Source: Acidobacteriota bacterium (lineage in GTDB: Bacteria; Acidobacteriota; Terriglobia; Terriglobales; SCQP01). From it: a stretch of DNA of 64,000 bases. The DNA lies in NCBI GenBank assembly GCA_021818955.1, contig JAKASR010000014.1, positions 1 to 64,000 on the forward strand, in the 5' to 3' direction. The notes beneath the pieces are model-generated. The model made no database searches. It saw nothing but the letters and a program-made list of their open reading frames with translations, and was not told where the DNA came from. Positions 1-64,000 of the stretch are shown here, piece by piece; position 1 is the first letter of the stretch; every line of letters begins with the position of its first letter. A program made the position numbers and the translations under genes.

Positions 1-66
1 CTTCTCGTAGGCCTCGACGAGGGCATCGGCTTCCGCCCGGCTTCGCCGTGCTGGTCGTTTGTTCAT
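1..66 (-). CDS. N-terminus of a probable IS66 accessory protein (TnpA-like), partial
   Basis: Minus-strand ATG at 66 gives the peptide MNKRPARRSRAEADALVEAY before the frame leaves the window after two more residues. A basic start followed by an R-x-E-x-x-x-L-V-x-x-(Y/W)-E helix is what the helix-turn-helix accessory protein (TnpA) of IS66-type elements normally begins with; that protein accompanies TnpB and the TnpC transposase. Only 22 residues are visible, so another small DNA-binding protein is possible. The IS66-like terminus 60 bp upstream supports the call. Confidence 0.45.
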   Translation of the reverse strand, partial: MNKRPARRSRAEADALVEAYEK

Positions 67-126
67 GCCTGCCAGTTCAGCACGGCTTTGGCTGCTGATC
101 TACCCTGTGTTTGCTCTAACGCTTAC
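1..126 (-). mobile_element. Partial IS66-like insertion sequence end
   Basis: Read on the minus strand, the segment starts at 126 with GTAAGCG, the terminal sequence typical of IS66-family inverted repeats. About 60 bp further in, a reading frame opens that looks like the small IS66 accessory protein. Only one end is in the window, so neither the second inverted repeat nor an 8-bp target duplication can be checked. The family assignment is an inference from the terminus plus the 22-residue peptide. Confidence 0.5.
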
Positions 127-225
127 GGTCTTTTGCCAACCCCACTTCTCTATCTGCTGCCGGGGCGCCTATAAACTCGTAATCGGAAAGCACTGATGAC
201 CGACATCAGTATATGCTCCGAGCTA

Positions 226-253
226 TTCAAGCCCGATCCGCATCTGATATAGT
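226..253 (+). promoter_or_regulatory. Possible promoter of the mosaic lipoprotein gene
   Basis: TTCAAG at 226-231 and TATAGT at 248-253 are separated by 16 bp, about 53 bp before the ATG at 307. The -35 match is poor, so this is only a candidate. The rest of 127-306 shows no gene. Confidence 0.25.
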
Positions 254-306
254 GTTTTGTCTTTCCATTCCGCACTTGAGCCTCCGTTTACAAAGGCTGA
301 CGCCAC

Positions 307-3300
307 ATGAATTTGCGCAGTAGCTTCTCGCTCATCGCATGCCAGATCGCGGCCGGTTTGCTGATTGCCTGCGGAGGCGGCAGCTCATCGCCGCCGACGC
401 CACCCGTGAATGCACCCGACGTCAGCTTCTCGCCCTCCAGCCTGAGTTTTGGCAATCAGAACGTCAACACCACCAGTTCGACGCAAACGGTAGTGTTGAG
501 CAACACCGGCAACGCGGCGCTCAGCATTTCCGGCATCGCCATCAACGGCACGAACCCGGCGGATTTTGCACAGACCAACAATTGCGGCACTTCCCTTTCC
601 GCCGGCGCCAATTGCACCTTCAACCTCAGCTTTACCCCCACGGCCTCGGGCTCGCGTTCCGCCAGCCTGGCGGTTACCGACAATGCCAGCGGCAGCCCGC
701 AGAGTGTCGCGCTTTCGGGAACGGGCGCAGCGCCCGCCGTCACCCTCTCATCGAGCAGCGTGAGCTTCAGCAATCAGAATGTCGGCACGACCAGCGCGGC
801 CCAGACGGTCAAGCTGAGCAACAGCGGCAATGCCGGCTTGACGCTAACCACGATCGCCATCAGCGGCGCCAACGCCGGCGATTTTTCGCAAGCCAACAAC
901 TGCGGGGCCACGCTGGCCGCCGGCGCCGACTGCAACCTGAATATCAGTTTCACGCCCACCGCCGCCGGATCGCGCGCGGCGACACTAGACCTGACCGATA
1001 ATGCCGCCGGCAGCCCGCAGAGCATCACCCTGGCCGGGACCGGCGTCATCCCCATCGTGGTCAATGTTGCTCCCTCGTCGGCCAGCGTGCAGACCGGCGG
1101 CACACAACAATTCACCGCCACCATTAGCGGCAGTTCCAACACCGCCGTCACCTGGAGCGTCAACGGCACGACGGGCGGGAACGCGACCGTGGGCACCATC
1201 ACCGCGGGCGGGCTCTACACCGCGCCCGCCGCCGTGCCCAACCCCGCCAGCGTCACGGTGACCGCGACCAGCGCGGCCGACGGCACCAGTTCCGGCTCGT
1301 CCAGCGTGACCATCACCGGCGTACCCGGGGCCAGCGTGTCCAGCAACAATGTGAGCTTCGGCGGGGTCGCCGTCGGCTATACCAGTCCGGCGCAAGCCAT
1401 AGAGGTCAGCAGCACCGGCACGGGTCCGCTGGCGATCAGCAGCATCGGACTGAGCGGCTCGAGCGATTTTCGTCAATACAACAATTGCCCGGTGGGGGGC
1501 ACGCTTTCGTCCGGCGCCAGTTGCATGATCAACGTCATGCTGCATCCCACGCAATCCACTCCCGCCGAAACCGCCACGCTCACCATTGCCGACAATGCCA
1601 CGGGCGGCACGCAAACCGCCCTGCTCGCCGGAGCGGGATATAGCGAAATCATGTCCGTCACGCCGGTTACCGTAACGGTGGATACCAACGATACGGTGCC
1701 TTTCCTGCAACGGCTGACCGGCGTAGCCAATACCGCCGTGACCTGGAGCGTCAACGGCATTCCGGGCGGGAATTACACCGTTGGCACCATTACCGGCGGT
1801 GGAGTATATACCGCTCCTTCCAGCGTGCCATCGCCCAACACCGTCACGGTATCGGTCACCAGCCAGGCCGCGCCCTCGTTAACCGCCAACGCCACCGTGA
1901 CCCTCCAGCCGGCGGCGGTCGCGGTGCTGGTCTCGCCGGCTTCCGCCAGCGTGGCGGCCGGCGCCACCGAAACCCTCACCGCCAACATCATCAACGGCGG
2001 CGGCAATACCGCGGTCACCTGGACGGTGGACGGCGTGGCCAACGGCAACTCCAGCGTGGGAACGATTACCAGCACGGACAGCAATGAGGATGCGGTCACC
2101 TACACCGCGCCCGCCACCCCGCCATCCAGTCCAGTGACCATCGTCGCCACCAGCAGCGCCGATAGCTCGAAATCCGCCAGCCTTTCGCTAACCATCGCCA
2201 GCGGGAGCGCCCTGACGATAACCGGCGTGGATAAAAGCACGCTGCAGCCATTCAACCTGCTTACTCTTTCCGGCTCGGGATTCAATCCGCAAGCCACACC
2301 CCAGGTGACCTTTTCCGATGCCAGCGGATACTCGGTGACGGTCTCGCCCTCGGTGGTGAACGCCAACAGCCTAGCCGTTGCCGTGCCGCCTTATTTCGAC
2401 GTTTCGAGCGGAACGCTGGCCGCGGGCACGGTCAACCTGCAGGTTTCGGAAACCATTGACGGCAGTCAGGCCACTTCCAATACTTATACGGGCTTCCAAA
2501 TCCAAAACCTGCCCACCCTGACCGCGCCGGCCGGCTCGATAACCTTAGCGCTGTTGAACTCGCTGCAGCAGTTCCAGGCTTCGCTGCAAAGTTATTTGAA
2601 CTACACCAATCCCGGCAGCTCGTTGAACACCCTGGAAATGACGAGCGCGCTGGCCAACGCCAACAGCAGCCTGAATACCTTCATCGCCAACGTCTATAAC
2701 GTGGTCCACAACCCCACCAACACCTTTACGCTGGGCATGGTATCGGGGAAGATGCTGACCATCGGCGAGAACGAGCTAGCCACCAGCGATCGCATGCTGG
2801 CCGGGATGCTGGCGGCGCAGGCAGCCGCCGGATATGTGGATGCTCCAGAAGCGGGGAGCCAAGCCTCCGGCGCCAGCGATATTCTGGCTACCCTAACCGC
2901 GCAAGCCACCGAACAACAAACCGCCAGCGACGGTTATGTCCAGCAATCGCTCTGGGGAAATGCCGTGGCGCAAGCGTTCGACACCGCCTTTACAGTAGTG
3001 GGCGGCGCGGCGGCGGTGGGAGTGGGGGTGGGGGCGTTACTACTCGGGCCGGAAGCGGTGGCGATGACCGCCGCCGCCGTCGGCGGCTACATGCTCTACG
3101 CCACGGTAGTCAGCAGCGGCGGACTGACAGCGATCGGCGCCTCCTTTGGAGAAGGCAGCGCCTATGGCCGGGCGCTGGTGCAAGAAGGCGTCAAGCTCGC
3201 GGATGATTACATGAAAGACGCGCTCACCAGCACCGTCGTGAGCACCACTTTCGGTGAAACCGCGGGCAACCTGTTTGATATCGTCACCAACGCAAACGAG

Positions 3301-3999
3301 CTGCACCATGCGCTGGTGAACGCCCCGCCATTGAATGGCGCTCCCAGCACCGCCTCGATGTATACCCTGAACGTATCCACCACGGGCGCGGGCAGCGGCA
3401 CCCTGGTTTCCTCGCCGGGCGGCATCGTTTGCGGGAACCAATCCTTTAGCTGCACCGCCTCATATCCCGCGGGAACGACGGTGTACCTGTCGAGCCAAGC
3501 GACGGCGGGCTCCAGCCTTTCCAGCTATGGCGGCAACTGCAGCGGCATCAACTGTAGCGTGACCATGAACTCGGACCAGAGCATCACCGCCGACTTCGAA
3601 ACCATCCCGACGCCCGCCAACGCCATCACCTTCACCGGGACGGCCACGGGCACCGTGACGGACGAGGGCCAAGGCGGGTGCAACGGGGGCGCCGGCGGCA
3701 GCGCCAGCTTGAGCGGCAACGCCACCCTGGTGGCGGTTCCGCTCGCCAGCGGCGGCTATTCTTATTCCGGCACGGTGACCTTGTCGGAAGGCTTTGGCAT
3801 TTGCGACGATTACTCCGGCACGTACAGTTTTTCCGGCACCGTGGACTCGCTGAGCGGCGGCAGCACCGCGTTTTACTTCGGCTCGGCGTTTGCCAACGGA
3901 AGCTTCACCGGCGGCAACACCTTTACCGGCACATGGTCGTTTTCGGTGAACGTCGGGCCGGATGTCGCCTCGGGATCGCTGAATTTGACGGCCCCATGA
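307..3999 (+). CDS. Large mosaic lipoprotein with choice-of-anchor D and Ig-like repeats
   Basis: A 1230-residue secreted protein. A signal peptide ends in the lipobox LIAC (Cys about residue 22), so it should be lipid-anchored. In order come two choice-of-anchor D (ASPM/SPD-2/Hydin-like) domains of about 100 residues, a bacterial Ig-like domain with the TWSVNG..GTI..GLYTAP pattern, a third anchor-D domain, two more Ig-like units, and an IPT/TIG-like domain near 640-740. A helical, alanine-rich region (about 750-1010) follows and contains a Gly/Ala/Val hydrophobic stretch. After it come an InlB-B-like repeat rich in cysteine pairs and a final Gly/Ser/Thr beta-rich domain. Such mosaics are common in Acidobacteriota; surface adhesion or matrix binding is inferred, not shown. 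The ribosome site is weak. Confidence 0.8.
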   Translation: MNLRSSFSLIACQIAAGLLIACGGGSSSPPTPPVNAPDVSFSPSSLSFGNQNVNTTSSTQTVVLSNTGNAALSISGIAINGTNPADFAQTNNCGTSLSAGANCTFNLSFTPTASGSRSASLAVTDNASGSPQSVALSGTGAAPAVTLSSSSVSFSNQNVGTTSAAQTVKLSNSGNAGLTLTTIAISGANAGDFSQANNCGATLAAGADCNLNISFTPTAAGSRAATLDLTDNAAGSPQSITLAGTGVIPIVVNVAPSSASVQTGGTQQFTATISGSSNTAVTWSVNGTTGGNATVGTITAGGLYTAPAAVPNPASVTVTATSAADGTSSGSSSVTITGVPGASVSSNNVSFGGVAVGYTSPAQAIEVSSTGTGPLAISSIGLSGSSDFRQYNNCPVGGTLSSGASCMINVMLHPTQSTPAETATLTIADNATGGTQTALLAGAGYSEIMSVTPVTVTVDTNDTVPFLQRLTGVANTAVTWSVNGIPGGNYTVGTITGGGVYTAPSSVPSPNTVTVSVTSQAAPSLTANATVTLQPAAVAVLVSPASASVAAGATETLTANIINGGGNTAVTWTVDGVANGNSSVGTITSTDSNEDAVTYTAPATPPSSPVTIVATSSADSSKSASLSLTIASGSALTITGVDKSTLQPFNLLTLSGSGFNPQATPQVTFSDASGYSVTVSPSVVNANSLAVAVPPYFDVSSGTLAAGTVNLQVSETIDGSQATSNTYTGFQIQNLPTLTAPAGSITLALLNSLQQFQASLQSYLNYTNPGSSLNTLEMTSALANANSSLNTFIANVYNVVHNPTNTFTLGMVSGKMLTIGENELATSDRMLAGMLAAQAAAGYVDAPEAGSQASGASDILATLTAQATEQQTASDGYVQQSLWGNAVAQAFDTAFTVVGGAAAVGVGVGALLLGPEAVAMTAAAVGGYMLYATVVSSGGLTAIGASFGEGSAYGRALVQEGVKLADDYMKDALTSTVVSTTFGETAGNLFDIVTNANELHHALVNAPPLNGAPSTASMYTLNVSTTGAGSGTLVSSPGGIVCGNQSFSCTASYPAGTTVYLSSQATAGSSLSSYGGNCSGINCSVTMNSDQSITADFETIPTPANAITFTGTATGTVTDEGQGGCNGGAGGSASLSGNATLVAVPLASGGYSYSGTVTLSEGFGICDDYSGTYSFSGTVDSLSGGSTAFYFGSAFANGSFTGGNTFTGTWSFSVNVGPDVASGSLNLTAP

Positions 4000-4023
4000 A
4001 GCAAGAAGGGCGAAGCGGCCGAT

Positions 4024-5052
4024 TTATTGCCGCGCCAGCATCTGCAACGTCTGCATCACGGTTCGCCCGACGACGCGGAAGCTGTGCGGGCTGAGTTTAT
4101 CCATGGTATCCCGCGGCGAATGCCACCAGCGGCCGAAGACGTTCCGATTGCCCGGCCCGTATGTGGCGTCGATTAAATCCACCGACGGAATGCCGACATG
4201 CAGAAATGCCAGATGGTCGTCTTCAATGGCGATGGAATTCTGAAAAAAGTACTTGGAATAGCCCAATTTTTCCGCCGCAGAGGCGACAAAATCATTGATC
4301 CATTGCGTCGATTGCGTTTCCCGCCCGATGTCGAGGTTTTTGTCGCCGATCATATCCACCAGAATCAGCGCATGGATGCGCGGCGCGACGCCTTGCGTCC
4401 GCCAGAGCGCGGCCAGTTGCCGGCTGCCATAAGTGCCATCGGTACGCGTCCAATGCACCACGTCTTCCTCGCCGTCTAAAAACACCACCCAGACGGGCAC
4501 CTGCAACGGATGCTTCGCCAGCACCGCCGCGGCTTCCAGCGGCAGACCGGTGCTGGAGCCGCCGTCATTGGCGCCGACAAAGTGGAATTTTTCGATTTTG
4601 GTGTCGTAATGCCCGCACAGCACCAGAATTTGACCGGTGCGCGGCCCGAATTTGGCGATGATATTGTTCTCCGGCATGGGGCCTTTAGGAGTATGCGCGG
4701 TAAAGCGGTCCTGCACGATGCGGGCGTGATCCTGGCGCAGATTGGCGAGGATATAGGCGACCATGCGGCGATGCGCCGCCGAGCCTGGCGGCCGCGGCCC
4801 GAAATCCACCACCGCGCGCGTGTAGGCGTAGGCTTGCCGCCCGCTGAAGGCATTGGCGAGCGATACGGCCGGCGAGGCATGCGTTTGCGCCGCCGCCGGT
4901 TTGGACGCCGCCGCCGCATGCGCGATCGCCGCCGGCACGCGATGGCCGTCCGTGGCTGATCCGGTCGCGGGAGCGCGGCCTGAAGCGCAACTTGAAAACG
5001 GCGCCAGCATCAAAGCGGCCATTCCCAGGGCAAAGAACATGCGTGAGATCAT
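4024..5052 (-). CDS. M28-family peptidase, glutaminyl-peptide cyclotransferase type
   Basis: A 342-residue exported protein with a hydrophobic N-terminus ending at FSSC (Cys22), possibly a lipoprotein. The zinc-binding pattern of the M28 family is visible: GHYD (His148), the ANDGGSS aspartate (Asp163), the DGEED acidic pair (about 195-196) and a later DDH. The segment after DGEED, with TDGTYGSRQLAALW, resembles animal glutaminyl cyclase rather than aminopeptidases. It probably cyclises N-terminal glutamine to pyroglutamate on exported proteins, or acts as an aminopeptidase. It converges on the lipoprotein gene and leaves only a short gap. Confidence 0.8.
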   Translation of the reverse strand: MISRMFFALGMAALMLAPFSSCASGRAPATGSATDGHRVPAAIAHAAAASKPAAAQTHASPAVSLANAFSGRQAYAYTRAVVDFGPRPPGSAAHRRMVAYILANLRQDHARIVQDRFTAHTPKGPMPENNIIAKFGPRTGQILVLCGHYDTKIEKFHFVGANDGGSSTGLPLEAAAVLAKHPLQVPVWVVFLDGEEDVVHWTRTDGTYGSRQLAALWRTQGVAPRIHALILVDMIGDKNLDIGRETQSTQWINDFVASAAEKLGYSKYFFQNSIAIEDDHLAFLHVGIPSVDLIDATYGPGNRNVFGRWWHSPRDTMDKLSPHSFRVVGRTVMQTLQMLARQ

Positions 5053-5226
5053 CTGGCCTCATTCTAACTTGTCTGTATTTTGCCCGCACGCTTCATGCAG
5101 CCGGGCGCAATGCCCGCGGCTGAACTTATAAAAACGCCGGGGCTCCAGCCGCACGGGCAGCCTTTGGGCTTGCAATCCCACTGTATTTATGTTTTGCTAC
5201 ATAACGCTGAATGCTGGAGGCGCGCC

Positions 5227-5769
5227 ATGGCCATGCGCTGCAAACTCTTTTCACTCGCGTTATGCCTTTTCCTCTTGCCGGGCTTATGCGCAACCCGCGC
5301 TTCCGCGGCGCAGCCCAAGCTGGCGCTCATCACCGCCCCAAAACGGCTGAAGAGCACGGTGCCGGGCAGTTTCTATCTGGAAGGCGACGCCATTCCGGTG
5401 GAAATGTATCATGCCGTCTTGCTGCAAGCCGGACGCAAGCAGTTCATTATCGCGCTGCTGGCCACCAGCGGCTACAGCTCCAATGTCCGGCAAAAATATC
5501 TGGGCATGATCATTTCCGAGGGCCGCTTTCGCCTGAACACCCTGCGGCTGGGCATTGGCAGTTACGGTTTCGGCCTGGCGACGATTCATCAGAACGGAAA
5601 GACGAAAACCGTATTGCGCCTCTTCAACCAGGCCGGCCGCCAAGTCGGACAAAGCCCGGTGCGCTGGGATAGCCATATGGCGCATCCCTCGCCCATTCAA
5701 GCGGCGCCGGGCAAAAGCGGTTCCGTCCGCATTTATTTGGGACGCCATTGGCTAAGGCTGCGGCCGTAA
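5227..5769 (+). CDS. Small exported protein of unknown function
   Basis: 180 residues. I start it at the ATG at 5227, which has GGAGG 7 bp upstream and begins directly with a clear Sec signal peptide ending near ARASA. The frame is open further upstream, but that part looks non-coding. The mature part is basic and beta-rich (repeated aromatic/hydrophobic alternation, no cysteines). I recognise no family. It ends 11 bp before the convergent acetate kinase gene. Confidence 0.65.
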   Translation: MAMRCKLFSLALCLFLLPGLCATRASAAQPKLALITAPKRLKSTVPGSFYLEGDAIPVEMYHAVLLQAGRKQFIIALLATSGYSSNVRQKYLGMIISEGRFRLNTLRLGIGSYGFGLATIHQNGKTKTVLRLFNQAGRQVGQSPVRWDSHMAHPSPIQAAPGKSGSVRIYLGRHWLRLRP

Positions 5770-5780
5770 ACGTTTCGCGC

Positions 5781-6995
5781 TCAACTTTCAGCCCGCTGCA
5801 GACAAGCCAGCGTCTCTTCCGCGATGCCGCGCTCTTCATCGGTAGGGATCACCCAAACTTCAGGCTTATTGCCGGCTGCACTGAGCCGCGCGGCCTTGCC
5901 GATGGCATTTGCATTCGCCGACTGGTCGATGCTCGGCAGCAGCGCGGGCAGCAGGCCGCAGACCCGGGCGCGGACTTCGGGCGCATGCTCGCCGATACCG
6001 CCGGAAAAGATGACCGCGTCGGCGCCGCCCAGCACTCCGTGATAGGCGCCAATGGTTAAGGCAATGCGATAGCAAAACGCCTCGACGGCCAGGAGCGCGC
6101 GCTGATTGCCACTCCGAATCGCGCGCAAAAGCTCGCGCATATCGCCGGCGACGCCGGCAATGCCCGCCATGCCGCTCTCGTGATTGAGCCTGGCTTCCGC
6201 CTCGCCGGGCGTCATGCGGAAATGTTTCAGGATGTACAGCAGCGTTCCCGGGCCGATGTCGCCGGAGCGGGAGCCCATGATCAGCCCTTCCAGCGGGGTA
6301 AAGCCCATGGTCGTATCCACCGATTTGCCGCGGTCGATGGCGCAAATCGAACAGCCATTGCCGAGATGACAGGTAATCAGCTTGAAGCTTTCAGGCGGCT
6401 GCCGCCGCAGCGCGGCGTAGCGGCGCATGAGGCAGCCATGCGAGATGCCGTGAAAGCCATAGCGCCGGATCCGCTCCTTTTCCCGCCAGGCCCAGGGCAA
6501 GCCGTACAGATAGGCGCGCGCCGGCAGGGTGTGGTGAAAAGCGGTGTCGAACACGGCGACCTGCCGCGCGCGCGGCAGGCGCCGGCGGGCGGCGGCGTAA
6601 ACTTGCAGGTTGACGGGATTATGCAACGGGGCCAGCTCGTTATAAGCCGCAATTTTACGGGCGGTGTCCTCATCGAGCGCCGTCGCCCGGCGAAACTCCT
6701 CGCCGCCATGCACAATGCGATGGCCGACGGCGTGAATCGCGCCGGCGCGCGCCAGCACGCCTTCGCCATCCAGCCAATCCAAAACCGCGTGCAGCGCCGC
6801 ATCGTGATCGGCAACCGGCAGGTTGCGAGCGGCATCCGGCCGCCCGGCGCGCCAGGTATCGAGCCGCGCTTCCGGCATGCCGATGCGCTCGACCACGCCC
6901 CCGAGCAACGGATCAGACCGCAAGCCATTCCGACCGGCCGCGAAGAGCCGGAATTTTAAACTCGAGCTGCCGCAATTGAAGACCAGAATCCGCAT
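5781..6995 (-). CDS. ackA: Acetate kinase
   Basis: 404 residues, the usual size for the family. It interconverts acetyl phosphate + ADP and acetate + ATP. Visible signatures are the N-terminal VFNCGSSSLKF, GHRIVHGG, the FDTAFH..LP..Y..P segment, RRYGFHGISH with the catalytic histidine, LGNGCS, MGFTPLEGLIMGSRSGDIGPG (split across the nucleotide site) and SGGIGEHAPEVR. I use the ATG at 6995; a TTG 18 bp upstream is possible, and neither has a good ribosome site. It is last in a minus-strand run with the phosphoketolase gene upstream, which supplies its substrate. Confidence 0.95.
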   Translation of the reverse strand: MRILVFNCGSSSLKFRLFAAGRNGLRSDPLLGGVVERIGMPEARLDTWRAGRPDAARNLPVADHDAALHAVLDWLDGEGVLARAGAIHAVGHRIVHGGEEFRRATALDEDTARKIAAYNELAPLHNPVNLQVYAAARRRLPRARQVAVFDTAFHHTLPARAYLYGLPWAWREKERIRRYGFHGISHGCLMRRYAALRRQPPESFKLITCHLGNGCSICAIDRGKSVDTTMGFTPLEGLIMGSRSGDIGPGTLLYILKHFRMTPGEAEARLNHESGMAGIAGVAGDMRELLRAIRSGNQRALLAVEAFCYRIALTIGAYHGVLGGADAVIFSGGIGEHAPEVRARVCGLLPALLPSIDQSANANAIGKAARLSAAGNKPEVWVIPTDEERGIAEETLACLQRAES

Positions 6996-7022
6996 GGGCG
7001 GGCGTGATTGCAAGGAATAAGA

Positions 7023-8717
7023 TTAGCTTCCAGCGGCCCATTGTCGCTGAATCCAGGCGTAAATGGTCGCGAGCGCCCCCGGCGCGATGGTGACGGGAAT
7101 CCGGGCGTATTCGCTCACCAGCCCGGTGTGGGCGGGTTGAAAGAGGTGATTCAGGCCGGGCAACTCTTTCACCTCAAAATGCCGGTTGCCGCCGGCTACA
7201 AGCGCATTCCGGATCGCGGCCAGGTTGGGCCGCGCCGGCACCTGCAAATCCAAGCTGCCATCCAGAGCCAGCACCGGACAATGGACTTTGGCCAGCGTGG
7301 GCGCGGGATCGTAGCGCAGCATATAACGCAGCCAAGGCAATTCAAGCGTTTTAAGCATGGCATCGATCCGTGCCGGCGGAGCATGGTCGGCGAGCAGTTG
7401 CCGCCGCAACGCCATATCCAAGCGGGGGCCCTGCAGCTTGCCGGCATCAATCGCCAATAGCCGGCGTTCCCGCTTGGCGCTCTGGTTGATATTCGCCGGC
7501 GCCAAGCCCGCCGCCCGCGCCAGCGCCCGCACCTGCTCGACCAACAGCCGCGCGCCGTTTACGCCCGACCCGGCCAGCAGCACAATCAGGGCGACATGCG
7601 GATCGCGGGCCGCCACCATCGGCGCGATCGCGCCGCCTTCGCTATGCCCGATCAGACCAACCTCTTTAGGATTGATTTCCGGCTGCGCCCGTAAATAATT
7701 GAAAGCCGCTTGCGCATCGCCGGCGAAATCGGCGGTGGTGGCGGTCAACTCGCTGCCCTGGGATTCGCCTACGCCGCGCTTGTCATAGCGCAGCACGGCG
7801 ATGCCGCGGCGCGTCAAGTAGTCGGCCAGAACCAGAAATGGTTTATGTCCAAAGATGGTTTCATCACGGTCGTGCGGGCCCGAACCGGCGATTAAGATCA
7901 CGCCGGGAAAAGGTCCCCGGCCGGGCGGCAGGGTGAGCGTGCCGGCCAACCGAATGCCCGCCGCGGCGTTTTCAAACCGCACCTGCTTTTGCAGATAAGG
8001 CAGCGCGCCCCGGGACGCTTGCGGACGCCGGGCTGGCAACGCCGCGCGCTTGAGCCGCAATGGGAAGGTATTGCCGTTTTGCGTCCAGGCGCCGTCGATT
8101 CCGTCCTGCGCCGGGTTGATGGTGCCGGTAAATTTGCCGCCGGTGGCAGCGGAGACCAGCGTCAGGCGATTGCCCTGGCGGACGACGCTGGAAAAGGGCA
8201 CGCCGAAGGCGCCCTGATCAGGAACGTCCATGGTCGCGCGCAGCCCGAGCGCGGTGGTGAAGAAGTGATAAGTCACGGCAAGTTTGACTTGCGGGGTCAC
8301 GATTTCGCCTTGCCAGGCGCCGCCGATATTTGAAGGCTTGGCCGATGCGGCTGTTTTCGCCATGCGATGAAAATTTAAGGGTAGCGATCGGTTTTGCGTC
8401 CAGACGCCGGAGATCGTATTGCCGCCGGGCGAAAGAGTTCCGCGATAGGATCCATGAATCGCGGCGGACGCAAACCGCAACACGGTGCCGGTGAACTCAA
8501 TCGAGCTTATGGGGATGCCCATTGCGCCCTGATCCACGCTATCGAGGCTGCCGGCCCAGGCGCCATCAGGCTGGCGGCGCAGGTGCAGAACCAAGCGCAA
8601 TCGCACCGCACCGACGCGCAGCGTACCCTGCCAGGCGCCGCCCAAGCGTGGCGCCTTGGCTCCCCATGATGTACCCACGGCGAAAAATAAGACCAAACAG
8701 ACAAAGATGTTTTTCAT
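7023..8717 (-). CDS. Exported alpha/beta hydrolase with duplicated N-terminal beta domain
   Basis: 564 residues with a Sec signal peptide. Two similar units of about 100 residues follow (each starting GGAWQG and ending in a GVWTQN or GAWTQN motif). The C-terminal half is a serine hydrolase of the alpha/beta fold with GSGPHDRDE (oxyanion region), the nucleophile elbow GHSEGG, an Asp in LALDGSLD and a terminal GLNHLFQ histidine. This layout is common in secreted acyl-peptide/ester hydrolases; the substrate is unknown. It lies 27 bp upstream of ackA and 108 bp downstream of the phosphoketolase gene, so it is probably cotranscribed with both despite its export. Confidence 0.85.
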   Translation of the reverse strand: MKNIFVCLVLFFAVGTSWGAKAPRLGGAWQGTLRVGAVRLRLVLHLRRQPDGAWAGSLDSVDQGAMGIPISSIEFTGTVLRFASAAIHGSYRGTLSPGGNTISGVWTQNRSLPLNFHRMAKTAASAKPSNIGGAWQGEIVTPQVKLAVTYHFFTTALGLRATMDVPDQGAFGVPFSSVVRQGNRLTLVSAATGGKFTGTINPAQDGIDGAWTQNGNTFPLRLKRAALPARRPQASRGALPYLQKQVRFENAAAGIRLAGTLTLPPGRGPFPGVILIAGSGPHDRDETIFGHKPFLVLADYLTRRGIAVLRYDKRGVGESQGSELTATTADFAGDAQAAFNYLRAQPEINPKEVGLIGHSEGGAIAPMVAARDPHVALIVLLAGSGVNGARLLVEQVRALARAAGLAPANINQSAKRERRLLAIDAGKLQGPRLDMALRRQLLADHAPPARIDAMLKTLELPWLRYMLRYDPAPTLAKVHCPVLALDGSLDLQVPARPNLAAIRNALVAGGNRHFEVKELPGLNHLFQPAHTGLVSEYARIPVTIAPGALATIYAWIQRQWAAGS

Positions 8718-8825
8718 GTCTCAAGTTCCGCGCCGGCGTTTCGCCGGCCGCGCTCGACATGCACATTGTGCGCCTGAAACCAGACAGCGGGAAATGACTT
8801 CGGCCCCAAAGCCGCAAAGGCCCGC

Positions 8826-11246
8826 CTACTGCCCGCGGTTGGGATACGGCCATTTCCAATTCGTCAGCTCCGGACGGTCCTGGCCGTTAGCGCGGGCATA
8901 GGCGAGCGCATCCAGAATCTGATCGCGCAACCACTCTTTCACGTGCGCGGCCGCGCCCTGAAAACGCGGCACGCGGTCAATCACGTCCATGGCGAGATTG
9001 AAACGGTCCACCTGGTTCAAAATCGCCAGCTCCAACGGGGTATTGATGCTTCCCTTCTCCTTATACCCGCGCACATGCAGGTTGGCATGGTTGGTGCGGC
9101 GGTAAGCCAGCTTGTGAATGAGCCAGGGATAGCTGTGGAAGTTAAAAATAATCGGCTGGCGGGTGGTGAACAAAGAGTCGAAATCGCGATCGCTCAGCCC
9201 GTGCGGATGCTCGCTTGCGGGCTGCAGCTTGAACAGGTCCACGACATTGACGAAGCGCAGTTTCAAATCGGGCAGCTTTTCATACAAAATCGCCGCCGCC
9301 GCCAGGGTTTCGGCGGTGGCAATATCACCGGCGCAGGCCAGCACCGCATCCGGCTCGCCGCCCTGGTCATTGCTGGCCCAATCCCAAATGCCGATGCCTT
9401 TGGTGCAATGCCGGATGGCGGTTTCGATATCGAGATATTGCAAATGCGGCTGTTTGTCGGCGACGATGACGTTGATGTAATCGACGCTGCGCAGGCAATG
9501 ATCCGCCACGCTCAGCAGGCAATTGGCGTCCGGCGGCAAATAGACCCGCGTGATCTCCGCGCTCTTGTTGGTCACTACGTCGAGAAAACCCGGGTCCTGG
9601 TGCGTGAAGCCGTTATGGTCCTGCCGCCAGACGACAGAAGTGATCAGATAATTCAACGAAGCGATGGGAGCGCGCCAGTTGACCTCGGATTTGCACTTTT
9701 CCAGCCATTTGGCGTGCTGGTTAAACATCGAATCGACGATATGGATAAAGGCCTCATAGCTGGCGAACAGGCCATGCCTGCCGGTCAACAGGTACCCCTC
9801 CAGCCAGCCTTCCAGCGTGTGCTCGCTCAGGATTTCCATGACCCGGCCGTCGGGCGAGAGTTCGCCGCCATCGTCGTCGGCGGGGGCGAACTCGGCCATC
9901 CAGGTTTTCCGGCTGGCCGCATAGACCGCCTGCAATTTGTTGGAAGCGGCCTCGTCGGGACTGAACAGGCGGAAATTGCCGGGATTGGCACGCAGAATGT
10001 CGCGTAAAAAATGCGCCAAGGTTTCGGTGGCCGAGGCTTCAAGGGCGCCGGGGCGCTGCACTTCGACCGCATAGTTGCGAAAGCCGGGCATGCGCAAAGG
10101 CACCCGCAAGCGTCCTCCATTGGCGTGCGGGTTGGCGCTCATGCGGCGGTCGCCGGCGGGAGCCAGCGCGCGCAGGGCAGGGGCCAGCCGCCCAGAATCG
10201 TCGAACAAATCCCGGGGATGATAGCTGAGCATCCAGTCTTCAATCAGCTTGATCCGGGCGGGATGCTTTTCCAGGTCGAGGATCGGCACCTGATGGGCCC
10301 GCCAGGTGCCTTCGATCTCATGCCCGTCGAGCGCCTTGGGTCCGGTCCAGCCTTTGGGCGTGCGCAGCACGATCATGGGCCAGCGCGGGCGGCGCACCGG
10401 CTTGACGGCCCGGGCTTCGGTTTGAAAAGCGCGGATTTGCAAGAGCGCGCGTTCCAGCGCCTCGGCCAGCGCAAGATGCACTTGCATCGGGTCGTCGCCG
10501 GCGACGGTGCAAGGCGCCCAGCCGTAGCCGCGCAGCAGGTCATCGAGTTCGCTTTGCGGAATGCGGGCCAGCACGGTGGGATTGGCGATCTTGTAGCCGT
10601 TCAGGTGCAGGATGGGCAACACGGCGCCATCCCGGGCCGGATTCAGGAATTTGTTCGAATGCCAGGAGGCCGCCAGCGGTCCGGTTTCGGCTTCGCCATC
10701 GCCAACCATCACGGCGGCGATCAAATCCGGATTGTCGAAGACCGCGCCAAAAGCATGCGAGATGCTATAGCCCAGTTCGCCGCCTTCGTGAATCGAACCG
10801 GGGGTTTCCGGGGTGCAATGGCTGCCGATCCCGCCGGGAAAGGAAAATTGCTTGAAAAAGCGGCACATGCCCGCCTCATCCTGGCTTTTATCGGGATAAA
10901 TTTCGGAATACGTTCCCTCCAAATAAGCATTCGCCAGCACCGCCGGCGCGCCATGGCCGGGGCCAGAGATGTAGATCATGTTCAGGTCGTATTTATTGAT
11001 CAGCCGGTTCAAATGCGCCCACACCAGCGATTGTCCGGGATCGGAGCCCCAATGCCCCAGCAAACGATGCTTGATATGCTCCAGTTTGAGCGGATGCTTC
11101 AGCAGCGGATTCTCGCGCAAATAGAGCATGCCGACGGAGAGATAATTGGCCGCGCGCCACCAGGCATCCAGTTTTTCGAGTTCTTCGCGATTGAGCGCCG
11201 GGGGCGCAGTGGCGGCCGCAATGTGATTCCGAACGGCTTTCGGCAT
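8826..11246 (-). CDS. xfp: Phosphoketolase (xylulose-5-P/fructose-6-P)
   Basis: 806 residues, typical for this thiamine-diphosphate enzyme, which splits xylulose-5-P (or fructose-6-P) with phosphate into acetyl phosphate and an aldose phosphate. Motifs include [24 protein letters not shown], the TPP/Mg site GDGEAETGP with the downstream LNGYKIAN, and the C-terminal HHK-like region with the [10 protein letters not shown] segment. The frame extends 56 codons further upstream, but the ATG at 11246 is preceded by a GAGGGGAGG-like ribosome site and gives the normal N-terminus. Together with ackA two genes downstream it completes the route from pentose phosphate to acetate + ATP. Confidence 0.95.
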
Positions 11247-11455
11247 GACCCGCCTCCCCTCTGCCTCAGCATGGCACGATCGAGCGAAAACTGCAGCCGT
11301 TGTGATCGCGATCATGCATTCGGGCTTCTCTGCGGCTGGCGCGCCAGGGGCAGGCGTCCTACGTAAGGCGCGCATTCTGGCTCGGCCGCAGCGCACGCTG
11401 GATGAGTTTCGCAAACACGTGCTAGTCTAGTTTTTACGCGGCACATACCCGAATT

Positions 11456-11531
<76 letters not shown>

Positions 11532-11611
11532 TCCCTCCCCTTGTTCGCGTCGCTGTAGCTCAGCCATTGCCCCGGTACAGATTTTGCTTGTCGGTTAATA
11601 ACTTGTATTTC

Positions 11612-11682
11612 ACTATGAATGGAGGTTCATAGTTATCTAACTATTTTTTAAGCTTGACAACGATATTCCGCCGGGTGATTAG
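11612..11682 (+). promoter_or_regulatory. Overlapping palindromes and a TTGACA box upstream of the GH5 gene
   Basis: In an AT-rich patch, ACTATGAA (11612-11619) is the exact inverse of TTCATAGT (11626-11633). Overlapping it, ATAGTTA (11629-11635) is the inverse of TAACTAT (11638-11644), which is followed by a run of T. A perfect TTGACA -35 box sits at 11654-11659, with only a weak -10 (GATTAG, 11677-11682). The two inverted repeats cannot form at once, so they could be a pair of operator half-sites or an attenuator. The gene starts at 11730. Confidence 0.45.
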
Positions 11683-11729
11683 TAACTCTTAGCGGGCGCG
11701 ATTCCCCCTGAATGCTGCAAGGAGGAACG

Positions 11730-13343
11730 ATGCGTTTCCACGGTAATCACCTTAATTCGAATCATCTGCTACGGATTGGCCTGACTGTAGCCGCCATGCT
11801 TGCGGCCAGTTACGCCCAGTCGGGTTGGACCACCAGCGGCGTAAAAATTCTTAACCCGGCCGGCGCCCAGTACGTCATCGCCGGCGTCAATTGGTATGGA
11901 TTTGAAACCAAGGCGTATGTCGCCCACGGCATGTACGCCCAGAACTACACGACCATTCTCGACGAAGTCAAACAGGATGGCTACAACACGGTCCGGCTAC
12001 CCTTCTCGAACCAGATGTGGGAGACCGACCCCAAGCCGGGAGCCAACTATATCAGCGCCTGCGCGCAATGCAAGGGGCTGCCCAGCCGCGACATCATGGC
12101 CCTGATCGTCAATTACGCCGGCTCCATCGGGCTGCATGTCATTCTCGACGATCACCGCTCGACGGCGGGAAATTCCGCCAACAGCGACGGGCTCTGGTAC
12201 GACACCAGCGGCGGCAATAATTACACCGAACAGAACTGGCTGCGCGATTGGATCAGCATCGAAGATTGGGTACACGGCATACCGCAGACGCTGGGCGCGA
12301 CCGACAGCATAACCGTCAATTTAAACGCCGCCGACGGATTCCCCATCGTCATGGGGTTCGACCTGATCAACGAGCCGCATACGGTTTGCAGCCATTCCGG
12401 TTGCAGCTACGGCACGGGGGCGCAGTGGGGCTCGGGCGACGGGATTTCACCCGCGGTCAATCCCAACCCCAACCCCTTCTCGCCCGCCTGCGTTGCCAGT
12501 TCCACCTGCTACGATTGGCGGCTGGCGGCGGAACGGGCCGGAGACGATATTTTGGGCGAAGCGGCCAGCCACGGCTGGAGCTATCCACTGCTGTTTGTGG
12601 AAGGCGTTTCGGAGTACCCTCAGCCGGGCGGCACGCAGGCCAACGGCCCCTACGATTACTACTGGAACGGCGGGCAACTGCTGGGCGTCAACGGCAACAG
12701 CACCAATTCCGGCGCGCCGATCGTCTTCAATGCCGGCGGCAACGCCAGCAGCCTGGGAACCGCGGTGGACAATCAAGTCGTGTATTCGGCGCACGACTAT
12801 GGGCCATCGGTTTATGCGCAACCCTGGTTCAACACCAGCACCTGTTATAGCAGCGGCTGCTCCAGTTCCAGCCTGGCGGATTTGTGGCACGTGCATTGGG
12901 CCTATATTGACTTAGGCGAAATCAACCCCACCTGGCCCGGGCACAGCTCTTTTCCCTGGGGCAATACCGGCGCCACGGCTTATACCTCCGCGCCGGTCTG
13001 GGTTGGCGAATTTGGCACCGGCAACAACAGCAGCGATCTGTACACGTCCGGCGCCGGCTCGGAGGGCCAATGGTTCACCGATATGGTGAATTTCATCAAC
13101 AGCAGCTATGGCGCCACCGCCAGCAACAGCTCCGGCCTGGCCGTAGTCGACCTGAACTGGACCTATTGGGCGCTAAATACCGAAGACAGTTTCGCCCTGT
13201 TAGGCAACAACTACCTGGGCTTCGCCAACCCCAACAAGGAATATAGTTTTCTGTGCTTCAACCAACAAGCTCCCTTTGCGATTCCGCAGGGCAGCGGCAG
13301 CGGCCAGTGCGGCAGCACGGGCGCCATGCCGGCACCGCAGTAA
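11730..13343 (+). CDS. Secreted GH5-family glycoside hydrolase (cellulase-like)
   Basis: 537 residues starting at an ATG 5 bp after GGAGG. A signal peptide (cut about residue 29) is followed by a single (beta/alpha)8 catalytic domain. It shows the family landmarks GVNWYGFE, TVRLPFSN, the acid/base glutamate in DLINEPH (about Glu215), a VYSAHDYGP strand and the nucleophile glutamate in WVGEFGTGN (about Glu427). The substrate is a beta-glucan or cellulose by family analogy. The sequence is rich in Asn/Ser/Gly, as secreted enzymes here often are. No carbohydrate-binding module is visible. It is monocistronic and ends before a strong hairpin. Confidence 0.9.
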   Translation: MRFHGNHLNSNHLLRIGLTVAAMLAASYAQSGWTTSGVKILNPAGAQYVIAGVNWYGFETKAYVAHGMYAQNYTTILDEVKQDGYNTVRLPFSNQMWETDPKPGANYISACAQCKGLPSRDIMALIVNYAGSIGLHVILDDHRSTAGNSANSDGLWYDTSGGNNYTEQNWLRDWISIEDWVHGIPQTLGATDSITVNLNAADGFPIVMGFDLINEPHTVCSHSGCSYGTGAQWGSGDGISPAVNPNPNPFSPACVASSTCYDWRLAAERAGDDILGEAASHGWSYPLLFVEGVSEYPQPGGTQANGPYDYYWNGGQLLGVNGNSTNSGAPIVFNAGGNASSLGTAVDNQVVYSAHDYGPSVYAQPWFNTSTCYSSGCSSSSLADLWHVHWAYIDLGEINPTWPGHSSFPWGNTGATAYTSAPVWVGEFGTGNNSSDLYTSGAGSEGQWFTDMVNFINSSYGATASNSSGLAVVDLNWTYWALNTEDSFALLGNNYLGFANPNKEYSFLCFNQQAPFAIPQGSGSGQCGSTGAMPAPQ

Positions 13344-13356
13344 ACAGAAGCGGATC

Positions 13357-13389
13357 GCCGGCGCCGGGAAGCGGATGCCCGGCGCCGGC
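13357..13389. terminator. Strong GC hairpin after the GH5 gene
   Basis: A perfect 12-bp inverted repeat, GCCGGCGCCGGG / CCCGGCGCCGGC, with a 9-nt loop starts 14 bp after the stop codon. There is no T-run, so Rho-independent termination is uncertain. The 10-mer AATTGCTTAA is repeated just downstream (13390 and 13421). Confidence 0.5.
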
Positions 13390-13426
13390 AATTGCTTAAA
13401 ACTGGGCGCAATTGCCGCGGAATTGC

Positions 13427-14398
13427 TTAAGGGCGCGGCGGTTGCAGGCTGCCATAACCGGGCATATACACGATCCAGCCATATCGGGGAGTAGCCTGCA
13501 CACGCGCGGCCACTAACTGGCGCTGGTATTCGCGTAAAAAGAAATCCAAAGGGCCGCGCGCCGCGGCGTTGATTATTTCCAAATCTGCGGGGCGCAAGAT
13601 GGTATGGCCCAAATGCAACTCGCCTCCGCGATAGATCATGTATCCGCGGCGCGCCAGCGGCGATGGAACCGCGAGCGGCGGCGACGCCAGCCCCGAGCCC
13701 GCCCGAGCCGAACCCAACCGCAACCACAAGCGGCGTCCGATGCGGATTTTGAGCACTCTACCCAGCACATGCGGCGCCGGCAGCGCGACCGCGGGATCGA
13801 GAATGAGATCGCCATTTTGCAGCCGCAGGCCGCGGGTTTTCTTCTGGTTGATAAAGTCGCCGATATTCAACCCCACCAGATGCATCAATCCGCCCATGGG
13901 GAGATGCAGCGCCCGGATGCGCGTAGGGTGAAAGCGGATTTTTCCCAAACGGGTCGGGCGCATGGTTCCGGTCAGTTCCGCCGGCAGGGCGATGCCTTGA
14001 TGAATGGTTCCCCGCTCGATCAGCTTGCCTTGCTTGAATTCAACCCGAATGTGGGTAAAGCCGGCGCCGGGACGCCCAAACACATAAGCGTTCATCAGCC
14101 GCGCCAGGCTGGCGGCGCTCATGGCGACGCGCGCCGAGGAAATCGCTATCTGAAACGAGCGTGGATTATCAAAACTGATGTACGCGCCTTGGCGCGCCGG
14201 CAGTAACGCACCGTGGATGTAATCCACATAAAGCAGCAGGCGACGGTCGAACCGATAATTGACATTGCGAATCGTGGTTTGGACGGGTTTGGCGGACAGG
14301 TTCGCAACCTGCCCGGCTGGGGCGCATGCCGCCGCAGCAGCGCCCCAGCCCGCGGTTGCGATCAACGCCGCGGCCATTTCCATGCGCAAAGATTTCAT
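13427..14398 (-). CDS. Exported protein of unknown function (cupredoxin-linked)
   Basis: 323 residues. I start it at the ATG at 14398, directly ahead of the signal peptide (MKSLRMEMAAALIATAGWG). The mature protein is basic and beta-rich, with a repeated theme of short hydrophobic strands around RIRALHLPMGGLMHLVG. It has the feel of a lipid-binding LmeA/DUF2993-like fold, but I cannot name a family. It begins 17 bp after the CuA-like cupredoxin gene, so both are likely on one mRNA and may work on the outer side of the membrane. Confidence 0.6.
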   Translation of the reverse strand: MKSLRMEMAAALIATAGWGAAAAACAPAGQVANLSAKPVQTTIRNVNYRFDRRLLLYVDYIHGALLPARQGAYISFDNPRSFQIAISSARVAMSAASLARLMNAYVFGRPGAGFTHIRVEFKQGKLIERGTIHQGIALPAELTGTMRPTRLGKIRFHPTRIRALHLPMGGLMHLVGLNIGDFINQKKTRGLRLQNGDLILDPAVALPAPHVLGRVLKIRIGRRLWLRLGSARAGSGLASPPLAVPSPLARRGYMIYRGGELHLGHTILRPADLEIINAAARGPLDFFLREYQRQLVAARVQATPRYGWIVYMPGYGSLQPPRP

Positions 14399-14415
14399 AC
14401 GGGCCTGGAGGCAAA

Positions 14416-14829
14416 TCAGGGATGAGCCGTTGCTTGCGCCGGCGCGGCAGGCGCGATGATCAGCTTCCCGGTCATCCAGAAATGGAACAGCCCGCAAAAA
14501 TGCGAGCAGCGAATCCGGTATATACCGGGATGATCGGTGGGAATGGGAATCTGCACCGGACGTCCCCGGGGCAGCATTACGTTGACGCCCAGCGAAGGGA
14601 TACTGAAGCCATGCGCACGATCGAGCGAAGTCACGACGAGCACGGCATGCTCCCCCTGGCGCACGCGTATAGGGTTGGGGGTGTAATGATATTTCCGGGC
14701 GGTAACCTGAATTTCACGCAGCGAGGCGGCGATTGCGTCATGGGGCAGGAAAGCAGATCGCAAACGCAGATTGCCCGGCATGGCGGACAATAAAAGCAAG
14801 AGCAGGCAGGCCAGACCGCGCGCGGGCAT
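14416..14829 (-). CDS. Small exported cupredoxin with a CuA-like site
   Basis: 137 residues with a Sec signal and one cupredoxin domain resembling the soluble part of cytochrome oxidase subunit II. The ligands follow CuA spacing: His73, then Cys108, Cys112, His116 and Met119. The residue between the two cysteines, normally a glutamate giving a backbone ligand (C-x-E-x-C), is His110 here. There are no transmembrane helices of true subunit II and no oxidase genes nearby. It is probably a dedicated electron or copper carrier, like stand-alone Sco/CuA-type or nitrous-oxide-related domains. It is first in a two-gene unit. Confidence 0.75.
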   Translation of the reverse strand: MPARGLACLLLLLLSAMPGNLRLRSAFLPHDAIAASLREIQVTARKYHYTPNPIRVRQGEHAVLVVTSLDRAHGFSIPSLGVNVMLPRGRPVQIPIPTDHPGIYRIRCSHFCGLFHFWMTGKLIIAPAAPAQATAHP

Positions 14830-14940
14830 TTGCGCACCTCGTTTCCGCGGACGCGCCGCGGATGGACCCAGATGCTGGCTATAAAGCTAGCACGTTTATC
14901 CCGAAGCGGGCGTACTTTTCACCACGCGGACCGGGCGGCA

Positions 14941-14970
14941 TTGGCTTTCGCTGCCTCGGGCCGTTATAAT
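14941..14970 (+). promoter_or_regulatory. Candidate promoter placing the MFS start at +1
   Basis: TTGGCT at 14941-14946 and a perfect TATAAT at 14965-14970 are 18 bp apart. Seven bases follow the -10 box before the TTG start codon at 14978, and there is no ribosome site. Transcription would begin at or next to the start codon, giving a leaderless mRNA. Confidence 0.5.
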
Positions 14971-14977
14971 CCATCGC

Positions 14978-16186
14978 TTGGCAGCTTCAGCGCCATTGCC
15001 GCGAAACGATGCATCCGCCGCCCCGGCGCGCTCCGTGCTGGCCGCCTATCTCGGCTGGATGCTCGATGCCTTTGACTTTTTCACCGTCATTTTTCTGGTC
15101 GGCCCGCTGGCGGCGGAATTTGGAGTCGAAAAATCGGCGATTGTGCTCACGCTCACCGCTACCCTGGCGATGCGTCCGGTGGGAGCGTTTTTATTCGGCC
15201 TGTTCGCCGACCGATATGGCCGCCGCAACGCGCTGATGGCGAATGTACTGGGCTATTCCGTGCTCGCCCTGGCCTGCGGCTTTTCCACTTCGTACGCCAT
15301 GTTTTTTGGCCTGCGAGCGCTTTTCGGCATCACCATGGGCGGAGAGTGGGGCGTGGGCGCGGCACTGGCATTGGAGGCCTCCTCGCCCAGGCGGCGCGGG
15401 TTGATGTCGGGCATTTTGCAATCCGGCTATCCCTGCGGTTACCTGCTGGCGGCGCTGGCGGCGCATTTTCTGCTTCCCGTGGCCGGCTGGCGGGCCATGT
15501 TCTGGGTGGGCGGAGCGCCGGCGCTGCTGGCGCTGTATGTCCGCTCCCGCGTACCCGAATCCGCCGTCTGGCGCCGTCGCCACGCCGGCGGCGTGCGCGA
15601 AATCCTTGCCTCGCTGCGCCGGGAAGGGCGCCATTTCCTATATTTGGTCTTGTTAATGACCATGATGATGTTTTTATCGCATGGCACGCAAGACCTCTAT
15701 CCCGACTTCCTGCACAGTGTCCATAAGCTAACGCCGGCCACCGTTTCACTGATCGCGATTCTTTATAGCCTGGCCGCCATCGCCGGCTCCGCCTTTTTTG
15801 GCCAACTTTCGGAACTGCACGGGCGCCGCCGGGGCATGATTGCCGCGCTGCTGCTGGCGCTGGCGGCATTGCCGTTCTGGGCCTATGGCGGCAACCTGGT
15901 AACGCTGGCAGCCGGGGCGATGTTGATGCAGGCCGGCGTGCAGGGCGCCTGGGGCGTGATTCCCGCGCATCTGAACGAACTCGCGCCCGCCAGCGCCCGC
16001 AGCCTGATCCCCGGCCTAGCCTACCAACTTGGCATACTGATCGCCGCTCCCACCAACACACTCGAATACGCGCTCCAAAGCCGGGTCGGATACCGCGCCG
16101 CCCTGGCCGGATTCGAATTGGCGGTTATCGCCGGCTGCATGCTCGCCATCGCCGGCAGCCGCGAACGCCGTGGAATCGCGTTGTAA
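14978..16186 (+). CDS. MFS transporter, metabolite:H+ symporter type
   Basis: About 402 residues with 12 predicted membrane helices. The N-terminal half has the family loop motif FADRYGRRNAL between helices 2 and 3 and the LDAFDFF aspartate of helix 1. MGGEWGVGAALALE in helix 4 is typical of the NanT/AAHS/MHS symporters for organic acids and sialic acid. The substrate cannot be read from sequence. The start at TTG 14978 is inferred from the TATAAT box seven bases upstream; a later start (for example 14995, also TTG) is possible. It converges on the EamA gene. Confidence 0.85.
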   Translation: MAASAPLPRNDASAAPARSVLAAYLGWMLDAFDFFTVIFLVGPLAAEFGVEKSAIVLTLTATLAMRPVGAFLFGLFADRYGRRNALMANVLGYSVLALACGFSTSYAMFFGLRALFGITMGGEWGVGAALALEASSPRRRGLMSGILQSGYPCGYLLAALAAHFLLPVAGWRAMFWVGGAPALLALYVRSRVPESAVWRRRHAGGVREILASLRREGRHFLYLVLLMTMMMFLSHGTQDLYPDFLHSVHKLTPATVSLIAILYSLAAIAGSAFFGQLSELHGRRRGMIAALLLALAALPFWAYGGNLVTLAAGAMLMQAGVQGAWGVIPAHLNELAPASARSLIPGLAYQLGILIAAPTNTLEYALQSRVGYRAALAGFELAVIAGCMLAIAGSRERRGIAL

Positions 16187-16223
16187 GCAATCCGGCAAGG
16201 GCGAAATGGATCACCCGGGGTAT

Positions 16224-16241
16224 CGCCGGCTTTAGCCGGCG
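16224..16241. terminator. Bidirectional hairpin between convergent transporter genes
   Basis: CGCCGGC-TTTA-GCCGGCG is a perfect 7-bp stem with a four-base loop that contains the stop codon of the EamA gene. It could end transcription from both sides, though no T-run follows. Confidence 0.4.
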
Positions 16242-17173
16242 GTCACCAGCGGATGCGGCCCGCGCTCGGTCAGCCAGACGCCAAAAAGAATAATGGCCCC
16301 GACGGCGGCCAGCAACGGCGTGAGCGGCTCATTGGGCAGCAGCCAGGCGCCGGCAAGCGTCGCCAGAATCGGTTGCAGATACGACAGCGACGCCACTTGT
16401 GAAGCGGTAATCGTTCGCATAGCTTCGTAATAGATGAGATAAGCCACTACCGAACCGATCAGCGCCATATAGAGGATCCCCACCCATCCGGCCAAGGGCA
16501 GTCGCACCCAGATGGTCGCCCGCAGGGCGCGCCAGCAAAATGGGATTAAAAACAGGCCGCCCAGCCAGAAAATGGCGCAATTGTAAAACAAAGTTCCGTA
16601 GCGGGAAACCTGCGATTTGCTGCCCACCGTGAAAAGCGCGAAGCTGACCGCGCCGAAAAGCACAATCAGATCACCGGTGCGGGTGGCGGCGCCGCCGGTC
16701 ACTTTCCAGAACAGCAGCCCGGTGCCGGCAAAGCAGAGCAACATGCCCGCCAGCTTGGCCATGGTCATGCGTTCCTGGCCGATGGCGACGGCAATCAGCA
16801 AGACGATGAGCGGCGTCAACGCGTTAAAAAGCGAGGCGTGCGCCACGGAAGTATGTCCCAGACCCACCACAAACCCGAGTTGATTGCCGGTAATGCCCGC
16901 CAGGCCCAGCGCCGCCAGCCGCAGCCAGTCGCGGCGGACCAGTTTGACGCGATGCGGCGGCCGGCGATGCCAATAAATCAGCCCGAAGCAAATGGCGGCC
17001 AGCGCAACCCGCCCGATCAGCACTGCACGCGCCGGTTCCGGCGACACCTGTCGCGCGGCGGCAATCGCCCATTTGCCAAAAATGTAGTTCAGCGACCAGG
17101 CCACCACCAAAACCGAGAGCAGCAGCCAGAGCCTATAGGAACGGCCGGATTCAGACATAGCGGAGGTGGCCAT
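16232..17173 (-). CDS. EamA/DMT-superfamily transporter
   Basis: 313 residues with ten hydrophobic helices in two repeated EamA halves. The first ends near LVFWKV-like sequence and the second begins TGDLIVLFGAVSFA. The WSLNYIFGKWA start and the GNQLGFVVGL helix are typical of RhaT/YdcZ-like drug/metabolite exporters. The substrate is unknown. It is upstream-adjacent to no obvious partner: the enolase operon ends 42 bp before its start on the same strand, so readthrough is possible. Confidence 0.85.
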   Translation of the reverse strand: MATSAMSESGRSYRLWLLLSVLVVAWSLNYIFGKWAIAAARQVSPEPARAVLIGRVALAAICFGLIYWHRRPPHRVKLVRRDWLRLAALGLAGITGNQLGFVVGLGHTSVAHASLFNALTPLIVLLIAVAIGQERMTMAKLAGMLLCFAGTGLLFWKVTGGAATRTGDLIVLFGAVSFALFTVGSKSQVSRYGTLFYNCAIFWLGGLFLIPFCWRALRATIWVRLPLAGWVGILYMALIGSVVAYLIYYEAMRTITASQVASLSYLQPILATLAGAWLLPNEPLTPLLAAVGAIILFGVWLTERGPHPLVTAG

Positions 17174-17214
17174 GGACTGCCAGAAAGCGCTCGACGCCCA
17201 GCAAAATGCCCCAT

Positions 17215-18321
17215 TCAGACCAGCGTTTTTTCCCAGACCGTCAGCGCGCGAATGCGATCCAACTTCACCTGAAAACCCAAGCCGGGCGAATCCGGCGCGG
17301 TGATGGTCCCGTTGGACGATACCGTCACTTCCGGCTCGATAATATCCTCATGCCAATAACGCTTGCTGGCTGAAACGTCGCCGGGAAGGCTGAAATTTTC
17401 AAGCGTGGACATGGCGATGTTGTGCGCCCGCCCGACGCCGGATTCGAGCATGCCTCCGCACCAGATGGGCAAGCCGTGACGGCGGGTCAGCCGCTCGATT
17501 TCCAGCGCGGACGTGTAGCCGCCGACGCGTCCCAGCTTGACATTGATGATGCGGCAGGCGCCCAACTCGATCGCGATCTCGGCATCGCGCGCGTGGTGAA
17601 TCGCCTCGTCCAGGCAAAGGGGAGTTTCGAGGGCGTGCTGCAAGCGGGCATGAAAGTAGATGTCGTCGTGCCATAGCGGCTGTTCCAGCATCATCAGCCG
17701 GAAGCGGTCGAATTGCCGCAGATGCTCCAGGTCGGCGAGCGTGTAGGCCGAATTGGCGTCGCCCATCAGCAGGATGTCGGGAAAACGACGCCGGACCTGT
17801 TCCAGCACGGCCAGGTCCCAGCCCGGCTTGATTTTGATCTTGATGCGCCGGTACCCCGCCGCCAATTCGCGCTCAATGGCCGCCAGCAAGTCGTCAATGC
17901 GGTCTTTAATCCCGATCGAGACGCCGCAGGGAATTTCCCGGCGCGTGCCGCCCAGGTAACGCCAGAGCGGGAGGGCGGCCTGCCGCGCCTCGATATCCCA
18001 AACCGCGTTTTCGATCGCCGCCTTGGCCATGTTGTGCCCGCGGATGAGCCGCAGCATGCCCGGCAACTCAGACGCCTTTTGAAAGGACTTGCCCAGCACC
18101 AGGGGAGCGGCGAAATCGGCCAGAATATGCGCCGCGGTATCGGTAGTTTCGTGGCTGTAAAACGGGGTTTCGCCGCAGGTGACCTCGCCCCAGCCGGTTT
18201 CGCCACCGATGCGGACTTCCACCAGCAGGATGCGGCGCTCGGTAGTGCGCCCGAAGCTGGTCTCAAAAAACGAAACCAGCGGCATGCGGATTTCGCGCAA
18301 AACGATGGATTCGATTTTCAT
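17215..18321 (-). CDS. o-Succinylbenzoate synthase / N-acylamino acid racemase (enolase superfamily)
   Basis: 368 residues. The enolase-superfamily machinery is visible: a capping domain, the KIKIKPGWD catalytic lysine pair, metal ligands in GDANSAYT, MLEQPL and LCLDEAI, and a C-terminal NVKLGRVGG lysine. The type matches the MenC2/NAAAR group, which makes o-succinylbenzoate for menaquinone or racemises N-acyl amino acids. I start it at the ATG at 18321, which overlaps the stop codon of the upstream GNAT gene (ATGA). No other men genes lie here, and pairing with a GNAT acyltransferase favours the racemase role. Confidence 0.8.
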   Translation of the reverse strand: MKIESIVLREIRMPLVSFFETSFGRTTERRILLVEVRIGGETGWGEVTCGETPFYSHETTDTAAHILADFAAPLVLGKSFQKASELPGMLRLIRGHNMAKAAIENAVWDIEARQAALPLWRYLGGTRREIPCGVSIGIKDRIDDLLAAIERELAAGYRRIKIKIKPGWDLAVLEQVRRRFPDILLMGDANSAYTLADLEHLRQFDRFRLMMLEQPLWHDDIYFHARLQHALETPLCLDEAIHHARDAEIAIELGACRIINVKLGRVGGYTSALEIERLTRRHGLPIWCGGMLESGVGRAHNIAMSTLENFSLPGDVSASKRYWHEDIIEPEVTVSSNGTITAPDSPGLGFQVKLDRIRALTVWEKTLV

Positions 18322-19082
18322 TGGCCCCAATTCCCTTCCCAATGTCCCAGCAAAAATGCGCCGCTTCCGTCGAGCCGGCGCTCATACCCCAGAGCGGCCT
18401 GGCCCGCGGCAAAGGCCTGCTCGAGCCGATGCCGGTTGGCCGCCTGCAACTGCCCGGCGCGCGGATCGCCGGCCTGTTTCCAGCGGGCGATTTCGGCGGG
18501 CACTTCCACCTTAGCGGTTACGGCAAAATCCGGCGCCAGCCCCTGCGCCAGGGTTTGCACGACCCGGGGCGAGCGCAGCCACCATTCCGCCACCAGGCGA
18601 TCGGTGGGCAGCGCGCCCTGCAAACGGCTGCTCGATTGGCCATACTGATTGGCAACATAGATGCGGGCAATCGCTCCCAACCGCCGCAGATTGAAATAGG
18701 CGTTTTTGATTTCCAGCGGATCGAAAGTCCATTCCATCAGCTCGATGCCGCGCTCCAGGGCGTCTTCCCGCTGGCGAAGCTTCAAGCGCCTTCCCAGACC
18801 GGAATTGCGGAAAGCCGCATCCACCGCCAGCATGTGCGAGTGCAGATAAATCCGGCCGTGACGGTCGCCGACAAAGGCCAGCGCGTATCCCGCCAGCCGC
18901 TCGCCTTCCCAGGCGCCAAACACCTGGCCTCCGGTCTTCGCCGCAATTAAAAACATGCGGCTGGGAACCAGGTCGGCATCGTCAAACCCCCAGACCCGCC
19001 GTTGCAGCTCGACACAAGCGTCAAACTCTTCCATGCGCGTCAGGGCGCGCAGTTCCAGCTCCCGCTCGATGGTGGAGCTCAT
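18318..19082 (-). CDS. GNAT-superfamily acyltransferase (COG3375-like)
   Basis: 254 residues. An N-terminal GNAT fold with the RVWGFDDADLVPSRMF opening, a GYALAFVGDRHGRIYLHSHMLAV strand pair (no run over this is needed to see it) and a GLGRRLKLRQRE acetyl-CoA loop. The C-terminal half is particular to the COG3375 group, usually encoded beside NAAAR/OSBS enzymes. It may acylate amino acids that its neighbour then racemises. Translationally coupled on both sides: its ATG overlaps the mazG stop and its stop overlaps the next ATG (both ATGA). Confidence 0.8.
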   Translation of the reverse strand: MSSTIERELELRALTRMEEFDACVELQRRVWGFDDADLVPSRMFLIAAKTGGQVFGAWEGERLAGYALAFVGDRHGRIYLHSHMLAVDAAFRNSGLGRRLKLRQREDALERGIELMEWTFDPLEIKNAYFNLRRLGAIARIYVANQYGQSSSRLQGALPTDRLVAEWWLRSPRVVQTLAQGLAPDFAVTAKVEVPAEIARWKQAGDPRAGQLQAANRHRLEQAFAAGQAALGYERRLDGSGAFLLGHWEGNWGQ

Positions 19083-19930
19083 GCGCGCTCCTCCCGCTTG
19101 GCTTCTTCCCAGAGGCGTTCGAGCTCTTCGGGAGTATTCCGCTCGAGTTCCCCACTCTGATCGCGCATCCGCATTTCCATGGTTTCAAACCGGCGCCGGA
19201 ATTTGGCATTGGCTTGCTTGAGCGCGGTTTCCGGATCGGCGCCCAGCTTACGGGCAAGATTGACCACCGTGAACAGCAGATCGCCCAATTCTTGCTGAAC
19301 TTCGCGCGAAGCCACAGTTTCGCCGGCAATCCCGGCGGCGGCAGGTTCCTTTTGCTCCCCAGCTTGCCCCGGCTGAGGAGGCATGGCCGCGGCGGCGCGA
19401 ATCTCGGCAATTTCTTCTTCCAGTTTGGCCAAAACGCCTTCCGCGCCAGGCCAATCGAAGCCAGCGCCGGCGGCGCGCGAGCCGAGTTTGCGGGCCTCAA
19501 GCAAAGCCGGCAGCCCGCGGCTCACGCCGCTCAGGCGGCCTCCGCCGGTATGACGCGGCTTGCGGCTTTCCCAGCGGCCCAGAGCTTCCTCGGCGCTCAT
19601 TTTTTTTCCGCTTTCATCTTCGAAAACGTGCGGATGACGCTCGACCAACTTCCGGCTCAGCCCCCGGACGACTTCATCAATGTTGAAATAGCCCGCTTCG
19701 GCGGCCATCTGGCTGTAAAACAAGACCTGCAACAGCAGATCGCCAAGCTCATCCTGCAACCCCGGCCAGTCGCGGCGTTCGATTGCCTCGGCCACTTCGT
19801 AGGTTTCTTCGATGGTGTAAGGAACGATGCTGTCGAAGGTCTGGCGCCGGTCCCAAGGGCAGCCTTCGGGACCGCGCAATCGTTTCATGATGGCAACGAC
19901 ATGATCAAAAGCGTTTTGGGATGTTGTCAT
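19079..19930 (-). CDS. mazG: Nucleoside triphosphate pyrophosphohydrolase MazG
   Basis: 283 residues, a little longer than usual because of an alanine-rich linker near 185-210. It hydrolyses NTPs/dNTPs to monophosphate and PPi, a house-cleaning role. Two MazG repeats are seen; the first begins LRGPEGCPWDRRQT and carries the EETYEVAEAIE..D helix pair and DELGDLLLQVLFYSQ metal site. The second holds QELGDLLFTVVNLARKLG. It is first in a three-gene coupled operon with the GNAT and enolase genes. Confidence 0.93.
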   Translation of the reverse strand: MTTSQNAFDHVVAIMKRLRGPEGCPWDRRQTFDSIVPYTIEETYEVAEAIERRDWPGLQDELGDLLLQVLFYSQMAAEAGYFNIDEVVRGLSRKLVERHPHVFEDESGKKMSAEEALGRWESRKPRHTGGGRLSGVSRGLPALLEARKLGSRAAGAGFDWPGAEGVLAKLEEEIAEIRAAAAMPPQPGQAGEQKEPAAAGIAGETVASREVQQELGDLLFTVVNLARKLGADPETALKQANAKFRRRFETMEMRMRDQSGELERNTPEELERLWEEAKREERA

Positions 19931-19990
19931 GCGAAGCTTTTACTTTAACAAAAGCGCCGCGCAATCTCCGACCCGGCACTGAAACCGGCG

Positions 19991-21073
19991 TTAGCGCAAT
20001 TTCGCCTTGGCGGAAGCGAGAACGGGAGCCGAGACCGGGTCCAGTTTCAACTCACGCCGCAGCCGGGCGATTGCCGGGAGGACGGGAACCGCGGGCAAAA
20101 TAACCGGCTGGTCATGAGGGTTGATCCAGATCGCATGCAGCCGCAGGCGCAGCACCTGATTATCTTGCACCCAAATTTCCAGCATCAGCCCGAGCCGGGT
20201 AGCGCGCGACCATTGCTGATCGAAGATGAAATTTCCCAGGCTGTAGAAAATATATTTCCCGCGGTAACGTTCGGCGGTTTCGATGACATGCGGATGATGT
20301 CCGATGACCAGGCCGGCGCCGGCATCAATGGCGGCGTGCGCGAAGGCGATCTGGAAGCGGTTGGCCCGAGGATGGTATTCCGTCCCGGCATGCATGGAAA
20401 CGATGACGAAACTTCCCTGCCGCCGCGCCGCGCGGACCGCGGCTTGCATCCGCCGAACATTCATGAAGTTCGTGCCGGCATGATGCGGACCGGCGGCGTA
20501 CCACGCAGGCACGACATCGGGAGAGTTGTAAGCGAGCAGCGCAATACGCTGGCCCTTGATCGTCAAGACCGCCGGCGCGGCGGCGGAAGAGGCATCATTG
20601 CCAGCGCCCGCCCAGGCAATGCCGGCGCGGCGCAGCACCCGCATCTCGTCGCGCAAGCCGCGCGGGCCGTAGTTCGGGCTGTGATTATTGGCCAGCGAAA
20701 GCAGGTTAAATCCGGCCTGGCGCAATAGCGGCGCCAGCGCCGGGTTGGCGCGAAACACCATCGCGCGCGGCGCCACCGGAGGTCCCGGCGTCAGCGTGCA
20801 TTCCAGATTGCCGAAGACCAGATCGCCGCGCCGAAGAGAATTCCGCACGCGCTCGAAAGGCCAATCGAGATCATGATGTCGCCGGATATGCATCGCCACG
20901 CCGCGCGACAGCATGATATCGCCGACGAAAATCATATGCACCGGAGTTAAATGGTTTTGAACCGCAACCTTAAGATCCGGACGGGCTTGCCGCATTTTGA
21001 TGCCGGGCAAAAGCAAAAATGCAGGAATTCCAATCAATGGAATCAAAGGCGCAATGAGCAACCATCGGCGCAT
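19991..21073 (-). CDS. CapA-family (poly-gamma-glutamate synthesis type) exported protein
   Basis: 360 residues with an N-terminal membrane anchor (LLIAPLIPLIGIPAFLLLPG). The metallophosphatase-like CapA fold shows FVGDIMLSRG, GNLECTL, LANNHSPNYG and GHHPHVIE, all metal-site landmarks. In Bacillus CapA takes part in poly-gamma-glutamate export; in other phyla these proteins are of uncertain role. There are no capB or capC genes here. The C-terminal 50 residues are basic. It stands alone on the minus strand. Confidence 0.85.
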   Translation of the reverse strand: MRRWLLIAPLIPLIGIPAFLLLPGIKMRQARPDLKVAVQNHLTPVHMIFVGDIMLSRGVAMHIRRHHDLDWPFERVRNSLRRGDLVFGNLECTLTPGPPVAPRAMVFRANPALAPLLRQAGFNLLSLANNHSPNYGPRGLRDEMRVLRRAGIAWAGAGNDASSAAAPAVLTIKGQRIALLAYNSPDVVPAWYAAGPHHAGTNFMNVRRMQAAVRAARRQGSFVIVSMHAGTEYHPRANRFQIAFAHAAIDAGAGLVIGHHPHVIETAERYRGKYIFYSLGNFIFDQQWSRATRLGLMLEIWVQDNQVLRLRLHAIWINPHDQPVILPAVPVLPAIARLRRELKLDPVSAPVLASAKAKLR

Positions 21074-21206
21074 GATGGGTAGAATAGCTGAAATGGATAT
21101 TCAGCAGTGATACACGGCAGAGGTAATTAGCGGACAAAAAAACAGCGTAATTTTACCTCCGCCGCTTCCACCTCAGACTTAATGGCAATCAATCCAGATA
21201 TATACG

Positions 21207-21236
21207 GGTGGAAGGAGGGCGTTTTTTGCTTCCACC
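21207..21236. repeat. GGTGGAAG/CTTCCACC inverted repeat
   Basis: In the gene-free stretch 21074-21431, GGTGGAAG (21207-21214) pairs with CTTCCACC (21229-21236), with a T-run in the loop. CTTCCACC recurs at 21165 and 21240. The same stretch holds the short element remnant at 21284 and the rpiB leader hairpin; I see no gene in it. Confidence 0.4.
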
Positions 21237-21283
21237 TTCCTTCCACCAAATGGCCTGGAGCGGGGCAAATCACGCGGAAGGTA

Positions 21284-21322
21284 GGCGGCACGGCCGCTTT
21301 TCCGACTCGGCCGTGAATGCTT
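21284..21322 (+). repeat. Minimal remnant of the dispersed palindromic element (R1)
   Basis: The left-end sequence GGCGGCACGGCCGCTTTT joins directly to the right-end sequence CCGACTCGGCCGTGAATGCT (plus T). Everything found between these ends in the long copies is missing. It lies upstream of rpiB in the same orientation. Confidence 0.7.
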
Positions 21323-21399
21323 TTGGATTGTTTTGCAGGTTGGGCTTGGATGCGTTCGCGGTGGAATGCAACGAAGCCGCGAGTTGTAATATGATGCTT

Positions 21400-21422
21400 G
21401 GCGGCGAGGCACTTTCGCCGCC
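21400..21422 (+). promoter_or_regulatory. Hairpin in the rpiB leader
   Basis: GGCGGCGA and TTCGCCGCC form an 8-bp perfect stem with a 7-nt loop, ending one base before the AGGA ribosome site of rpiB. It could occlude or expose the ribosome site, or be an operator. Confidence 0.4.
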
Positions 21423-21431
21423 AGGAACTTT

Positions 21432-21884
21432 ATGCGTGTTGCCTTTGCCTGCGATCATGGCGGCTTTCCTCTCAAGCAGCGCCTGTTGGCCGAGTTGCGC
21501 GCCGATAATGCCGAGGTGCTGGATTTGGGCACCAACAGTCCAGACCCGGTGGATTACCCCGACTATGCCGAAGCTCTGGGCCTGGCCATCCGCGAGGGGC
21601 GCGCCGAGTGCGGAGTGCTGGTTTGCGGCAGCGGCGTGGGCGCATCGGTTGCGGCCAATAAACTGCCGGGCATCCGCGCCGCACTCTGCCACGACACTTT
21701 TAGCGCCCACCAGGGGCGCGAAGACGACGATTGCAACGTGCTTTGCCTCGGGGCGCGCGTGATCGGACCCGAATTGGCCGCCGAAATTTTGCGAGTATGG
21801 CTGAAAGCGCGCTTTTCCGGGCTTGAACGCCATCAGCGCCGGGTCAATAAAGTGAAAGCATTGGAAGAGAAGTACTGCGGGTAG
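21432..21884 (+). CDS. rpiB: Ribose-5-phosphate isomerase B
   Basis: 150 residues, the family's usual size. It interconverts ribose-5-P and ribulose-5-P, feeding the pentose pool used by the phosphoketolase encoded 10 kb away. Landmarks are ACDHGGFPLK, DLGTNS, VDYPDYA, the CGSGVG phosphate loop, the active-site segment ALCHDTFSA and NVLCLGARVIG. An AGGA site lies 5 bp before the ATG. Confidence 0.95.
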   Translation: MRVAFACDHGGFPLKQRLLAELRADNAEVLDLGTNSPDPVDYPDYAEALGLAIREGRAECGVLVCGSGVGASVAANKLPGIRAALCHDTFSAHQGREDDDCNVLCLGARVIGPELAAEILRVWLKARFSGLERHQRRVNKVKALEEKYCG

Positions 21885-22019
21885 TGTTTATTTTTTTGCT
21901 TATTTCCTTCCTGTTTCCATCTACTATTTTCTGACGGCCATCACATTTGGCGGGCAAATCCCCCTGGCGCACGGCTCAAGGCCGGCAACCGCGGTTTATG
22001 CTGGTCACGGCGGCAGCGA

Positions 22020-23048
22020 ATGAACGGACGCGAACGCATTTTGGCCATGCTAGCCGGGGATACGCCGGATCATTTACCTTTCATGCCGTTCACCATGATG
22101 TTTGCCGCCGATCATGCCGGCGCGCGGTATTTGGAATATTGCACCGATGAACGCGTCCACGCCGAAGCCCAACTCCAGGTGACCCGGGCCTACGACATCG
22201 ATCATGTAAGCGTGACTTCCGACCCCTGTTGCGAAGCTGCCGATTGCGGCGCGGCGGTGAAATATTTTCCCGATCAACCAGCGGCGATTGACGAAGCTCG
22301 CCCGCTGCTTTCCAACCGCGAAACGCTGCGCGCATTGAAGCCGCCTTCGCCGTCAGAGGCGCCGCGGATGCGGAGCCGGCTGGCGCTGATCGAGCGAATG
22401 AAACGCGAGGCGGGCGCGGAGAAGCTGGTCGAGGGCTGGGTGGAAGGCCCCTGCGCCGAGGCCGCCGACCTGCGCGGCTTGAATCAATTAATGCTCGATT
22501 TTTTCGATGCGCCGGAATTCATTGGCGAAATCTTTGAATTCACGCTCGGCATGGCGCTAGAGTTCGGCCGGGCGCAGATCGCCGCCGGCGCCGATCTGAT
22601 CGGGGTAGGCGACGCCGCCGCCTCGCTGATCGGCCCGGAATTTTACCAGCAATTCGTCTGGCCCTATGAAAAGCGCCTGATCGAAGGGCTGCAAGCCGCC
22701 GGCGGGCGCACGCGCCTGCATATCTGCGGCAATACCCGGCCGCTGCTGGGGGCGATGGGCCGGCTGGGCAGCGATATTGTGGATCTCGATTCCTTGGCGC
22801 CGCTGGATGAAGCGCGAGCGCAGATGGGGGCGGGCCAGGTGCTGCTGGGCAATCTCGATCCGGTGCGGGTATTGCGCGACGGGACGCCCGCCAGCGTGTA
22901 CGCCGCCGTCGCCGCATGCCATCGCCAGGCGGGCGCACGCTTTATCGTGGGCGCCGGCTGTGAAGTGCCGCGCGATACGCCGCCGGAAAACCTGCGCGCC
23001 ATGGCGCGTTATGCCCGCGAACACTCGTCCGCCGCGGCCCGCGCATGA
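22020..23048 (+). CDS. Uroporphyrinogen-decarboxylase-family corrinoid methyltransferase (MtaA-like)
   Basis: 342 residues of the URO-D fold, but with the zinc thiol-activating motif of the methylcobamide:coenzyme M/B12 methyltransferases: His234-x-Cys236 in LHICGN and Cys314 in GAGCEVP. That motif is absent in true HemE. The protein should transfer a methyl group between a corrinoid protein and a thiol or other acceptor. It is translationally coupled (ATGA at 23045) to the corrinoid-binding gene that follows. No substrate-specific methyltransferase (MtaB, MtgB or similar) lies in the window, so the methyl donor is unknown. Confidence 0.85.
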   Translation: MNGRERILAMLAGDTPDHLPFMPFTMMFAADHAGARYLEYCTDERVHAEAQLQVTRAYDIDHVSVTSDPCCEAADCGAAVKYFPDQPAAIDEARPLLSNRETLRALKPPSPSEAPRMRSRLALIERMKREAGAEKLVEGWVEGPCAEAADLRGLNQLMLDFFDAPEFIGEIFEFTLGMALEFGRAQIAAGADLIGVGDAAASLIGPEFYQQFVWPYEKRLIEGLQAAGGRTRLHICGNTRPLLGAMGRLGSDIVDLDSLAPLDEARAQMGAGQVLLGNLDPVRVLRDGTPASVYAAVAACHRQAGARFIVGAGCEVPRDTPPENLRAMARYAREHSSAAARA

Positions 23049-23683
23049 CGACGCTGGAATCCATGCGGCAGGCCATTATTGGCGGACAAGCCGTCCGAAC
23101 GCGGGAATTGACCGCACAGGCTCTGGCCGAAGGCCTTTCGCCGGCCGAGGTTTTTCCCGGCGCCATCGTACCGGCCATGGATGAAGTGGGCCGGCGCATG
23201 CGCGCCTGCGAGTTTTTCATTCCTCAGGTGTTGATCGCGGCCCGCGCGGCGCGCGCGGCCATGGAACTGCTGCGTCCTTTGCTGGTTGATTCGACCGTGC
23301 TGCCAGCGGCCGGCAAGGTGGTTTGCTGTACGGTGCAGGGCGACCTGCACGACATCGGGAAAAATATAGTCATCATGATGCTGGAAAGCGCCGGTTTCGG
23401 CATTGTGGATCTCGGCACCGACGTGGCGCCGGCACAACTGGTCGAGGCGGTTCGCCAGCATCACCCGGAACTGGTGGCGATGTCCGCCCTGTTGACCACG
23501 ACTATGGTCAACATGCGCAGCGCCATTACGGCGCTGGAAGCCGCCGGATTGCGCGGGAGCGTAAAAATCATGGTAGGCGGGGCGCTGGTGAGCCAGGGCT
23601 GGGCCGATGAAATCGGAGCCGACGGTTATGGCGCGGATGCGCCCGCCGCCGTCGCTCTTGCCCGGCGGCTGGTCGCGCATTAA
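23045..23683 (+). CDS. Corrinoid (B12)-binding methyl-carrier protein
   Basis: 212 residues, MtaC/MtbC type. Residues 1-85 form the helical cap domain; then comes the cobalamin-binding Rossmann domain with DLHDIGKN (Asp100, His102, Gly105), the lower-ligand motif D-x-H-x-x-G. ALLTTTM and VGGALVSQ-W follow, contacting the nucleotide tail. It carries the methyl group for the adjacent MtaA-like enzyme. The family in Acidobacteriota is used with various one-carbon donors; none can be assigned here. Confidence 0.9.
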   Translation: MTTLESMRQAIIGGQAVRTRELTAQALAEGLSPAEVFPGAIVPAMDEVGRRMRACEFFIPQVLIAARAARAAMELLRPLLVDSTVLPAAGKVVCCTVQGDLHDIGKNIVIMMLESAGFGIVDLGTDVAPAQLVEAVRQHHPELVAMSALLTTTMVNMRSAITALEAAGLRGSVKIMVGGALVSQGWADEIGADGYGADAPAAVALARRLVAH

Positions 23684-23712
23684 TTAATTTTCGAATTTAG
23701 GCATCTTTGCCC

Positions 23713-24690
23713 TTACGGCACATAGACATTTGTGGCCGAGACCAGGTCAACATTGGACAATTCCGAATGGACCTGAACGGGTTGATATCCCGATTTCGTT
23801 CCCACCGGCGGCTGGAAGCTCAGCAAATATTGATGAGCCAGGTGCTGATTGACTTTCCGCAAATACGATTGGATTGAAACCGGGTTGCTTTGCGGGCCGA
23901 AGGCAAAGGAGTCGCCGCCGGTTTGGGCTGAAAGTTCGGAAAGGTAATCCATGGCCCAACTGGTGTACCAGAAGGTGTGGCTGAGGTGGCCGACGCCGGC
24001 CCAATAGATGGAATAGATGATTATGCCGGCGCGTTGCGCATTTTGGATGGCGCGGGTGGTATAGGGATTCGTGCCGCCGTTCAGCCAAAGCTCATCCACG
24101 CCGCTGGAGATCATGACCATCTCGCGCGGCGCGCGGGTGGCGGGCCAGCGCTTGATCAGCTCGGAGATGGATTCATACGGACTGCCGGCAAACCCGGTTT
24201 TCAGCGGCAGGCGCAGGCTGGACGCCACCGCGGCATGATCGGTGCTTGGCGGATGAGCAAGCTGGATTCCGCCATTGCGCATATAGGCGATACCGACGGC
24301 GGTATCCGCCGGCTGTTCGCGGATGAACCGCTTCAACTCGGAAAATTGTATGCCAATGGTATTGGGCAATTCCTCATCGAGCACGAGGTAAAGTTGGCGC
24401 CGGGTATGGGCAGCGCTGAGCGGCCGCCAAGCGAGCACGGGAATGTGCCGGCCGTTCATAAACAGCAACACATCGTTTTGAGGGACGCTGGGCGGAGTTC
24501 CGCCATGGAGGCTTTCAGCGGTCACAATCATCTTCAACGGCGCCGAACCACTTTGCGCCAGCGCCCGCGGCGCAAGCCGCGCAAGGCCGCCTAAAACGGC
24601 GAGCGCGGTCACCAAAAATAACGCTCGCCGCCCAAATTGAAACTGAGTTTGAACCGGTAAATCGTCTGTCATCCGGGGAGTGATTTTCAT
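23713..24690 (-). CDS. VWFA-related exported protein (acidobacterial type)
   Basis: 325 residues. I start it at the ATG at 24690, with GGAGG 7 bp upstream. A twin-arginine-like RR plus hydrophobic stretch near 21-45 serves as signal or anchor. The von Willebrand factor A-like region has a weakened metal site: LVLDEELPNTIG instead of DxSxS. A SSGVDELWL strand, TNPYTTRAIQNAQRAGIIIYSIYW helix and PPVGTKSGYQPVQV close match the VWFA-related domain proteins that are abundant in Acidobacteriota. The function is unknown. Confidence 0.75.
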   Translation of the reverse strand: MKITPRMTDDLPVQTQFQFGRRALFLVTALAVLGGLARLAPRALAQSGSAPLKMIVTAESLHGGTPPSVPQNDVLLFMNGRHIPVLAWRPLSAAHTRRQLYLVLDEELPNTIGIQFSELKRFIREQPADTAVGIAYMRNGGIQLAHPPSTDHAAVASSLRLPLKTGFAGSPYESISELIKRWPATRAPREMVMISSGVDELWLNGGTNPYTTRAIQNAQRAGIIIYSIYWAGVGHLSHTFWYTSWAMDYLSELSAQTGGDSFAFGPQSNPVSIQSYLRKVNQHLAHQYLLSFQPPVGTKSGYQPVQVHSELSNVDLVSATNVYVP

Positions 24691-24809
24691 GCCAGCCTCC
24701 ACGCGGCCGAATTCTTACTATCTTTGTGATGCGCGCGAAATCCCCTGCGTTTCGCCGCAAGCTAAAGTAACGCTTCAAGGCGCATTCCCGCAATATAGAA
24801 AGCCTATCG

Positions 24810-25065
24810 GCGGCCCGGGCGCTTTTACTTTCAGGCGCTGACGCTTTCGCAATGATCCGGCCGAAACCGGACGCATGGCGAATATTCATAGATGCCAAAA
24901 GTTTAAAGTTTATTGTCGTTAACAGGCGCGGGACCTAACAGGAACCCCGCGCTACGGCCTGCGAGCATGGCTAGAGGCAATTTCTTCGAAATTGGGCATA
25001 CTTCAGGCAATTTCTCTGAAATTGCCAATGACAAAAACTACTGCCCAACCCGGCCATTAACACTT
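24810..25065 (+). repeat. Dispersed palindromic element, full-length variant (R2)
   Basis: Starts like the other copies (GCTTTTACTTTCAGGCGCTG) and ends CGGCCATTAACACTT. The first hairpin is decayed (GATCCGG..CCGGA), the second is intact (GCGCGGG/CCCGCGC). The usual third hairpin is replaced by two AT-rich ones: GGCAATTTC-TTC-GAAATTG (24976-24996) and the perfect GGCAATTTC-TCT-GAAATTGCC (25006-25026). It fills most of the gap between the VWFA gene and tRNA-Asp. Confidence 0.8.
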
Positions 25066-25114
25066 CCAGCAGTAAAAACGAGCCTGATTGCTGACTGAAT
25101 ATAATGCAGTTTAA

Positions 25115-25191
<77 letters not shown>

Positions 25192-25254
25192 GCACCACAA
25201 CAACTCAAAGCTACAACAGCCCACGGCACCAGGCATTCGCGCAAAGCCGCCGGA

Positions 25255-25331
25255 TGGTGGGCGATATCCGGCTCGAACGGATGACCTTCTGCTTGTAAGG
25301 CAGACGCTCTAACCAACTGAGCTAATCGCCC
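25255..25331 (-). tRNA. tRNA-Val (TAC)
   Basis: A 77-nt cloverleaf with acceptor GGGCGAT/ATCGCCC, anticodon loop CTTACAA (TAC), discriminator A and an encoded CCA. First gene of the Val-Asp pair; 63 bp separate the two tRNAs. Confidence 0.97.
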
Positions 25332-25351
25332 GGCCGCAGGCGCCGTACACT

Positions 25352-25380
25352 ATTGTAGCGAATATGGCACTCGCCAGCCA
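25352..25380 (-). promoter_or_regulatory. Probable promoter of the tRNA-Val/tRNA-Asp unit
   Basis: On the minus strand TGGCTG (25380-25375) and TACAAT (25357-25352) are 17 bp apart, and the -10 lies 20 bp before tRNA-Val. Confidence 0.5.
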
Positions 25381-25444
25381 GTATCCCCGGCTTCGGCAGT
25401 CCATTTCTTTCACCGGCTGCCTTCAACGTCACGGAATTCCAGCC

Positions 25445-25636
25445 AAGCGGCACGGCCGCTTTTACTTTTAGGCGCTGATGCTTTCGCAAAGGTCCGGCCG
25501 AAACCGGACGCTTTGCGAAAACTCATGGCTGCCGAAAGTTTTTTTGTCGTTAATAGGCGCGGGACGTAACAGGAATCCCGCCCTTCGGCCTGCGATCTCG
25601 GACGAATACTTCTGTCCGACTCGGCCGTTAACGCTT
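25445..25636 (+). repeat. Dispersed palindromic element, reference full copy (R3)
   Basis: 192 bp. It opens with the hairpin AAGCGGC-ACG-GCCGCTT. A 16-bp near-perfect hairpin follows at 25482-25520 (TTTCGCAAAG..GTCCGG / CCGGAC..CTTTGCGAAA, loop CCGAAA). Then come GCGGGA/TCCCGC (25559-25581) and TCGGAC/GTCCGA (25598-25619). The last bases CGGCCGTTAACGCTT are roughly the inverse of the first. It ends 68 bp before the isomerase-like gene. Confidence 0.85.
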
Positions 25637-25704
25637 AGAGATGCGATACAAGCGTAATGCAGACTACATTCCCTACATTTATACCAGCGTATATACTAGC
25701 CATC

Positions 25705-26652
25705 ATGAACTCGCTCTCCCGCCGCAATTTCTTTCGCCGGACGGCCGCCGGGGCCATGGTGATGGGCGCCGCATCGTGGCTGGATTTGCCCTCCGCGCTG
25801 GCTGCCGCGCCCGCAAGGAATACCGGCCCGCTGGCCTGGACAGGTCCGATCGGGCTCGAACTCTACACCGTACGCCACCAAATGGCGCGCAATCCACTGG
25901 CGACGCTGCGCATGGTAGCGAAAACCGGCTACAAACTGGTCGAGAGCGATCCTTATCCGCGCTCGTCTCCGGGACATCCGGCGCTGCCGACCGCCACCCT
26001 GATGCGGTACCTGCATGAGACCGGATTGCAGATCATCAGCGGGCTCACGATGCAGCCGCGTCCAGGGACGCGAGCGCAGTGGCTGCGCCGCATCCAAGCC
26101 GCCAAACGCATGGGGCTGCGCTATCTGGGCACGATGGAAACCAACGTGCTCGATGCCGCTCACTGGAAGGCGCTAGCCCATCAGTACAACACCGTGGCCG
26201 GCCCGCTCTGCCGCGATCATGGGATGCAGCTTTTCTACCACAATCACATTACCGAGTTCATTCCCACCGGCGGCACCAACGGCTATGCCATCCTGCAGCA
26301 GGAGACCGAGCCGCACAATCTGGCGTTCGAGATGGACGTTTTCTGGATGACCTACGCCAAGCAGGATCCGGTAGCCTGGTTTAAGCGCGCCCCCGGCCGT
26401 TACCCGCTGCTGCATGTCAAAGACATGAAGAAGCATGTTCCGCCGGCTTATAACCCGGAAAAATTCCCGCAAGGATTTCAGCCATTTACCGAAGTTGGCC
26501 GCGGGCGGATTGACTGGGCGCGGGTCTTCGCGCATATCCATGAGGGCGGCGTAAAACACATCTACGTCGAGCAGGACCGGACGGATATTCCCGTCCGCCA
26601 GGCGATTCGCATCAGCTACCAATATCTGCGGCATTTGCGCCTACGCGGATAG
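25705..26652 (+). CDS. Tat-exported sugar phosphate isomerase/epimerase-like protein
   Basis: 315 residues starting at the ATG at 25705. A twin-arginine signal (SRRNFFRR followed by a hydrophobic stretch) implies export in folded form. The rest is a xylose-isomerase-like TIM barrel (AP endonuclease 2 fold): IGLELYTVR at the first strand, HNHITEF, an EMDVFWM strand and VEQDRTD near the end, giving His/Glu/Asp metal ligands. Secreted members of this family are common in Acidobacteriota and Planctomycetes; substrate unknown. Confidence 0.85.
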   Translation: MNSLSRRNFFRRTAAGAMVMGAASWLDLPSALAAAPARNTGPLAWTGPIGLELYTVRHQMARNPLATLRMVAKTGYKLVESDPYPRSSPGHPALPTATLMRYLHETGLQIISGLTMQPRPGTRAQWLRRIQAAKRMGLRYLGTMETNVLDAAHWKALAHQYNTVAGPLCRDHGMQLFYHNHITEFIPTGGTNGYAILQQETEPHNLAFEMDVFWMTYAKQDPVAWFKRAPGRYPLLHVKDMKKHVPPAYNPEKFPQGFQPFTEVGRGRIDWARVFAHIHEGGVKHIYVEQDRTDIPVRQAIRISYQYLRHLRLRG

Positions 26653-26687
26653 TCGCCAGCCGTTTTTCCCATTTTTACGGAAATCGC

Positions 26688-27209
26688 ATGAATTTTAACG
26701 CCGCCCATCTGCATCTGCTGGTCAATCATTTTCCAGTGGAAGGCGTGATGTTCGGGGTGGTGCTGCTGGTGAGCGGCATGGCGCGGCGCAGCGAAGAATG
26801 GATGAAAGCGGCGATGATGGTGTTCATCCTTGCCGGCATAGCGGCGGTAGCGGCGTTCTTAACCGGGCAATCGGCGGCCCACCTGATGCTCCGCTTGCCC
26901 GGCATCTCGCGCGCGGCGGTGCATGCGCATTCCAATGCCGCTGGATACGCGTTGACCGGCGCCTCCATCCTGGGCTTGTTCTGCCTGCTCGGCTGGTATG
27001 GACTGACGGCGCGTCATATCAGCCCCTGGCCGCGCTGGTTTGCCCCCACCTGCCTGCTGCTGAGCCTGATTGTTACCGGACTGATGGCCTGGACGGCTTA
27101 TAAAGGCGGCGAAATCCGCCATCCGGAAGCCAGACCCGGCTTTCACTTCCCTGCACCAGGGCCACGCCAACCGCCGAGAGAGGCCGCGCCGGGTTATCAA
27201 CCGAAATAA
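26688..27209 (+). CDS. DUF2231-like four-helix membrane protein
   Basis: 173 residues with four hydrophobic helices, an N-terminal HLHLLVNHFPVEG motif and a His-rich loop (RAAVHAHSNAAGY). Both are typical of the DUF2231 group, which may bind haem through histidines. The C-terminal tail is proline-rich and soluble. GGAAA-type ribosome site. It begins 35 bp after the isomerase-like gene and is probably cotranscribed. Confidence 0.7.
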   Translation: MNFNAAHLHLLVNHFPVEGVMFGVVLLVSGMARRSEEWMKAAMMVFILAGIAAVAAFLTGQSAAHLMLRLPGISRAAVHAHSNAAGYALTGASILGLFCLLGWYGLTARHISPWPRWFAPTCLLLSLIVTGLMAWTAYKGGEIRHPEARPGFHFPAPGPRQPPREAAPGYQPK

Positions 27210-27375
27210 ACCGCCGTCAATAATGTCGCCCAGGAAAATGCAATACAAAGTTGATTTAAGTTATTTCTGCCATACTATCGCCCGTTCCGGCACGATTCCG
27301 CTGGTTCCACCCAGCCGGGCAGAACGGGAATCGGGTTGAAAACCAAATACTTCAGCCCATACTGGCCACACTTTT

Positions 27376-28335
27376 TTAAGAACTGCCGATGAGGATGCCG
27401 GCAATAAAGACCAGCACGCCGCCGACAACAACTTGAAACGCCGCCGATAAAAGCGGCGTGTCCATATAGCGATGGCGGATATAGCTGATGACCGCCAACT
27501 CGGCGGCAACGATAATCACCGCGACAATAAATGCCAGATGAAAATTGGGAATGAGGAACGGCATGGTGTGGCCAATGCCGCCGGCGGTGGTCATGATCCC
27601 GGTGATCAAGCCACGCCCCCAAGGATGGCCGCGGCCGGTGAGCGAGCCATCGTCCGAGAGCGCTTCGGCAAAGCCCATGGAAATACCCGCGCCGACCGAG
27701 GCAGCCAGTCCGACCAGAAACGCCTGGAAACTATTATGGGTAGCGAAAGCCGCGGCGAACAGCGGCGCCAGCGTAGATACCGAACCGTCCATCAGCCCGG
27801 CCAAGCCAGGCTGCACCACCTGCAAAAGATACAACCTTCGCCGCGCGGCCTCTTCCTCGGTGCGCACATCGGGGGTGAGAATCTGTTTTTCCAGCGATTC
27901 CGCAATGGCCGAATGCCGCCGCTCGACTTCGGCCAAGTCGCCTAAAAGCTTGCGCACGTTGGCGTCGGAAACGCGCGCAATGGCGCGCTCATAGAACTGG
28001 CGCGTTTCCAGTTCCATGATCTCCACCTGTTTGCGCACGATATTGAGGCCCAGCGGGCGAATCCGCCAAACCGGCCGCCGCTCGACAAAGCCCTGGATAT
28101 CCTGACGGCGGATCAGGGGAATGTGCTCACCGAAGCGGGCGCGGAACATATCAATCAGCGAGCGGCGATGGCCATCTTCTTCGGCCTGCATCTCGTCAAA
28201 GAGTTTCGCCGAGGCGGGAAAGTCCTGGCGCAAGCCTTCGGCAAAATCGCCGTAAATGCGGCTGTCTTCCTCTTCCAGCGCAATCGCCAGCGCCAGAATT
28301 TCCGGTTCGGTCAACTGGCTGAATTTTTTTGCCAT
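27376..28335 (-). CDS. mbfA: MbfA-type iron exporter (ferritin-like domain fused to VIT1/CCC1)
   Basis: 319 residues. The N-terminal half is a ferritin-like (erythrin) four-helix domain with di-iron ligands in LEEEDSRIYGDFA, AEEDGHRR, ELETRQFYERA and EVERRH. The C-terminal half has five helices of the VIT1/CCC1 iron transporter, with GLMDGSVSTLAP and GFAEALSDDGSLTGRG. This fusion is MbfA, a membrane ferritin that exports ferrous iron and protects against peroxide. In alphaproteobacteria it is controlled by Irr; no such site was sought here beyond eye. The short element remnant at 28341 lies in its leader. Confidence 0.9.
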   Translation of the reverse strand: MAKKFSQLTEPEILALAIALEEEDSRIYGDFAEGLRQDFPASAKLFDEMQAEEDGHRRSLIDMFRARFGEHIPLIRRQDIQGFVERRPVWRIRPLGLNIVRKQVEIMELETRQFYERAIARVSDANVRKLLGDLAEVERRHSAIAESLEKQILTPDVRTEEEAARRRLYLLQVVQPGLAGLMDGSVSTLAPLFAAAFATHNSFQAFLVGLAASVGAGISMGFAEALSDDGSLTGRGHPWGRGLITGIMTTAGGIGHTMPFLIPNFHLAFIVAVIIVAAELAVISYIRHRYMDTPLLSAAFQVVVGGVLVFIAGILIGSS

Positions 28336-28340
28336 AGAGC

Positions 28341-28362
28341 AAAGCGGCTTGGCCGTTAATCG
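28341..28362 (+). repeat. Possible minimal remnant of the palindromic element (R8)
   Basis: AAAGCGGCTTGGCCGTTAAT (plus CG) joins a left-end-like AAGCGGC to a right-end-like GGCCGTTAA. It sits between the divergent mbfA and ku genes. At 22 bp it could be chance. Confidence 0.35.
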
Positions 28363-28435
28363 ACACTACATTGTATTCCAAGCCCGCGGCTATACCATCA
28401 CGCCCAGGTCGAGCCGGCCGGCATCTAAAAAGGCC

Positions 28436-29368
28436 ATGGCGGGGGTGTGGTCCGGCTATTTAACTTTCGGGCTGGTGACGATGCCGGTGCGCTTATTTTC
28501 CGGCGCGCGAGGCGAGCGGGTAAGCTTTCACATGCTGCACGATGCCGACCATGTGCGGCTGAAGCAGCAGATGGTGTGTCCCGCCGACGGGCAAGTTGTG
28601 AGCCGCAACCAGACGGTGCGCGGCTATGAATTTGCCAAAGGCGAATACGTCATCATCGGCGAAGAAGAGCTGCGGCAGGCGGCGCCGCAGACGCAAAAAC
28701 AGATGAGCATTCTTTCGCTGTGCCGGGCGGAAGAAGTGGACCCGCTCTGGTTCGAGTCATCGTATTACCTGGTGCCGGAACCGGCCGGCCGGAAGGCGTA
28801 TGCCCTGTTGCGGCAGGCGCTGGAAGAAAACGGCTGGGTAGCGCTGGCGCAACTCAGCATGCACCAGCGCGAATACCTGTCGTTGTTGCGGCCGTCGCAT
28901 CTGGCCGGCGTGCCCGCCGATGAGGGCGGCGACAAAGAACGCACGGGGCTGCTGCTGCACACCTTGTATTACGACGATGAGCTGCGGGTAGCGGGAAATT
29001 TCGGCGCCACCGCCGGCGTCCAGACCGCCGAAGCCGAGTTGCGCCTGGCCCGGCAGTTGCTGGAAGGCATGTTGCAGCCTTTCAACCCGAAACAATTCGA
29101 AGACCGGTACCGCAAGAATCTGGAAGCTTTGGTCGAAGCCAAAGTCGAAGGGCGCACGCCCGCCAAGCCCGAGCAGGCCGCGCCACGCGCCCCCGTGGTG
29201 GATTTGATGGAAGCCCTCAAGCGCAGCCTGGCAGAGGCGCCGGAGCGCGAAGCGAAACCAGGCGCGCACGCCATCCATGGCGCTCATCCGGCCGCCGCTG
29301 AAAAAAAGCCGACGTCACGCGCCGCGCGCAAACCCGCCGCCCGCCCCCGCCGCAGCAAGGCGGCATAA
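28436..29368 (+). CDS. ku: Ku protein, DNA double-strand-break repair
   Basis: 310 residues from the ATG at 28436 (the frame is open upstream but non-coding). It is the bacterial Ku homodimer of non-homologous end joining, which binds DNA ends and recruits LigD. Landmarks are WSGYLTFGLVTMPVRLFSG, the FHMLH..D..R core, KGEYVIIGEEEL and FESSYYLVPE. The C-terminal 60 residues are a lysine/arginine/alanine/proline-rich DNA-binding tail. No ligD is in the window. Confidence 0.95.
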   Translation: MAGVWSGYLTFGLVTMPVRLFSGARGERVSFHMLHDADHVRLKQQMVCPADGQVVSRNQTVRGYEFAKGEYVIIGEEELRQAAPQTQKQMSILSLCRAEEVDPLWFESSYYLVPEPAGRKAYALLRQALEENGWVALAQLSMHQREYLSLLRPSHLAGVPADEGGDKERTGLLLHTLYYDDELRVAGNFGATAGVQTAEAELRLARQLLEGMLQPFNPKQFEDRYRKNLEALVEAKVEGRTPAKPEQAAPRAPVVDLMEALKRSLAEAPEREAKPGAHAIHGAHPAAAEKKPTSRAARKPAARPRRSKAA

Positions 29369-29454
29369 AAAAGCTAGGGATAAGAGCAGCAGAAGCCTAA
29401 AAACGGACGAGACGACGGCGGTATCGAGAGCATGACCGATATACTGAAATAGAA

Positions 29455-30453
29455 ATGACCAAAGTCACCTTGATCCGCGGCGATGGCATCGGGCCGGAAG
29501 TCGTCTCCGCCGCAATGGAAACGCTAGCCGCCGCCGGGGCCAGCGTCGAATGGGAAGAAGTCCGCGCCGGGCTGGCCATGCACAAAGCAAGCGGCGAGGC
29601 GTTGCCGGAAGACGTGCTGGCAAGCATCGGCCGCACCCGCATTTGCCTGAAAGGGCCGGTGACCACGCCGGTTGGCGGCGGATTTTCCAGCATCAATGTC
29701 GCGCTGCGCAAACAGTTCGAGCTTTACGCGAACTTGCGCCCGGTAAAAAACATGCCCGGCGTCGCCAGCCGTTTCGAAGGCGTGGACCTGGTCATCATCC
29801 GCGAAAACACCGAGGGTTTATATAGCGGGCTCGAGCATGAAGTCGCGCCCGGCGTGGTTGAAAGCCTGAAGATCGCCACCGAAAAAGCCTGCACCCGCAT
29901 CGCCCGCTTCGCATTCGAATACGCCGCCAATAACGGGCGCAAAAAAGTAACGGCCATTCACAAAGCCAATATCATGAAGCTGACCGACGGGCTATTTTTG
30001 CGCTGCGCGCGCGACGCCGCCAAAGACTACAGCGATATCATTTATGACGAAGCGATCGTGGATAATGCCTCGATGCAGCTGGTGATGAATCCCCATCAAT
30101 ACGACGTGCTGCTGCTCGAAAATCTCTATGGCGACATTCTCAGCGATCTCTGCGCCGGGCTGGTGGGCGGGCTGGGCCTGGTCGCCGGCGCCAATTTAGG
30201 CGAAAACCATGCGATTTTCGAGGCCGTACACGGCTCCGCGCCCGACATTGCCGGACAAGGCATCGCCAACCCCACCGCGGTGCTGCTGGCCAGCATCATG
30301 CTCTTGCGTTATATCGGGCAAGCGGAGAGCGCCGACCGCGTCCAGGCGGCGCTGCGGAAAGTTTACAGCGAGCATCGCGCCCTGACCCGCGACGTGGGCG
30401 GCTCGGCTTCAACCCGGGAATTTACGGCCGCAGTGATTGCCGCATTAAAGTAA
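29455..30453 (+). CDS. NAD-type isocitrate dehydrogenase (isocitrate/isopropylmalate family)
   Basis: 332 residues, short like mitochondrial and Thermus-type NAD-dependent IDH. It oxidises isocitrate to 2-oxoglutarate and CO2. Visible are [11 protein letters not shown], the isocitrate-binding segment [33 protein letters not shown], the catalytic lysine in [28 protein letters not shown] and [14 protein letters not shown]. The serine in the SSINV segment points to isocitrate rather than isopropylmalate. A TATACT box ends nine bases before the ATG and no ribosome site is seen, so the mRNA may be near-leaderless. It overlaps the convergent HAD gene by 9 bp. Confidence 0.88.
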
Positions 30454-31077
30454 CGCGGTTGATTCCAGCGCGGTTGATTCCAGCCTGACTTGCAATCCCG
30501 ACAGATCGCCCGGCGTGTCGATGCGCAGAGTGGGCATGCCCAGGCGGGCCGCGGCGTCGAGATTTTCCTGGCGATCATCGATCACCAGGCAGGCGGCAGG
30601 AGCCAGTTGGGTTATGGCCAACGCCAGGCGGTAGATCCGTTGATCCGGCTTGCGCACGCCCAAATAACAGGAGCTGAAAAACAGCTGAAAGTAACGGCGC
30701 AATTGAAATGCCTCGATCCGATGCCGGTTCAGTTCCGCCGATTCATTGTTCAGCGCGGCCAGCAGCAGCGAGGGATCTGCCTTGCCAATGCGTTCAAGCA
30801 CCGCCAGCGCTCCGGGGTAAGCCTGGGACTGCTCCCGCATAAACGCCTCAACCGCGTGAGCGCGCGGCGAACCGGGGTTAGCCAGAAATACGGTTTTCAG
30901 ATAATCGCCGAGCGGCAGCCGGCCGCATTCGAAATCGCCGGCGATAGCGGCATGGCGGGCTTCCAGTTCCGCGGGGTCGATATCGAACCGCCGCGCCGCC
31001 GCCGCGCGCTCCCGGCGATCCCAACCATTCGTCAGCGCAACGCCGCCCAAATCGCAAAATAAAGCAGCGTAGCGCAT
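30445..31077 (-). CDS. HAD-superfamily hydrolase (HAD-IA type)
   Basis: 210 residues. Motif I CDLGGVAL carries the aspartate nucleophile, the ALNNES segment motif II, a lysine in VRKPDQRIY motif III and VIDDRQENLDAA motif IV. The helical cap lies after motif I, so it is subfamily IA with an unknown phosphate or halide substrate. The last residues are a doubled ALEST unit produced by a 15-bp tandem repeat. Its end overlaps the end of the isocitrate dehydrogenase gene. Confidence 0.85.
   Translation of the reverse strand: MRYAALFCDLGGVALTNGWDRRERAAAARRFDIDPAELEARHAAIAGDFECGRLPLGDYLKTVFLANPGSPRAHAVEAFMREQSQAYPGALAVLERIGKADPSLLLAALNNESAELNRHRIEAFQLRRYFQLFFSSCYLGVRKPDQRIYRLALAITQLAPAACLVIDDRQENLDAAARLGMPTLRIDTPGDLSGLQVRLESTALESTALL
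30454..30483 (+). repeat. 15-bp tandem duplication at the HAD gene end
   Basis: CGCGGTTGATTCCAG occurs twice back to back, within the last codons of the HAD gene and next to the convergent isocitrate dehydrogenase stop. Confidence 0.8.
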
Positions 31078-31107
31078 ACCGTTAAGTCAAGAACTCAGAC
31101 GGGCAAT

Positions 31108-31404
31108 TCAGGCGATTTTGCGACCGCCACTGCCGCTCAACTCGCGCTCCGCCTGCCACCAATCATCCTGATCGTTGCCATGCGTGCCGCCGCGCGATTG
31201 CCAGATAGCATAGGCGCGCCGGCGAATGGCATCCTCACTGGGATGGCTTTCCGAGCCGTTGCGCGCTTCCGCTTTCAATTCCGCTACCGCCTGAGCGGTC
31301 ACTTCGGCAGGAGGCTCGGCAAAGTTTACCGGGGCTTTACGCCGGCGGCTTGAGCCCGCCACGGATTCCGGATTAGAGTTGGGCGCATTCTTTTTTCTAG
31401 GCAT
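31108..31404 (-). CDS. DUF2934-domain small protein
   Basis: 98 residues, basic at the N-terminus. The C-terminal part (I..RAYAIWQSRGG..GNDQDDWWQAEREL) is the DUF2934 signature, common in Acidobacteriota and some proteobacteria and of unknown function. It stands downstream of the GH15 gene on the same strand, 87 bp apart. Confidence 0.8.
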   Translation of the reverse strand: MPRKKNAPNSNPESVAGSSRRRKAPVNFAEPPAEVTAQAVAELKAEARNGSESHPSEDAIRRRAYAIWQSRGGTHGNDQDDWWQAERELSGSGGRKIA

Positions 31405-31491
31405 GGAAGTGCTCCTTCAGCAAATGCTCGCGGCCACCCGTCGAACTGCCGCTCCCAGGTCGACGTTTCACTCCGCCAGGGGGGATTTCTT

Positions 31492-33924
31492 TTACTTTAA
31501 CGGATTTGCCGCCGCCGCCGCCGCGCTAATTTCGATGGCATAATCCCGGCCTTCCCAGCGGTCCTCCGGCAACCAACGGAAAGTAAAGCGGATACGGCCA
31601 CGCTGGCTGGAAGCAAGGGCGATATCGACATATTCGATCCCCAGCGCGGTGACGGTTGAGCGCGTATCCTGCACCTGGGCCCAATCGTCCGCGCTCCAAT
31701 GCAGTGAAAACGCATGCGGCGCCTGAATCCGCAAACGCCAACCCGAGGGCACGGTGGCGATCTGGCGATGGAATTGCCAAATTTCCAGCCGTTGTGGCGG
31801 CCGCGGGCGCAAATACCGGTCGGCGGCTACAGATATGCGATCGACCACGCTGCCGGCCGCCACCGAATGGACCAACTTGATATACTCCGATTGCGCCCAC
31901 ATTAGCGGCATCGCCGAGCCGGTCGGCCCGCCAAAACGCAAAAACTGCTCCGGGATATCAGGGCCATCCCAAATCTGTTCCGGCAATAGTCCCACGCCTT
32001 GCGCAAAGCCCTCCAAGGCTTTCAGATAAGGTTTGGGATCGCGTCCGGCGGCAAGCTCATAATGCCCGCGCTCGCCGGCCAAAAGCGGCCAAAGGCGTCC
32101 TCTACCCCAACCCCTGAAGGCGCCGCCATCATCACGCTGCCCATAACCATCATGGTTGTAGCGGCGCCAGCACGGCCCTGAAGGCGTCTCAACCCGCAAG
32201 ACTTTATCCACTACGCGAAGAGAATCCTCGATCAGGGGGTCGCCGGGGCGGCGTATGCCATAGCGCACCAGTTCTAAAAAGCCGGCGTCCACGACGTCTT
32301 TAGCGGGGAAATCAATAACCGCTCCGGGAGGACGATTGGCGATGCGCAGCAGGCCATGATTGGGATCCTCATCCGCTTGGGGATTGTTCAGGTCCAGGGG
32401 ATGAATCCGGATAAAATGCCGCGCAATTCCAGGTAAGAGCGAACCCTGGGTAGTCACCGTCCAGGTATCAACATGAGCCTCAAGGAAATCGGCGTAACTC
32501 TCTATAAATTCAGCAGTATCCTTATCCCCTTCGGCTCGGATCAGGTCAGCGGCACAGATCAATCCGGCGATGGTGGCGGCCAGGGTGGAAGGTGAAAAGC
32601 CGGCGGCTTCCTCCCACCGTTCCTGCGCGGTAGCCGGCCCGTGCCGGATTATATAACCGGCCGCGGCCTTGATCATGGGCAGCGGATCAAAACCGCCCAA
32701 GGCATCCGCCTGGCGCAGCCGCCAGGCAAGAATGAGGGGGAAGCTGATCTCGTCGAGCTGCAGACCACGCCAGTAAGGCGTGCCATCGACCCAGAAATTC
32801 TGATAAAAGCCGCCATGGTGCCGCTGGGTAGTCGCCAGGTAGATGAGCGCCCGCAGCGGAGTTTCGCGATAGCCGGCGGTTAAAAGACCGGTGGCGGACT
32901 CAACCAGGTCGCGAGTCCAGACCAGGTGATAACCGCCGAGATCGTCATCGCCCTGCGCTTCGCCCCAGGGGATACTCAGCGAAGCGATCATGGCTCCGGG
33001 GTAGGTCTTATCTTCGTGGGCGAGCAACAGGCTTGTGCTGGTGTGGTAAAGCTTGCCGCCATCGCCGCAGATGGTGGTCAATTCGCGTTTTCCGGCAAGC
33101 GAGGGAGCGGCTTTGCGCCATTGTTCCAGAAAATACGCATGCGCCTGCTGGCGCGGCAGCCCCAGCGATTGCAGCAGCGCATTGATGGCGCTGTGGGGCG
33201 TCGTGCCGAAGCCGAGCCCGTAGCTGAACTCGCGCGAGGAAGGCAAATCCAAGGCGGCGGTCAGCGCGATATTGCCGGGGCCGGCGCAATCGAAACGCCA
33301 ATCCAGTTGAAAATTGTCGTGCAGGTCGGTCCAGCCGTCATTGACGCCGACGTAGCCGCAAGAGGCCGCCCGGATGGGACAATTCGCGCCCAAGGCCAGC
33401 CAATAATTTGCCTTATGCGCCAGCAGCAGGGTGCGGCCGGAGACTTGGGTGACTTCGCCGTAATTGTTCCAGCCGCCGCAATCGAGATGCGGGGCGCAGA
33501 GCAGGTAAAGCCGGGGCGGTTCGGCGCCGGGCTCGACCACCAGCCGTCCATGCACCAGTAAGGCGTCGAAGTGCGGGTGGGTATGGATATACTTTTCAAT
33601 TTTGAAACGCCCGCCGGGATCGCTCTTGACGACCCGATAACCCAGAGCTCCGGGTTCCAGCAGTTCCACTTCGCCGCGCAAATCGCGGCGCTCTTCCTGA
33701 AAATAGCTGTGCCCGTCGGTAGCCAAAAGCTGGAGATCGCGAATTTGCGGAGTATCGAGCGTGGGAAAATAAACTTCGGTGACAATGCCCTGCGCCAGCG
33801 TGAACCAAATCCGGCTGGAGGCGGCATAGGAACAACCCACGCCATCTTTGGCGCCGCGCGTCCAGCGTGGCTCCATGCCCGGGCCACCCCAGGCCGCATG
33901 GACGCAGACATGATTGCCATTCAT
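31492..33924 (-). CDS. GH15 glucoamylase-like glycoside hydrolase
   Basis: 810 residues without an obvious signal peptide, so probably cytoplasmic. An N-terminal beta-sandwich begins with the GGPGMEPRWTRGAKDGVG segment. The (alpha/alpha)6 barrel follows and holds the catalytic acid in WEEAAGFSPST and the base in LLPEQIWD. The C-terminal extension is beta-rich. It releases glucose from the non-reducing ends of alpha-glucans (or trehalose/dextran in relatives). Confidence 0.92.
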   Translation of the reverse strand: MNGNHVCVHAAWGGPGMEPRWTRGAKDGVGCSYAASSRIWFTLAQGIVTEVYFPTLDTPQIRDLQLLATDGHSYFQEERRDLRGEVELLEPGALGYRVVKSDPGGRFKIEKYIHTHPHFDALLVHGRLVVEPGAEPPRLYLLCAPHLDCGGWNNYGEVTQVSGRTLLLAHKANYWLALGANCPIRAASCGYVGVNDGWTDLHDNFQLDWRFDCAGPGNIALTAALDLPSSREFSYGLGFGTTPHSAINALLQSLGLPRQQAHAYFLEQWRKAAPSLAGKRELTTICGDGGKLYHTSTSLLLAHEDKTYPGAMIASLSIPWGEAQGDDDLGGYHLVWTRDLVESATGLLTAGYRETPLRALIYLATTQRHHGGFYQNFWVDGTPYWRGLQLDEISFPLILAWRLRQADALGGFDPLPMIKAAAGYIIRHGPATAQERWEEAAGFSPSTLAATIAGLICAADLIRAEGDKDTAEFIESYADFLEAHVDTWTVTTQGSLLPGIARHFIRIHPLDLNNPQADEDPNHGLLRIANRPPGAVIDFPAKDVVDAGFLELVRYGIRRPGDPLIEDSLRVVDKVLRVETPSGPCWRRYNHDGYGQRDDGGAFRGWGRGRLWPLLAGERGHYELAAGRDPKPYLKALEGFAQGVGLLPEQIWDGPDIPEQFLRFGGPTGSAMPLMWAQSEYIKLVHSVAAGSVVDRISVAADRYLRPRPPQRLEIWQFHRQIATVPSGWRLRIQAPHAFSLHWSADDWAQVQDTRSTVTALGIEYVDIALASSQRGRIRFTFRWLPEDRWEGRDYAIEISAAAAAANPLK

Positions 33925-33958
33925 GCTTTGATTCTAACGCCGATGATGCGCAGTCGAA

Positions 33959-35080
33959 TTAATGCGGCAGCCGCTGGCTGGAAAAATGGCTTTGCACCAG
34001 TTGGAGGATGCGATCGCGTCCAATCACGCCCTGCACGCGGCTCTTCTCCATCACCGGCAGCAATGGCAAATTCTGCGTCACCATTTTGTCGAGCACGTCG
34101 CCCAGCCCATCCCGCGGCGACACCGTGACCACCTGATCGCGCGGCGCCATGACCTCGCTGACCGGCGTGCGCTCCCAGGTTTCGCGCGGAATGGATTTCA
34201 GGTCGGAGGGGGAAATCAGACCGAGCAGTTCATCCTCCGCCATGACCAGGCTGGGCTGATAATCGTGCTGTTCGGCCTGCTGGGTGAAATAATGCTGCAG
34301 GGTCTCATCAGGGGAGACGCGCGAGAAAAAAGGCGACGCCAGGTCGCGCACCAGGTATTGCGAAAGCGCGTCGCGCAACTCGGTTTGTTTCAAGCTTTGA
34401 TCAGCCGCGGTCAGCAGAAACCAGCCGATGAAGGCCAGCCAGAGCCCATTCCATTCGCCGCCGTGAAACACCTGCACGATGCCCACCAGGATGAACAGGA
34501 AGGCAATGACTTTGCCCACCTGGGTGGCCCATTGGGTGGCGCGCAGGAAATTGCGATTGGCCGTCCACAACAAGGCGCGCAAGACACGTCCGCCATCGAG
34601 GGGGAAGCCGGGAATCAGGTTAAAGACGCCGAGCAGGATATTGATCATTCCCAGCCACCAGGACATGGCGCCCAAGGGGGCAGAGCGCTGCACCTGGCCC
34701 GCCAACAGATAAAACAAGGCCCCCAGGACCAGACTGGTTAGCGGGCCCACCAATGCGATCAGCAACTCGGCGGACGGGCTTTTCGGCTCACTGGTGATCT
34801 GGCTGACCCCGCCAAACACATATAAGCGGATGGCATGCACTTCGATTCCGTACGCCCGCGCCACCAGGCTATGCGCCAGTTCGTGCAAAACCAGGCAGGC
34901 GAAAAACAAGGCAGTAGTAATAAGCGTCGCCGCCCAGATGGTGGCCAGCGACCATCCGGGAATGCGCTGAAATTCACCGGCCAGCGAGAGAGCAATCAGG
35001 AACAGAATAATGAACCAACTGGCATCGAATTCGATGTCAATGCCAAAAATCCGGAATAGGCGGCGTGTTCGCTGGGGCAT
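33959..35080 (-). CDS. M50 site-2 protease with two CBS domains
   Basis: 373 residues. Four to six membrane helices carry the zinc site HELAHS and GFPLDGGRVLRALLW (Asp ligand). Two CBS domains (about 240-370) end the protein, so activity may respond to an adenine nucleotide. Such RIP-type proteases usually cut a membrane-bound anti-sigma or transcription factor, but its target is not identified. It starts 35 bp upstream of the GH15 gene on the same strand and may be cotranscribed. Confidence 0.9.
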   Translation of the reverse strand: MPQRTRRLFRIFGIDIEFDASWFIILFLIALSLAGEFQRIPGWSLATIWAATLITTALFFACLVLHELAHSLVARAYGIEVHAIRLYVFGGVSQITSEPKSPSAELLIALVGPLTSLVLGALFYLLAGQVQRSAPLGAMSWWLGMINILLGVFNLIPGFPLDGGRVLRALLWTANRNFLRATQWATQVGKVIAFLFILVGIVQVFHGGEWNGLWLAFIGWFLLTAADQSLKQTELRDALSQYLVRDLASPFFSRVSPDETLQHYFTQQAEQHDYQPSLVMAEDELLGLISPSDLKSIPRETWERTPVSEVMAPRDQVVTVSPRDGLGDVLDKMVTQNLPLLPVMEKSRVQGVIGRDRILQLVQSHFSSQRLPH

Positions 35081-35197
35081 GTGACCTTCTTTTAGATGCG
35101 CTTACTCATACGTCGGGGCCGCGTTATTGTAATCATGCTAACCTTTCGCCGGCGGTTTGCGCGCCGCGACCGACACCCCGAAAGCGCGGCCGATAGC

Positions 35198-35291
35198 GGC
35201 GGCACGGCCGCTTTTACTTTTAGGCGCTGACGCTTTCGCAAAGGTCCGGCCGAAACCGGACGCTTTGCGAAAACTCATGGCGCCTGAAGCG
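35198..35291 (+). repeat. Half copy of the palindromic element (R4)
   Basis: Identical to the left half of the reference copy through the long hairpin (35232-35270), then ends TCATGGCGCCTGAAGCG. That end pairs AGGCGC (35222) with GCGCCT (35280), closing the unit. The right half is missing. It lies in the 314-bp gap upstream of the S10 gene, in the same direction; an adjacent CGGCTT-TTTA-AGCCG hairpin follows. Confidence 0.75.
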
Positions 35292-35394
35292 ATCCTCCCC
35301 ACGGCTTTTTAAGCCGGACCGGCAACCCCGGCCTTCCGATCAGCGTATGCTACATTTTGTGCTTGATCAGTTATTCCACCGGGGAGGACGATTC

Positions 35395-36984
35395 ATGGTT
35401 TCTCGAACAGCCAATCACTGGCGAAATACGGTTATTCTGAGCCTGCTAAGTTTCAGCCTGTCACCGGCGCTGGCCGGGCAGCAGCGCCGCCGCCCGCCGA
35501 TGCGGCCCCCTGCGCCGCATGCCGTCAAAGCCAAAAACAACTTTCAGCTTCCACCCAAAGGCCAGGTCGTCACCCAGCATTCCATACGCATTCACGGCAC
35601 GGTGTTGAATTACACGGCCACGGCCGGCACGATCGCACTGCACGACACCTATGGCAAGCTGCAGGCGCGCGTTTTTTATGTCGCCTACACTCTGCCGCAC
35701 GAGAATGCCGTTCAACGGCCGCTTACCTTCTGTTTCAATGGCGGACCCGGCTCGTCCACCGTCTGGCTGCATTTGGGCGGCATTGGACCCCAACGCGTGG
35801 TATTGCAGCCGAATGGATTGCTGCCGCGCCCGCCATTTCAAATCGCCCCGAATCCCGAGACTATTCTTCCCTTCACCGACCTGGTCTTCATCGACGCCAT
35901 CGGCACCGGCTATAGCCGATCGATCAATCGGGCCACCGGCCGGCAATTTTGGGGTCTGGAAGGCGATCTGCACGCATTTGGCGAGTTTATCCGCCTGTAC
36001 TTAAACCAAAACGGGCGCTGGACCTCGCCGCTCTTTCTGCTGGGCGAAAGCTATGGCACCACCCGCGCCGCCGGACTGGCTGGGTATCTCGAGCGCCAGG
36101 GCATTGCCCTGAATGGCATTTCCCTGCTCTCCACCGTGCTCGATTTCCGCACCCTGAGTTTCGCCCACAACAACGACTTACCTTACGTGCTGTATGTTCC
36201 CAGCTATGCCGACACGGCCTGGTATCATCACCAGCTTTCGCCAGCTCTCGAAAAGCTGCCGGTCAGCAAGGTATCCGCCGAAGCCAAAGCTTTCGCGCAA
36301 AACGTCTATTACCCCGCGCTGATGGCCGGCAGCAGCCTGCCGGCGGCGCAAAAAGAAGCCGTGGCGCGCCAGTTGTCGCGTTTTACCGGCTTGACATATC
36401 AATACGTATTGCGCAGCGACCTGCGGATTCCCAATGCCCGCTTCGATCGTGAACTGCTGCGCAATCGCAATCTGGCCGTCGGCCGGCTCGATAGCCGCTA
36501 CACCGCATGGCAGTACAATGCCGTGGGCGAGTATCCCAGCTACGACCCCAGCGATGCCGCGCTGACTCCGCCCTTCACTTCGATGTTGTACCATTACCTC
36601 CGCCAGGATCTCAATTACAAAACCAATCTCTACTACTACATTTTAGGCGGCGGCATCGGTCCCTGGAACTTCAGCCGCGGGCCGCGGGGTTATGCCGGAT
36701 GGGGGGGGTACCCGAACGTCAGCGGATCATTACGCCGGGCGTTTGAGAAAAACCCCTATTTAAAGGTATTCGTCGCCATGGGCTACTACGACCTGGCTAC
36801 GCCCTACATGGCGGTGGAATACACGCTCAACCAGATGCACCTGGCGCCCAGCGCCCGGGCCAGCATCTCCACCGCTTTTTACCATACCGGGCACATGATT
36901 TACGTGGACCAGACCGCGCTGGCCAAGCTGCACAACGATCTGCTGGCATTCTATCGGAAAGCGGCACCCGGCGACGTACACTGA
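35395..36984 (+). CDS. S10-family serine carboxypeptidase
   Basis: 529 residues from the ATG at 35395, with GGGGAGG 9 bp upstream. A signal peptide ends near ALA-GQ, and a proline-rich stretch follows. Catalytic landmarks are FNGGPGSSTVW (substrate binding), the nucleophile in GESYGTTRAAG, an aspartate in GYYDLATP and the terminal histidine in YHTGHMIYV. It removes C-terminal residues from peptides in the periplasm or outside. This bacterial branch (with IGTGYSRS) is common in soil bacteria. Confidence 0.92.
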   Translation: MVSRTANHWRNTVILSLLSFSLSPALAGQQRRRPPMRPPAPHAVKAKNNFQLPPKGQVVTQHSIRIHGTVLNYTATAGTIALHDTYGKLQARVFYVAYTLPHENAVQRPLTFCFNGGPGSSTVWLHLGGIGPQRVVLQPNGLLPRPPFQIAPNPETILPFTDLVFIDAIGTGYSRSINRATGRQFWGLEGDLHAFGEFIRLYLNQNGRWTSPLFLLGESYGTTRAAGLAGYLERQGIALNGISLLSTVLDFRTLSFAHNNDLPYVLYVPSYADTAWYHHQLSPALEKLPVSKVSAEAKAFAQNVYYPALMAGSSLPAAQKEAVARQLSRFTGLTYQYVLRSDLRIPNARFDRELLRNRNLAVGRLDSRYTAWQYNAVGEYPSYDPSDAALTPPFTSMLYHYLRQDLNYKTNLYYYILGGGIGPWNFSRGPRGYAGWGGYPNVSGSLRRAFEKNPYLKVFVAMGYYDLATPYMAVEYTLNQMHLAPSARASISTAFYHTGHMIYVDQTALAKLHNDLLAFYRKAAPGDVH

Positions 36985-36999
36985 TCCGCATTCAATTTA

Positions 37000-37028
37000 G
37001 GGCCAGGGTTCTTTCCCCGGCCCATTTT
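37000..37028. terminator. Terminator after the S10 gene
   Basis: GGGCC-A-GGG / CCC-C-GGCCC form a stem with one mismatch and a six-base loop, followed by ATTTT. It may serve both the S10 gene and the converging ferritin-like gene. Confidence 0.6.
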
Positions 37029-37040
37029 CATCCTCAGAAA

Positions 37041-37649
37041 TCAGGCGGCCCGGCGGCGCGAGGTTCGACTCCCGGCGCGAGCCGCGGCGCCGCGGCGCCG
37101 ACGCCCAGCGCCAGAACTCGCAGCCGTTTCCTCCAGCCCGGCGCCTTCGCTTTCCTCCTCCTCCTCTTCCCTCATCCGGCTGGGCTTGATTTTTTTCGAA
37201 AACCCTTGCAATTTTTTCAGGGCCGCGATTTCTTCTTTCAAGTTAGCCTTCAGCAGTCGAGTAACCGGAGTGTGGTTCATTTCCTCGGACATGGAAATCA
37301 GGGATTCATAGGCGCAGATTTCGTAGGTTTCCGTTTTGATACCGGCGCCAATCTCAAAAACGTCCAGGATGTCCGATTCCGGATTCTCATCCATGAACTC
37401 GCTTTTTTCCTGCACCAGGCCGCGTATGCCGGCGCATTGCGCGGCGCTCGGCTGGACGCCCAAACGCTCGAAGCACTGTTCCAGGCGCTCCACATGCCCC
37501 TCCGTTTGCCGGCCATGTTCGGCAAAAGCATGTTTCAATTGGGGCAGGGTTGCATCGGCTTCCAACTGCCGCAATGCCTCGACCAGTTGCCGTTCGGCAT
37601 CGAGCATATCGCTCATTTCATAAAGAAATAATTCGTGTCCGGTCTGCAT
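37041..37649 (-). CDS. YciE/YciF-like ferritin-fold protein (DUF892) with basic tail
   Basis: 202 residues. I place the start at the ATG at 37649, which has a GAGGTG ribosome site; a GTG lies 6 bp upstream. Residues 1-150 form the DUF892 four-helix fold (E..EMSDMLDAERQLVEAL, HVERLEQCFE, ETYEICAYESL, EEIAALKKL). This di-iron-like family is linked to stress responses. After an acidic run (EEEEEE) the last 40 residues are alanine/arginine-rich, as in DNA-binding tails, so it may bind nucleic acid. Confidence 0.8.
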   Translation of the reverse strand: MQTGHELFLYEMSDMLDAERQLVEALRQLEADATLPQLKHAFAEHGRQTEGHVERLEQCFERLGVQPSAAQCAGIRGLVQEKSEFMDENPESDILDVFEIGAGIKTETYEICAYESLISMSEEMNHTPVTRLLKANLKEEIAALKKLQGFSKKIKPSRMREEEEEESEGAGLEETAASSGAGRRRRGAAARAGSRTSRRRAA

Positions 37650-37808
37650 AATCACACCTCAAGGAGCCTTGGCTCGCGCCTGAAATAGCCGAAAGCGCGA
37701 GCCTGCCATCTACGGATGCGGTCGCGGCGCACCATGCCGTCTTCAGGGCGAAAAAATATGCAGAGCGGCAGCGGTTCATATTGCGATTTCAGGCGGCGGA
37801 TTTGCGCT

Positions 37809-40800
37809 TCAGGATTTGCGTCGCGCCTGGAAAACCAATAGCGCTCCGGCGGCGAGGCCAAGACCGAGCAGGGCCAGAGGAAGCCAGCGTTTGCGGCGTT
37901 TCCGGGCCGCAGCTTCGGATGTCCGCGTTTCCGCCGAAAACTCAGGATAGGGCTCCGACAGGAGCTCGCCTCTTAACTCTTGGAGCCTCAAATCCATAGC
38001 CACGGCGGTATGAACCATTCGTCGAGACATATTCTGCCTTACCTGTTGCCGGCAACTAAACCCATCACTAATTAAAAAAGTACCCGCCCCAGCCGCCTTG
38101 GCGGCGGGTAGCAATCTTTGCGCGGCCAGCGCCTGAGATACCTCAAAATGTTCCTGCTCGAAGCCAAATCCACCCGCCATACCGCAGCAGCCAGTATTCA
38201 TCTCCTCAACTTCCAATCCCAATGCGGCCAGGCAGCGCCGCTCGGCGGCCGAAGCGCCGGGCTTGGAATGACAATGGGTGTGCACATGCGCTCGCCGCGC
38301 CAGCACGGAAGCGCCGGCGCGGCGGGCAGCATACAATTTTTCGAAATCCAGATCCAGGCGATAGCGCAGGCAGAAATCCCCCAGGCCCATTGCCAGCCGG
38401 CTTAGCTTTCGTGCCGGTTCGTATTGGGGAAAAAAGCGCAATAACTCGTCTTTGAATACCGATAGACAGCTCGGCTCCAGCACAATGATCGGCAGTTCGC
38501 GTTCGATTACCGGCCGGAAGCGCGCCAAAATTCCGCGCAAGCGCCGCCGGGCCGGACCTAGCCAGCCATAATCATAGAGCGGACGGCCACAACAGAAGTG
38601 ACCTTCCGGCACACGCACTCTCCAGCCCGAAAGCTCTAAAATTCGCTTAGCCGCCAGTCCGATACCGGGCTCGAAATAATTGGTAAAGGTATCCGGCCAC
38701 AGCACCACTTCCGGCTCCGCCATGGTTTCCGGCCGCAGTATTACTGCCGGAGCTTGTAATTTTCGTTCCCGCCGGATGAGGCTTTGGAAAGATGCATTCG
38801 CGATGCGGGGCGGGATGCGTTCCGCCGCCAAGCCGGACAACCGCAATAGCGCGGGCCCCAGCTTAGGGGTATGCAGCAAGGCATTCGCCAAATCCGGCGC
38901 CAAGCTGCCCAGCCGAGCCCATTGGTCCACCCAGCCCAATAAGTATGCCGACAGCGGACGCCATCGATCGGCATAGTAGTGCGACAGGAACTCGGCTTTG
39001 TAGGCCGCCATGTCCACCTGAACCGGGCATTCGCTCTTACAGGCTTTGCAGGCAAGGCATAAATCCAGGGCTTCCCTGACCTCTTCGCTTTTCCATCCGG
39101 CATCTTGCAAACGTCCCGGTTGAAGCATTTCCAACAGCAGTCGCGCGCGGCCGCGAGTGGAATGCCGTTCTTCGAGCGTAACCTGATAGCTGGGGCACAT
39201 GGCGCCGGTGTCCGGCCGCCGGCATTTGCCCACGCCCACGCAGCGCGATACCGCCCGGACAAAATTATCCTGGTCCTCGGGATAATGAAAATGAGTTTGC
39301 GGGCGGGTGGATTGATACTCGGGACCAAAACGCAAGTGCTCATCCAGGCGATAGGGATCTACCACCATGCCTGGATTCATTACCCCTGCCGGATCCCAAA
39401 TGGCCTTAAATTCGGCAAATGCATTGACCAACTCGCGGCCGAACATGCGATCGAGCAATTCTCCACGCGCCTGGCCGTCACCATGCTCGCCCGAAAGCGA
39501 TCCGCCAAAACGCACGACCAGATCGGCGGCGCATTCCATGAAGCGGCGAAATTTATCGACTTCCTCGCGCGAATCGAAGCGAAAACTCATGCGGCTATGG
39601 ACGCACCCTTGGCCGAAATGGCCATAGAGCGCTCCCTTATAGCCAAACTGCCGCTTCAAAGCCGCCAGAGCGCGCAGGTAATCGGCTAATTGCTCCGGAG
39701 CGACGGCGGAATCTTCCCATCCCGGCCAAGTGTCAGGTTCGCCCGGCACGCGCGCCGAAGCGCCCAGACCGGATTCGCGGATTTCCCAGACTTTTCTTTG
39801 CCGTTCCGCGTCGCTGTAAACGCAAGATCCGCGCATACCCGCCCGGCCGTGCAAGGCAGCGATCAGCGCATGCGCCTGTTCTTCCGCTTCGGCCAGGTTT
39901 TCCCCGCCCGTCTCGACCAGCAACCAACCCGAACCGGCGGGAAGCACGCCCAGTTTGGCTCCCTGGCCGCGCTTGCGCACATTGGCGGCCAATTCCTCAT
40001 CAAAACCTTCCAACGCCAACAGCCGATGCCGCATCATCGCCGGCACCGCGGCGGCAGCCGCATATACATCTTCGAAACCAATCACCGCCAGCGATCGCAC
40101 CGGGGGATAAGGCAATAAGCGCACCGTGGCTTCCAGCACGGTGACACACGTGCCTTCGGTGCCGACCAGCGCCCGGGCCAGGTGAAAGCCATTTTCTGGC
40201 AACAGTTCATCCAGATTAAAGCCGGAAACCCGGCGGGGAATGCGAGGGAAGCGCTGGCGAATAAGACCGGCGTAGCGATCGCGCAAGGCGCGCAGGCGGC
40301 TGAGAATCGCGCCCCAACGCCCGCCGGCGGCAATGGCGTCTTCCAGCATAAGCTCGCTCATGGAACCAACGCGCAGACGCAAGCCATCGGCGGTGATGAC
40401 CTCCAGCGCCTCCAGGTTATCGGCCATTTTCCCGCCCAGGACCGAGTGCGCGCCGCAGGAATTATTGCCGATCATGCCGCCCAGGGTGCAATACGCATGC
40501 GTGGCCGGATCGGGAGCGAAGGTCAGTCCATATTCCGCCGCCCGATTGCGTAATTGATCGCAAATCACGCCCGGCTCGACTCGCGCCAGGCGGCGCCGCG
40601 GATCGAGTTCGAGGATGGCGCGCATGTGGCGGGAGAAATCCAACACGACGGCCGTATTGCAGCCCTGGCCGGCCAAGCTGGTCCCGCCGCCTCGTGGCAG
40701 AATGGCAAAACCGTAGCGCCGAGCCCATGCCAAGACCGCTTCCACGTCGGCTGCTGAACGAGGCGTGACTATCGCAATCGGGTAGCGCTGGTAGTTGGAG

Positions 40801-40916
40801 GCGTCGGTGGAGTACAGCGCCCGATCCCCTGTCCCGATGCGCACCTCGCCTTCAAGCTGTTTTTGCAACTGCCGCGACAGTACCGCCAGCGGCGTGTGCT
40901 CCGCGCTCTCATTCAT
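37809..40916 (-). CDS. FAD-linked oxidoreductase fused to Fe-S domains, membrane-anchored at the C-terminus
   Basis: 1035 residues. FAD-binding type 4 domain (GGGTSLAGQG, then GNNSCGAHS) and FAD-oxidase C-terminal domain lie within residues 1-500, as in D-lactate and glycolate dehydrogenases. Residues about 560-660 hold two 4Fe-4S clusters (C..C..GAMCPS and CLACKACKSECP). A pair of CCG domains follows (FCCGRPLYDYG; TGCCGMAGGFG). The last 25 residues are one hydrophobic helix plus a basic end. Fusion of both parts is known for D-2-hydroxyacid dehydrogenases; the C-terminal helix suggests attachment to the respiratory membrane. Downstream of the DprE2-like gene by 75 bp, same strand. Confidence 0.88.
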   Translation of the reverse strand: MNESAEHTPLAVLSRQLQKQLEGEVRIGTGDRALYSTDASNYQRYPIAIVTPRSAADVEAVLAWARRYGFAILPRGGGTSLAGQGCNTAVVLDFSRHMRAILELDPRRRLARVEPGVICDQLRNRAAEYGLTFAPDPATHAYCTLGGMIGNNSCGAHSVLGGKMADNLEALEVITADGLRLRVGSMSELMLEDAIAAGGRWGAILSRLRALRDRYAGLIRQRFPRIPRRVSGFNLDELLPENGFHLARALVGTEGTCVTVLEATVRLLPYPPVRSLAVIGFEDVYAAAAAVPAMMRHRLLALEGFDEELAANVRKRGQGAKLGVLPAGSGWLLVETGGENLAEAEEQAHALIAALHGRAGMRGSCVYSDAERQRKVWEIRESGLGASARVPGEPDTWPGWEDSAVAPEQLADYLRALAALKRQFGYKGALYGHFGQGCVHSRMSFRFDSREEVDKFRRFMECAADLVVRFGGSLSGEHGDGQARGELLDRMFGRELVNAFAEFKAIWDPAGVMNPGMVVDPYRLDEHLRFGPEYQSTRPQTHFHYPEDQDNFVRAVSRCVGVGKCRRPDTGAMCPSYQVTLEERHSTRGRARLLLEMLQPGRLQDAGWKSEEVREALDLCLACKACKSECPVQVDMAAYKAEFLSHYYADRWRPLSAYLLGWVDQWARLGSLAPDLANALLHTPKLGPALLRLSGLAAERIPPRIANASFQSLIRRERKLQAPAVILRPETMAEPEVVLWPDTFTNYFEPGIGLAAKRILELSGWRVRVPEGHFCCGRPLYDYGWLGPARRRLRGILARFRPVIERELPIIVLEPSCLSVFKDELLRFFPQYEPARKLSRLAMGLGDFCLRYRLDLDFEKLYAARRAGASVLARRAHVHTHCHSKPGASAAERRCLAALGLEVEEMNTGCCGMAGGFGFEQEHFEVSQALAAQRLLPAAKAAGAGTFLISDGFSCRQQVRQNMSRRMVHTAVAMDLRLQELRGELLSEPYPEFSAETRTSEAAARKRRKRWLPLALLGLGLAAGALLVFQARRKS

Positions 40917-40991
40917 ACTTTCAGGGTAAACGATGCTTTAACACGCCACGAATTTATTCGAAGATGAAAATCCCTCGCTCCACACGAATCA

Positions 40992-41732
40992 TTAAATCTG
41001 CAAGCGTCGCATGATCGGTTCGGGCAGAGCGCGAATGCCAGCCATCAGCGGACGCCAATAAGCCGGCGTGTACAATACCGCCGGCCGCCGCCGTTCAAGC
41101 GCGCGCACGATTTCGGCGGCGACGCTCTCCGGCCGGGCCAGCAAGCGGCGGGGTTGGAAAAATTCGGTCATGGGCGTATCCACCGGGCCGGGCTTGATGG
41201 TAATTACGGAAACGCCGCAAGGATGAAGGCGCGCCCGAAGACCTTGTAAAAAAAGCGCCAAACCACCCTTGGCGGAGCCGTAAACATAATTAGCGGGGCG
41301 GCCGCGATCGCCGGCAACGGAGGTGATGGCCGCCAGGCAACCCTCCATTCGCTTCTCAAAATGTTCCGCAAACAAGGTCAAGGCCGCCGCCGCGCTGACA
41401 AAATTCACGGTTAACTGCCGCGTCACCCATTGACTGTCGCACACAGCCGATTTCGGGTCGAGCAAAGCGCCATAAGCGAGCAGCAGGACATCAAAATCGA
41501 CCAGCTGGCGGCGGGCGTATTCATAGGCGGCGCGCTGCTCTTCCAGGTTTTCTAAATCCGCCTGAAAGATCTCCACCCTTTTGGAGCCTCGAAGCTGTAA
41601 ATCCCGCCGCAGTTCCGCCAACCGCCGGGGAGAACGCCCCACCAGCAGCATTTCCACATCATGCCCGACGATTTGGCGAGCCACCTGCCGAGCGATAGCG
41701 GAGAGCGCGCCCAAGATTACAATTTTTTTCAT
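40992..41732 (-). CDS. DprE2-like short-chain dehydrogenase
   Basis: 246 residues, SDR fold with ILGALSAIARQVA as the NAD-binding loop, the LAYG strand, a catalytic serine in ITSVAGDRG and Y-GSAK as the YxxxK motif. The lack of a T-G-x-x-x-G-x-G loop and the overall pattern match the decaprenylphosphoryl-2-keto-ribose reductases. It begins at the last base of the DprE1-like gene without a gap, so the pair would carry out the two-step epimerisation of a polyprenyl-phospho-ribose to the arabinose form. Confidence 0.85.
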   Translation of the reverse strand: MKKIVILGALSAIARQVARQIVGHDVEMLLVGRSPRRLAELRRDLQLRGSKRVEIFQADLENLEEQRAAYEYARRQLVDFDVLLLAYGALLDPKSAVCDSQWVTRQLTVNFVSAAAALTLFAEHFEKRMEGCLAAITSVAGDRGRPANYVYGSAKGGLALFLQGLRARLHPCGVSVITIKPGPVDTPMTEFFQPRRLLARPESVAAEIVRALERRRPAVLYTPAYWRPLMAGIRALPEPIMRRLQI

Positions 41733-43121
41733 TCACCACTCCGTCACGCGCCGCCAAAAGGATGAGGAACATTTGGGATCGATGGCTGCACGAAATCTCC
41801 GCCAATTTGGAAAGGACGATTGAAAGGCGGCGCGCGACATGCGAGCGTCTTTTGCCGGATAAAGCGCTCCCCCGCACGGCAGCACAATGGCATCCAGTTC
41901 ATCGAGCAGTTGCAGCGTGCGCCGGCCCCGCATGGGAAAATCCAAGGCCAAGGTTAAACCCGGGCGCGGAAAAGCCAGTATTCCGGGACTGGCCAGATTG
42001 CCAAAACGCTTCAAGACCATCAAGAAAGAGACTTGGCCGGAAATAGAGATTTTCGCCAACAATCGGCGCAATATGCCCGGATCTTCCGGCAGCAGGCATT
42101 GGTATTGCACCAAGCCGCCGCGTCCATAGATCCGGTTCCAATTATCCAGCGAATCGAGAGGAAAGAAAAAAGACCGGTAGTGGATCAGCTTCGTCCGGGT
42201 CGACCGTTCCTGGTAATTGCGATAAGCGGCATTGAAGAGTCGAATCGTCCAAGGGTTCAGGCATTGCCCGGGGATGCCTCGGGCGACCGGAAAAGCATGG
42301 CGCTGAAGGGATGCCTCGCCGGAATGATTTTCCACCGGCGCGGGGGCATGACTTGCGCTGAAAAAAACACCTTGCGGATCAGAACGCGCGAAACCATCGA
42401 GCCAGGCGACGGTATATTCTTCGCTATCGTCGTTTTGAGCGGTTAGATAAAAAAACTCGTCGAGCGACTTAAAAACCGATTTTCTGGCCAGCAGCCAAGG
42501 ACTGGAGACAGGCTTTAACTGCATTTCGGCCCATAAAATCACGCCGGTGAGTCCCAGGCCTCCAATGGTTGCGCGGAACAACTCAATTTCGCTATTCGGG
42601 CTGCATAGCAATTCCGGGGCATCGGAGCGCGAAAGCATCAATTGGCGCAGATGACGGCCGATACTACCCTGGCGATGATGGTTTTTTCCATGAATATCGT
42701 TGGCAATGGCGCCGCCCAGAGTGACATGGGCGGTGCCCGGCAAGACAGGTAAAAACCAGCCGCGAGGAACGACCATCCGAAGAATTTCATGCAAAGTCAC
42801 ACCTGCTTCGCAGCGCAGAATACCGCGCTGAAAATCGGCGAAAAGAAAACGATCGAGCGGCGTGCAATCGAGAAGATCGCGGCCGAAATTAAGACAACTG
42901 TCACCATAGCTTCGCCGCAACCCCCCGGGCAAAATGGATGCAGGCCCGGCATTAGCCAGGCAGGCCGGCACCTGATCAGACCACCAGGCGCGCAGCACGC
43001 GGCGATGCGCGCCATGAGGATAGCGTCCCCAGGATTCAATATCACGCCGGCCGCGGCCGAGAGACGATTCCGGAACGGGACTGGATACAGATGCACGCCG
43101 GGAGAAGACTGGAACCGCCAT
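41733..43121 (-). CDS. DprE1-like FAD-dependent polyprenylphospho-ribose oxidase
   Basis: 462 residues, VAO/PCMH flavoprotein. PGGLRRSYGD, PGTAHVTLGG and IHGKNHH (about 143-149) form the FAD site, and the C-terminal domain ends LYPAKDAR and DP. This equals mycobacterial DprE1 in layout. The cysteine of the segment GWNICVDFP that is the covalent benzothiazinone target in mycobacteria aligns with Ala392 (PGLTLALDFP). Six bases separate it from the UbiA-HAD gene, and none from DprE2-like. Confidence 0.87.
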   Translation of the reverse strand: MAVPVFSRRASVSSPVPESSLGRGRRDIESWGRYPHGAHRRVLRAWWSDQVPACLANAGPASILPGGLRRSYGDSCLNFGRDLLDCTPLDRFLFADFQRGILRCEAGVTLHEILRMVVPRGWFLPVLPGTAHVTLGGAIANDIHGKNHHRQGSIGRHLRQLMLSRSDAPELLCSPNSEIELFRATIGGLGLTGVILWAEMQLKPVSSPWLLARKSVFKSLDEFFYLTAQNDDSEEYTVAWLDGFARSDPQGVFFSASHAPAPVENHSGEASLQRHAFPVARGIPGQCLNPWTIRLFNAAYRNYQERSTRTKLIHYRSFFFPLDSLDNWNRIYGRGGLVQYQCLLPEDPGILRRLLAKISISGQVSFLMVLKRFGNLASPGILAFPRPGLTLALDFPMRGRRTLQLLDELDAIVLPCGGALYPAKDARMSRAAFQSSFPNWRRFRAAIDPKCSSSFWRRVTEW

Positions 43122-43127
43122 AAGCGA

Positions 43128-44630
43128 TCAAAGCGGCCTGGCGGCAAGGACCACGGTGATCACGCAGGCCAAGGCGAAATAACTGAATTTGTCGGTAAGC
43201 GCGAATAGCACCAGGTCGGATGGCATTTGGCCGCGTTGAGCGACCAACCAGGTTCGGGCTATCCAGTAAAGGAAAATCGGGCAAAGAAACAGCAGCCACA
43301 TGGGCTGGCGGTAGAGCCGGGTGACGGCGGTGCTGGTTACATAAAGCGCCAGAATCAGCACCGCGAGCCCGCCGGATAGAATGCCGAATGGGCGCAGAAA
43401 ATCCAGATCGCCGCGCGCATAATCCCGGCCGGCGACGGGAGACGCCACCTCAGCATTCAATTCCGTCACTCGCTTCAAGACCGCCAAGCTCAAAAATATA
43501 AACATGGAAAATGCCAGCAACCAGGGCGAAAACTGAAGTTTGGCCGCCACGTTTCCGGCGATTAAACGCAAGGTATACAGGCCCGCAAGCATGAAAATAT
43601 CCGCCAAGGCGAATCGTTTAAGCAAAAAAGAATAGGAAATCACCATCAACAGATATGCCGCGGAAACCGCCGCATTGAGCAGCGAAATGGATGCGGCGAC
43701 CGCCACGCCGCAGAGCGCCAACACGGGAGCCACCAGCAAGCCGGCGCCCAGCGGCAAATCGCCGGCGGCAAAAGGGCGCCGCTGTTTATCCACATGGCGG
43801 CGGTCGGCGTGCAGATCCAGCAAATCATTGAGCATGTAGGCGGCGGAGGCGCAAAGGCAGAAGCTAAGAAAAATCAGAGCCGCCGAAAATACCGCCATCG
43901 AGTTACGCAGATCATGCGCCGCCAGCAGGGGCACGAAGACGATCAGATTTTTCGACCATTGATGGATGCGCAACTGCCGGGGCCAGGCGCTAGAGCGCGG
44001 CGCCGCAACAGATTCCACCGAGGGATGCCGGCGAAGCAGTTTGCGCTCCAGCCGGCGGCTATAGCCGGCATAAATTGCCGTGCGCGCTTCCTTCCAGACG
44101 GAAAAATCCGCGGCAGAGTCGCCGGCGTAGTCAAAGCCTTGCGCGCCAAAACGCCGGCGAATAGCCGCAAGTTTCGCCGCGCCCTTGACCTGTTTATGAT
44201 CGCTGCTGGCAATGATGTCGTCGAATCCGCCCAGATACTCCGCGACCGCACACGCAATGCGTTCATGGGCCGCAGTGACGAGCACGATCTTGCGTCCCTG
44301 CAGGCGCGCCGCCGCCAGGCGTTGCAGCAGCGTGCGGTTGTAGCAAAGCGCCGCGGGATCGAGGCCGACACGCCGGGCTAGTTGGGCCTTCAATTCCGCC
44401 CGGCCGGACAGCAACCAACCCGGCAATGCCCAAAGCAGGCGTGGTTTGCGGCGTAGCATCAATAACAGCATTTCAATCAAGGTATTGGTGCGGCACAGCG
44501 TACCATCCAAATCGACGCATAATGGCAGATCCATCCATCCGGGAGCGGCCGCCGCGGCGGAAGTACCGGAAGCAAGAGTCCGATTTGAACCCGGCAACGC
44601 CGCGGTTGGGATTTTCGAGGCGAGAGTCAT
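43128..44630 (-). CDS. HAD-UbiA fusion, decaprenylphosphate phosphoribosyltransferase-like
   Basis: 500 residues. The N-terminal 200 hold a HAD phosphatase domain (DLDGTLCRTNTL, VLVTAAH, SSDHK, YAGDSAADFSVW). The rest is a UbiA membrane transferase with NDLLDLHADRRH..KQRRPFAAGD (the NDxxDxxxD motif) and nine helices. This fits DPPR synthase, which adds phosphoribose to decaprenyl phosphate, fused to the phosphatase that acts next. Such fusions feed the DprE1/DprE2 pair in actinobacteria and some rhizobia. The start might be the ATG at 44534 instead. Confidence 0.85.
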   Translation of the reverse strand: MTLASKIPTAALPGSNRTLASGTSAAAAAPGWMDLPLCVDLDGTLCRTNTLIEMLLLMLRRKPRLLWALPGWLLSGRAELKAQLARRVGLDPAALCYNRTLLQRLAAARLQGRKIVLVTAAHERIACAVAEYLGGFDDIIASSDHKQVKGAAKLAAIRRRFGAQGFDYAGDSAADFSVWKEARTAIYAGYSRRLERKLLRRHPSVESVAAPRSSAWPRQLRIHQWSKNLIVFVPLLAAHDLRNSMAVFSAALIFLSFCLCASAAYMLNDLLDLHADRRHVDKQRRPFAAGDLPLGAGLLVAPVLALCGVAVAASISLLNAAVSAAYLLMVISYSFLLKRFALADIFMLAGLYTLRLIAGNVAAKLQFSPWLLAFSMFIFLSLAVLKRVTELNAEVASPVAGRDYARGDLDFLRPFGILSGGLAVLILALYVTSTAVTRLYRQPMWLLFLCPIFLYWIARTWLVAQRGQMPSDLVLFALTDKFSYFALACVITVVLAARPL

Positions 44631-44811
44631 AGAACCGGGAAGATTCAGGTGCTCTGATTCTCCGCCTGTTCAAAGATGTTTTACCGGCGGTTGCGATCGG
44701 CGATTTTTACACTTTTTACGCGGGTGAAGCCGATAAGCCATCGCGCTGCAGCAACTCGGCAAACCTCTCATATAAACGCCGACGCTCATCCGCCACACTA
44801 TCCATCCATTA

Positions 44812-45027
44812 TTAACGTCGAAGGAGATAGAGAATCAGGCTCAGTACCAGGCTGAGCAGCAGCATCGTGACCCAGGGAATATAAATCGTCCAGCCCCGGC
44901 CGCGGACGACCAGATCGCCAGGCAAATGGCCGAGCGGCAGCCCCAGGCGGGAAGCGGCCATAAGCAGCAAACCCAGCGCCGCCAAAATTAAGCCGGCGCC
45001 GAGAAGGAATTTACCCAGCACGGCCAT
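44812..45027 (-). CDS. DUF2905-family small membrane protein
   Basis: 71 residues with two hydrophobic segments around LGHLPGDLVVRGRGW, the DUF2905 signature. Function unknown. I start it at the ATG at 45027; the frame is open upstream but runs into the ndk gene. Follows ndk on the same strand by 46 bp, as often seen next to housekeeping genes. Confidence 0.75.
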   Translation of the reverse strand: MAVLGKFLLGAGLILAALGLLLMAASRLGLPLGHLPGDLVVRGRGWTIYIPWVTMLLLSLVLSLILYLLRR

Positions 45028-45073
45028 CGCATGGTTTCCGGGAGGTAAAATAACCGCCAGCCGCTTGCAGGCG

Positions 45074-45499
45074 CTATTCCTGACTAAGTTCGGCGCCGGA
45101 AAAGAAGAAGCCAATCTCAAAGCGGGCGGTTTCGACCGCGTCCGAGCCATGGATCGCATTGCGCTCGATGGAGGCGGCAAAGTCTTTGCGGATGGTGCTT
45201 GCCGCCGCCTTGGCCGGGTCGGTCGCTCCCATCAACTCTCGCAAGCGAGCAATGGCGGAATCCCCTTCCAGTACGGCCACCACCACCGGGCCCTCAGTCA
45301 TGAACTTCACCAGCGAAGCAAAAAAGGGGCGCTGGCGATGCACATGGTAAAAGCCTTCGGCCTGCGCGGGGGTCAGGCGCAGACGTTTCAGGCCAATAAT
45401 TTTCAGCCCCGCCTTTTCCAGGCGGGACAGCAGCGTACCGGTTAACGCGGCGGCAACCGCGTCGGGCTTCAGAATGGTCAAAGTGCGTTCAATGGCCAT
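45074..45499 (-). CDS. ndk: Nucleoside diphosphate kinase
   Basis: 141 residues, the family length. It transfers the terminal phosphate between nucleotides via a phospho-histidine. Seen are the [11 protein letters not shown] start, the [14 protein letters not shown] helix, the ATDPAKA-like loop, and the active-site RNAIHGSD. Being downstream of sucCD fits the exchange of ATP and GTP made by succinyl-CoA synthetase. Confidence 0.96.
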
Positions 45500-45536
45500 G
45501 TTTTTTCTTTCCTGATTTCAGCTCGCCCGAAGGGGC

Positions 45537-46418
45537 TTAGCGAGTGGAGACGCCCAGTACCTGGGCGACGCTGGCGCCAATCTCGGCGGGACTGCGGCAG
45601 ACATGCACGCCGGCGCTATCCAAGGCCGCCATTTTGCCGGCGGCGCCGCCGGTGCCGCCGGAAATAATCGCGCCGGCGTGGCCCATGCGCCGCCCGGGAG
45701 GGGCGGTCTGGCCAGCAATAAAGCCGATCACCGGCTTGCGCACATGCTGGCGGATGTAGTCCGCCGCTTCTTCTTCAGCCGTGCCGCCAATTTCACCAAT
45801 CATTACGATAGCCTCGGTGGCGGGGTCGGCTTGAAACAACTCGAACGCATCGCGATGAGTGGTGCCGATAATCGGATCGCCGCCGATGCCGATCGCGGTG
45901 GATTGCCCCAATCCCAGTTGGGTGAGTTGATGCACCGCCTCATAAGTCAGCGTGCCACTGCGGCTGACGATACCCACCGGTCCAGGTTTATGAATCGAGC
46001 CCGGCATAATGCCCAACTTCGCCTCACCCGGCGTGATGATGCCCGGGCAATTGGGGCCAATCAAACGGGAACCGGTATGGCGTAAAAACTCCCATGCCCG
46101 GGTCATATCCAGCGTGGGGATGCCCTCGGTGATGCAGACGATTAAGGGAACGCCGGCATCGGCGGCCTCCATGATGGCATCGGCGGCAAAAGGAGGCGGG
46201 ACAAATATGAGAGAGGCGTTGGCGCCAGTGGCCTCCACTGCGGCGGCCACACTGCCAAAAACCGGCGTGCCCTCATGGGTTGTACCCGCCTTACCCGGCG
46301 TGACTCCGGCGACGATCTGGGTGCCGTATTCGCGGCACTGGCGGGCATGAAAACTGCCTTCCCGGCCGGTAATTCCCTGTACCAGTACGCGGGTGTTGCG
46401 ATTGACCAAAATGCTCAT
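45537..46418 (-). CDS. sucD: Succinyl-CoA synthetase, alpha subunit
   Basis: 293 residues. The CoA-binding Rossmann domain opens with [21 protein letters not shown] and the phospho-histidine site GHAGAIIS mark the ligase domain. It forms ATP (or GTP) from succinyl-CoA in the citric acid cycle. It follows sucC by 18 bp and precedes ndk by 37 bp. Confidence 0.96.
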
Positions 46419-46436
46419 TGAGTAGTCCCTGCCGGT

Positions 46437-47597
46437 TCAGGTGCGCGCCGCCGCAACTGCCTTCTCCGCCGCATCGCGCAGGCCTTCGGCGACGGTGATT
46501 GGGAGTCCGGAGTTGCGCAGGATTTCCCTGCCGCGCTCGACATTGGTGCCTTCCATGCGGATCACCAAAGGCAGCTTCAGGCCGGTGATCCTGGCTGCTT
46601 CCACCACGCCGTCGGCCAGTGTATCGCAGCGCAAAATCCCCCCGAAAATATTAATCAGGATGGCGCGCACGGAAGGATCCCGCACCAGGATTTCGAAGGC
46701 ACTGCGCACCTGATCCCGGCTGGCGCCACCGCCGACATCGAGAAAATTGGCCGGCCGGCCGCCGGCGTATTGGATGATATCCATAGTCGCCATGGCTAAA
46801 CCGGCGCCATTGACCATGCAGCCCACATTGCCATCGAGCTTGATGTAATTGAGATTATGCCGGCTGGCTTCAACTTCGAGCGGCGATTCTTCATTGAGAT
46901 CACGCAGTAATTTCAGATCCGGATGCCGGAATAAAGCGTTATCGTCCAGCCGCACCTTGGCATCGAGCGCCGCCAGGCGATTATCGGAAAGCAGGGCAAG
47001 CGGATTGATTTCGAGCAGTGCGGCATCGAGCGCGACGAAAGCCTTCGCCAGCGCCATCAACAAACCGACCGCCGAGATGGAAGCCGGAGCCGGAAGCTTC
47101 AAGCCCTCAACCATTCGTCGCGCTTGAAAAGCAAGCAGGCCGCGATCGGGATCGAAGGCCTCGCGTCGCAGCGCCTGCGGATCACGAGCCGCGATTTCTT
47201 CAATTTCCATGCCGCCGGAAGCCGCCGCGATTACTACCGGCTGGCCGGCGGCCCGGTCCACCGCGATGGCCATATACAGCTCGCGTTCAATGGGCAAGGT
47301 TTCTTCCACCAGTACGCGCCTGACCAGGCGTCCTTCCGGACCCGTTTGCCGGGTTACCAGGGTCATACCCAAAATTTTGGAGGCCCATTGTTCAGCTTCC
47401 GCCGGGGTTGACGCGAGCTTGACTCCGCCGCCCTGTCCGCGGCCGCCTGCGTGGATTTGCGCCTTGACCACCACCGGCTTACCCAACTCGGCAGCGATCT
47501 GCGCGGCCTCGACCGGTTGATCGGTTACACGCCCTCGCGGCAGCGGCACGCCGAAATCCCGCAACAATTGCTTGGCTTGGTATTCGTGGATGTTCAT
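46437..47597 (-). CDS. sucC: Succinyl-CoA synthetase, beta subunit
   Basis: 386 residues from the ATG at 47597 (MNIHEYQAKQLL); the frame also opens six codons earlier. An ATP-grasp domain (KAQIHAGGRGQGGGVK, EINPLA) and the C-terminal ligase domain with VGCMVNGAGLAM and NIFGGILRCD are present. First gene of sucC-sucD-ndk-DUF2905 on the minus strand. Confidence 0.95.
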   Translation of the reverse strand: MNIHEYQAKQLLRDFGVPLPRGRVTDQPVEAAQIAAELGKPVVVKAQIHAGGRGQGGGVKLASTPAEAEQWASKILGMTLVTRQTGPEGRLVRRVLVEETLPIERELYMAIAVDRAAGQPVVIAAASGGMEIEEIAARDPQALRREAFDPDRGLLAFQARRMVEGLKLPAPASISAVGLLMALAKAFVALDAALLEINPLALLSDNRLAALDAKVRLDDNALFRHPDLKLLRDLNEESPLEVEASRHNLNYIKLDGNVGCMVNGAGLAMATMDIIQYAGGRPANFLDVGGGASRDQVRSAFEILVRDPSVRAILINIFGGILRCDTLADGVVEAARITGLKLPLVIRMEGTNVERGREILRNSGLPITVAEGLRDAAEKAVAAART

Positions 47598-47690
47598 GTA
47601 CGGACCAAAGTTCAACTATAGCAAATGCAAAACTGCGAGCGCGATGAGCTGTCCATCATCAAATGAAAAAGCACAGCGCCCGCAAATTAT

Positions 47691-47979
47691 GGCAAGGCCA
47701 TTTTTACTTTCAGGCGATGACACTCAACCCATCAAGCCACCCATTCAACTGCGGTTGAGTGGCTTGACGCGAATTTGGCTTTGCCTTTCCTGGCGCAATT
47801 CCAACGATATTGCCAGCTTGCTTGACACAATGCCTGCGGAATTGCTTAGTCCTTCGAAGCGGATGAGTTGCGAAACCTCATGAAGTTATTTGAGGTCAGT
47901 AGGCGCGGAACCTTAAAATCATCCCGCGCTTCGGCCCGCGAACCAGGAAAAGCAAATTTCCGATTCGGCCGTTGACATT
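47691..47979 (+). repeat. Diverged copy of the palindromic element (R5)
   Basis: Left end GGCCATTTTTACTTTCAGGCG and right end CGCGCTTCGGCCCGCG...GATTCGGCCGTTGACATT match the family, but the central hairpins differ. Inside are two competing 9-bp inverted repeats: CACTCAACC/GGTTGAGTG (47721, 47753) and TCAAGCCAC/GTGGCTTGA (47732, 47759). It occupies nearly the whole gap 47598-47977. Confidence 0.65.
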
Positions 47980-49183
47980 AATCCGCGGCGATGACCGGGC
48001 GGCGCACAATGGTCGCGCCGGACTGGCTAAATGCTTCCATCGAGGTGGAGAGCGCGCTCAGGCCGGCAAAGGCGAGCACGATAAATTCGGCAATAAAAAA
48101 GCGGTCTTGAACCATGGGGTACAGCAGAAAGTGCACCACAATCGAAAGCAGCATGGCTCCGGCCAGCAGAGGAAGCTTGCGGCCGGGATTGCCGACCTGA
48201 GTCCGGCAATTGAAAGCCAGCAGGCCAATCGTCCCCAGCAAGAGAAACTCGCTAATCATGCTGCTTTCACCCAAGGCGATGACTCCGCGTCCGAAGGCAT
48301 GCAGGTACATTCTCGCGGTCAGGTTAATCGTTTGGCCGGCGGGAAAGGCCAGGTGAGATACAAAGCTGTGATAAAACAACACGGCCCAGGAGTAGCCCGG
48401 AGCCGCGAGTTGTAAAAGTTCGTATGCCGCAAGCGCAGACAGCATGCCGCCGAACCACAAACGCCAGCGTTTCGGTTGCGCCAACCAGAGCGCGGCGAAA
48501 CTGAAACCCGCAACGATCAGATTATCGGGGCGTATCCAGATCGATACCACACTCAGAGCGAAAAACCAGCCATTAGCCTCGCGCGCGAGCAGCAAATATA
48601 CCGCCAGGACGAGCACGAATGCGGAGAGCGGGTCCGGAGTGGCGATTCGCGGCAACTGCAACATGGAAGGACAAATAGACAAACACCACGACATCACCAT
48701 CGCCGGCCAAGGTTGCATAAAACGGCTGCACCAAGAAAAGATTAAAAAGCATAAGCCCAAATAGCTCGCGATGGATACCAGCGAAACCGCGCGCACGATC
48801 GAAACCCCGACACGATGAATCGCTTGAAGCAAAGCAATATAGAGCCAGGAGATATTAAAAAACGGAAGTTGTTGATGAAAACTCTCGCTGCTTTGCATGA
48901 CAATCCAGGCATAATCGCCATCCGGAGGCGAATGGGCTTCGATCAGGCGCCGATATGATTGCGCCGGCAATTCCCGGCGCAGCATCTTGTACGTCAAGGC
49001 ATGCGTCTGGTTTGAGCTATAGCCTTCACGACTTAGAACGCTACCGATGTAGGGGACTAGATCCCAGTTGTACAGAGGCTTTTGCCAGGCGAAGACTGCT
49101 ACCACCAATGGAACCATTAGAAAGATGAGCCCATGCAGAGCCTTTGGACGGAATGAGACGACAACCTGCACCTCGCGTCGCAT
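47978..49183 (-). CDS. Polytopic membrane protein of unknown function
   Basis: 401 residues with about 9-10 hydrophobic helices spread over the length, a short cytosolic start and a large loop after the first helix (AWQKPLYNWDLVPYIGSVLSRE). The NWDLVPYIGSVL segment resembles the catalytic-loop aspartate region of GT-C/GT39-like glycosyltransferases, but I could not place a family. No clear partner nearby. Confidence 0.65.
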   Translation of the reverse strand: MRREVQVVVSFRPKALHGLIFLMVPLVVAVFAWQKPLYNWDLVPYIGSVLSREGYSSNQTHALTYKMLRRELPAQSYRRLIEAHSPPDGDYAWIVMQSSESFHQQLPFFNISWLYIALLQAIHRVGVSIVRAVSLVSIASYLGLCFLIFSWCSRFMQPWPAMVMSWCLSICPSMLQLPRIATPDPLSAFVLVLAVYLLLAREANGWFFALSVVSIWIRPDNLIVAGFSFAALWLAQPKRWRLWFGGMLSALAAYELLQLAAPGYSWAVLFYHSFVSHLAFPAGQTINLTARMYLHAFGRGVIALGESSMISEFLLLGTIGLLAFNCRTQVGNPGRKLPLLAGAMLLSIVVHFLLYPMVQDRFFIAEFIVLAFAGLSALSTSMEAFSQSGATIVRRPVIAAD

Positions 49184-49312
49184 ATTGCCTGTTATAGATG
49201 CAACCTGAATATATAAAATCGTGAATTAACCAGCATTATGGGCTTCAAAGCTACGGCCGAAAGAGGATAGGCGGCTCTCTTGAAATATAATTCAATGGAG
49301 GTCAGCCAAAGC

Positions 49313-49930
49313 TTAATAATACAGGGTTGCCCGATTGGACCCCACCAGAACCCGGCGTACACCCTGGGGAAGTTTGACTTGAAATTGGCGGCTAATTTGC
49401 GGATTACGCGGCTGCACGAATTCCACTATGGCCCAATCGAGCAGCGCATTGGGGATTTGCCTTCCATCCAGGCTGAACGATTCCAGGCGAAGCGTAGCCG
49501 CGGGAGCAGATGCGTTCAGGACGCGGGCGCGGACAAAAATCTGGTGCGTTCCGTTAAATAACAACTCCGCAATCGGGTTGCCAGCCGCATGGGCGCGGCG
49601 CAGGCGATTAAAATCAACTTGGGCGCTCCCCAAGACCCAGCCCGGCTGTGAGCTTAAAAGCAGATGGCTGACGCCTGCCGGCAGCTTCCCGGCGCCTGGC
49701 CCGGCAAACCAGGAATTCACTCCCAGCGCAGTCAAAGTAACCGGCGCATGCCGCCCATGTGCACGCGCATTCGCTGCAATGAGGTTGAGTTTTTCTTGAA
49801 AGCGCCGGGCAGCGGCCATGGTGGACGAGGCCGGATTGCGGAATGCCAAGGCGAGCAATCCCGTTCCGCACAACATGATGACTGTGCAGCGAAAGCAATC
49901 TTGCCTGGCAGCATTGGGTTTAGCGAACAT
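49313..49930 (-). CDS. Exported protein of unknown function, AsmA-coupled
   Basis: 205 residues. A hydrophobic helix near 15-35 can act as a signal or anchor; the rest is a beta-rich domain with VNSWFAGPGAGKLPAGVSHL and QVDFNRLR motifs. It overlaps the end of the asmA-like gene by 11 bp and should be co-translated with it. I do not recognise the family; lipid binding or transport in the envelope is only a guess from its partner. Confidence 0.65.
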   Translation of the reverse strand: MFAKPNAARQDCFRCTVIMLCGTGLLALAFRNPASSTMAAARRFQEKLNLIAANARAHGRHAPVTLTALGVNSWFAGPGAGKLPAGVSHLLLSSQPGWVLGSAQVDFNRLRRAHAAGNPIAELLFNGTHQIFVRARVLNASAPAATLRLESFSLDGRQIPNALLDWAIVEFVQPRNPQISRQFQVKLPQGVRRVLVGSNRATLYY

Positions 49931-52409
49931 GGTGCTTGCCCGCCAAAGAGGGCTTTGGCTTGACTGCTGGCACCGGCGGGAGGACCGGTAAAACTTTCTT
50001 CGCCAACGCCTCTTTTCCTGTAGTTACTTTGGCAGGCGACAGCACAAGCCGCAGCCGGCGAGTGCCGGATTTCAATTCGACGCGCCAACCTTTGCCATTG
50101 AGCCATTCCCCCGTACCGCTAAAATTGCCGGCAGACGAGAGCCAAAGTACGTGCGAAAGCCGGATGCTATTGGGAGAAGCCCGATAGGAAGCACTCACCA
50201 GCCGCGCTTTGGCATAAGCGGCATGAGCGTTTCCAGGGAAAATGGCCAGGCTGGTTTCCGGCAACCGAATCTGACGGACCAAAGCCATGCCTTGGGCCAT
50301 CCAATCGGAAAACAGACGGCAGTTAGGCCATCCCAGCCGTAGCCGGCCTGAAAGGTTACCCCGTAGCGGCAAGCCCGGCCATATCCGGCCTAATTGCAGC
50401 CCGATCATGCGTCCCGAGAATGAACATGAGCCTGAGCCCCAATCGCCTACGCCCGCAATCTCGCCACCGGCGAAATGAAGCTTTAAATTGCGCAAATTCC
50501 ATCCCTTGGCGGAGATGGCGAGATGGCTCCGCAGGCTAAGGCGATGCCGTCCCCAATGCATTCGGGAGATGGACACACTGCCAGCGGCATTAATATCGGG
50601 CAAAAGAAAGCGAGGACGCAGGCGCAGCCAGTTGCGCAGCCAACCGGAGCGGGGAAAGGTGAAGTAATGAATGAAGTCAGTTCGTCTACCTCCCCGCATT
50701 GCAAGCACAAAGCTCACTGGGCCAGGAAGATGCCGCGGGCGAGACCAAAGCAAGCGCACGTGAATGCCCGAGGTTACGCCAGCAAGAGTAAAGCGCAATT
50801 TAGCGGGCTGATAGAGCAGTCGGGCGGAAGTCAATCGCACCGCGGCACGGGCATAAGGCAAACGAAATTGGCCTTGGTGAAGAAGGATCCGTCCCAACCA
50901 AACGGGATGGCGATAATGCGTCCAATCGGATTGCAAGTTTAGCTGGGCACTGCCTTCGCCGTGCAGCCAGCCAAGGTAGGGGGGGACCAGACCCGAGATT
51001 CTGGCCACGGCTTCCATATCAGAACGGCGCCAATGCGGCGACAGCAGTCGCAATCGATAACCACGGCTATCCAGGCTGGCGTGAATCCGCAGGGGCATCG
51101 CTGCAGCGCCGGCATGCAGCCATGCCGAGGCCGGCGCGAGCGTGAGGGCATGAGAGCGCCAATGCCAGATGGCCAACGGTAAATCCAGCGATGCGCCGCG
51201 GGACGCCAGACGAAAGTTCCGTAGCCGCACGAAACCTTGTCCGTGCCAGCGTTGCAGGCTTTTCTCGAGCGAAAGTTTTCCTGAAATCAGGCCGGAGCCT
51301 TGCAGATCGGAGGGCAAGCCGGCTTTAAAAGCCGGCGCCCAGCGCACGAGCGGCGACAGGGGTACATCGGTTAAGGTGCAATGCAGGATGGGGGCAGGGT
51401 GAGTGAATAAGTTTTGAATGACGCCTGCGAGAGCGAAACCTTTGCTATGGAGCGGGGCGAAGCTGCGGATGAACAATTGATCGTGACGGGGATCGTAGTT
51501 TGCCTGAAATTGCAAGCGCAGCGGAGCAGGAAAATTAGCAGGCAGCAGATCGTGCCGGCGTAAGGAACGAATAGCGGTCGCGCCCTGAATCTCAAATCCC
51601 CGTCCATTGCCGCTCAAGTCAACCCTGGCGCTGGCAATGCCATCCAATGGACCTTCCCTGCCCAACAGCAAAGCCGAGGCGGCGGGAAGATAGGCATGAT
51701 CGAGGTTGAGGCGAAGCTGAAAAGGCAAGTTTTGGAAGCGAGCCGCACCGGATTGCCACCACCCTTTGATCCGTATTTGTCCGGCATCGGCGAGGTTGAG
51801 GTCACTCCGCATGGGAGCAAAGCTGGCCTGCAAGTTCCAACGCCCGTTGACGAGCGATAAATCGGCTTGTACGTTGCTGAGATAAAAGCGGGTTTTAGCC
51901 GAGTTCAATTTAAAATTGATGCGTCCATCCCGAATTTTCAAATAAGGAAACGGAGCGGGCTGAAACAGCGAAGCGGGAGCGCCGCTCGGCTCCAGTCTCG
52001 GCATGCCGCGTTGCGCCCGGTCAAGCAGCCGGGAAAAATTCCAATATCCCGCGGCATTTCGGGTCAGGTTCAGATCGGGAGAATCTAATTCGACGCTAGA
52101 AAACTCATACCGTCCGCTCCAGAGCGAGGCCAGCCTCAGGGTGGCAATGACCTCGTCAGCGCTGGCCATGGGTTCGAGGCCGAAGGCGGGTTGGTCGCCA
52201 AGTTGAACGTTATCCAGTTCAAAACCCGGCCAAGGCAGCAGCCGAAGATGGACAGACGAAGCGCTGACCGGACGCCCCAGTTCACTTTGCAGAGCGGACA
52301 AAATGCGTTGCTTGCCCCGCTGCCAGGTAAACATCGGCACCAGCAGCGGAATCACCACTAACACCGCGATGACGGCGATCCATCTGCGAGATATTCGAGC
52401 GACGGCCAT
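49920..52409 (-). CDS. AsmA-family envelope protein
   Basis: 829 residues with one N-terminal membrane helix (RWIAVIAVLVVIPLLVPMF) and a long beta-rich body. The AsmA N-terminus is typical: ALQSELGRPVSASSVHLRLLPWPGFELDNVQ. Proteins of this group bridge the inner and outer membrane and are thought to move phospholipids. It follows the signal peptidase gene by 8 bp and is followed by a coupled exported protein. Confidence 0.88.
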   Translation of the reverse strand: MAVARISRRWIAVIAVLVVIPLLVPMFTWQRGKQRILSALQSELGRPVSASSVHLRLLPWPGFELDNVQLGDQPAFGLEPMASADEVIATLRLASLWSGRYEFSSVELDSPDLNLTRNAAGYWNFSRLLDRAQRGMPRLEPSGAPASLFQPAPFPYLKIRDGRINFKLNSAKTRFYLSNVQADLSLVNGRWNLQASFAPMRSDLNLADAGQIRIKGWWQSGAARFQNLPFQLRLNLDHAYLPAASALLLGREGPLDGIASARVDLSGNGRGFEIQGATAIRSLRRHDLLPANFPAPLRLQFQANYDPRHDQLFIRSFAPLHSKGFALAGVIQNLFTHPAPILHCTLTDVPLSPLVRWAPAFKAGLPSDLQGSGLISGKLSLEKSLQRWHGQGFVRLRNFRLASRGASLDLPLAIWHWRSHALTLAPASAWLHAGAAAMPLRIHASLDSRGYRLRLLSPHWRRSDMEAVARISGLVPPYLGWLHGEGSAQLNLQSDWTHYRHPVWLGRILLHQGQFRLPYARAAVRLTSARLLYQPAKLRFTLAGVTSGIHVRLLWSRPRHLPGPVSFVLAMRGGRRTDFIHYFTFPRSGWLRNWLRLRPRFLLPDINAAGSVSISRMHWGRHRLSLRSHLAISAKGWNLRNLKLHFAGGEIAGVGDWGSGSCSFSGRMIGLQLGRIWPGLPLRGNLSGRLRLGWPNCRLFSDWMAQGMALVRQIRLPETSLAIFPGNAHAAYAKARLVSASYRASPNSIRLSHVLWLSSAGNFSGTGEWLNGKGWRVELKSGTRRLRLVLSPAKVTTGKEALAKKVLPVLPPVPAVKPKPSLAGKHHVR

Positions 52410-52417
52410 ACTTGGCC

Positions 52418-53251
52418 TCAGCGCACCAGATGCAGCGTGCGTCCCCAGCGCGATCGGAAGGGGAAATGGATCAGCGTCGAAAAAAACGATTGCATTCGCT
52501 GTCCCATATTGGCATAGCCCTCATCGCGCTCCTTGGCACGATAGGACCAATAGACCAGCAGCGGCCGGCCAATCAGGTTGCGCGCAGGGACAAACCCCCA
52601 ATAGCGGGAATCGTAAGAATTTTCCCGGTTATCACCCATAACAAAATAATGCCTTGGCGGCACCACCAACTGCCCATTGTGAACGTATTGTTTATACGAG
52701 GCGGCCCATTGCGGGGTGGCGCCACAGGTATTGCCGCACGGAGGCGGAACACCCAACGTGGGAAAATTATCAACCACCGGCACTTGATCATCGGGGTTAT
52801 GGGTGATATAGGGTTCGTTTACCCGCACTCCATTTCGATAAACCACCTGATTCACGAGCTTGATATGGTCGCCGGGAACGCCGATGACGCGTTTCACCAG
52901 ATGCAGGTCGGGGGTAATGACCGACATAAAGACCACCACGTCGCCATCGCGCGGGTGCCGATAGGGCATCATTCCATCGACCCAGGAAGTTTTCGGCGAG
53001 AAGCGTACCCGATCGACCAGCACATGATCGCCTACCAGCAGGGTCTTTTCCATCGAGCCGGAGGGAATCTCAAAAGCCTGGACATTAAAAGTAATGATGA
53101 ACAGGGCGGTAATAAGGGTCGGAGCCCAAACGCGTATGAAATTTTCCGCCAACGGTTTAGCGGGTTTTTCAGAAGACGCGGGCCGGCTGGTGCCAGAGGT
53201 TTTCGACCCGGCACTTGAGGATTTCGGCCTGGAATTAGAGGCTTTGGGCAA
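52418..53251 (-). CDS. lepB: Signal peptidase I
   Basis: 277 residues with a single N-terminal membrane helix after a Ser/Pro/Lys-rich start. The serine nucleophile is in IPSGSMEKTLLVGDHVLV, and the catalytic lysine in HLVKRVIGVPGD. The C-terminal GDNRENSYDSRYWGFV box completes the family signature. It cleaves Sec and Tat signal peptides, of which this window encodes many. First gene of a three-gene minus-strand unit with asmA. Confidence 0.95.
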   Translation of the reverse strand: MPKASNSRPKSSSAGSKTSGTSRPASSEKPAKPLAENFIRVWAPTLITALFIITFNVQAFEIPSGSMEKTLLVGDHVLVDRVRFSPKTSWVDGMMPYRHPRDGDVVVFMSVITPDLHLVKRVIGVPGDHIKLVNQVVYRNGVRVNEPYITHNPDDQVPVVDNFPTLGVPPPCGNTCGATPQWAASYKQYVHNGQLVVPPRHYFVMGDNRENSYDSRYWGFVPARNLIGRPLLVYWSYRAKERDEGYANMGQRMQSFFSTLIHFPFRSRWGRTLHLVR

Positions 53252-53387
53252 AATAGCTCCTCGAACTTTTCCGATGCGGATCGAGTTCTTTAATTACGGC
53301 ACCACATCCATCCAATAAGAATAATTATAAACGTACCGGATTGGAATGGGTTAAGACCTATCTAGACAAATTCAAACTGCACAAATT

Positions 53388-53612
53388 TCAAGCGGCAGAA
53401 CGTTTGGCGCGAGTCTCCATAGTAGGCAAGAGGGGGAGGCGATCGCGACTGCGCTGCATTCGTTCCCAATCGTAGTGAAATTCACAGCCGCAATTCAGGC
53501 AGGTCACATGCGGCATCACGGCCTCACCGCGGAAACGGTCCTGGGAAGTCAGGATCGGGAAGCTTAAGCGCTCATGCCGGCAGCCTAAGATTCGGCTCCA
53601 AAATGAAGGCAT
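53388..53612 (-). CDS. Small zinc-ribbon protein of the acidobacterial type
   Basis: 74 residues starting with FWSRILGCRHERLSFP and holding CLNCGCEFHYDWERM. The CxxC pair plus Cys/His suggest a small zinc or other metal site. AGGAGG lies 5 bp before the ATG. Homologues are frequent in Acidobacteriota and their function is unknown. Stands alone. Confidence 0.75.
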   Translation of the reverse strand: MPSFWSRILGCRHERLSFPILTSQDRFRGEAVMPHVTCLNCGCEFHYDWERMQRSRDRLPLLPTMETRAKRSAA

Positions 53613-53699
53613 AGTTGCCTCCTGGATTCATGGATGAGGAGGTGAAGCCTTTCGTTGCGCATTTTTATAAAATCAACTTTAAATACCTGTCCAATCGCT

Positions 53700-53936
53700 T
53701 CAGCGCACCAGAGGGCGAGTGCGCCGGTTGACATTATCCATAACTTTGCGGTGTAGAAACGCCGGAAGCTGATGATATTGATGGCGATAGACCTGAATCG
53801 TGCTGTGACAGGTATTGACCACTACGCTACAGGAACGACAGGCGCTCAGGTGCGTCTGGGCCGCCCCTTTCAGCGATGGCGAAAGCTCGTCATCCAGGTA
53901 AGCGTTTAAATTTTGAAGCAATTCACTGCAATTCAT
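53700..53936 (-). CDS. Anti-sigma factor, zf-HC2 type
   Basis: 78 residues with the HC2 zinc-finger pattern H..L..CRSC (H-x3-C-x2-C). It should bind the ECF sigma factor encoded just upstream, whose stop overlaps its ATG (ATGA). There is no membrane helix, so it is cytoplasmic and short for this group. Confidence 0.85.
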   Translation of the reverse strand: MNCSELLQNLNAYLDDELSPSLKGAAQTHLSACRSCSVVVNTCHSTIQVYRHQYHQLPAFLHRKVMDNVNRRTRPLVR

Positions 53937-54583
53937 GGCTTAACCATTCTCCGGGAGGCAAAATAACGGGCCAGCTTATTGCGGAGCTGCAGGCGGGCGC
54001 GCAGCAGGCGTGATTTTACCGCAGGCATCGAAATGCCCATCAGTTCGGCGGTTTCTTCGGTTGAGAGCTCGTCAATATCGCGCAATTGAAATACGGTACG
54101 GTAATGTAGCGGCAAGCTGGCGATGCTGCCGCGCAGGATGCGATTGAGCTCGGATTCGGCATAAAGCTGCTCGGGGTTGGGGCGCCAATCCTGCACATGG
54201 CGCGGCAAGGTGGCTTCTCCCGCCTCGATCTCCTCATCCAGCGAAACTTCCGGCTGTCCCCGGCGCTTGCGCAGGCGCATTAGCGCTTCATTTATGGCAA
54301 TCCGCGCCAGCCAGGTATAAAAACGTGATTGCCCTTGAAACTGATCGAGATGGGTATAGGCCTTGAGAAAGGTTTCCTGTAAAACGTCTTCCGCATCGGG
54401 TTCGTTGCCGGTAATGTGTACAGCGAGCCGGTAAACCCGCGCTTCATAGCGCCGCACCAGCCGCTCGAAAGCGGCCATATCGTGGCCGCGGGCGGCCTGC
54501 ACCAGGTCTTGTTCCTGATCGGAGATTGGCAGCGGCGGGGAGGCGGACATTCGACACCGTTCCCGACGAATTTCAACACTCAT
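53933..54583 (-). CDS. ECF-family RNA polymerase sigma factor
   Basis: 216 residues. Region 2 is clear (FERLVRRYEARVYRLAVHITGNEPDAEDVLQETFLKAY, split to show length), followed by an acidic linker, and region 4 (LPLHYRTVFQLRDIDELSTEETAELMGISMPAVKSRLLRAR). It belongs to the RpoE/SigW-like groups with an adjacent zf-HC2 anti-sigma. Either the ATG at 54583 or that at 54550 could be the start. Its target promoters are not identifiable here. Confidence 0.92.
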   Translation of the reverse strand: MSVEIRRERCRMSASPPLPISDQEQDLVQAARGHDMAAFERLVRRYEARVYRLAVHITGNEPDAEDVLQETFLKAYTHLDQFQGQSRFYTWLARIAINEALMRLRKRRGQPEVSLDEEIEAGEATLPRHVQDWRPNPEQLYAESELNRILRGSIASLPLHYRTVFQLRDIDELSTEETAELMGISMPAVKSRLLRARLQLRNKLARYFASRRMVKP

Positions 54584-54706
54584 CTCATCATCTCGCAGGG
54601 TGCAGGCGCGATCAAGTATTCTTTCCCAATTGGATGATCGGCCGCAAAAGACGAAAACTACAGCGGCGACCCGCTCTCGGCTCTACAATCGTGGGCGGAG
54701 CCGGAT

Positions 54707-56251
54707 ATGAGTTTCGACCCCGATACTGCCGCCTCACAGTTGCGCGATTTCCTCAGCACGCAGGTAAGCGTGCTGGTCATGGAACATGACGAGGTGTTGC
54801 TGCGGCTGGAACCGGGCGACGCCTGCGGTTACTCGATCCAGGCCGAGCCGAGGCGGCTGATCGTTCATTGGTGGTCGCCAGAACGCAATTTAGTGCGCCG
54901 AGTCGAATCAATTGAAGCGCGCCCGCCGAGACTGCGGCTAATGGCGCGCCGTCTCGGTCAAACGCAACTCACGCCGCTCTGGTTAGCGCCGGGAAGCCAA
55001 CTGGCTCCGCGCACGCGCGAGCGGCAAGAGTTCCGGCGGAGACTGCTGGGAAAGCTGCGGCAATGCTGGCCGGAATGGGAGCCGATAACCGGCGATTCGC
55101 CGGTGCATGGCGCGCCCTGGCAACATCTCGCGCTGCGCCGCGGCCAACAGCATCTGTTATGCCTGGCGTTGTCGCCGGATGAACCCTCGACTCTATGCGA
55201 ACAGGCGCTGACGCATTTGCTGCTGTGGCAAGACGAATGGCGCCGTCGCCATCCGCGCGCATTACCGCCGAAGACCCGGCTGTTGCTACCTGCCGGGGGG
55301 GCGCGCGCGGCGGCGCTGCGGCGGGAAGGGTTGCGGGCGGAGCGCAGACCGGAAATTTATTGGCTGGATGACGCCTGCTCACCCCAAATTGCCGAACCCC
55401 TGCCGCTAAGCGCGCTTGCAAGCGGCATTGCGCGCGCCCCGGCCCCAGCCTGGGAGCCGCCGGCGGAGGCGCTGCAACTGTTTTCACGCTTGCGCGCCCT
55501 TTGCCCGGCCGCGCAGCTTACGCGTGGCGCCTTTGGCGGGGCTTCCTTTCGCTTGCATGGACTGGAGTTTTTGCGTCCGGCGCGCGCGGAAGAACGCGCT
55601 CACGCCGCTTTCGTTTTCGGCTATGGACGCGAATTCTCGCCCTTAAATGAAACCAACTGGCCGCTGTTTGAAGCCTGGTTGCGCGAGTTGGCGAGCCTTC
55701 GCCGGCCGGGCGGTTCCGCATCTTCGATCTGGTACGCGGCGCAGCCGGAAGCCTGGCTGGAGGAGTCCTTGCGCGGGCAATTACCAGCGCTGGCGCCGGA
55801 TTGGGATACGCAACGGCTTTACTCGCAGGTTAGCTTGAACGCGGCGGAAGACGCCATGCGACTCGATCTGCTTTTTTGCCATCGCGACGGACGCCTGGGC
55901 ATTGCCGAATTCAAAACCGGCGAAGATTTACACTTCGCGCTACAGGCGTTGGATTATTGGTTGCGCGTCCGGCAACAGCAACTCGGCGGCGAATTATTCC
56001 GGCAGGGCTACTTTGCCGATCGGGAAATTTCCAACCTGCCGCCCCGCCTCTACCTGATTGCCCCGGCGCTTTACCGCCATCCCAAATTGGAAGCATTGCT
56101 GGCCGCCTTCGCTCCGGAGATTCCCGTCGAACAATGGCTGCTCAATGCGGATTGGCGCGAGCGGGCGCAGGTGTTGGAGCGCCGTAAGGACGACGCCATT
56201 TCGGACGAAATCGGAAGTGCGCCACTGTCCCTGGAGTCATCGCGCCCTTAG
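54707..56251 (+). CDS. Uncharacterised protein with a C-terminal PD-(D/E)XK-like domain
   Basis: 514 residues rich in arginine and alanine, no signal. The N-terminal half (with [17 protein letters not shown] and a later [18 protein letters not shown]) matches no family I know. Near the C-terminus the order Asp387 (RLDLLF), Glu401, Lys403 (IAEFK) and a following helix ([17 protein letters not shown]) fits a PD-(D/E)XK nuclease core, found in DNA repair and defence proteins. The function stays open. It starts with a GGAG site and runs opposite to the sigma factor gene. Confidence 0.6.
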
Positions 56252-56414
56252 TTTTCGCGCCAGCGCTCCAAATTACGCCTGGTTATTTGGCTTGCAGGTT
56301 GCCCGGCAAAAACGATTTTTCAGCATCGTCAAATATTTCTTTTTCAGCCCGAGTCGATGGCGGGAAACTGAGGGCAGAGGCGGTGTAACCACCGCGGATT
56401 TTTCTGGAGGCAAT

Positions 56415-57026
56415 ATGGCCCAACATAAGCCAATCGGTCACGGCGATCTAACGGGACGTGTCGGAGTGGAAGTCATTCGCGCGCGCGGCGTGGATGTGGA
56501 TCTGCTGATTAAAAAGCTGATCGCGAACGCGGCGGCGGAATTTTCCAGCACCTATTACTACTACACGATCTTGCGCATGCATCTGGCCGGGCATGAGGAT
56601 TACAAGGAAATCTGTGAAGACGCCCGGCTGGAAGACCGCGCGCATTGGGAACTGATCGTGCCGAGGATTTACGAACTGGGCGGCGAGTTGCCCAACGACC
56701 TGCCCACGTTTCACAACCAGGCCGGATGCGCGCCGGCCAAGCTGCCGGATCCGCCGACGGCAGTGAATATTCTGACCCTGCTGCTGGAATCGGAGCGCTG
56801 CGCGATCCGTAGCTGGATTGAGATCTGCGATATGACCTTCGGCAAAGACCCGCGCACCTACGACATGGCCTCGCGCATCCTCAATGAAGAAATCGAGCAC
56901 GAGGCTTGGTTCATCGAATTGCTGGCAAAAGAGCGGGATGGCAAAAGCATTCCTTCCGGCCATTTCCGGCGTGGTGAACCAGGCGAGGCGCCTTACAGCA
57001 AAAATCGCCAGTTCTATAACCCGTAG
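56415..57026 (+). CDS. Dps-like (DPSL) ferritin-fold protein
   Basis: 203 residues from the ATG at 56415, after GGAGG. A ferritin-like four-helix fold has di-iron ligands in [31 protein letters not shown] and [11 protein letters not shown] pair of cysteines (ERC and EIC, nine apart) sits by the ferroxidase site. That arrangement is known from archaeal and bacterial thioferritins (Dps-like), which protect DNA from peroxide. Followed by a strong hairpin and a ferredoxin gene. Confidence 0.8.
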
Positions 57027-57058
57027 TGCTGGTTTAGCCAAGATTTCGAATGCGCTTT

Positions 57059-57098
57059 CCCGGCCGGTTCAGCGCCAAGAGGCGCCTGGCCGGCCGGG
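57059..57098. terminator. Long GC hairpin between the Dps-like and ferredoxin genes
   Basis: CCCGGCCGG (57059-57067) pairs with CCGGCCGGG (57090-57098), and GCGCC with GGCGC inside. No T-run follows; it may terminate or stabilise the mRNA. Confidence 0.45.
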
Positions 57099-57137
57099 AA
57101 GGGCCCGCGCGACTCGTTCCTTTCAGCGCTTCGCATC

Positions 57138-57470
57138 ATGCCAGGCTACCCGGTTACTTTTTTATTGCCGGACGAAACACGGACGCTGGAAATCGGCGCC
57201 GACCAATACATTTGGCATGCGGCCGAACAGGCTGGACTTCGGCTGCCATCGCGTTGCCGTGTCGGCTGGTGTTTGACCTGCGCCGCCCGCCTGGAAGCGG
57301 GCGAGGTTGATCAGTCTTCCGCGCGGCGTTATTTCGAAGCCGATCGCAGGGCGGGTTTCATACTTCCCTGCACCGCCCGCCCGCGCTCGCGGTTGCGCTT
57401 GCGCACGCATCAGGAAGAAGCCATGCGGCAATTCCGGCAATCACTTGGGCTGGCGGCCTCCATCGGCTGA
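57138..57470 (+). CDS. Plant-type 2Fe-2S ferredoxin
   Basis: 110 residues. The cluster ligands are C-x4-C-x2-C in SRCRVGWCLTCAARL plus a cysteine in ILPCTARP. Fold and length fit small [2Fe-2S] electron carriers. It lies 110 bp after the Dps-like gene and may supply it or another oxidase with electrons. A short basic C-terminal tail follows. Confidence 0.88.
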   Translation: MPGYPVTFLLPDETRTLEIGADQYIWHAAEQAGLRLPSRCRVGWCLTCAARLEAGEVDQSSARRYFEADRRAGFILPCTARPRSRLRLRTHQEEAMRQFRQSLGLAASIG

Positions 57471-57550
57471 GCTGTGATTGCGGAACAACTCCTCCCCGGA
57501 GCAGCCGGCAAAGGCTACCCGCGCGCGACCTGACAACGCCATCCAGCCGC

Positions 57551-57751
57551 TTAAGCCTGGGGCTGAGTCTGGCGGCTGGCAATCGAAATCAGAAATGCCA
57601 GCGCTCCCAATTCCAGCAGGGTATGCGGATAAATCGTCCACTTCTGCACCAAATGGACGCCGGTAAGGCTGAAGGTTAACATGCGCATGATGACCGCGAG
57701 TAAAATCAGCAGCCAGCCGAGGTTATAACAATGCTTGCCCAATGACTTCAT
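57551..57751 (-). CDS. Small two-helix membrane protein
   Basis: 66 residues with two hydrophobic helices (LGWLLILLAVIMRMLTF; TLLELGALAFLISIA) and an AAGGAG ribosome site 5 bp before the ATG. I recognise no family. Convergent with the ferredoxin gene. Confidence 0.6.
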   Translation of the reverse strand: MKSLGKHCYNLGWLLILLAVIMRMLTFSLTGVHLVQKWTIYPHTLLELGALAFLISIASRQTQPQA

Positions 57752-57832
57752 ACGAACTCCTTGAGCAGACGGGTGGAAAACTCACGGCGATTCTAGGCAA
57801 TCGCCCGCCTGAATGCAACCGGAAAAAAATAA

Positions 57833-57864
57833 AAGCGGCACCGCCGGCTGAGCCGTTAGCGCTT
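57833..57864 (+). repeat. Minimal remnant of the palindromic element (R6)
   Basis: Left end AAGCGGCACCGCCGGCT runs directly into right end GAGCCGTTAGCGCTT. The body of the element is absent. Confidence 0.6.
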
Positions 57865-57916
57865 CCAGATGCTTGAGTTGACGCCCCGGCCGGGGCGGTA
57901 TCCTCATGGTTTCGGT

Positions 57917-58618
57917 TCAGGCATTAAAGCACTCATCCAGAAAAGACTGGGTGAGCGCCCAAGCCTGGCGTGCGGAAGCGGCGTGAAAGCTGGGCCGGGC
58001 GTCGCAAAAAAAACCGTGTCCGGCCTCGGAAAATTCGGTCATGGTAAACGGCTTTTTCGCCTTCAGCATGGCGTCGGCAACCGGACGGCGTTGTTCAGGC
58101 GGAATGTGCGTATCGCGTTCACCCCAGAAAAACAGCATGGGTCCGGCCAGACTGGCGACGCGGCCGAGCAGCGGCTGCATGCCGCCACCGTAGAAGGAAA
58201 CGGCGGCGCGCAGGGGCAGCAGCGTGTTGGCCAGAAAGGCAACGCGCCCGCCCAGGCAAAACCCGACGGCGGCGAGATGCGTATTCAGTCCATGCCGCGC
58301 CGCCAGCCAGGCGTGCGCGGCGGAAATATCCGCGGCCATGCCCTCCGGCGTTAACGCCTGGAAATGCTCCTGGCAGGCGGCGAAATTGTCGTAGCCGGCT
58401 TCGAAGCCGGGCGCCGTGCGGTGATAAAGTTCCGGCGCGATCACGCTATATCCCTGCCGGCTGAAGCGCATCGCCACGTCGCGAATATGCGGATTGACGC
58501 CGAAGGCTTCCTGAAACAGCAGCAGACCCCGCCGCCAGCCGGCTGCTGGCATCGCGGTCCAGGCGCGCATGCGCGTGCCATCTTCCACCTGCAACTCCAC
58601 CCACTCATGCTTGTCCAT
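57917..58618 (-). CDS. Dienelactone hydrolase family protein
   Basis: 233 residues from the ATG at 58618. Alpha/beta fold with the nucleophile cysteine in GFCLGGRVAF, an aspartate in FFWGERDTHIP and a terminal histidine in AGHGFFCD. This Cys-Asp-His triad is the dienelactone/carboxymethylene-butenolidase type. It may open lactone rings or cleave esters; the substrate is not known. Starts divergently from the PBP4 gene. Confidence 0.9.
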   Translation of the reverse strand: MDKHEWVELQVEDGTRMRAWTAMPAAGWRRGLLLFQEAFGVNPHIRDVAMRFSRQGYSVIAPELYHRTAPGFEAGYDNFAACQEHFQALTPEGMAADISAAHAWLAARHGLNTHLAAVGFCLGGRVAFLANTLLPLRAAVSFYGGGMQPLLGRVASLAGPMLFFWGERDTHIPPEQRRPVADAMLKAKKPFTMTEFSEAGHGFFCDARPSFHAASARQAWALTQSFLDECFNA

Positions 58619-58687
58619 AGCGGCCCTCAAGCCTAATCTGGCGCGGCAACATGATTCGCCCCGCCACTTTATTGTAGGATGCAACCC

Positions 58688-60343
58688 ATGCCTACTCCCA
58701 TCGTTTTTAAACCCCTGCGCCGGGCCTTCGCTCTGGCCGTTTCTTTCGGGGCTATAGGCTCCTTGCCCTGCCTGGGACAGAATCAGCCCAGCGGCTCTCT
58801 TTCCGCGCGGCTGCGGCCTTTTCAGGCCCGCCTGCGGCAAATCATGCGTGATCCGCGCTATCGCCATGCGGATTTCGGAATCGCCATATATTCGCTGAGC
58901 CGCCGGAAAATGCTGTTCCACTGGAATGGCGGCAAGCTGTTCACACCGGCTTCGACGACAAAACTGGTCACGGAAGGCTGCGCGCTGCAATTATTCGGGC
59001 CGGATTACCGGTTTCACACGCGCATCTATCGCACCGGCGCGATTCGCCGCGGCACGCTTGCCGGCAGCCTGGTGCTGGTCGCCGGCGGCGATCCGAATCT
59101 TTCCGCCCGCGTGCAGCCTGATGGGACATTAGCCTTTGAGAATTGGGATCATTCCTACGATGGCAGCCGCTATACCCGCGCGGTGCCTGGAAATCCCCTG
59201 CGCGTATTGAATCAACTGGCGCGCCGGCTGGCGGCTCAAGGCTTGCGCAAGATCAACGGCGGCGTGTATGTGGATACGACCTTGTTTCCCGAGGGCCGGC
59301 GCGAGTTGGGCACGGGCGTGGTGATTTCTCCCATCGTGGTCAACGATAACCTGGTGGATCTCACCCTCGGCCCCGGCACGGCCGCAGGGCAGCCGGTCAC
59401 AATCGCCATCGCTCCCCAGACTGGCTATGTAAGCTTTATCAATCAGGCCTTGACCTCGGCGCCGGGCAGTCTGCCGAACATTCGCTTCAGCCAGGATGTG
59501 GCCGCGGCCGATGGCACGCATCGGGTCACGATATCCGGCGAATTCCCCGCCGGGCAGGCTCCCATTCTCTACGCCTATGCCGTGCCCCAACCCAGCCGTT
59601 TTGCGCAGTTTGCATTGGCCGCCGCGCTGCACAGCGCGGGCATAGCGGTACAGGTGCCGGGCAATGACGCGCTTCCCGCAGCTGGCCTATCCAGCCTGCA
59701 ACAGCCCGGCCGTGAATTATTGGATTACGCCTCGCCCAAATTTGCGCAGGAGGTGAAGGTGACGCTGAAAGTCAGTCAAAACCTGCATGCCAGCATGATG
59801 CCTTACCTGGAGGGCTCGCTTTTGGCTCATCGGCGCCGGCATATAGTCCAGGGTGGATTTGCGCTGGAACGAAAACTGCTCTCCGCGGCCGGGCTGGATT
59901 TGAGTGGGGCTTCGCAAAGCGATGGCGCGGGGGGATCGGGCGCGGCTTTTTTCAGCCCCGATTTCATGGTGCATTATCTGGCCTGGATGGCGGGCCGGCC
60001 GCAGTTTCCGTGGTTTTACCGGGCGCTGCCGGTGCTCGGGCGCGATGGCACGCTCTTCAATATCCAAACCCATTCGCCGGCCGCCGGCCATGTGCGCGCC
60101 AAAACCGGCACTTACGATGAATACGACGCCTTGAACCGCGATTTAATCGTGACCGGTAAAGGGCTGGCCGGTTATATGACCACCGCCGCAAACGAGCGGC
60201 TGGCGTTCGCCTTTTACATCAACCGTGTTTCCCTGCCGTTGGGCGGCCTCGGTTCGATCGAGCGCACGGTAGGCGAATCGCTTGGCCAATTAGCGACTGC
60301 CGCTTACGAACTTCCCGCCCCCGATGTTCATAATAAGAACTGA
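58688..60343 (+). CDS. dacB: D-alanyl-D-alanine carboxypeptidase/endopeptidase (PBP4, S13)
   Basis: 551 residues from the ATG at 58688 (AGGA 8 bp upstream; an ATG at 58679 is also possible). A signal peptide is followed by the S13 fold: SxxK in ASTTKLV, SxN in SQNLHASM and KTG in RAKTGTYD, with the long insertion between SxxK and SxN typical of PBP4. It trims peptidoglycan cross-links in the periplasm. Convergent with the ABM-like gene. Confidence 0.93.
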   Translation: MPTPIVFKPLRRAFALAVSFGAIGSLPCLGQNQPSGSLSARLRPFQARLRQIMRDPRYRHADFGIAIYSLSRRKMLFHWNGGKLFTPASTTKLVTEGCALQLFGPDYRFHTRIYRTGAIRRGTLAGSLVLVAGGDPNLSARVQPDGTLAFENWDHSYDGSRYTRAVPGNPLRVLNQLARRLAAQGLRKINGGVYVDTTLFPEGRRELGTGVVISPIVVNDNLVDLTLGPGTAAGQPVTIAIAPQTGYVSFINQALTSAPGSLPNIRFSQDVAAADGTHRVTISGEFPAGQAPILYAYAVPQPSRFAQFALAAALHSAGIAVQVPGNDALPAAGLSSLQQPGRELLDYASPKFAQEVKVTLKVSQNLHASMMPYLEGSLLAHRRRHIVQGGFALERKLLSAAGLDLSGASQSDGAGGSGAAFFSPDFMVHYLAWMAGRPQFPWFYRALPVLGRDGTLFNIQTHSPAAGHVRAKTGTYDEYDALNRDLIVTGKGLAGYMTTAANERLAFAFYINRVSLPLGGLGSIERTVGESLGQLATAAYELPAPDVHNKN

Positions 60344-60362
60344 AAATGATTCATTCTGAACC

Positions 60363-60400
60363 TTGGATTTCGGTGCTTCTTAACGAGCCCCGAAATCCAA
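60363..60400. terminator. Bidirectional terminator between PBP4 and ABM-like genes
   Basis: TTGGATTTCGG (60363-60373) is the exact inverse of CCGAAATCCAA (60390-60400), an 11-bp stem with a 16-nt loop. It lies between two convergent stop codons. Confidence 0.6.
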
Positions 60401-60411
60401 ACGGCGGAAAA

Positions 60412-60759
60412 TCAGGCGGCAAGCTTCGTATTTTGCCCCATGCCGGCTTTTCCGGCGTGAATCTTGTGCGCGGAAGCGTTCTCCACCGGCAAAGTGTTCA
60501 CCGTCATCGAAGCCGCCAGAATGGGCGCTAGTTTGCGCGTCATTTCCTGGAACAGGCCTTTGCCGTAGCGTTCTTCGTCCGCCGGGGTTTGCCACAGGGT
60601 GATGCAGCAGAATTTGCCGGTATTCGGGTCGAGCGATTCGATATTCTCGATAAATCCCGCTTGCGTCTGGATCTTGGGAATGAATTCTTCATTCAGCGAT
60701 TTTCTGAATTCGCGCATCCGGCCGGGCTGGACTGTGAGTAGCACAATGCGGGAAATCAT
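60412..60759 (-). CDS. ABM-like small protein
   Basis: 115 residues from the ATG at 60759, with GGAG 8 bp upstream. A ferredoxin-like alpha/beta fold of the antibiotic-biosynthesis-monooxygenase type is suggested by RIVLLTVQPGRMREFRKSL, GFIENIESLDP, the CCITLWQ strand and a TADEERYGKG-like helix. The last 25 residues are a basic tail. Function unknown. The full palindromic element R7 covers its upstream region. Confidence 0.75.
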   Translation of the reverse strand: MISRIVLLTVQPGRMREFRKSLNEEFIPKIQTQAGFIENIESLDPNTGKFCCITLWQTPADEERYGKGLFQEMTRKLAPILAASMTVNTLPVENASAHKIHAGKAGMGQNTKLAA

Positions 60760-60777
60760 ACGATCTTCTCCTTCATC

Positions 60778-60968
60778 AAGCATTAACGACCGAGTCGGAC
60801 AGAAGTATTCGTCCGAAATCGCAGGCCGAAGCGCGGGGTTCCTATTAGGTCCAGCGCCTATTAACGACAATAAACTTTCGGCAGCCATGAGTTTTCGCAA
60901 AGCGTCCGGTTTCGGCCGGACCTTTGCGAAAGCGTCAGCGCCTAAAAGTAAAAGCGGCCGAGCCGCTC
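60778..60968 (-). repeat. Dispersed palindromic element, full copy (R7)
   Basis: 191 bp, nearly identical to R3 but on the minus strand. Read in that direction it opens with AGCGGC-TCG-GCCGCT, holds the same long hairpin (60883-60922 on the plus strand), a decayed second one and TCGGAC/GTCCGA, and ends GTCGTTAATGCTT. Its end is 19 bp from the ABM-like start codon. The gap 60760-61106 holds no gene. Confidence 0.85.
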
Positions 60969-61106
60969 GGCGCGGAGTCGGGCCCGCGGCGCCACAACTG
61001 CGATGCCTCGGTTAAAAAGGCGGATGCACAAAATCGGGAAACATTCCGGCTATCCTCCATTATGCCGCGCCGCGCATCCGGAGGTTCGCTATATAAACGG
61101 CCTATA

Positions 61107-62732
61107 ATGAACGCCATGCGGCGAATTTTCATGCTGGCGCTGGCCTTGGCCGGCCTGTTTGTCAGCCTGTATTTAAGCTGGGAATACACCTCCCCTTCCC
61201 ACCCGATGCTTTGCCTGGGAACCGGCTGCGACTTCGTGCGCGCCAGCCGATACGCCCATTTTTTGGGCGTGCCCACCCCGTTCTATGGCGTCGTTTTTTA
61301 TGTCCTCCTGGGCTTGTTGATTTTTAGCGGGAGTTTGAGTTCAGGGCTGATGCGCCGCAGGCTGCGGGCAATGGTCTTGCCATTAGCCTCGGCCGGATTG
61401 CTGGCCTCGGCTTTCCTGACGGGAATCGAGGCCTTTGTGCTGCACCACTGGTGCGAGTGGTGTTTAGGCTCGGCGGCAGCCGCAAGCCTGATTTTTTTAA
61501 TTGCGGTTATCGATGCGTTGCGCGCCCCGGTTGGCCTGGAGCCTTGCCGGCGCGGCGAAACTCTGGCGCAGGCCCTGGTTTTGATCGTGGCGGCGGCGCT
61601 TGGAACGCCTTTATTCATTCACCTCGTTCATCGTGGAAGCTTTTCGGCTGCCCCGTCGCTGGTTCATCCCGGCCCGGCCGCCCTGGCCCGCCTCATCCGT
61701 CCCGATAGCGAAGCGCTGGGCAGCCCGCGCTCCCGGGTGACCATCGTTGAATTCGGCGATTTTGAATGTCCGATGTGCGCGCTGGCGCAGGCCAGCATTG
61801 AACGCGCGCTGGCGCAATATGGCAGGAATATTCGGCTTGTTTTTCGGCAATTTCCCCTGACCAGCGTGCACCCGCAGGCGGAAAAGGCCGCGGAAGCCAG
61901 CTTATGCGCCGCGGCGCAGGGGCGTTTCTGGCGGGCCGAGCGTTTGTTCTATCGCAAGCAGGCCGATTTGAGCGTGCCCGCGCTGGAAAGATATGCCGCT
62001 GAATTGCAATTAATGCCCGGCCCCTTCCAAGCCTGCCTGGCCAGCGGGAATATGTCTAAAGTTGTGCAGCGCGATCTTGCCGATGGGCGGGCCCTGGGAG
62101 TGCGTGGCACGCCTACGTTTTTCATCTTGCGCAGCCGGGGCAACGCCAGACCTCCGGCGATTCAGACGATTTACGGCCCTCCGCAATACGCCGTCTTGTC
62201 GGCCATGATTCAACAAGCATTAACCCGGCCGGTGCAAGCTGTCGCCGGCCCGCCATTAGCCAACTTGCGTGCCCGCCCGTCCGGCAACTCGCATCCAGCG
62301 GCCGCCGTCTCCCCTGCGGCTGGCTTCGGCGGCAATCCCTTTGGCGGCGACGATCCGCTGACCTGCAGCGCCAATGAAGCCCGGCGGGCGCAGCCGGCGG
62401 AGATTCGCACGCCCGCGGCCAGGCAACTCTTCCAGCACCGGCCACGCGCTTTATTCATTGATGTGCGCCCGGCTTCGGATTACAAGCGCGGCCATATTCC
62501 CGGGGCGTTGAATATTCCCATTGAAGCGTTCGAGCCAAGGAGCGCGGCGTTATCACGGCGGCGGACGATAGTCCTCTACCAGGGCGGCGAAGGCAGTGGC
62601 GAAGATGCCTGCGCGTTCAGCCGCGCCGCCGGACGCATTCTGCTGGCGCGCGGATTTTCCAAGCTTAAAGTGCTGGTTTACAAAGACGGCTTGCGCGGCT
62701 GGCATCAGGCCGGCTTGCCCATCCAAAAGTGA
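61107..62732 (+). CDS. VKOR-DsbA-rhodanese fusion protein
   Basis: 541 residues. An N-terminal VKOR membrane domain (residues 1-140, five helices) has Cys36/Cys41 and the CEWC pair (116, 119). A DsbA-like thioredoxin domain follows with CPMC (221-224) and cis-proline in GTPTFF (Pro336). The C-terminus is a rhodanese domain (about 432-541; IDVRPASDYKRGHIPGALN). The VKOR-DsbA fusion forms disulphides with quinone as acceptor. In the rhodanese part the catalytic cysteine position reads YQGGEG, with Gln492; the nearest cysteine is 502. Start may be the ATG at 61116, seven bases after a TATAAT. Confidence 0.9.
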   Translation: MNAMRRIFMLALALAGLFVSLYLSWEYTSPSHPMLCLGTGCDFVRASRYAHFLGVPTPFYGVVFYVLLGLLIFSGSLSSGLMRRRLRAMVLPLASAGLLASAFLTGIEAFVLHHWCEWCLGSAAAASLIFLIAVIDALRAPVGLEPCRRGETLAQALVLIVAAALGTPLFIHLVHRGSFSAAPSLVHPGPAALARLIRPDSEALGSPRSRVTIVEFGDFECPMCALAQASIERALAQYGRNIRLVFRQFPLTSVHPQAEKAAEASLCAAAQGRFWRAERLFYRKQADLSVPALERYAAELQLMPGPFQACLASGNMSKVVQRDLADGRALGVRGTPTFFILRSRGNARPPAIQTIYGPPQYAVLSAMIQQALTRPVQAVAGPPLANLRARPSGNSHPAAAVSPAAGFGGNPFGGDDPLTCSANEARRAQPAEIRTPAARQLFQHRPRALFIDVRPASDYKRGHIPGALNIPIEAFEPRSAALSRRRTIVLYQGGEGSGEDACAFSRAAGRILLARGFSKLKVLVYKDGLRGWHQAGLPIQK

Positions 62733-62859
62733 TTGCCAAGTAGCCGGCGGCAGGGCGGGCGCGTCGCGGTGGACGCCAAGGAAGCTTCTGGATTCCGGCT
62801 TTTATCTTCTCCAGCCTGATTTCGCGCGGCGATACTGCTTAAAATGTTAGCTGGCCATA

Positions 62860-62888
62860 TTGACACTACCCGCCCACGTTGCTATAAA
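62860..62888 (+). promoter_or_regulatory. Strong sigma-70-type promoter of the BNR-repeat gene
   Basis: TTGACA (62860-62865), a 17-bp spacer and TATAAA (62883-62888) match the consensus closely. A leader of about 150 nt follows to the ATG at 63047. The rest of 62733-63046 shows no gene. Confidence 0.75.
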
Positions 62889-63046
62889 ATGTCGAGTCTA
62901 AGCCTTAAATTAAGGGCATTGACGGAAGTTGCCGCCCGAATTTTTCGAAGGCTCTCCGTTTACATAGAGAATTGGCGTCTGGATGCTGCTGGAATTGGAA
63001 GCAGGTTTTGCCCGGTCTGCGCAAAGGCTTGCAAGGAAACAAACCA

Positions 63047-64000
63047 ATGTTCAATGGCGTGATTAAGTATGAGCGGCTGGCCTTGGCCGGCATGGTCGCA
63101 TTTACCCTGGGGGCGGCGGCGCAAGTCAGCCCCAGCCTCTTCGCCGGTCTCAAGTGGCGCAACGTGGGCCCTTTCCACGGCGGCCGCATATCCTGCGTCA
63201 CCGGGGTGGTTGGCCAGCCGAATGTATATTACTTTGGCACGCCGCTGGGCGGCATCTGGAAAACCACCAGCGCCGGCGTCACCTGGTTCCCCATCTTCGA
63301 CCAGGTGAAGAATGTGGATAGTATTGGCGCGATCCGGGTCGCCCCCTCCGATCCCAAAATCGTTTACGCCGGCGCTGGCGACCCCATCCTCGGCAGCCTC
63401 GGCGACGGCATGTGGAAATCCACCGATGCCGGCAAAACCTGGCGCCATATCGGCCTGCAATCTACCGTAAAAATTGACAGCATTCTGGTCGACCCTGACG
63501 ATCCCAACCTGGTGATTGTCTCGGCGCTCGGCGATGCCACCCATCACGGGGGAGGAGTTTACCGCTCCACCGATGGCGGCCAGACCTGGACCAATGTTCT
63601 CAAGCCCGCCGGTTACCCCGGCACCCGCCAGGTGACGTTTGCCTATGATGATCCCAGCGTCATGCTGGCCGTCACGCAGGGCACCGGAAATATGTTTGGC
63701 GTCAAGCAAAAAAAAGCAAAGCCCCCGTTGCTATTCAAATCCACCGACGAGGGCCTGACCTGGAAGCCGGTAAAAATTCCGCCTTTTCCGGGCCGCGTTG
63801 CCGTGGCGATTGCCATGCACACCGACGGCCAGCGCTTTTATCTCATCGGCAACAATATTGAAAACGGCTCGGGTCTGTTTCGTTCCGATGATGGCGGCGC
63901 GAACTGGCGGCACATGGCGGGCAAGGACACCCGCATTGAAAACGGCCAGGGCGGCTACAGTAGCGGCGTTTTCGTGGACTCGGAAAACCCCGATATCGTT
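63047..64000 (+). CDS. Secreted BNR/sortilin-like repeat protein, partial
   Basis: Starts at the ATG at 63047 (AAGGA 9 bp upstream) and runs to the window edge without a stop, 318 codons. A signal peptide precedes a beta-propeller of Asp-box repeats: S-x-D-x-G-x-x-W occurs as STDAGKTW, STDGGQTW, STDEGLTW and SDDGGANW. LKWRNVGPFHGGRI is the usual opening of this acidobacterial family, often annotated as VPS10/sortilin or glycosyl-hydrolase-like. It is presumably secreted or attached to the surface; its ligand is unknown. Confidence 0.85.
   Translation, partial: MFNGVIKYERLALAGMVAFTLGAAAQVSPSLFAGLKWRNVGPFHGGRISCVTGVVGQPNVYYFGTPLGGIWKTTSAGVTWFPIFDQVKNVDSIGAIRVAPSDPKIVYAGAGDPILGSLGDGMWKSTDAGKTWRHIGLQSTVKIDSILVDPDDPNLVIVSALGDATHHGGGVYRSTDGGQTWTNVLKPAGYPGTRQVTFAYDDPSVMLAVTQGTGNMFGVKQKKAKPPLLFKSTDEGLTWKPVKIPPFPGRVAVAIAMHTDGQRFYLIGNNIENGSGLFRSDDGGANWRHMAGKDTRIENGQGGYSSGVFVDSENPDIV

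What the first reader, a model, noticed from the sequence alone, without database searches (positions are those of the whole stretch)
14416..14829. CuA-like cupredoxin with histidine in place of the conserved glutamate
Ligand spacing (Cys108, Cys112, His116, Met119, plus His73) is exactly that of CuA, but the residue between the cysteines is His110 instead of Glu. In CuA that glutamate binds a copper through its backbone, so a side-chain imidazole there could alter the site or its redox potential. The protein lacks the oxidase helices and is paired with an unknown exported protein.
Basis: partly seen in the sequence, partly recalled or inferred. Interest (0 to 1): 0.55.

Follow-up and report, generated by a model that had tools for sequence, protein, structure and literature searches.

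The report
Stand-alone CuA-type copper protein

Summary
The gene is real: 137 aa on the MINUS strand (14829 to 14416), with H73, C108, H110, C112, H116 and M119 as described. It meets the published CuA motif Hx34Cx3Cx3Hx2M exactly. AlphaFold and Foldseek place it on the CuA domain of Thermus ba3 oxidase (rmsd 0.9 Å over 88 columns, 36% identity). The key interpretation does not hold: Glu between the cysteines is not a general CuA feature. That residue binds copper by its main-chain carbonyl. It is Gln in Thermus CuA, Trp in N2O reductase, and His in one published haloarchaeal NosZ. Glu's side chain serves the oxidase Mg site, which a stand-alone protein lacks. In 85 stand-alone sequences (this one included) the position is V31 R16 H14 E9 I7 K4 F2 S1 Q1. 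On a tree of 89 rows His needs at least 7 changes. This genome's own two oxidase-type subunits II carry Gln and Val there. The 'unknown exported partner' lies beside it only in this genus; elsewhere the cupredoxin is often followed directly by an ORF with a haem motif (28 of 43). Best reading: a periplasmic CuA electron carrier, new member of a known kind. Copper binding was not tested.

The parts
14416..14829 (-). Single-domain CuA-like cupredoxin, 137 aa (P0001); hydrophobic N-terminus (export inferred, no signal predictor run), domain about residues 38-127
14473..14508 (-). Ligand loop C108-S-H110-F-C112-G-L-F-H116-F-W-M119
   Evidence: read directly
14611..14613 (-). Codon of upstream ligand His73 (34 residues before C108)
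14500..14502 (-). Codon (CAT) of His110, the residue between the cysteines
13427..14398 (-). Downstream protein P0002 (323 aa), 17 bp after the cupredoxin stop; no Pfam or NCBIfam family; only weak resemblance to lipid-binding folds

Best explanation
It is a small exported, single-domain CuA-type cupredoxin that carries electrons in the periplasm. Two copper ions would be held by C108 and C112 (bridging), H73 and M119 on one copper, and H116 plus the main-chain C=O of residue 110 on the other. His110 contributes its backbone carbonyl as Gln, Trp or Glu do in known CuA sites; its side chain is free to vary because a stand-alone protein has no oxidase subunit I with which to build the Mg site. 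Shown here: the complete ligand motif, the fold prediction, wide stand-alone relatives, and the variability and scatter of His at this position. Inferred: copper binding, the carbonyl contact in this protein, electron transfer, export to the periplasm and any redox partner.
For: Motif Hx34Cx3Cx3Hx2M met exactly (motif from PMC6189053, passages). PF00116 and PF13473 above cut-off. Closest solved sequences are Thermus CuA and chimeras on it (6ptt E 4.7e-15, 2cua E 1.8e-13). Model pLDDT block means 96-98 over residues 41-130; Foldseek top hit 2cua_A, E 8.7e-11, rmsd 0.9 Å over 88 columns; VIA Z 15.2 to 2cua_B over 94 residues, rmsd 1.3. In 45 aligned sequences D70, H73, G102, C108, C112, G113, H116 and M119 are invariant, residue 110 is not. 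Position 110 in 85 stand-alone sequences, window included: V31 R16 H14 E9 I7 K4 F2 S1 Q1. Tree of 89 rows: His at least 7 changes, all states 25. Published contacts: main-chain C=O of Glu198 to Cu and its carboxyl to Mg (PMC10598403, passages); C=O of Trp616 in N2OR (PMC11573801, passages). The 2lln sequence has Gln aligned to H110. In relatives, 28 of 43 directly following co-directional ORFs hold CxxCH, against 0 of 52 ORFs of this window; Pfam names cytochrome c (3) or di-haem oxidoreductase (2) in the 5 of those 28 that were scanned and listed one by one. The genome has one SCO1/SenC match; that this family assembles CuA is general knowledge.
Against: No metal was measured. The window gene has no cytochrome neighbour; the eight neighbours scanned include phosphoketolase, GH5 cellulase and transporters. 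Its place on the tree is weak (only the genus pair is starred), and its loop (G-L-F-H-F-W-M) lacks the G-x-G-H found in 70 of 85 sequences. Six fetched relatives lack the strict motif and the Janthinobacterium plasmid relative lacks the first Cys, so the wider family is not uniformly a CuA family. Cupredoxins with other copper sites also match the fold well (Bacillus Cupredoxin_1 Z 14.6, nitrosocyanin Z 13.8). Of the 14 His-type sequences only one (L007) is directly followed by a CxxCH ORF.
Confidence: 0.77

Rival explanations
1. One reading: the His110 imidazole binds or strongly perturbs a copper, giving a new variant of the CuA site with changed potential.
For: His is kept in the two same-genus sequences and throughout most of one branch, CDH[FY]CG (10 of 12 rows); imidazole is a good copper ligand (general knowledge).
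Against: The position is V, R, E, I, K, F, S or Q in 71 of 85 sequences with the same ligands. In solved sites the contact is the main-chain carbonyl. His is scattered on the tree.
Confidence: 0.06
2. It holds a single copper or other metal and works as a copper-handling protein (chaperone, store, sensor) rather than as an electron carrier.
For: The fold also matches Bacillus Cupredoxin_1, CupA and nitrosocyanin; no redox partner gene is adjacent; one plasmid relative (Ilyobacter) sits among multicopper oxidase, cation transporter and heavy-metal sensor genes.
Against: All five side-chain ligands of a binuclear site are present with exact spacing, and the top-ranked structures are CuA.
Confidence: 0.13
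3. A detached oxidase subunit II domain with no function, drifting.
For: No oxidase genes among the eight neighbours scanned; no measured function.
Against: Intact, with an upstream GAGG ribosome-site-like sequence, retained in a second genome of the genus with identical ligand loop at 66% identity.
Confidence: 0.04

Closest known systems
[quoted passage not shown] 2lln, its organism recalled)
   Same: Fold (rmsd 0.9 Å over 88 columns, 36% identity), all five side-chain ligands and their spacing; non-Glu residue (Gln) between the cysteines
   Different: Thermus domain is tethered to an oxidase; here one N-terminal hydrophobic stretch only and no oxidase genes among the neighbours; His instead of Gln
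C-terminal CuA domain of nitrous oxide reductase (NosZ)
   Same: CuA motif; aromatic residue (Trp; His in Halorubrum aidingense per PMC8301774) between the cysteines; contact by main-chain carbonyl
   Different: No N-terminal beta-propeller or CuZ; NCBIfam NosZ models only far below cut-off
Stand-alone cupredoxin-domain proteins of this phylum and of some plasmids
   Same: Single domain with the same invariant residues; several have His between the cysteines (e.g. CDHFCG, CSHFCG, CTHYCG)
   Different: Many are followed by a c-type cytochrome or di-haem oxidoreductase gene; here the next gene is P0002 and the loop is rich in aromatic residues
PmoD/AmoD
   Same: Cupredoxin-fold protein outside an oxidase that makes a CuA-type centre (PMC6189053, passages)
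   Different: PmoD forms the site between two monomers with another ligand set and lacks the canonical motif

Membership tests
CuA-type cupredoxin domain | Motif Hx34Cx3Cx3Hx2M | tested here: met
   motif as stated in PMC6189053
CuA-type cupredoxin domain | Cupredoxin fold closest to solved CuA domains | tested here: met
   (predicted model)
CuA-type cupredoxin domain | Sequence model PF00116 above its cut-off | tested here: met
   39.6 bits against 22
CuA-type cupredoxin domain | Binuclear mixed-valence copper | not testable with these tools
   needs purified protein
CuA-type cupredoxin domain | Axial main-chain carbonyl from the residue between the cysteines | not testable with these tools
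   any residue can supply it; model coordinates not available here
Cytochrome c oxidase subunit II | Full-length subunit; TIGR02866 cut-off | tested here: not met
   137 aa in all, one hydrophobic stretch upstream of the domain; TIGR02866 39.8 bits against 147.7
Cytochrome c oxidase subunit II | Linked to subunit I genes | tested here: not met
   eight neighbours scanned, none an oxidase gene
Cytochrome c oxidase subunit II | Glu between the cysteines bridging CuA and Mg (bovine Glu198) | tested here: not met
   His110; this genome's own two subunit-II-like genes also lack Glu (Gln, Val)
Nitrous oxide reductase NosZ | N-terminal propeller and full-length model score | tested here: not met
   TIGR04246 45.6 bits against 625, only profile positions 486-578 matched
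Nitrosocyanin (mononuclear red copper) | TIGR03096 cut-off | tested here: not met
   12.2 bits against 142.85

The most novel reading that the evidence does not exclude
The genus has a distinct CuA variant in which His110 and an aromatic-rich loop (F115, F117, W118) make a pH-tuned or differently ligated copper site, working with the neighbouring, possibly lipid-binding P0002 at the cell envelope instead of with a cytochrome.
Probability: 0.05. Interest if true: 0.5.

Novelty: new member of a known kind. Interest (0 to 1): 0.15.

Why it matters
It removes a false lead (a supposed Glu-to-His change in a conserved CuA site) and replaces it with a general point: in the stand-alone CuA-like cupredoxins sampled here the residue between the cysteines is free to vary, as expected if Glu is held in oxidases by the Mg site rather than by copper. 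It also points to a large set of small CuA-like proteins, many encoded beside c-type cytochromes, for which the literature searches made here showed no functional study.

Tried and rejected
His110 as a rare novelty: rejected on the counts. Viral relatives: 52 stretches matched a pattern and none was confirmed by tblastn. The genome-contig scan with four close sequences gave only 3 loci; one is a contig of the same length (58673) as the same-genus contig G001:C75, which I take to be the same record. P0002: no family; of 11 aligned members one matched AsmA at 3.7e-4 and one an HU domain at 4.5e-3; Foldseek gave no hit at E 0.001 or below. VIA's list holds YceB (Z 5.3), CETP (4.6), LBP, BPI, P47 and SPLUNC1; that these belong to the TULIP superfamily is recalled, and Z under 8 is not evidence of kinship. 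Literature: search listings, and passages from eight papers. PMC7480511 and PMC8239418 gave nothing used; PMC6696091, PMC11573801, PMC6189053, PMC10194837, PMC10598403 and PMC8301774 did. No functional study of stand-alone canonical-motif CuA proteins turned up. The library holds open-licence papers only, so this does not show that none exists.

How the counts were made. 85 non-redundant stand-alone sequences with the motif (window included) came from loci. Six His rows (L049, L050, L055-L058) bear labels of the His-pattern search, which would bias the count; but the same six places were also returned by the profile search (fetched there or), so they stay in. Without them the count is 79: V31 R16 E9 H8 I7 K4 F2 S1 Q1. 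Left out: six loci without the strict motif (L103, L105, L112, L118, L123, L135); L093, whose first Cys is replaced; L046, L047 and L059, which carry His (CSHTCG) but have a long insert, so no His falls in the tested range; L051, a chance hit in a 19-residue frame; L001, L002 and L048, subunit-II-like, kept in the tree only. The sequences are the better-scoring matches to this protein or to a profile of 8 sequences, 5 of them with His, so the proportions describe this sample and not all such proteins. The 45-row alignment behind the model holds 10 His rows. P0002's adjacency was read by eye from the rows listed; one search's list was cut short, so unlisted weak matches were not checked; in G060 the two lie about 6 kb apart on opposite strands. 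The cytochrome control (0 of 52) used ORFs of at least 90 aa of one window, the neighbours ORFs of at least 70 aa of other genomes, so it is a rough one.

Full report
What is there. The reading frame is on the minus strand, 14829 to 14416, 137 aa. It has a hydrophobic N-terminus, from which export is inferred, and from about residue 38 a cupredoxin domain. H73 to C108, C108 to C112, C112 to H116 and H116 to M119 are spaced by 34, 3, 3 and 2 residues, which is the published CuA motif Hx34Cx3Cx3Hx2M (PMC6189053, passages). It is the only such motif in six frames of the window. Pfam's COX2 and Cupredoxin_1 models both pass their cut-offs. NCBIfam models of NosZ, CoxB and nitrosocyanin match only far below theirs. 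The best solved relatives by sequence are Thermus CuA and chimeras made on it.

Structure. An AlphaFold model from 45 aligned sequences has block means of 96 to 98 pLDDT over residues 41-130. Foldseek's first hit in the PDB is the Thermus CuA domain (2cua_A, E 8.7e-11, rmsd 0.9 Å, 88 columns, 36% identity). VIA-align gives Z 15.5 for a human-loop chimera on that domain (6pty) and 15.2 for 2cua_B. Other cupredoxins (Bacillus Cupredoxin_1 Z 14.6, nitrosocyanin 13.8) are not far behind, so the fold alone does not prove a binuclear site; the ligand set argues for it.

The histidine. In the solved CuA sites described in the passages seen, the residue between the cysteines touches copper through its main-chain carbonyl. 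In bovine oxidase, Glu198 does so while its carboxyl group binds the Mg ion (PMC10598403, passages; also PMC10194837, passages). In N2O reductase the carbonyl is that of Trp616 (PMC11573801, passages). In the 2lln sequence the aligned residue is Gln. [quoted passage not shown] So Glu goes with the oxidase Mg site, not with CuA as such. The two subunit-II-like genes of this same genome have Gln (CSQLCG) and Val (CTVYCG) there.

Relatives. Of 100 related genomes (own included), 91 have a match to the protein at E 1e-5, many of them in long frames that are probably oxidase subunits. Among 297 genomes of the phylum (own included), 13 hold the DNA pattern for C-x-H-x-C-G-x2-H-x2-M, with one match of the reversed control; one of the 13 (G018, locus L051) is a chance frame, and in three the match lies in a protein with a long insert. 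A profile search gave matches in 216 of 297. From the fetched loci I took 85 non-redundant stand-alone sequences with the motif, the window's own included: V31 R16 H14 E9 I7 K4 F2 S1 Q1. Leaving out the six labelled by the His-pattern search, though the profile search returned them too, gives 79 with 8 His. The exact 34-residue spacing holds in 62 of 85; 22 of the other 23 have 35 or 36. In the 45-row alignment D70, H73, G102, C108, C112, G113, H116 and M119 are invariant, while position 110 is neither invariant nor nearly so. On a tree built without that residue, His needs at least 7 changes and all states 25, over 89 rows. Many forks of that tree are open and starred branches alone force only 2 changes for His, so the exact number is soft; most His rows (10 of 15) lie in one branch, the others apart from it.

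Context. Neighbours on the window are phosphoketolase, a GH5 cellulase, an MFS transporter, EamA, an enolase-superfamily enzyme, GNAT, MazG and a PGA_cap protein: no oxidase or cytochrome genes, and no ORF of the window's 52 holds CxxCH. The gene 17 bp downstream, P0002, has no family. Homologues are found in 28 of 100 genomes, own included. In the rows listed it lies beside the cupredoxin only in this genome and in the other genome of the genus. The pairing is therefore a genus-level arrangement and weak evidence of joint function. Elsewhere in the phylum the stand-alone cupredoxin is often followed directly by a cytochrome: 43 of 84 loci have a co-directional ORF directly downstream and 28 of these hold CxxCH. 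Pfam names cytochrome c or di-haem oxidoreductase in the five listed one by one. One of the 28 has His between the cysteines (L007). No member of the His-rich CDH[FY]CG branch is directly followed by such an ORF; one (L058) has a CxxCH ORF 743 bp away on the other strand, and two (L055, L056) have a calcineurin-like phosphoesterase gene next door.

Reading. The simplest account is a small exported CuA electron carrier. Copper binding, redox role and partner are inferred. The claim that His110 makes a new kind of site has no support here, though the aromatic-rich loop of this genus (G-L-F-H-F-W-M) is unusual within the sample and could shape partner docking or potential. New member of a known kind; interest low.

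Noticed in passing
loci L012, L014, L015, L017, L019, L020, L022, L025, L028-L032, L087, L088, L091, L100, L109: In this phylum the stand-alone CuA-like cupredoxin is followed directly by an ORF with a haem-binding CxxCH motif (cytochrome c by Pfam in L012 and L029); calcineurin-like phosphoesterases also recur among the neighbouring ORFs (7 of 85 scanned).
   Followed up: partly
loci L108, L121, L122, L124, L127, L128, L132: Another group (CSRPCGAGHTMM, CNRMCGAGHNFM and the like) is followed by an ORF of 401-426 aa with two CxxCH motifs; the two scanned (L108, L121) match the di-haem oxidoreductase family PF06537, a putative peroxidase and possible redox partner.
   Followed up: partly
window 13427-14398 (-): P0002 belongs to a family seen in 28 of 100 genomes (own included) with no Pfam or NCBIfam match to the window member; its predicted fold weakly resembles YceB, CETP, BPI and other lipid-binding proteins (best Z 5.3).
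   Followed up: partly
L046, L047, L059: In three genomes of one genus (G109, G147, G135) a CSHTCGFMHPFM cupredoxin has a long insert before the ligand loop and, by eye, a C-terminal hydrophobic stretch: possibly a membrane-anchored His variant.
   Followed up: no
L103, L105, L112, L118, L123, L135: Relatives of the cupredoxin that depart from the CuA motif (e.g. Met replaced by Leu, or Gly or the second Cys lost), suggesting changed or lost metal sites.
   Followed up: no
L093 (Janthinobacterium lividum plasmid), 4848-5291: A relative encoded next to a c-type cytochrome gene has Ala in place of the first Cys (ATIFCGSGHEEM), leaving a one-Cys set like that of mononuclear copper sites.
   Followed up: no
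L094 (Ilyobacter polytropus plasmid pILYOP02): A stand-alone CuA-like cupredoxin (CSVPCGSGHKAM) on a plasmid typed as conjugative, among multicopper oxidase, cation transporter and heavy-metal sensor genes.
   Followed up: no

What the first reader, a model, noticed from the sequence alone, without database searches (positions are those of the whole stretch)
25445..25636. Unnamed dispersed palindromic element with conserved ends and three hairpins
Seen directly: a 191-192 bp unit occurs almost unchanged at 25445-25636 (plus) and 60778-60968 (minus). Each starts with a 6-7 bp stem with a three-base loop (AAGCGGC-ACG-GCCGCTT in the first), then a 16-bp near-perfect stem with loop CCGAAA, then two more short stems. 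The last 15 bases (CGGCCGTTAACGCTT) are close to the inverse of the first 14, like terminal inverted repeats. No transposase or long coding frame is inside. I know of no named family that matches; MITE, BIME or a structured RNA are all possible.
Basis: partly seen in the sequence, partly recalled or inferred. Interest (0 to 1): 0.75.

Follow-up and report, generated by a model that had tools for sequence, protein, structure and literature searches.

The report
Unnamed high-copy modular hairpin mobile element
This is one copy of a previously unnamed family of about 300 short, gene-less, hairpin-rich jumping elements in an uncultivated Acidobacteria genome; they slot seamlessly into DNA just before an 'NNGG' motif and mostly point the same way along long stretches of the chromosome, which suggests that they move as single strands during DNA replication by an enzyme not yet found.

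Summary
The 190-bp unit (true ends 25447-25636; copy two 60778-60966, minus) belongs to a family with 298 right ends in the 3.8-Mb genome. Longer copies carry 0-6 and 0-3 extra ~30-bp hairpin units.

Relatives occur in 5 of 14 genomes (three genera) of one Acidobacteria family, and nowhere credible in a 297-genome sample of the phylum. Four hairpins plus a loop-tail pairing are kept between genera, with compensatory changes.

Exact empty sites show seamless insertion: no target duplication, no loss. A G four bases downstream pre-exists (95% of 126 own ends; 21/21 in other genomes; consensus NWGG). Neighbouring copies share orientation (132/157 pairs; maximum of 20,000 shuffles 105), independent of gene direction, and orientation tracks strand composition in 12/12 contigs.

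Best explanation: a non-autonomous element moved as single-stranded DNA at replication forks, IS200/IS605-like in mechanism. No Y1, Y2, TnpB, IscB or IS110 gene was found in this genome, so the enzyme is unknown. It fails defining tests of DDE-MITEs and does not fit classical REPs. Its geometry (free left flank, scaffold, 3' TAM-like NNGG, pseudoknot) resembles OMEGA RNAs, without a nuclease; a minority reading.

The parts
25447..25636 (+). Element copy 1 (short form, 190 bp): H1-H2-H3-H4-tail
25447..25459 (+). Left-end hairpin H1, GCGGC-ACG-GCCGC, kept in all four genomes compared
25482..25520 (+). Long hairpin H2 with loop CCGAAA; loop CCGAA can pair with TTCGG at 25584-25588 (pseudoknot)
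   Evidence: coordinates derived from alignment A2 columns, +/- 1
25557..25583 (+). Hairpin H3 with conserved interior (consensus GCGCGGGACCTAATAGGAACCCCGCGC)
   Evidence: coordinates +/- 1
25598..25619 (+). Right-end hairpin H4, TCGGACG...TGTCCGA; stem changes in a compensatory way between genera
   Evidence: coordinates +/- 1
25620..25636 (+). Right tail CTCGGCCGTTAACGCTT, the element's 3' end
25637..25640 (+). Right-flank target motif AGAG (G at +4), not part of the element
60778..60966 (-). Element copy 2 (short form, 189 bp); its right flank on the minus strand is GATG (G at +4)
24810..25066 (+). Older divergent copy with extra hairpin units (AGGCAATTTCTTCGAAATTG, AGGCAATTTCTCTGAAATTGCC) and a degenerate right end (CCCGGCCATTAACACTT)
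35199..35288 (+). 5' fragment (H1 and H2 only)
47691..47976 (+). Old divergent copy with both ends recognisable
21284..21316 (+). Minimal fusion of left hairpin and right tail (GGCGGCACGGCCGCTTTTCCGACTCGGCCGTGA)

Best explanation
It is a non-autonomous, high-copy mobile element family. Shown: a defined unit with fixed ends, a fold conserved between genera, and optional tandem hairpin modules; seamless insertion into pre-existing NNNG (mostly NWGG) sites without target duplication; presence/absence differences between near-identical sequences and between sister species; strong orientation bias that follows strand composition and not genes. Inferred: the unit is excised and inserted as single-stranded DNA, its end hairpins being recognised by a trans-acting HUH-type enzyme (IS200/IS605- or REP-transposase-like) at replication forks, with the lagging-strand template as the likely substrate. 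The enzyme is lost from this genome, missing from the draft assembly, or of an unrecognised type. Confidence that it is a non-autonomous mobile element is about 0.95; the figure given here is for the single-strand, HUH-type mechanism.
For: 298 right ends in the genome. Exact empty sites, seamless, with the downstream G already in the target. Element absent from orthologous gaps in G001. G at +4 in 95% of 126 own copies and 21/21 in other genomes. Orientation clustering: 132 of 157 neighbours alike, maximum of 20,000 shuffles 105; independent of neighbouring gene direction (42/33/32/31) and tied to third-position T/A skew (p about 1e-6 over windows; sign agrees in 12 of 12 contigs). The same contig-wise clustering in G003 (e.g. 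C8 0 plus/11 minus, C31 10/1, C14 8/1, C34 1/8; counted). Hairpins near both ends with compensatory changes between genera. Precedent: IS200/IS605 elements act on the lagging-strand template through circular single strands, and an Acidobacterium carries ~600 hairpins of a Y1 class (PMC6006769).
Against: No Y1 transposase in the own genome or in G004, and those of G001/G003 have no element ends near them. The target rule is one spaced base pair rather than the contiguous 4-5 nt motif of known Y1 enzymes. Plain GC skew and GC3 residuals do not correlate significantly with orientation; only the T/A residual does. Origin and terminus could not be placed. The windows of the skew test are not fully independent.
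Confidence: 0.6

Rival explanations
1. The element encodes an OMEGA-type (HEARO-like) guide RNA: left flank = guide, the unit = scaffold with pseudoknot, NNGG in the right flank = TAM; a trans-acting RNA-guided nuclease re-cuts empty sites and so spreads or maintains copies.
For: Geometry: free left flank, structured ~190-nt scaffold, 3' NWGG at the insertion point. IsrB TAMs NTG, NTGA and NTGG lie on the same side (PMC9581776). Loop-tail pairing kept in all genera.
Against: No IscB/IsrB (PF14239; NF040563 rings only in a generic ~190-aa HNH protein) and no TnpB in G000, G001, G003, G004 or G008. No HEARO match in Rfam. No G-U over A-C excess for the + strand. The PF14239 search rang in no control genome, so its absence is weak evidence.
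Confidence: 0.13
2. A MITE of a DDE-type insertion sequence.
For: Short, gene-less, many copies, some inverted similarity between the ends.
Against: No target duplication at exact empty sites; no conserved TIR between genera; one-sided target motif; strand bias.
Confidence: 0.05
3. A cis-regulatory or small-RNA gene family spread by duplication and recombination rather than transposition.
For: About 85% of copies lie outside predicted ORFs (25 of 163 inside); strong hairpins.
Against: Seamless insertions at unrelated sites and inside other copies; orientation independent of neighbouring genes; absent from orthologous gaps in the sister species; no G-U bias.
Confidence: 0.05
4. Another mobiliser: IS110-type (bridge RNA), IS91-type Y2, or reverse transcription of a structured RNA.
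For: All can insert without target duplication (general knowledge).
Against: IS110 only in G003; no Y2 in G000, though that family rang in no control; the only RT in G000 is an RT-Cas1 fusion next to a Cas6-like gene, by my reading of the sequence, and G001/G004/G008 have none; no conserved left flank as intron-exon pairing would need.
Confidence: 0.1

Closest known systems
IS200/IS605 family and its non-autonomous derivatives
   Same: Hairpins at the ends, no target duplication, a motif on one side, orientation bias suggesting single-strand transposition at replication forks.
   Different: No Y1 gene in the genome; the conserved target base sits 4 nt away on the 3' side and is degenerate; modular interior with a fold kept across genera.
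REP/BIME elements and REPtrons, including the class 3 TnpA_Y1 hairpins of Solibacter usitatus (about 600 copies; PMC6006769)
   Same: Hundreds of hairpin repeats in an Acidobacteria genome, linked to single-strand DNA enzymes.
   Different: 190-350 nt composite units against 20-40 nt palindromes (PMC3733652); no GTAG/CnGA foot recognised; no Y1 gene beside them.
BOX elements of Streptococcus pneumoniae (PMC3049150)
   Same: Modular: two fixed end modules with a variable number of ~30-45 bp hairpin modules between them; nested insertions.
   Different: BOX has TIRs and target duplications and only a weak strand bias (about 61% leading); unrelated sequence.
OMEGA / HEARO RNAs of IscB and IsrB loci (PMC9581776)
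   Same: Scaffold length, pseudoknot, 3' TAM-like motif next to the insertion point, left flank where the guide would be.
   Different: No nuclease gene found, no Rfam match, no evidence of transcription, no RNA-strand wobble signature.

Membership tests
DDE-type MITE | Terminal inverted repeats | tested here: not met
   Ends GCGGC... and ...GTTAACGCTT share only a palindromic stretch; G003 elements end in CTGGCTCGT.
DDE-type MITE | Target site duplication | tested here: not met
   Exact empty sites are seamless.
IS200/IS605-type element | No target duplication, seamless insertion | tested here: met
IS200/IS605-type element | Subterminal hairpins at both ends | tested here: met
   H1 and H4, kept across genera
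IS200/IS605-type element | Fixed contiguous 4-5 nt target at the left end | tested here: not met
   Left flank shows only A at -2 in 51%; the conserved base is G at +4 on the right
IS200/IS605-type element | Orientation bias relative to replication | tested here: inconclusive
   Very strong orientation bias tracking T/A strand composition, but origin and terminus not located
IS200/IS605-type element | Cognate Y1 (PF01797) transposase in the genome | tested here: not met
   None in G000 or G004; draft genome, 96% complete
REP/BIME | 20-40 nt palindrome with a GTAG-type foot and a flanking tnpA_REP gene | tested here: not met
   Unit of 189-345 nt; no Y1 gene in G000
OMEGA/HEARO RNA | 3' TAM in the right flank with unconstrained left flank | tested here: met
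   NNGG consensus, G at +4 in 95%; the same pattern also fits a transposase target
OMEGA/HEARO RNA | IscB/IsrB/TnpB nuclease in cis or trans | tested here: not met
   (PF14239 control silent, so weak for IscB/IsrB)
OMEGA/HEARO RNA | Match to the Rfam HEARO model | tested here: not met
OMEGA/HEARO RNA | Transcribed guide plus scaffold | not testable with these tools
   no expression data
BOX element | Sequence homology to boxA/boxB/boxC, with TIR and target duplication | tested here: not met
   No target duplication, no TIR; sequence homology itself was not compared

The most novel reading that the evidence does not exclude
Hundreds of stand-alone, gene-less OMEGA-like guide-RNA elements, each using its own left flank as guide with an NNGG TAM, are spread or retained by an unrecognised RNA-guided nuclease acting in trans.
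Probability: 0.12. Interest if true: 0.9.

Novelty: new variant of a known kind. Interest (0 to 1): 0.57.

Why it matters
A family of about 300 similar, strand-oriented, seamlessly inserted elements is a natural record of what looks like single-strand transposition in an uncultivated lineage. Its NNGG rule and covarying fold give precise handles for finding the missing enzyme. It also offers a test case for whether structured non-autonomous elements can exist as stand-alone guide-RNA scaffolds.

Tried and rejected
Rfam at gathering and permissive thresholds: only tRNAs and chance hits. Long LE-RE intervals as autonomous copies: ordinary genes. Y1 loci of G001/G003: no element ends nearby. PF14239, NF040563, PF07282, PF04986, PF01548, PF00078: no plausible partner in the own genome; the ~190-aa HNH protein is generic (that model rings in 9 of 14 controls). 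RNA-strand wobble test: negative. Plain GC skew against orientation: no clear signal (p = 0.07); only the T/A third-position residual gave one. dif sites and DnaA-box clusters: none found. Viral contigs: no match to either end. Exact genome-contig scan for the right end: one Acidobacteria MAG contig, JAJYIU010000011.1. CM hit in G031: ordinary hairpins, judged chance. Two rows of alignment A1 had wrong coordinates and were dropped in A2. Exact junctions at orthologous sites in G001: intergenic DNA too diverged to align base by base.

Full report
What was checked. The unit at 25445-25636 and its second copy at 60778-60968 are real and 93% identical. Aligning copies shows that the true left end is GCGGC at 25447: the two bases before it vary between copies. 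The right end is GTTAACGCTT at 25636. A pattern search of the own genome found 298 right ends with at most three mismatches and one in the reversed control. I read 1.23 Mb of the genome as stretches and found 169 element loci there.

Anatomy. The short form (189-190 bp) has a left hairpin H1 (GCGGC-WCG-GCCGC), a long hairpin H2 with loop CCGAAA, a hairpin H3 with a conserved interior (GGACCTAATAGGAACCCCGC), a conserved strand TTCGGCCTGCGA, a right hairpin H4 and the tail CTCGGCCGTTAACGCTT. Longer forms of about 219, 249-252, 278, 308-316 and 345 bp add tandem ~30-bp hairpin units at two places: GCAATTCCTGCGGAATTGC (0-6 units) after H2 and GGCAATTTCTTCGAAATTGCC (0-3 units) before the tail. Fragments and fusions are common, and several lie in the window. 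Copies of the short form are on average 93% identical, the closest pair 98%.

Conservation. Relatives occur in G001 (same genus; its contig C39 has the length, 106,244 bases, of JAJYIU010000011.1 of Acidobacteria MAG DBS2-1.bin132), G003, G004 and G008, that is 5 of 14 genomes of the family counting the own one, with 129 matches in G003. In a 297-genome sample of the phylum only the own genome and one hit that I judge chance rang; that search used strict filters. On an alignment of 18 copies from four genomes in three genera, 91% of the pair cells of a named structure are standard pairs against 86% in shuffles and 31-46% when slid; 10 pairs have changes on both sides, chiefly in H4 and H2. RNAalifold on its own chose a long-range pairing GGCCGAA:TTCGGCC that is kept in all four genomes with one compensatory change; together with H2 this is a pseudoknot. 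Within the own genome, substitutions in stems show no G-T over A-C excess (50 against 75). So the data do not say that a + strand RNA is the functional molecule; folded single-stranded DNA is equally possible.

Insertion. Joining the two flanks of each copy and looking for the joined sequence gave exact empty sites. One is a near-identical second version of the locus at a contig end (70 of 70 bases; GCGCGGT^TTCGACACC); others are elements that jumped into other elements (GAATTGC^TTGGTATC; TCGTTAA^TAGGCGCG). There is no target duplication and no lost base. At intergenic gaps shared with the sister species the element is absent, for example 277 against 88 bases for a 189-base element. A second site in the contig-end pair has 19 unrelated bases in the version without the element, so not every site is clean. 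The right flank has G at +4 in 95% of 126 copies, G at +3 in 48%, A or T at +2 in 67%, and little G at +1; the left flank has only A at -2 in 51%. All 21 elements with both ends located in G001, G003 and G004 have G at +4; in G004 the last base of the tail is variable. The G belongs to the target before insertion, since the empty sites have it.

Orientation. Neighbouring elements share orientation in 132 of 157 pairs; the highest of 20,000 shuffles was 105. Contig C6 has 26 plus and none minus, C22 none plus and 15 minus. The bias does not follow genes: elements fall evenly in the four classes of neighbouring gene directions (42, 33, 32, 31). It follows strand composition: the third-position T/A skew, corrected for gene direction, differs between windows of the two orientations (p about 1e-6), and its sign is opposite to the net orientation in 12 of 12 contigs. 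GC3 skew alone is not significant. G003 shows the same clustering (counted). I infer a replication-strand bias; I could not place the origin or terminus.

Mechanism. Seamless insertion, hairpin ends, a one-sided motif and strand bias are together what single-strand transposition by HUH enzymes of the IS200/IS605 kind predicts (general knowledge; PMC6006769 for the lagging-strand template). No such gene was found: Y1 is absent from G000 and G004, and those in G001 and G003 have no element ends nearby. Y2, TnpB, IscB, IS110 and RT searches gave no partner in the own genome. Genomes with REPs but without the enzyme are suspected (PMC6006769), and short-read drafts lose repeated insertion sequences, so absence is not decisive. 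The spaced, degenerate target rule is unlike known Y1 targets.

The RNA-guided reading. A free left flank, a scaffold with pseudoknot and a 3' NWGG motif at the insertion point have the geometry of IsrB/IscB loci; reported IsrB TAMs include NTG, NTGA and NTGG (PMC9581776). But no nuclease, no HEARO match and no RNA-strand signature were found. It may work like that in outline; it is not filed as a member.

Verdict. An unnamed, recently mobile, modular non-autonomous element family, found so far in one Acidobacteria family; a new variant of a known kind (single-strand, hairpin-ended mobile elements) with an unidentified enzyme and an unusual spaced target rule.

Noticed in passing
L198:220-2316 (own genome contig C28, about 104.8 kb): A 698-aa reverse transcriptase-Cas1 fusion with a Cas6-like ORF upstream, i.e. 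an RT-containing CRISPR adaptation locus, by reading of the translation.
   Followed up: no
G000 contig C43:1-594 and contig C22:854-1: Two near-identical contig ends (97-100%) that differ by element insertions: probably strain variation or an assembly-graph branch, showing very recent mobility.
   Followed up: partly
L199 (G003 contig C39, about 91 kb): A 701-aa stand-alone reverse transcriptase, possibly of a defence type.
   Followed up: no
L054 (G003 contig C40 end): An IS200-type Y1 transposase fragment (128 aa) beside an AACCAGGGACTTCATCCCTGGCTA hairpin, probably a separate REP-like system.
   Followed up: partly
own genome, e.g. contig C41:8557: Elements lie inside about 25 of 163 predicted ORFs; the left end can be read through as peptide (AARPLLLLGADAFAKVRPKPDAG), so some may have become parts of coding sequences.
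   Followed up: no
window 25115-25331: tRNA-Asp and tRNA-Val genes (minus strand) lie between two element copies.
   Followed up: no
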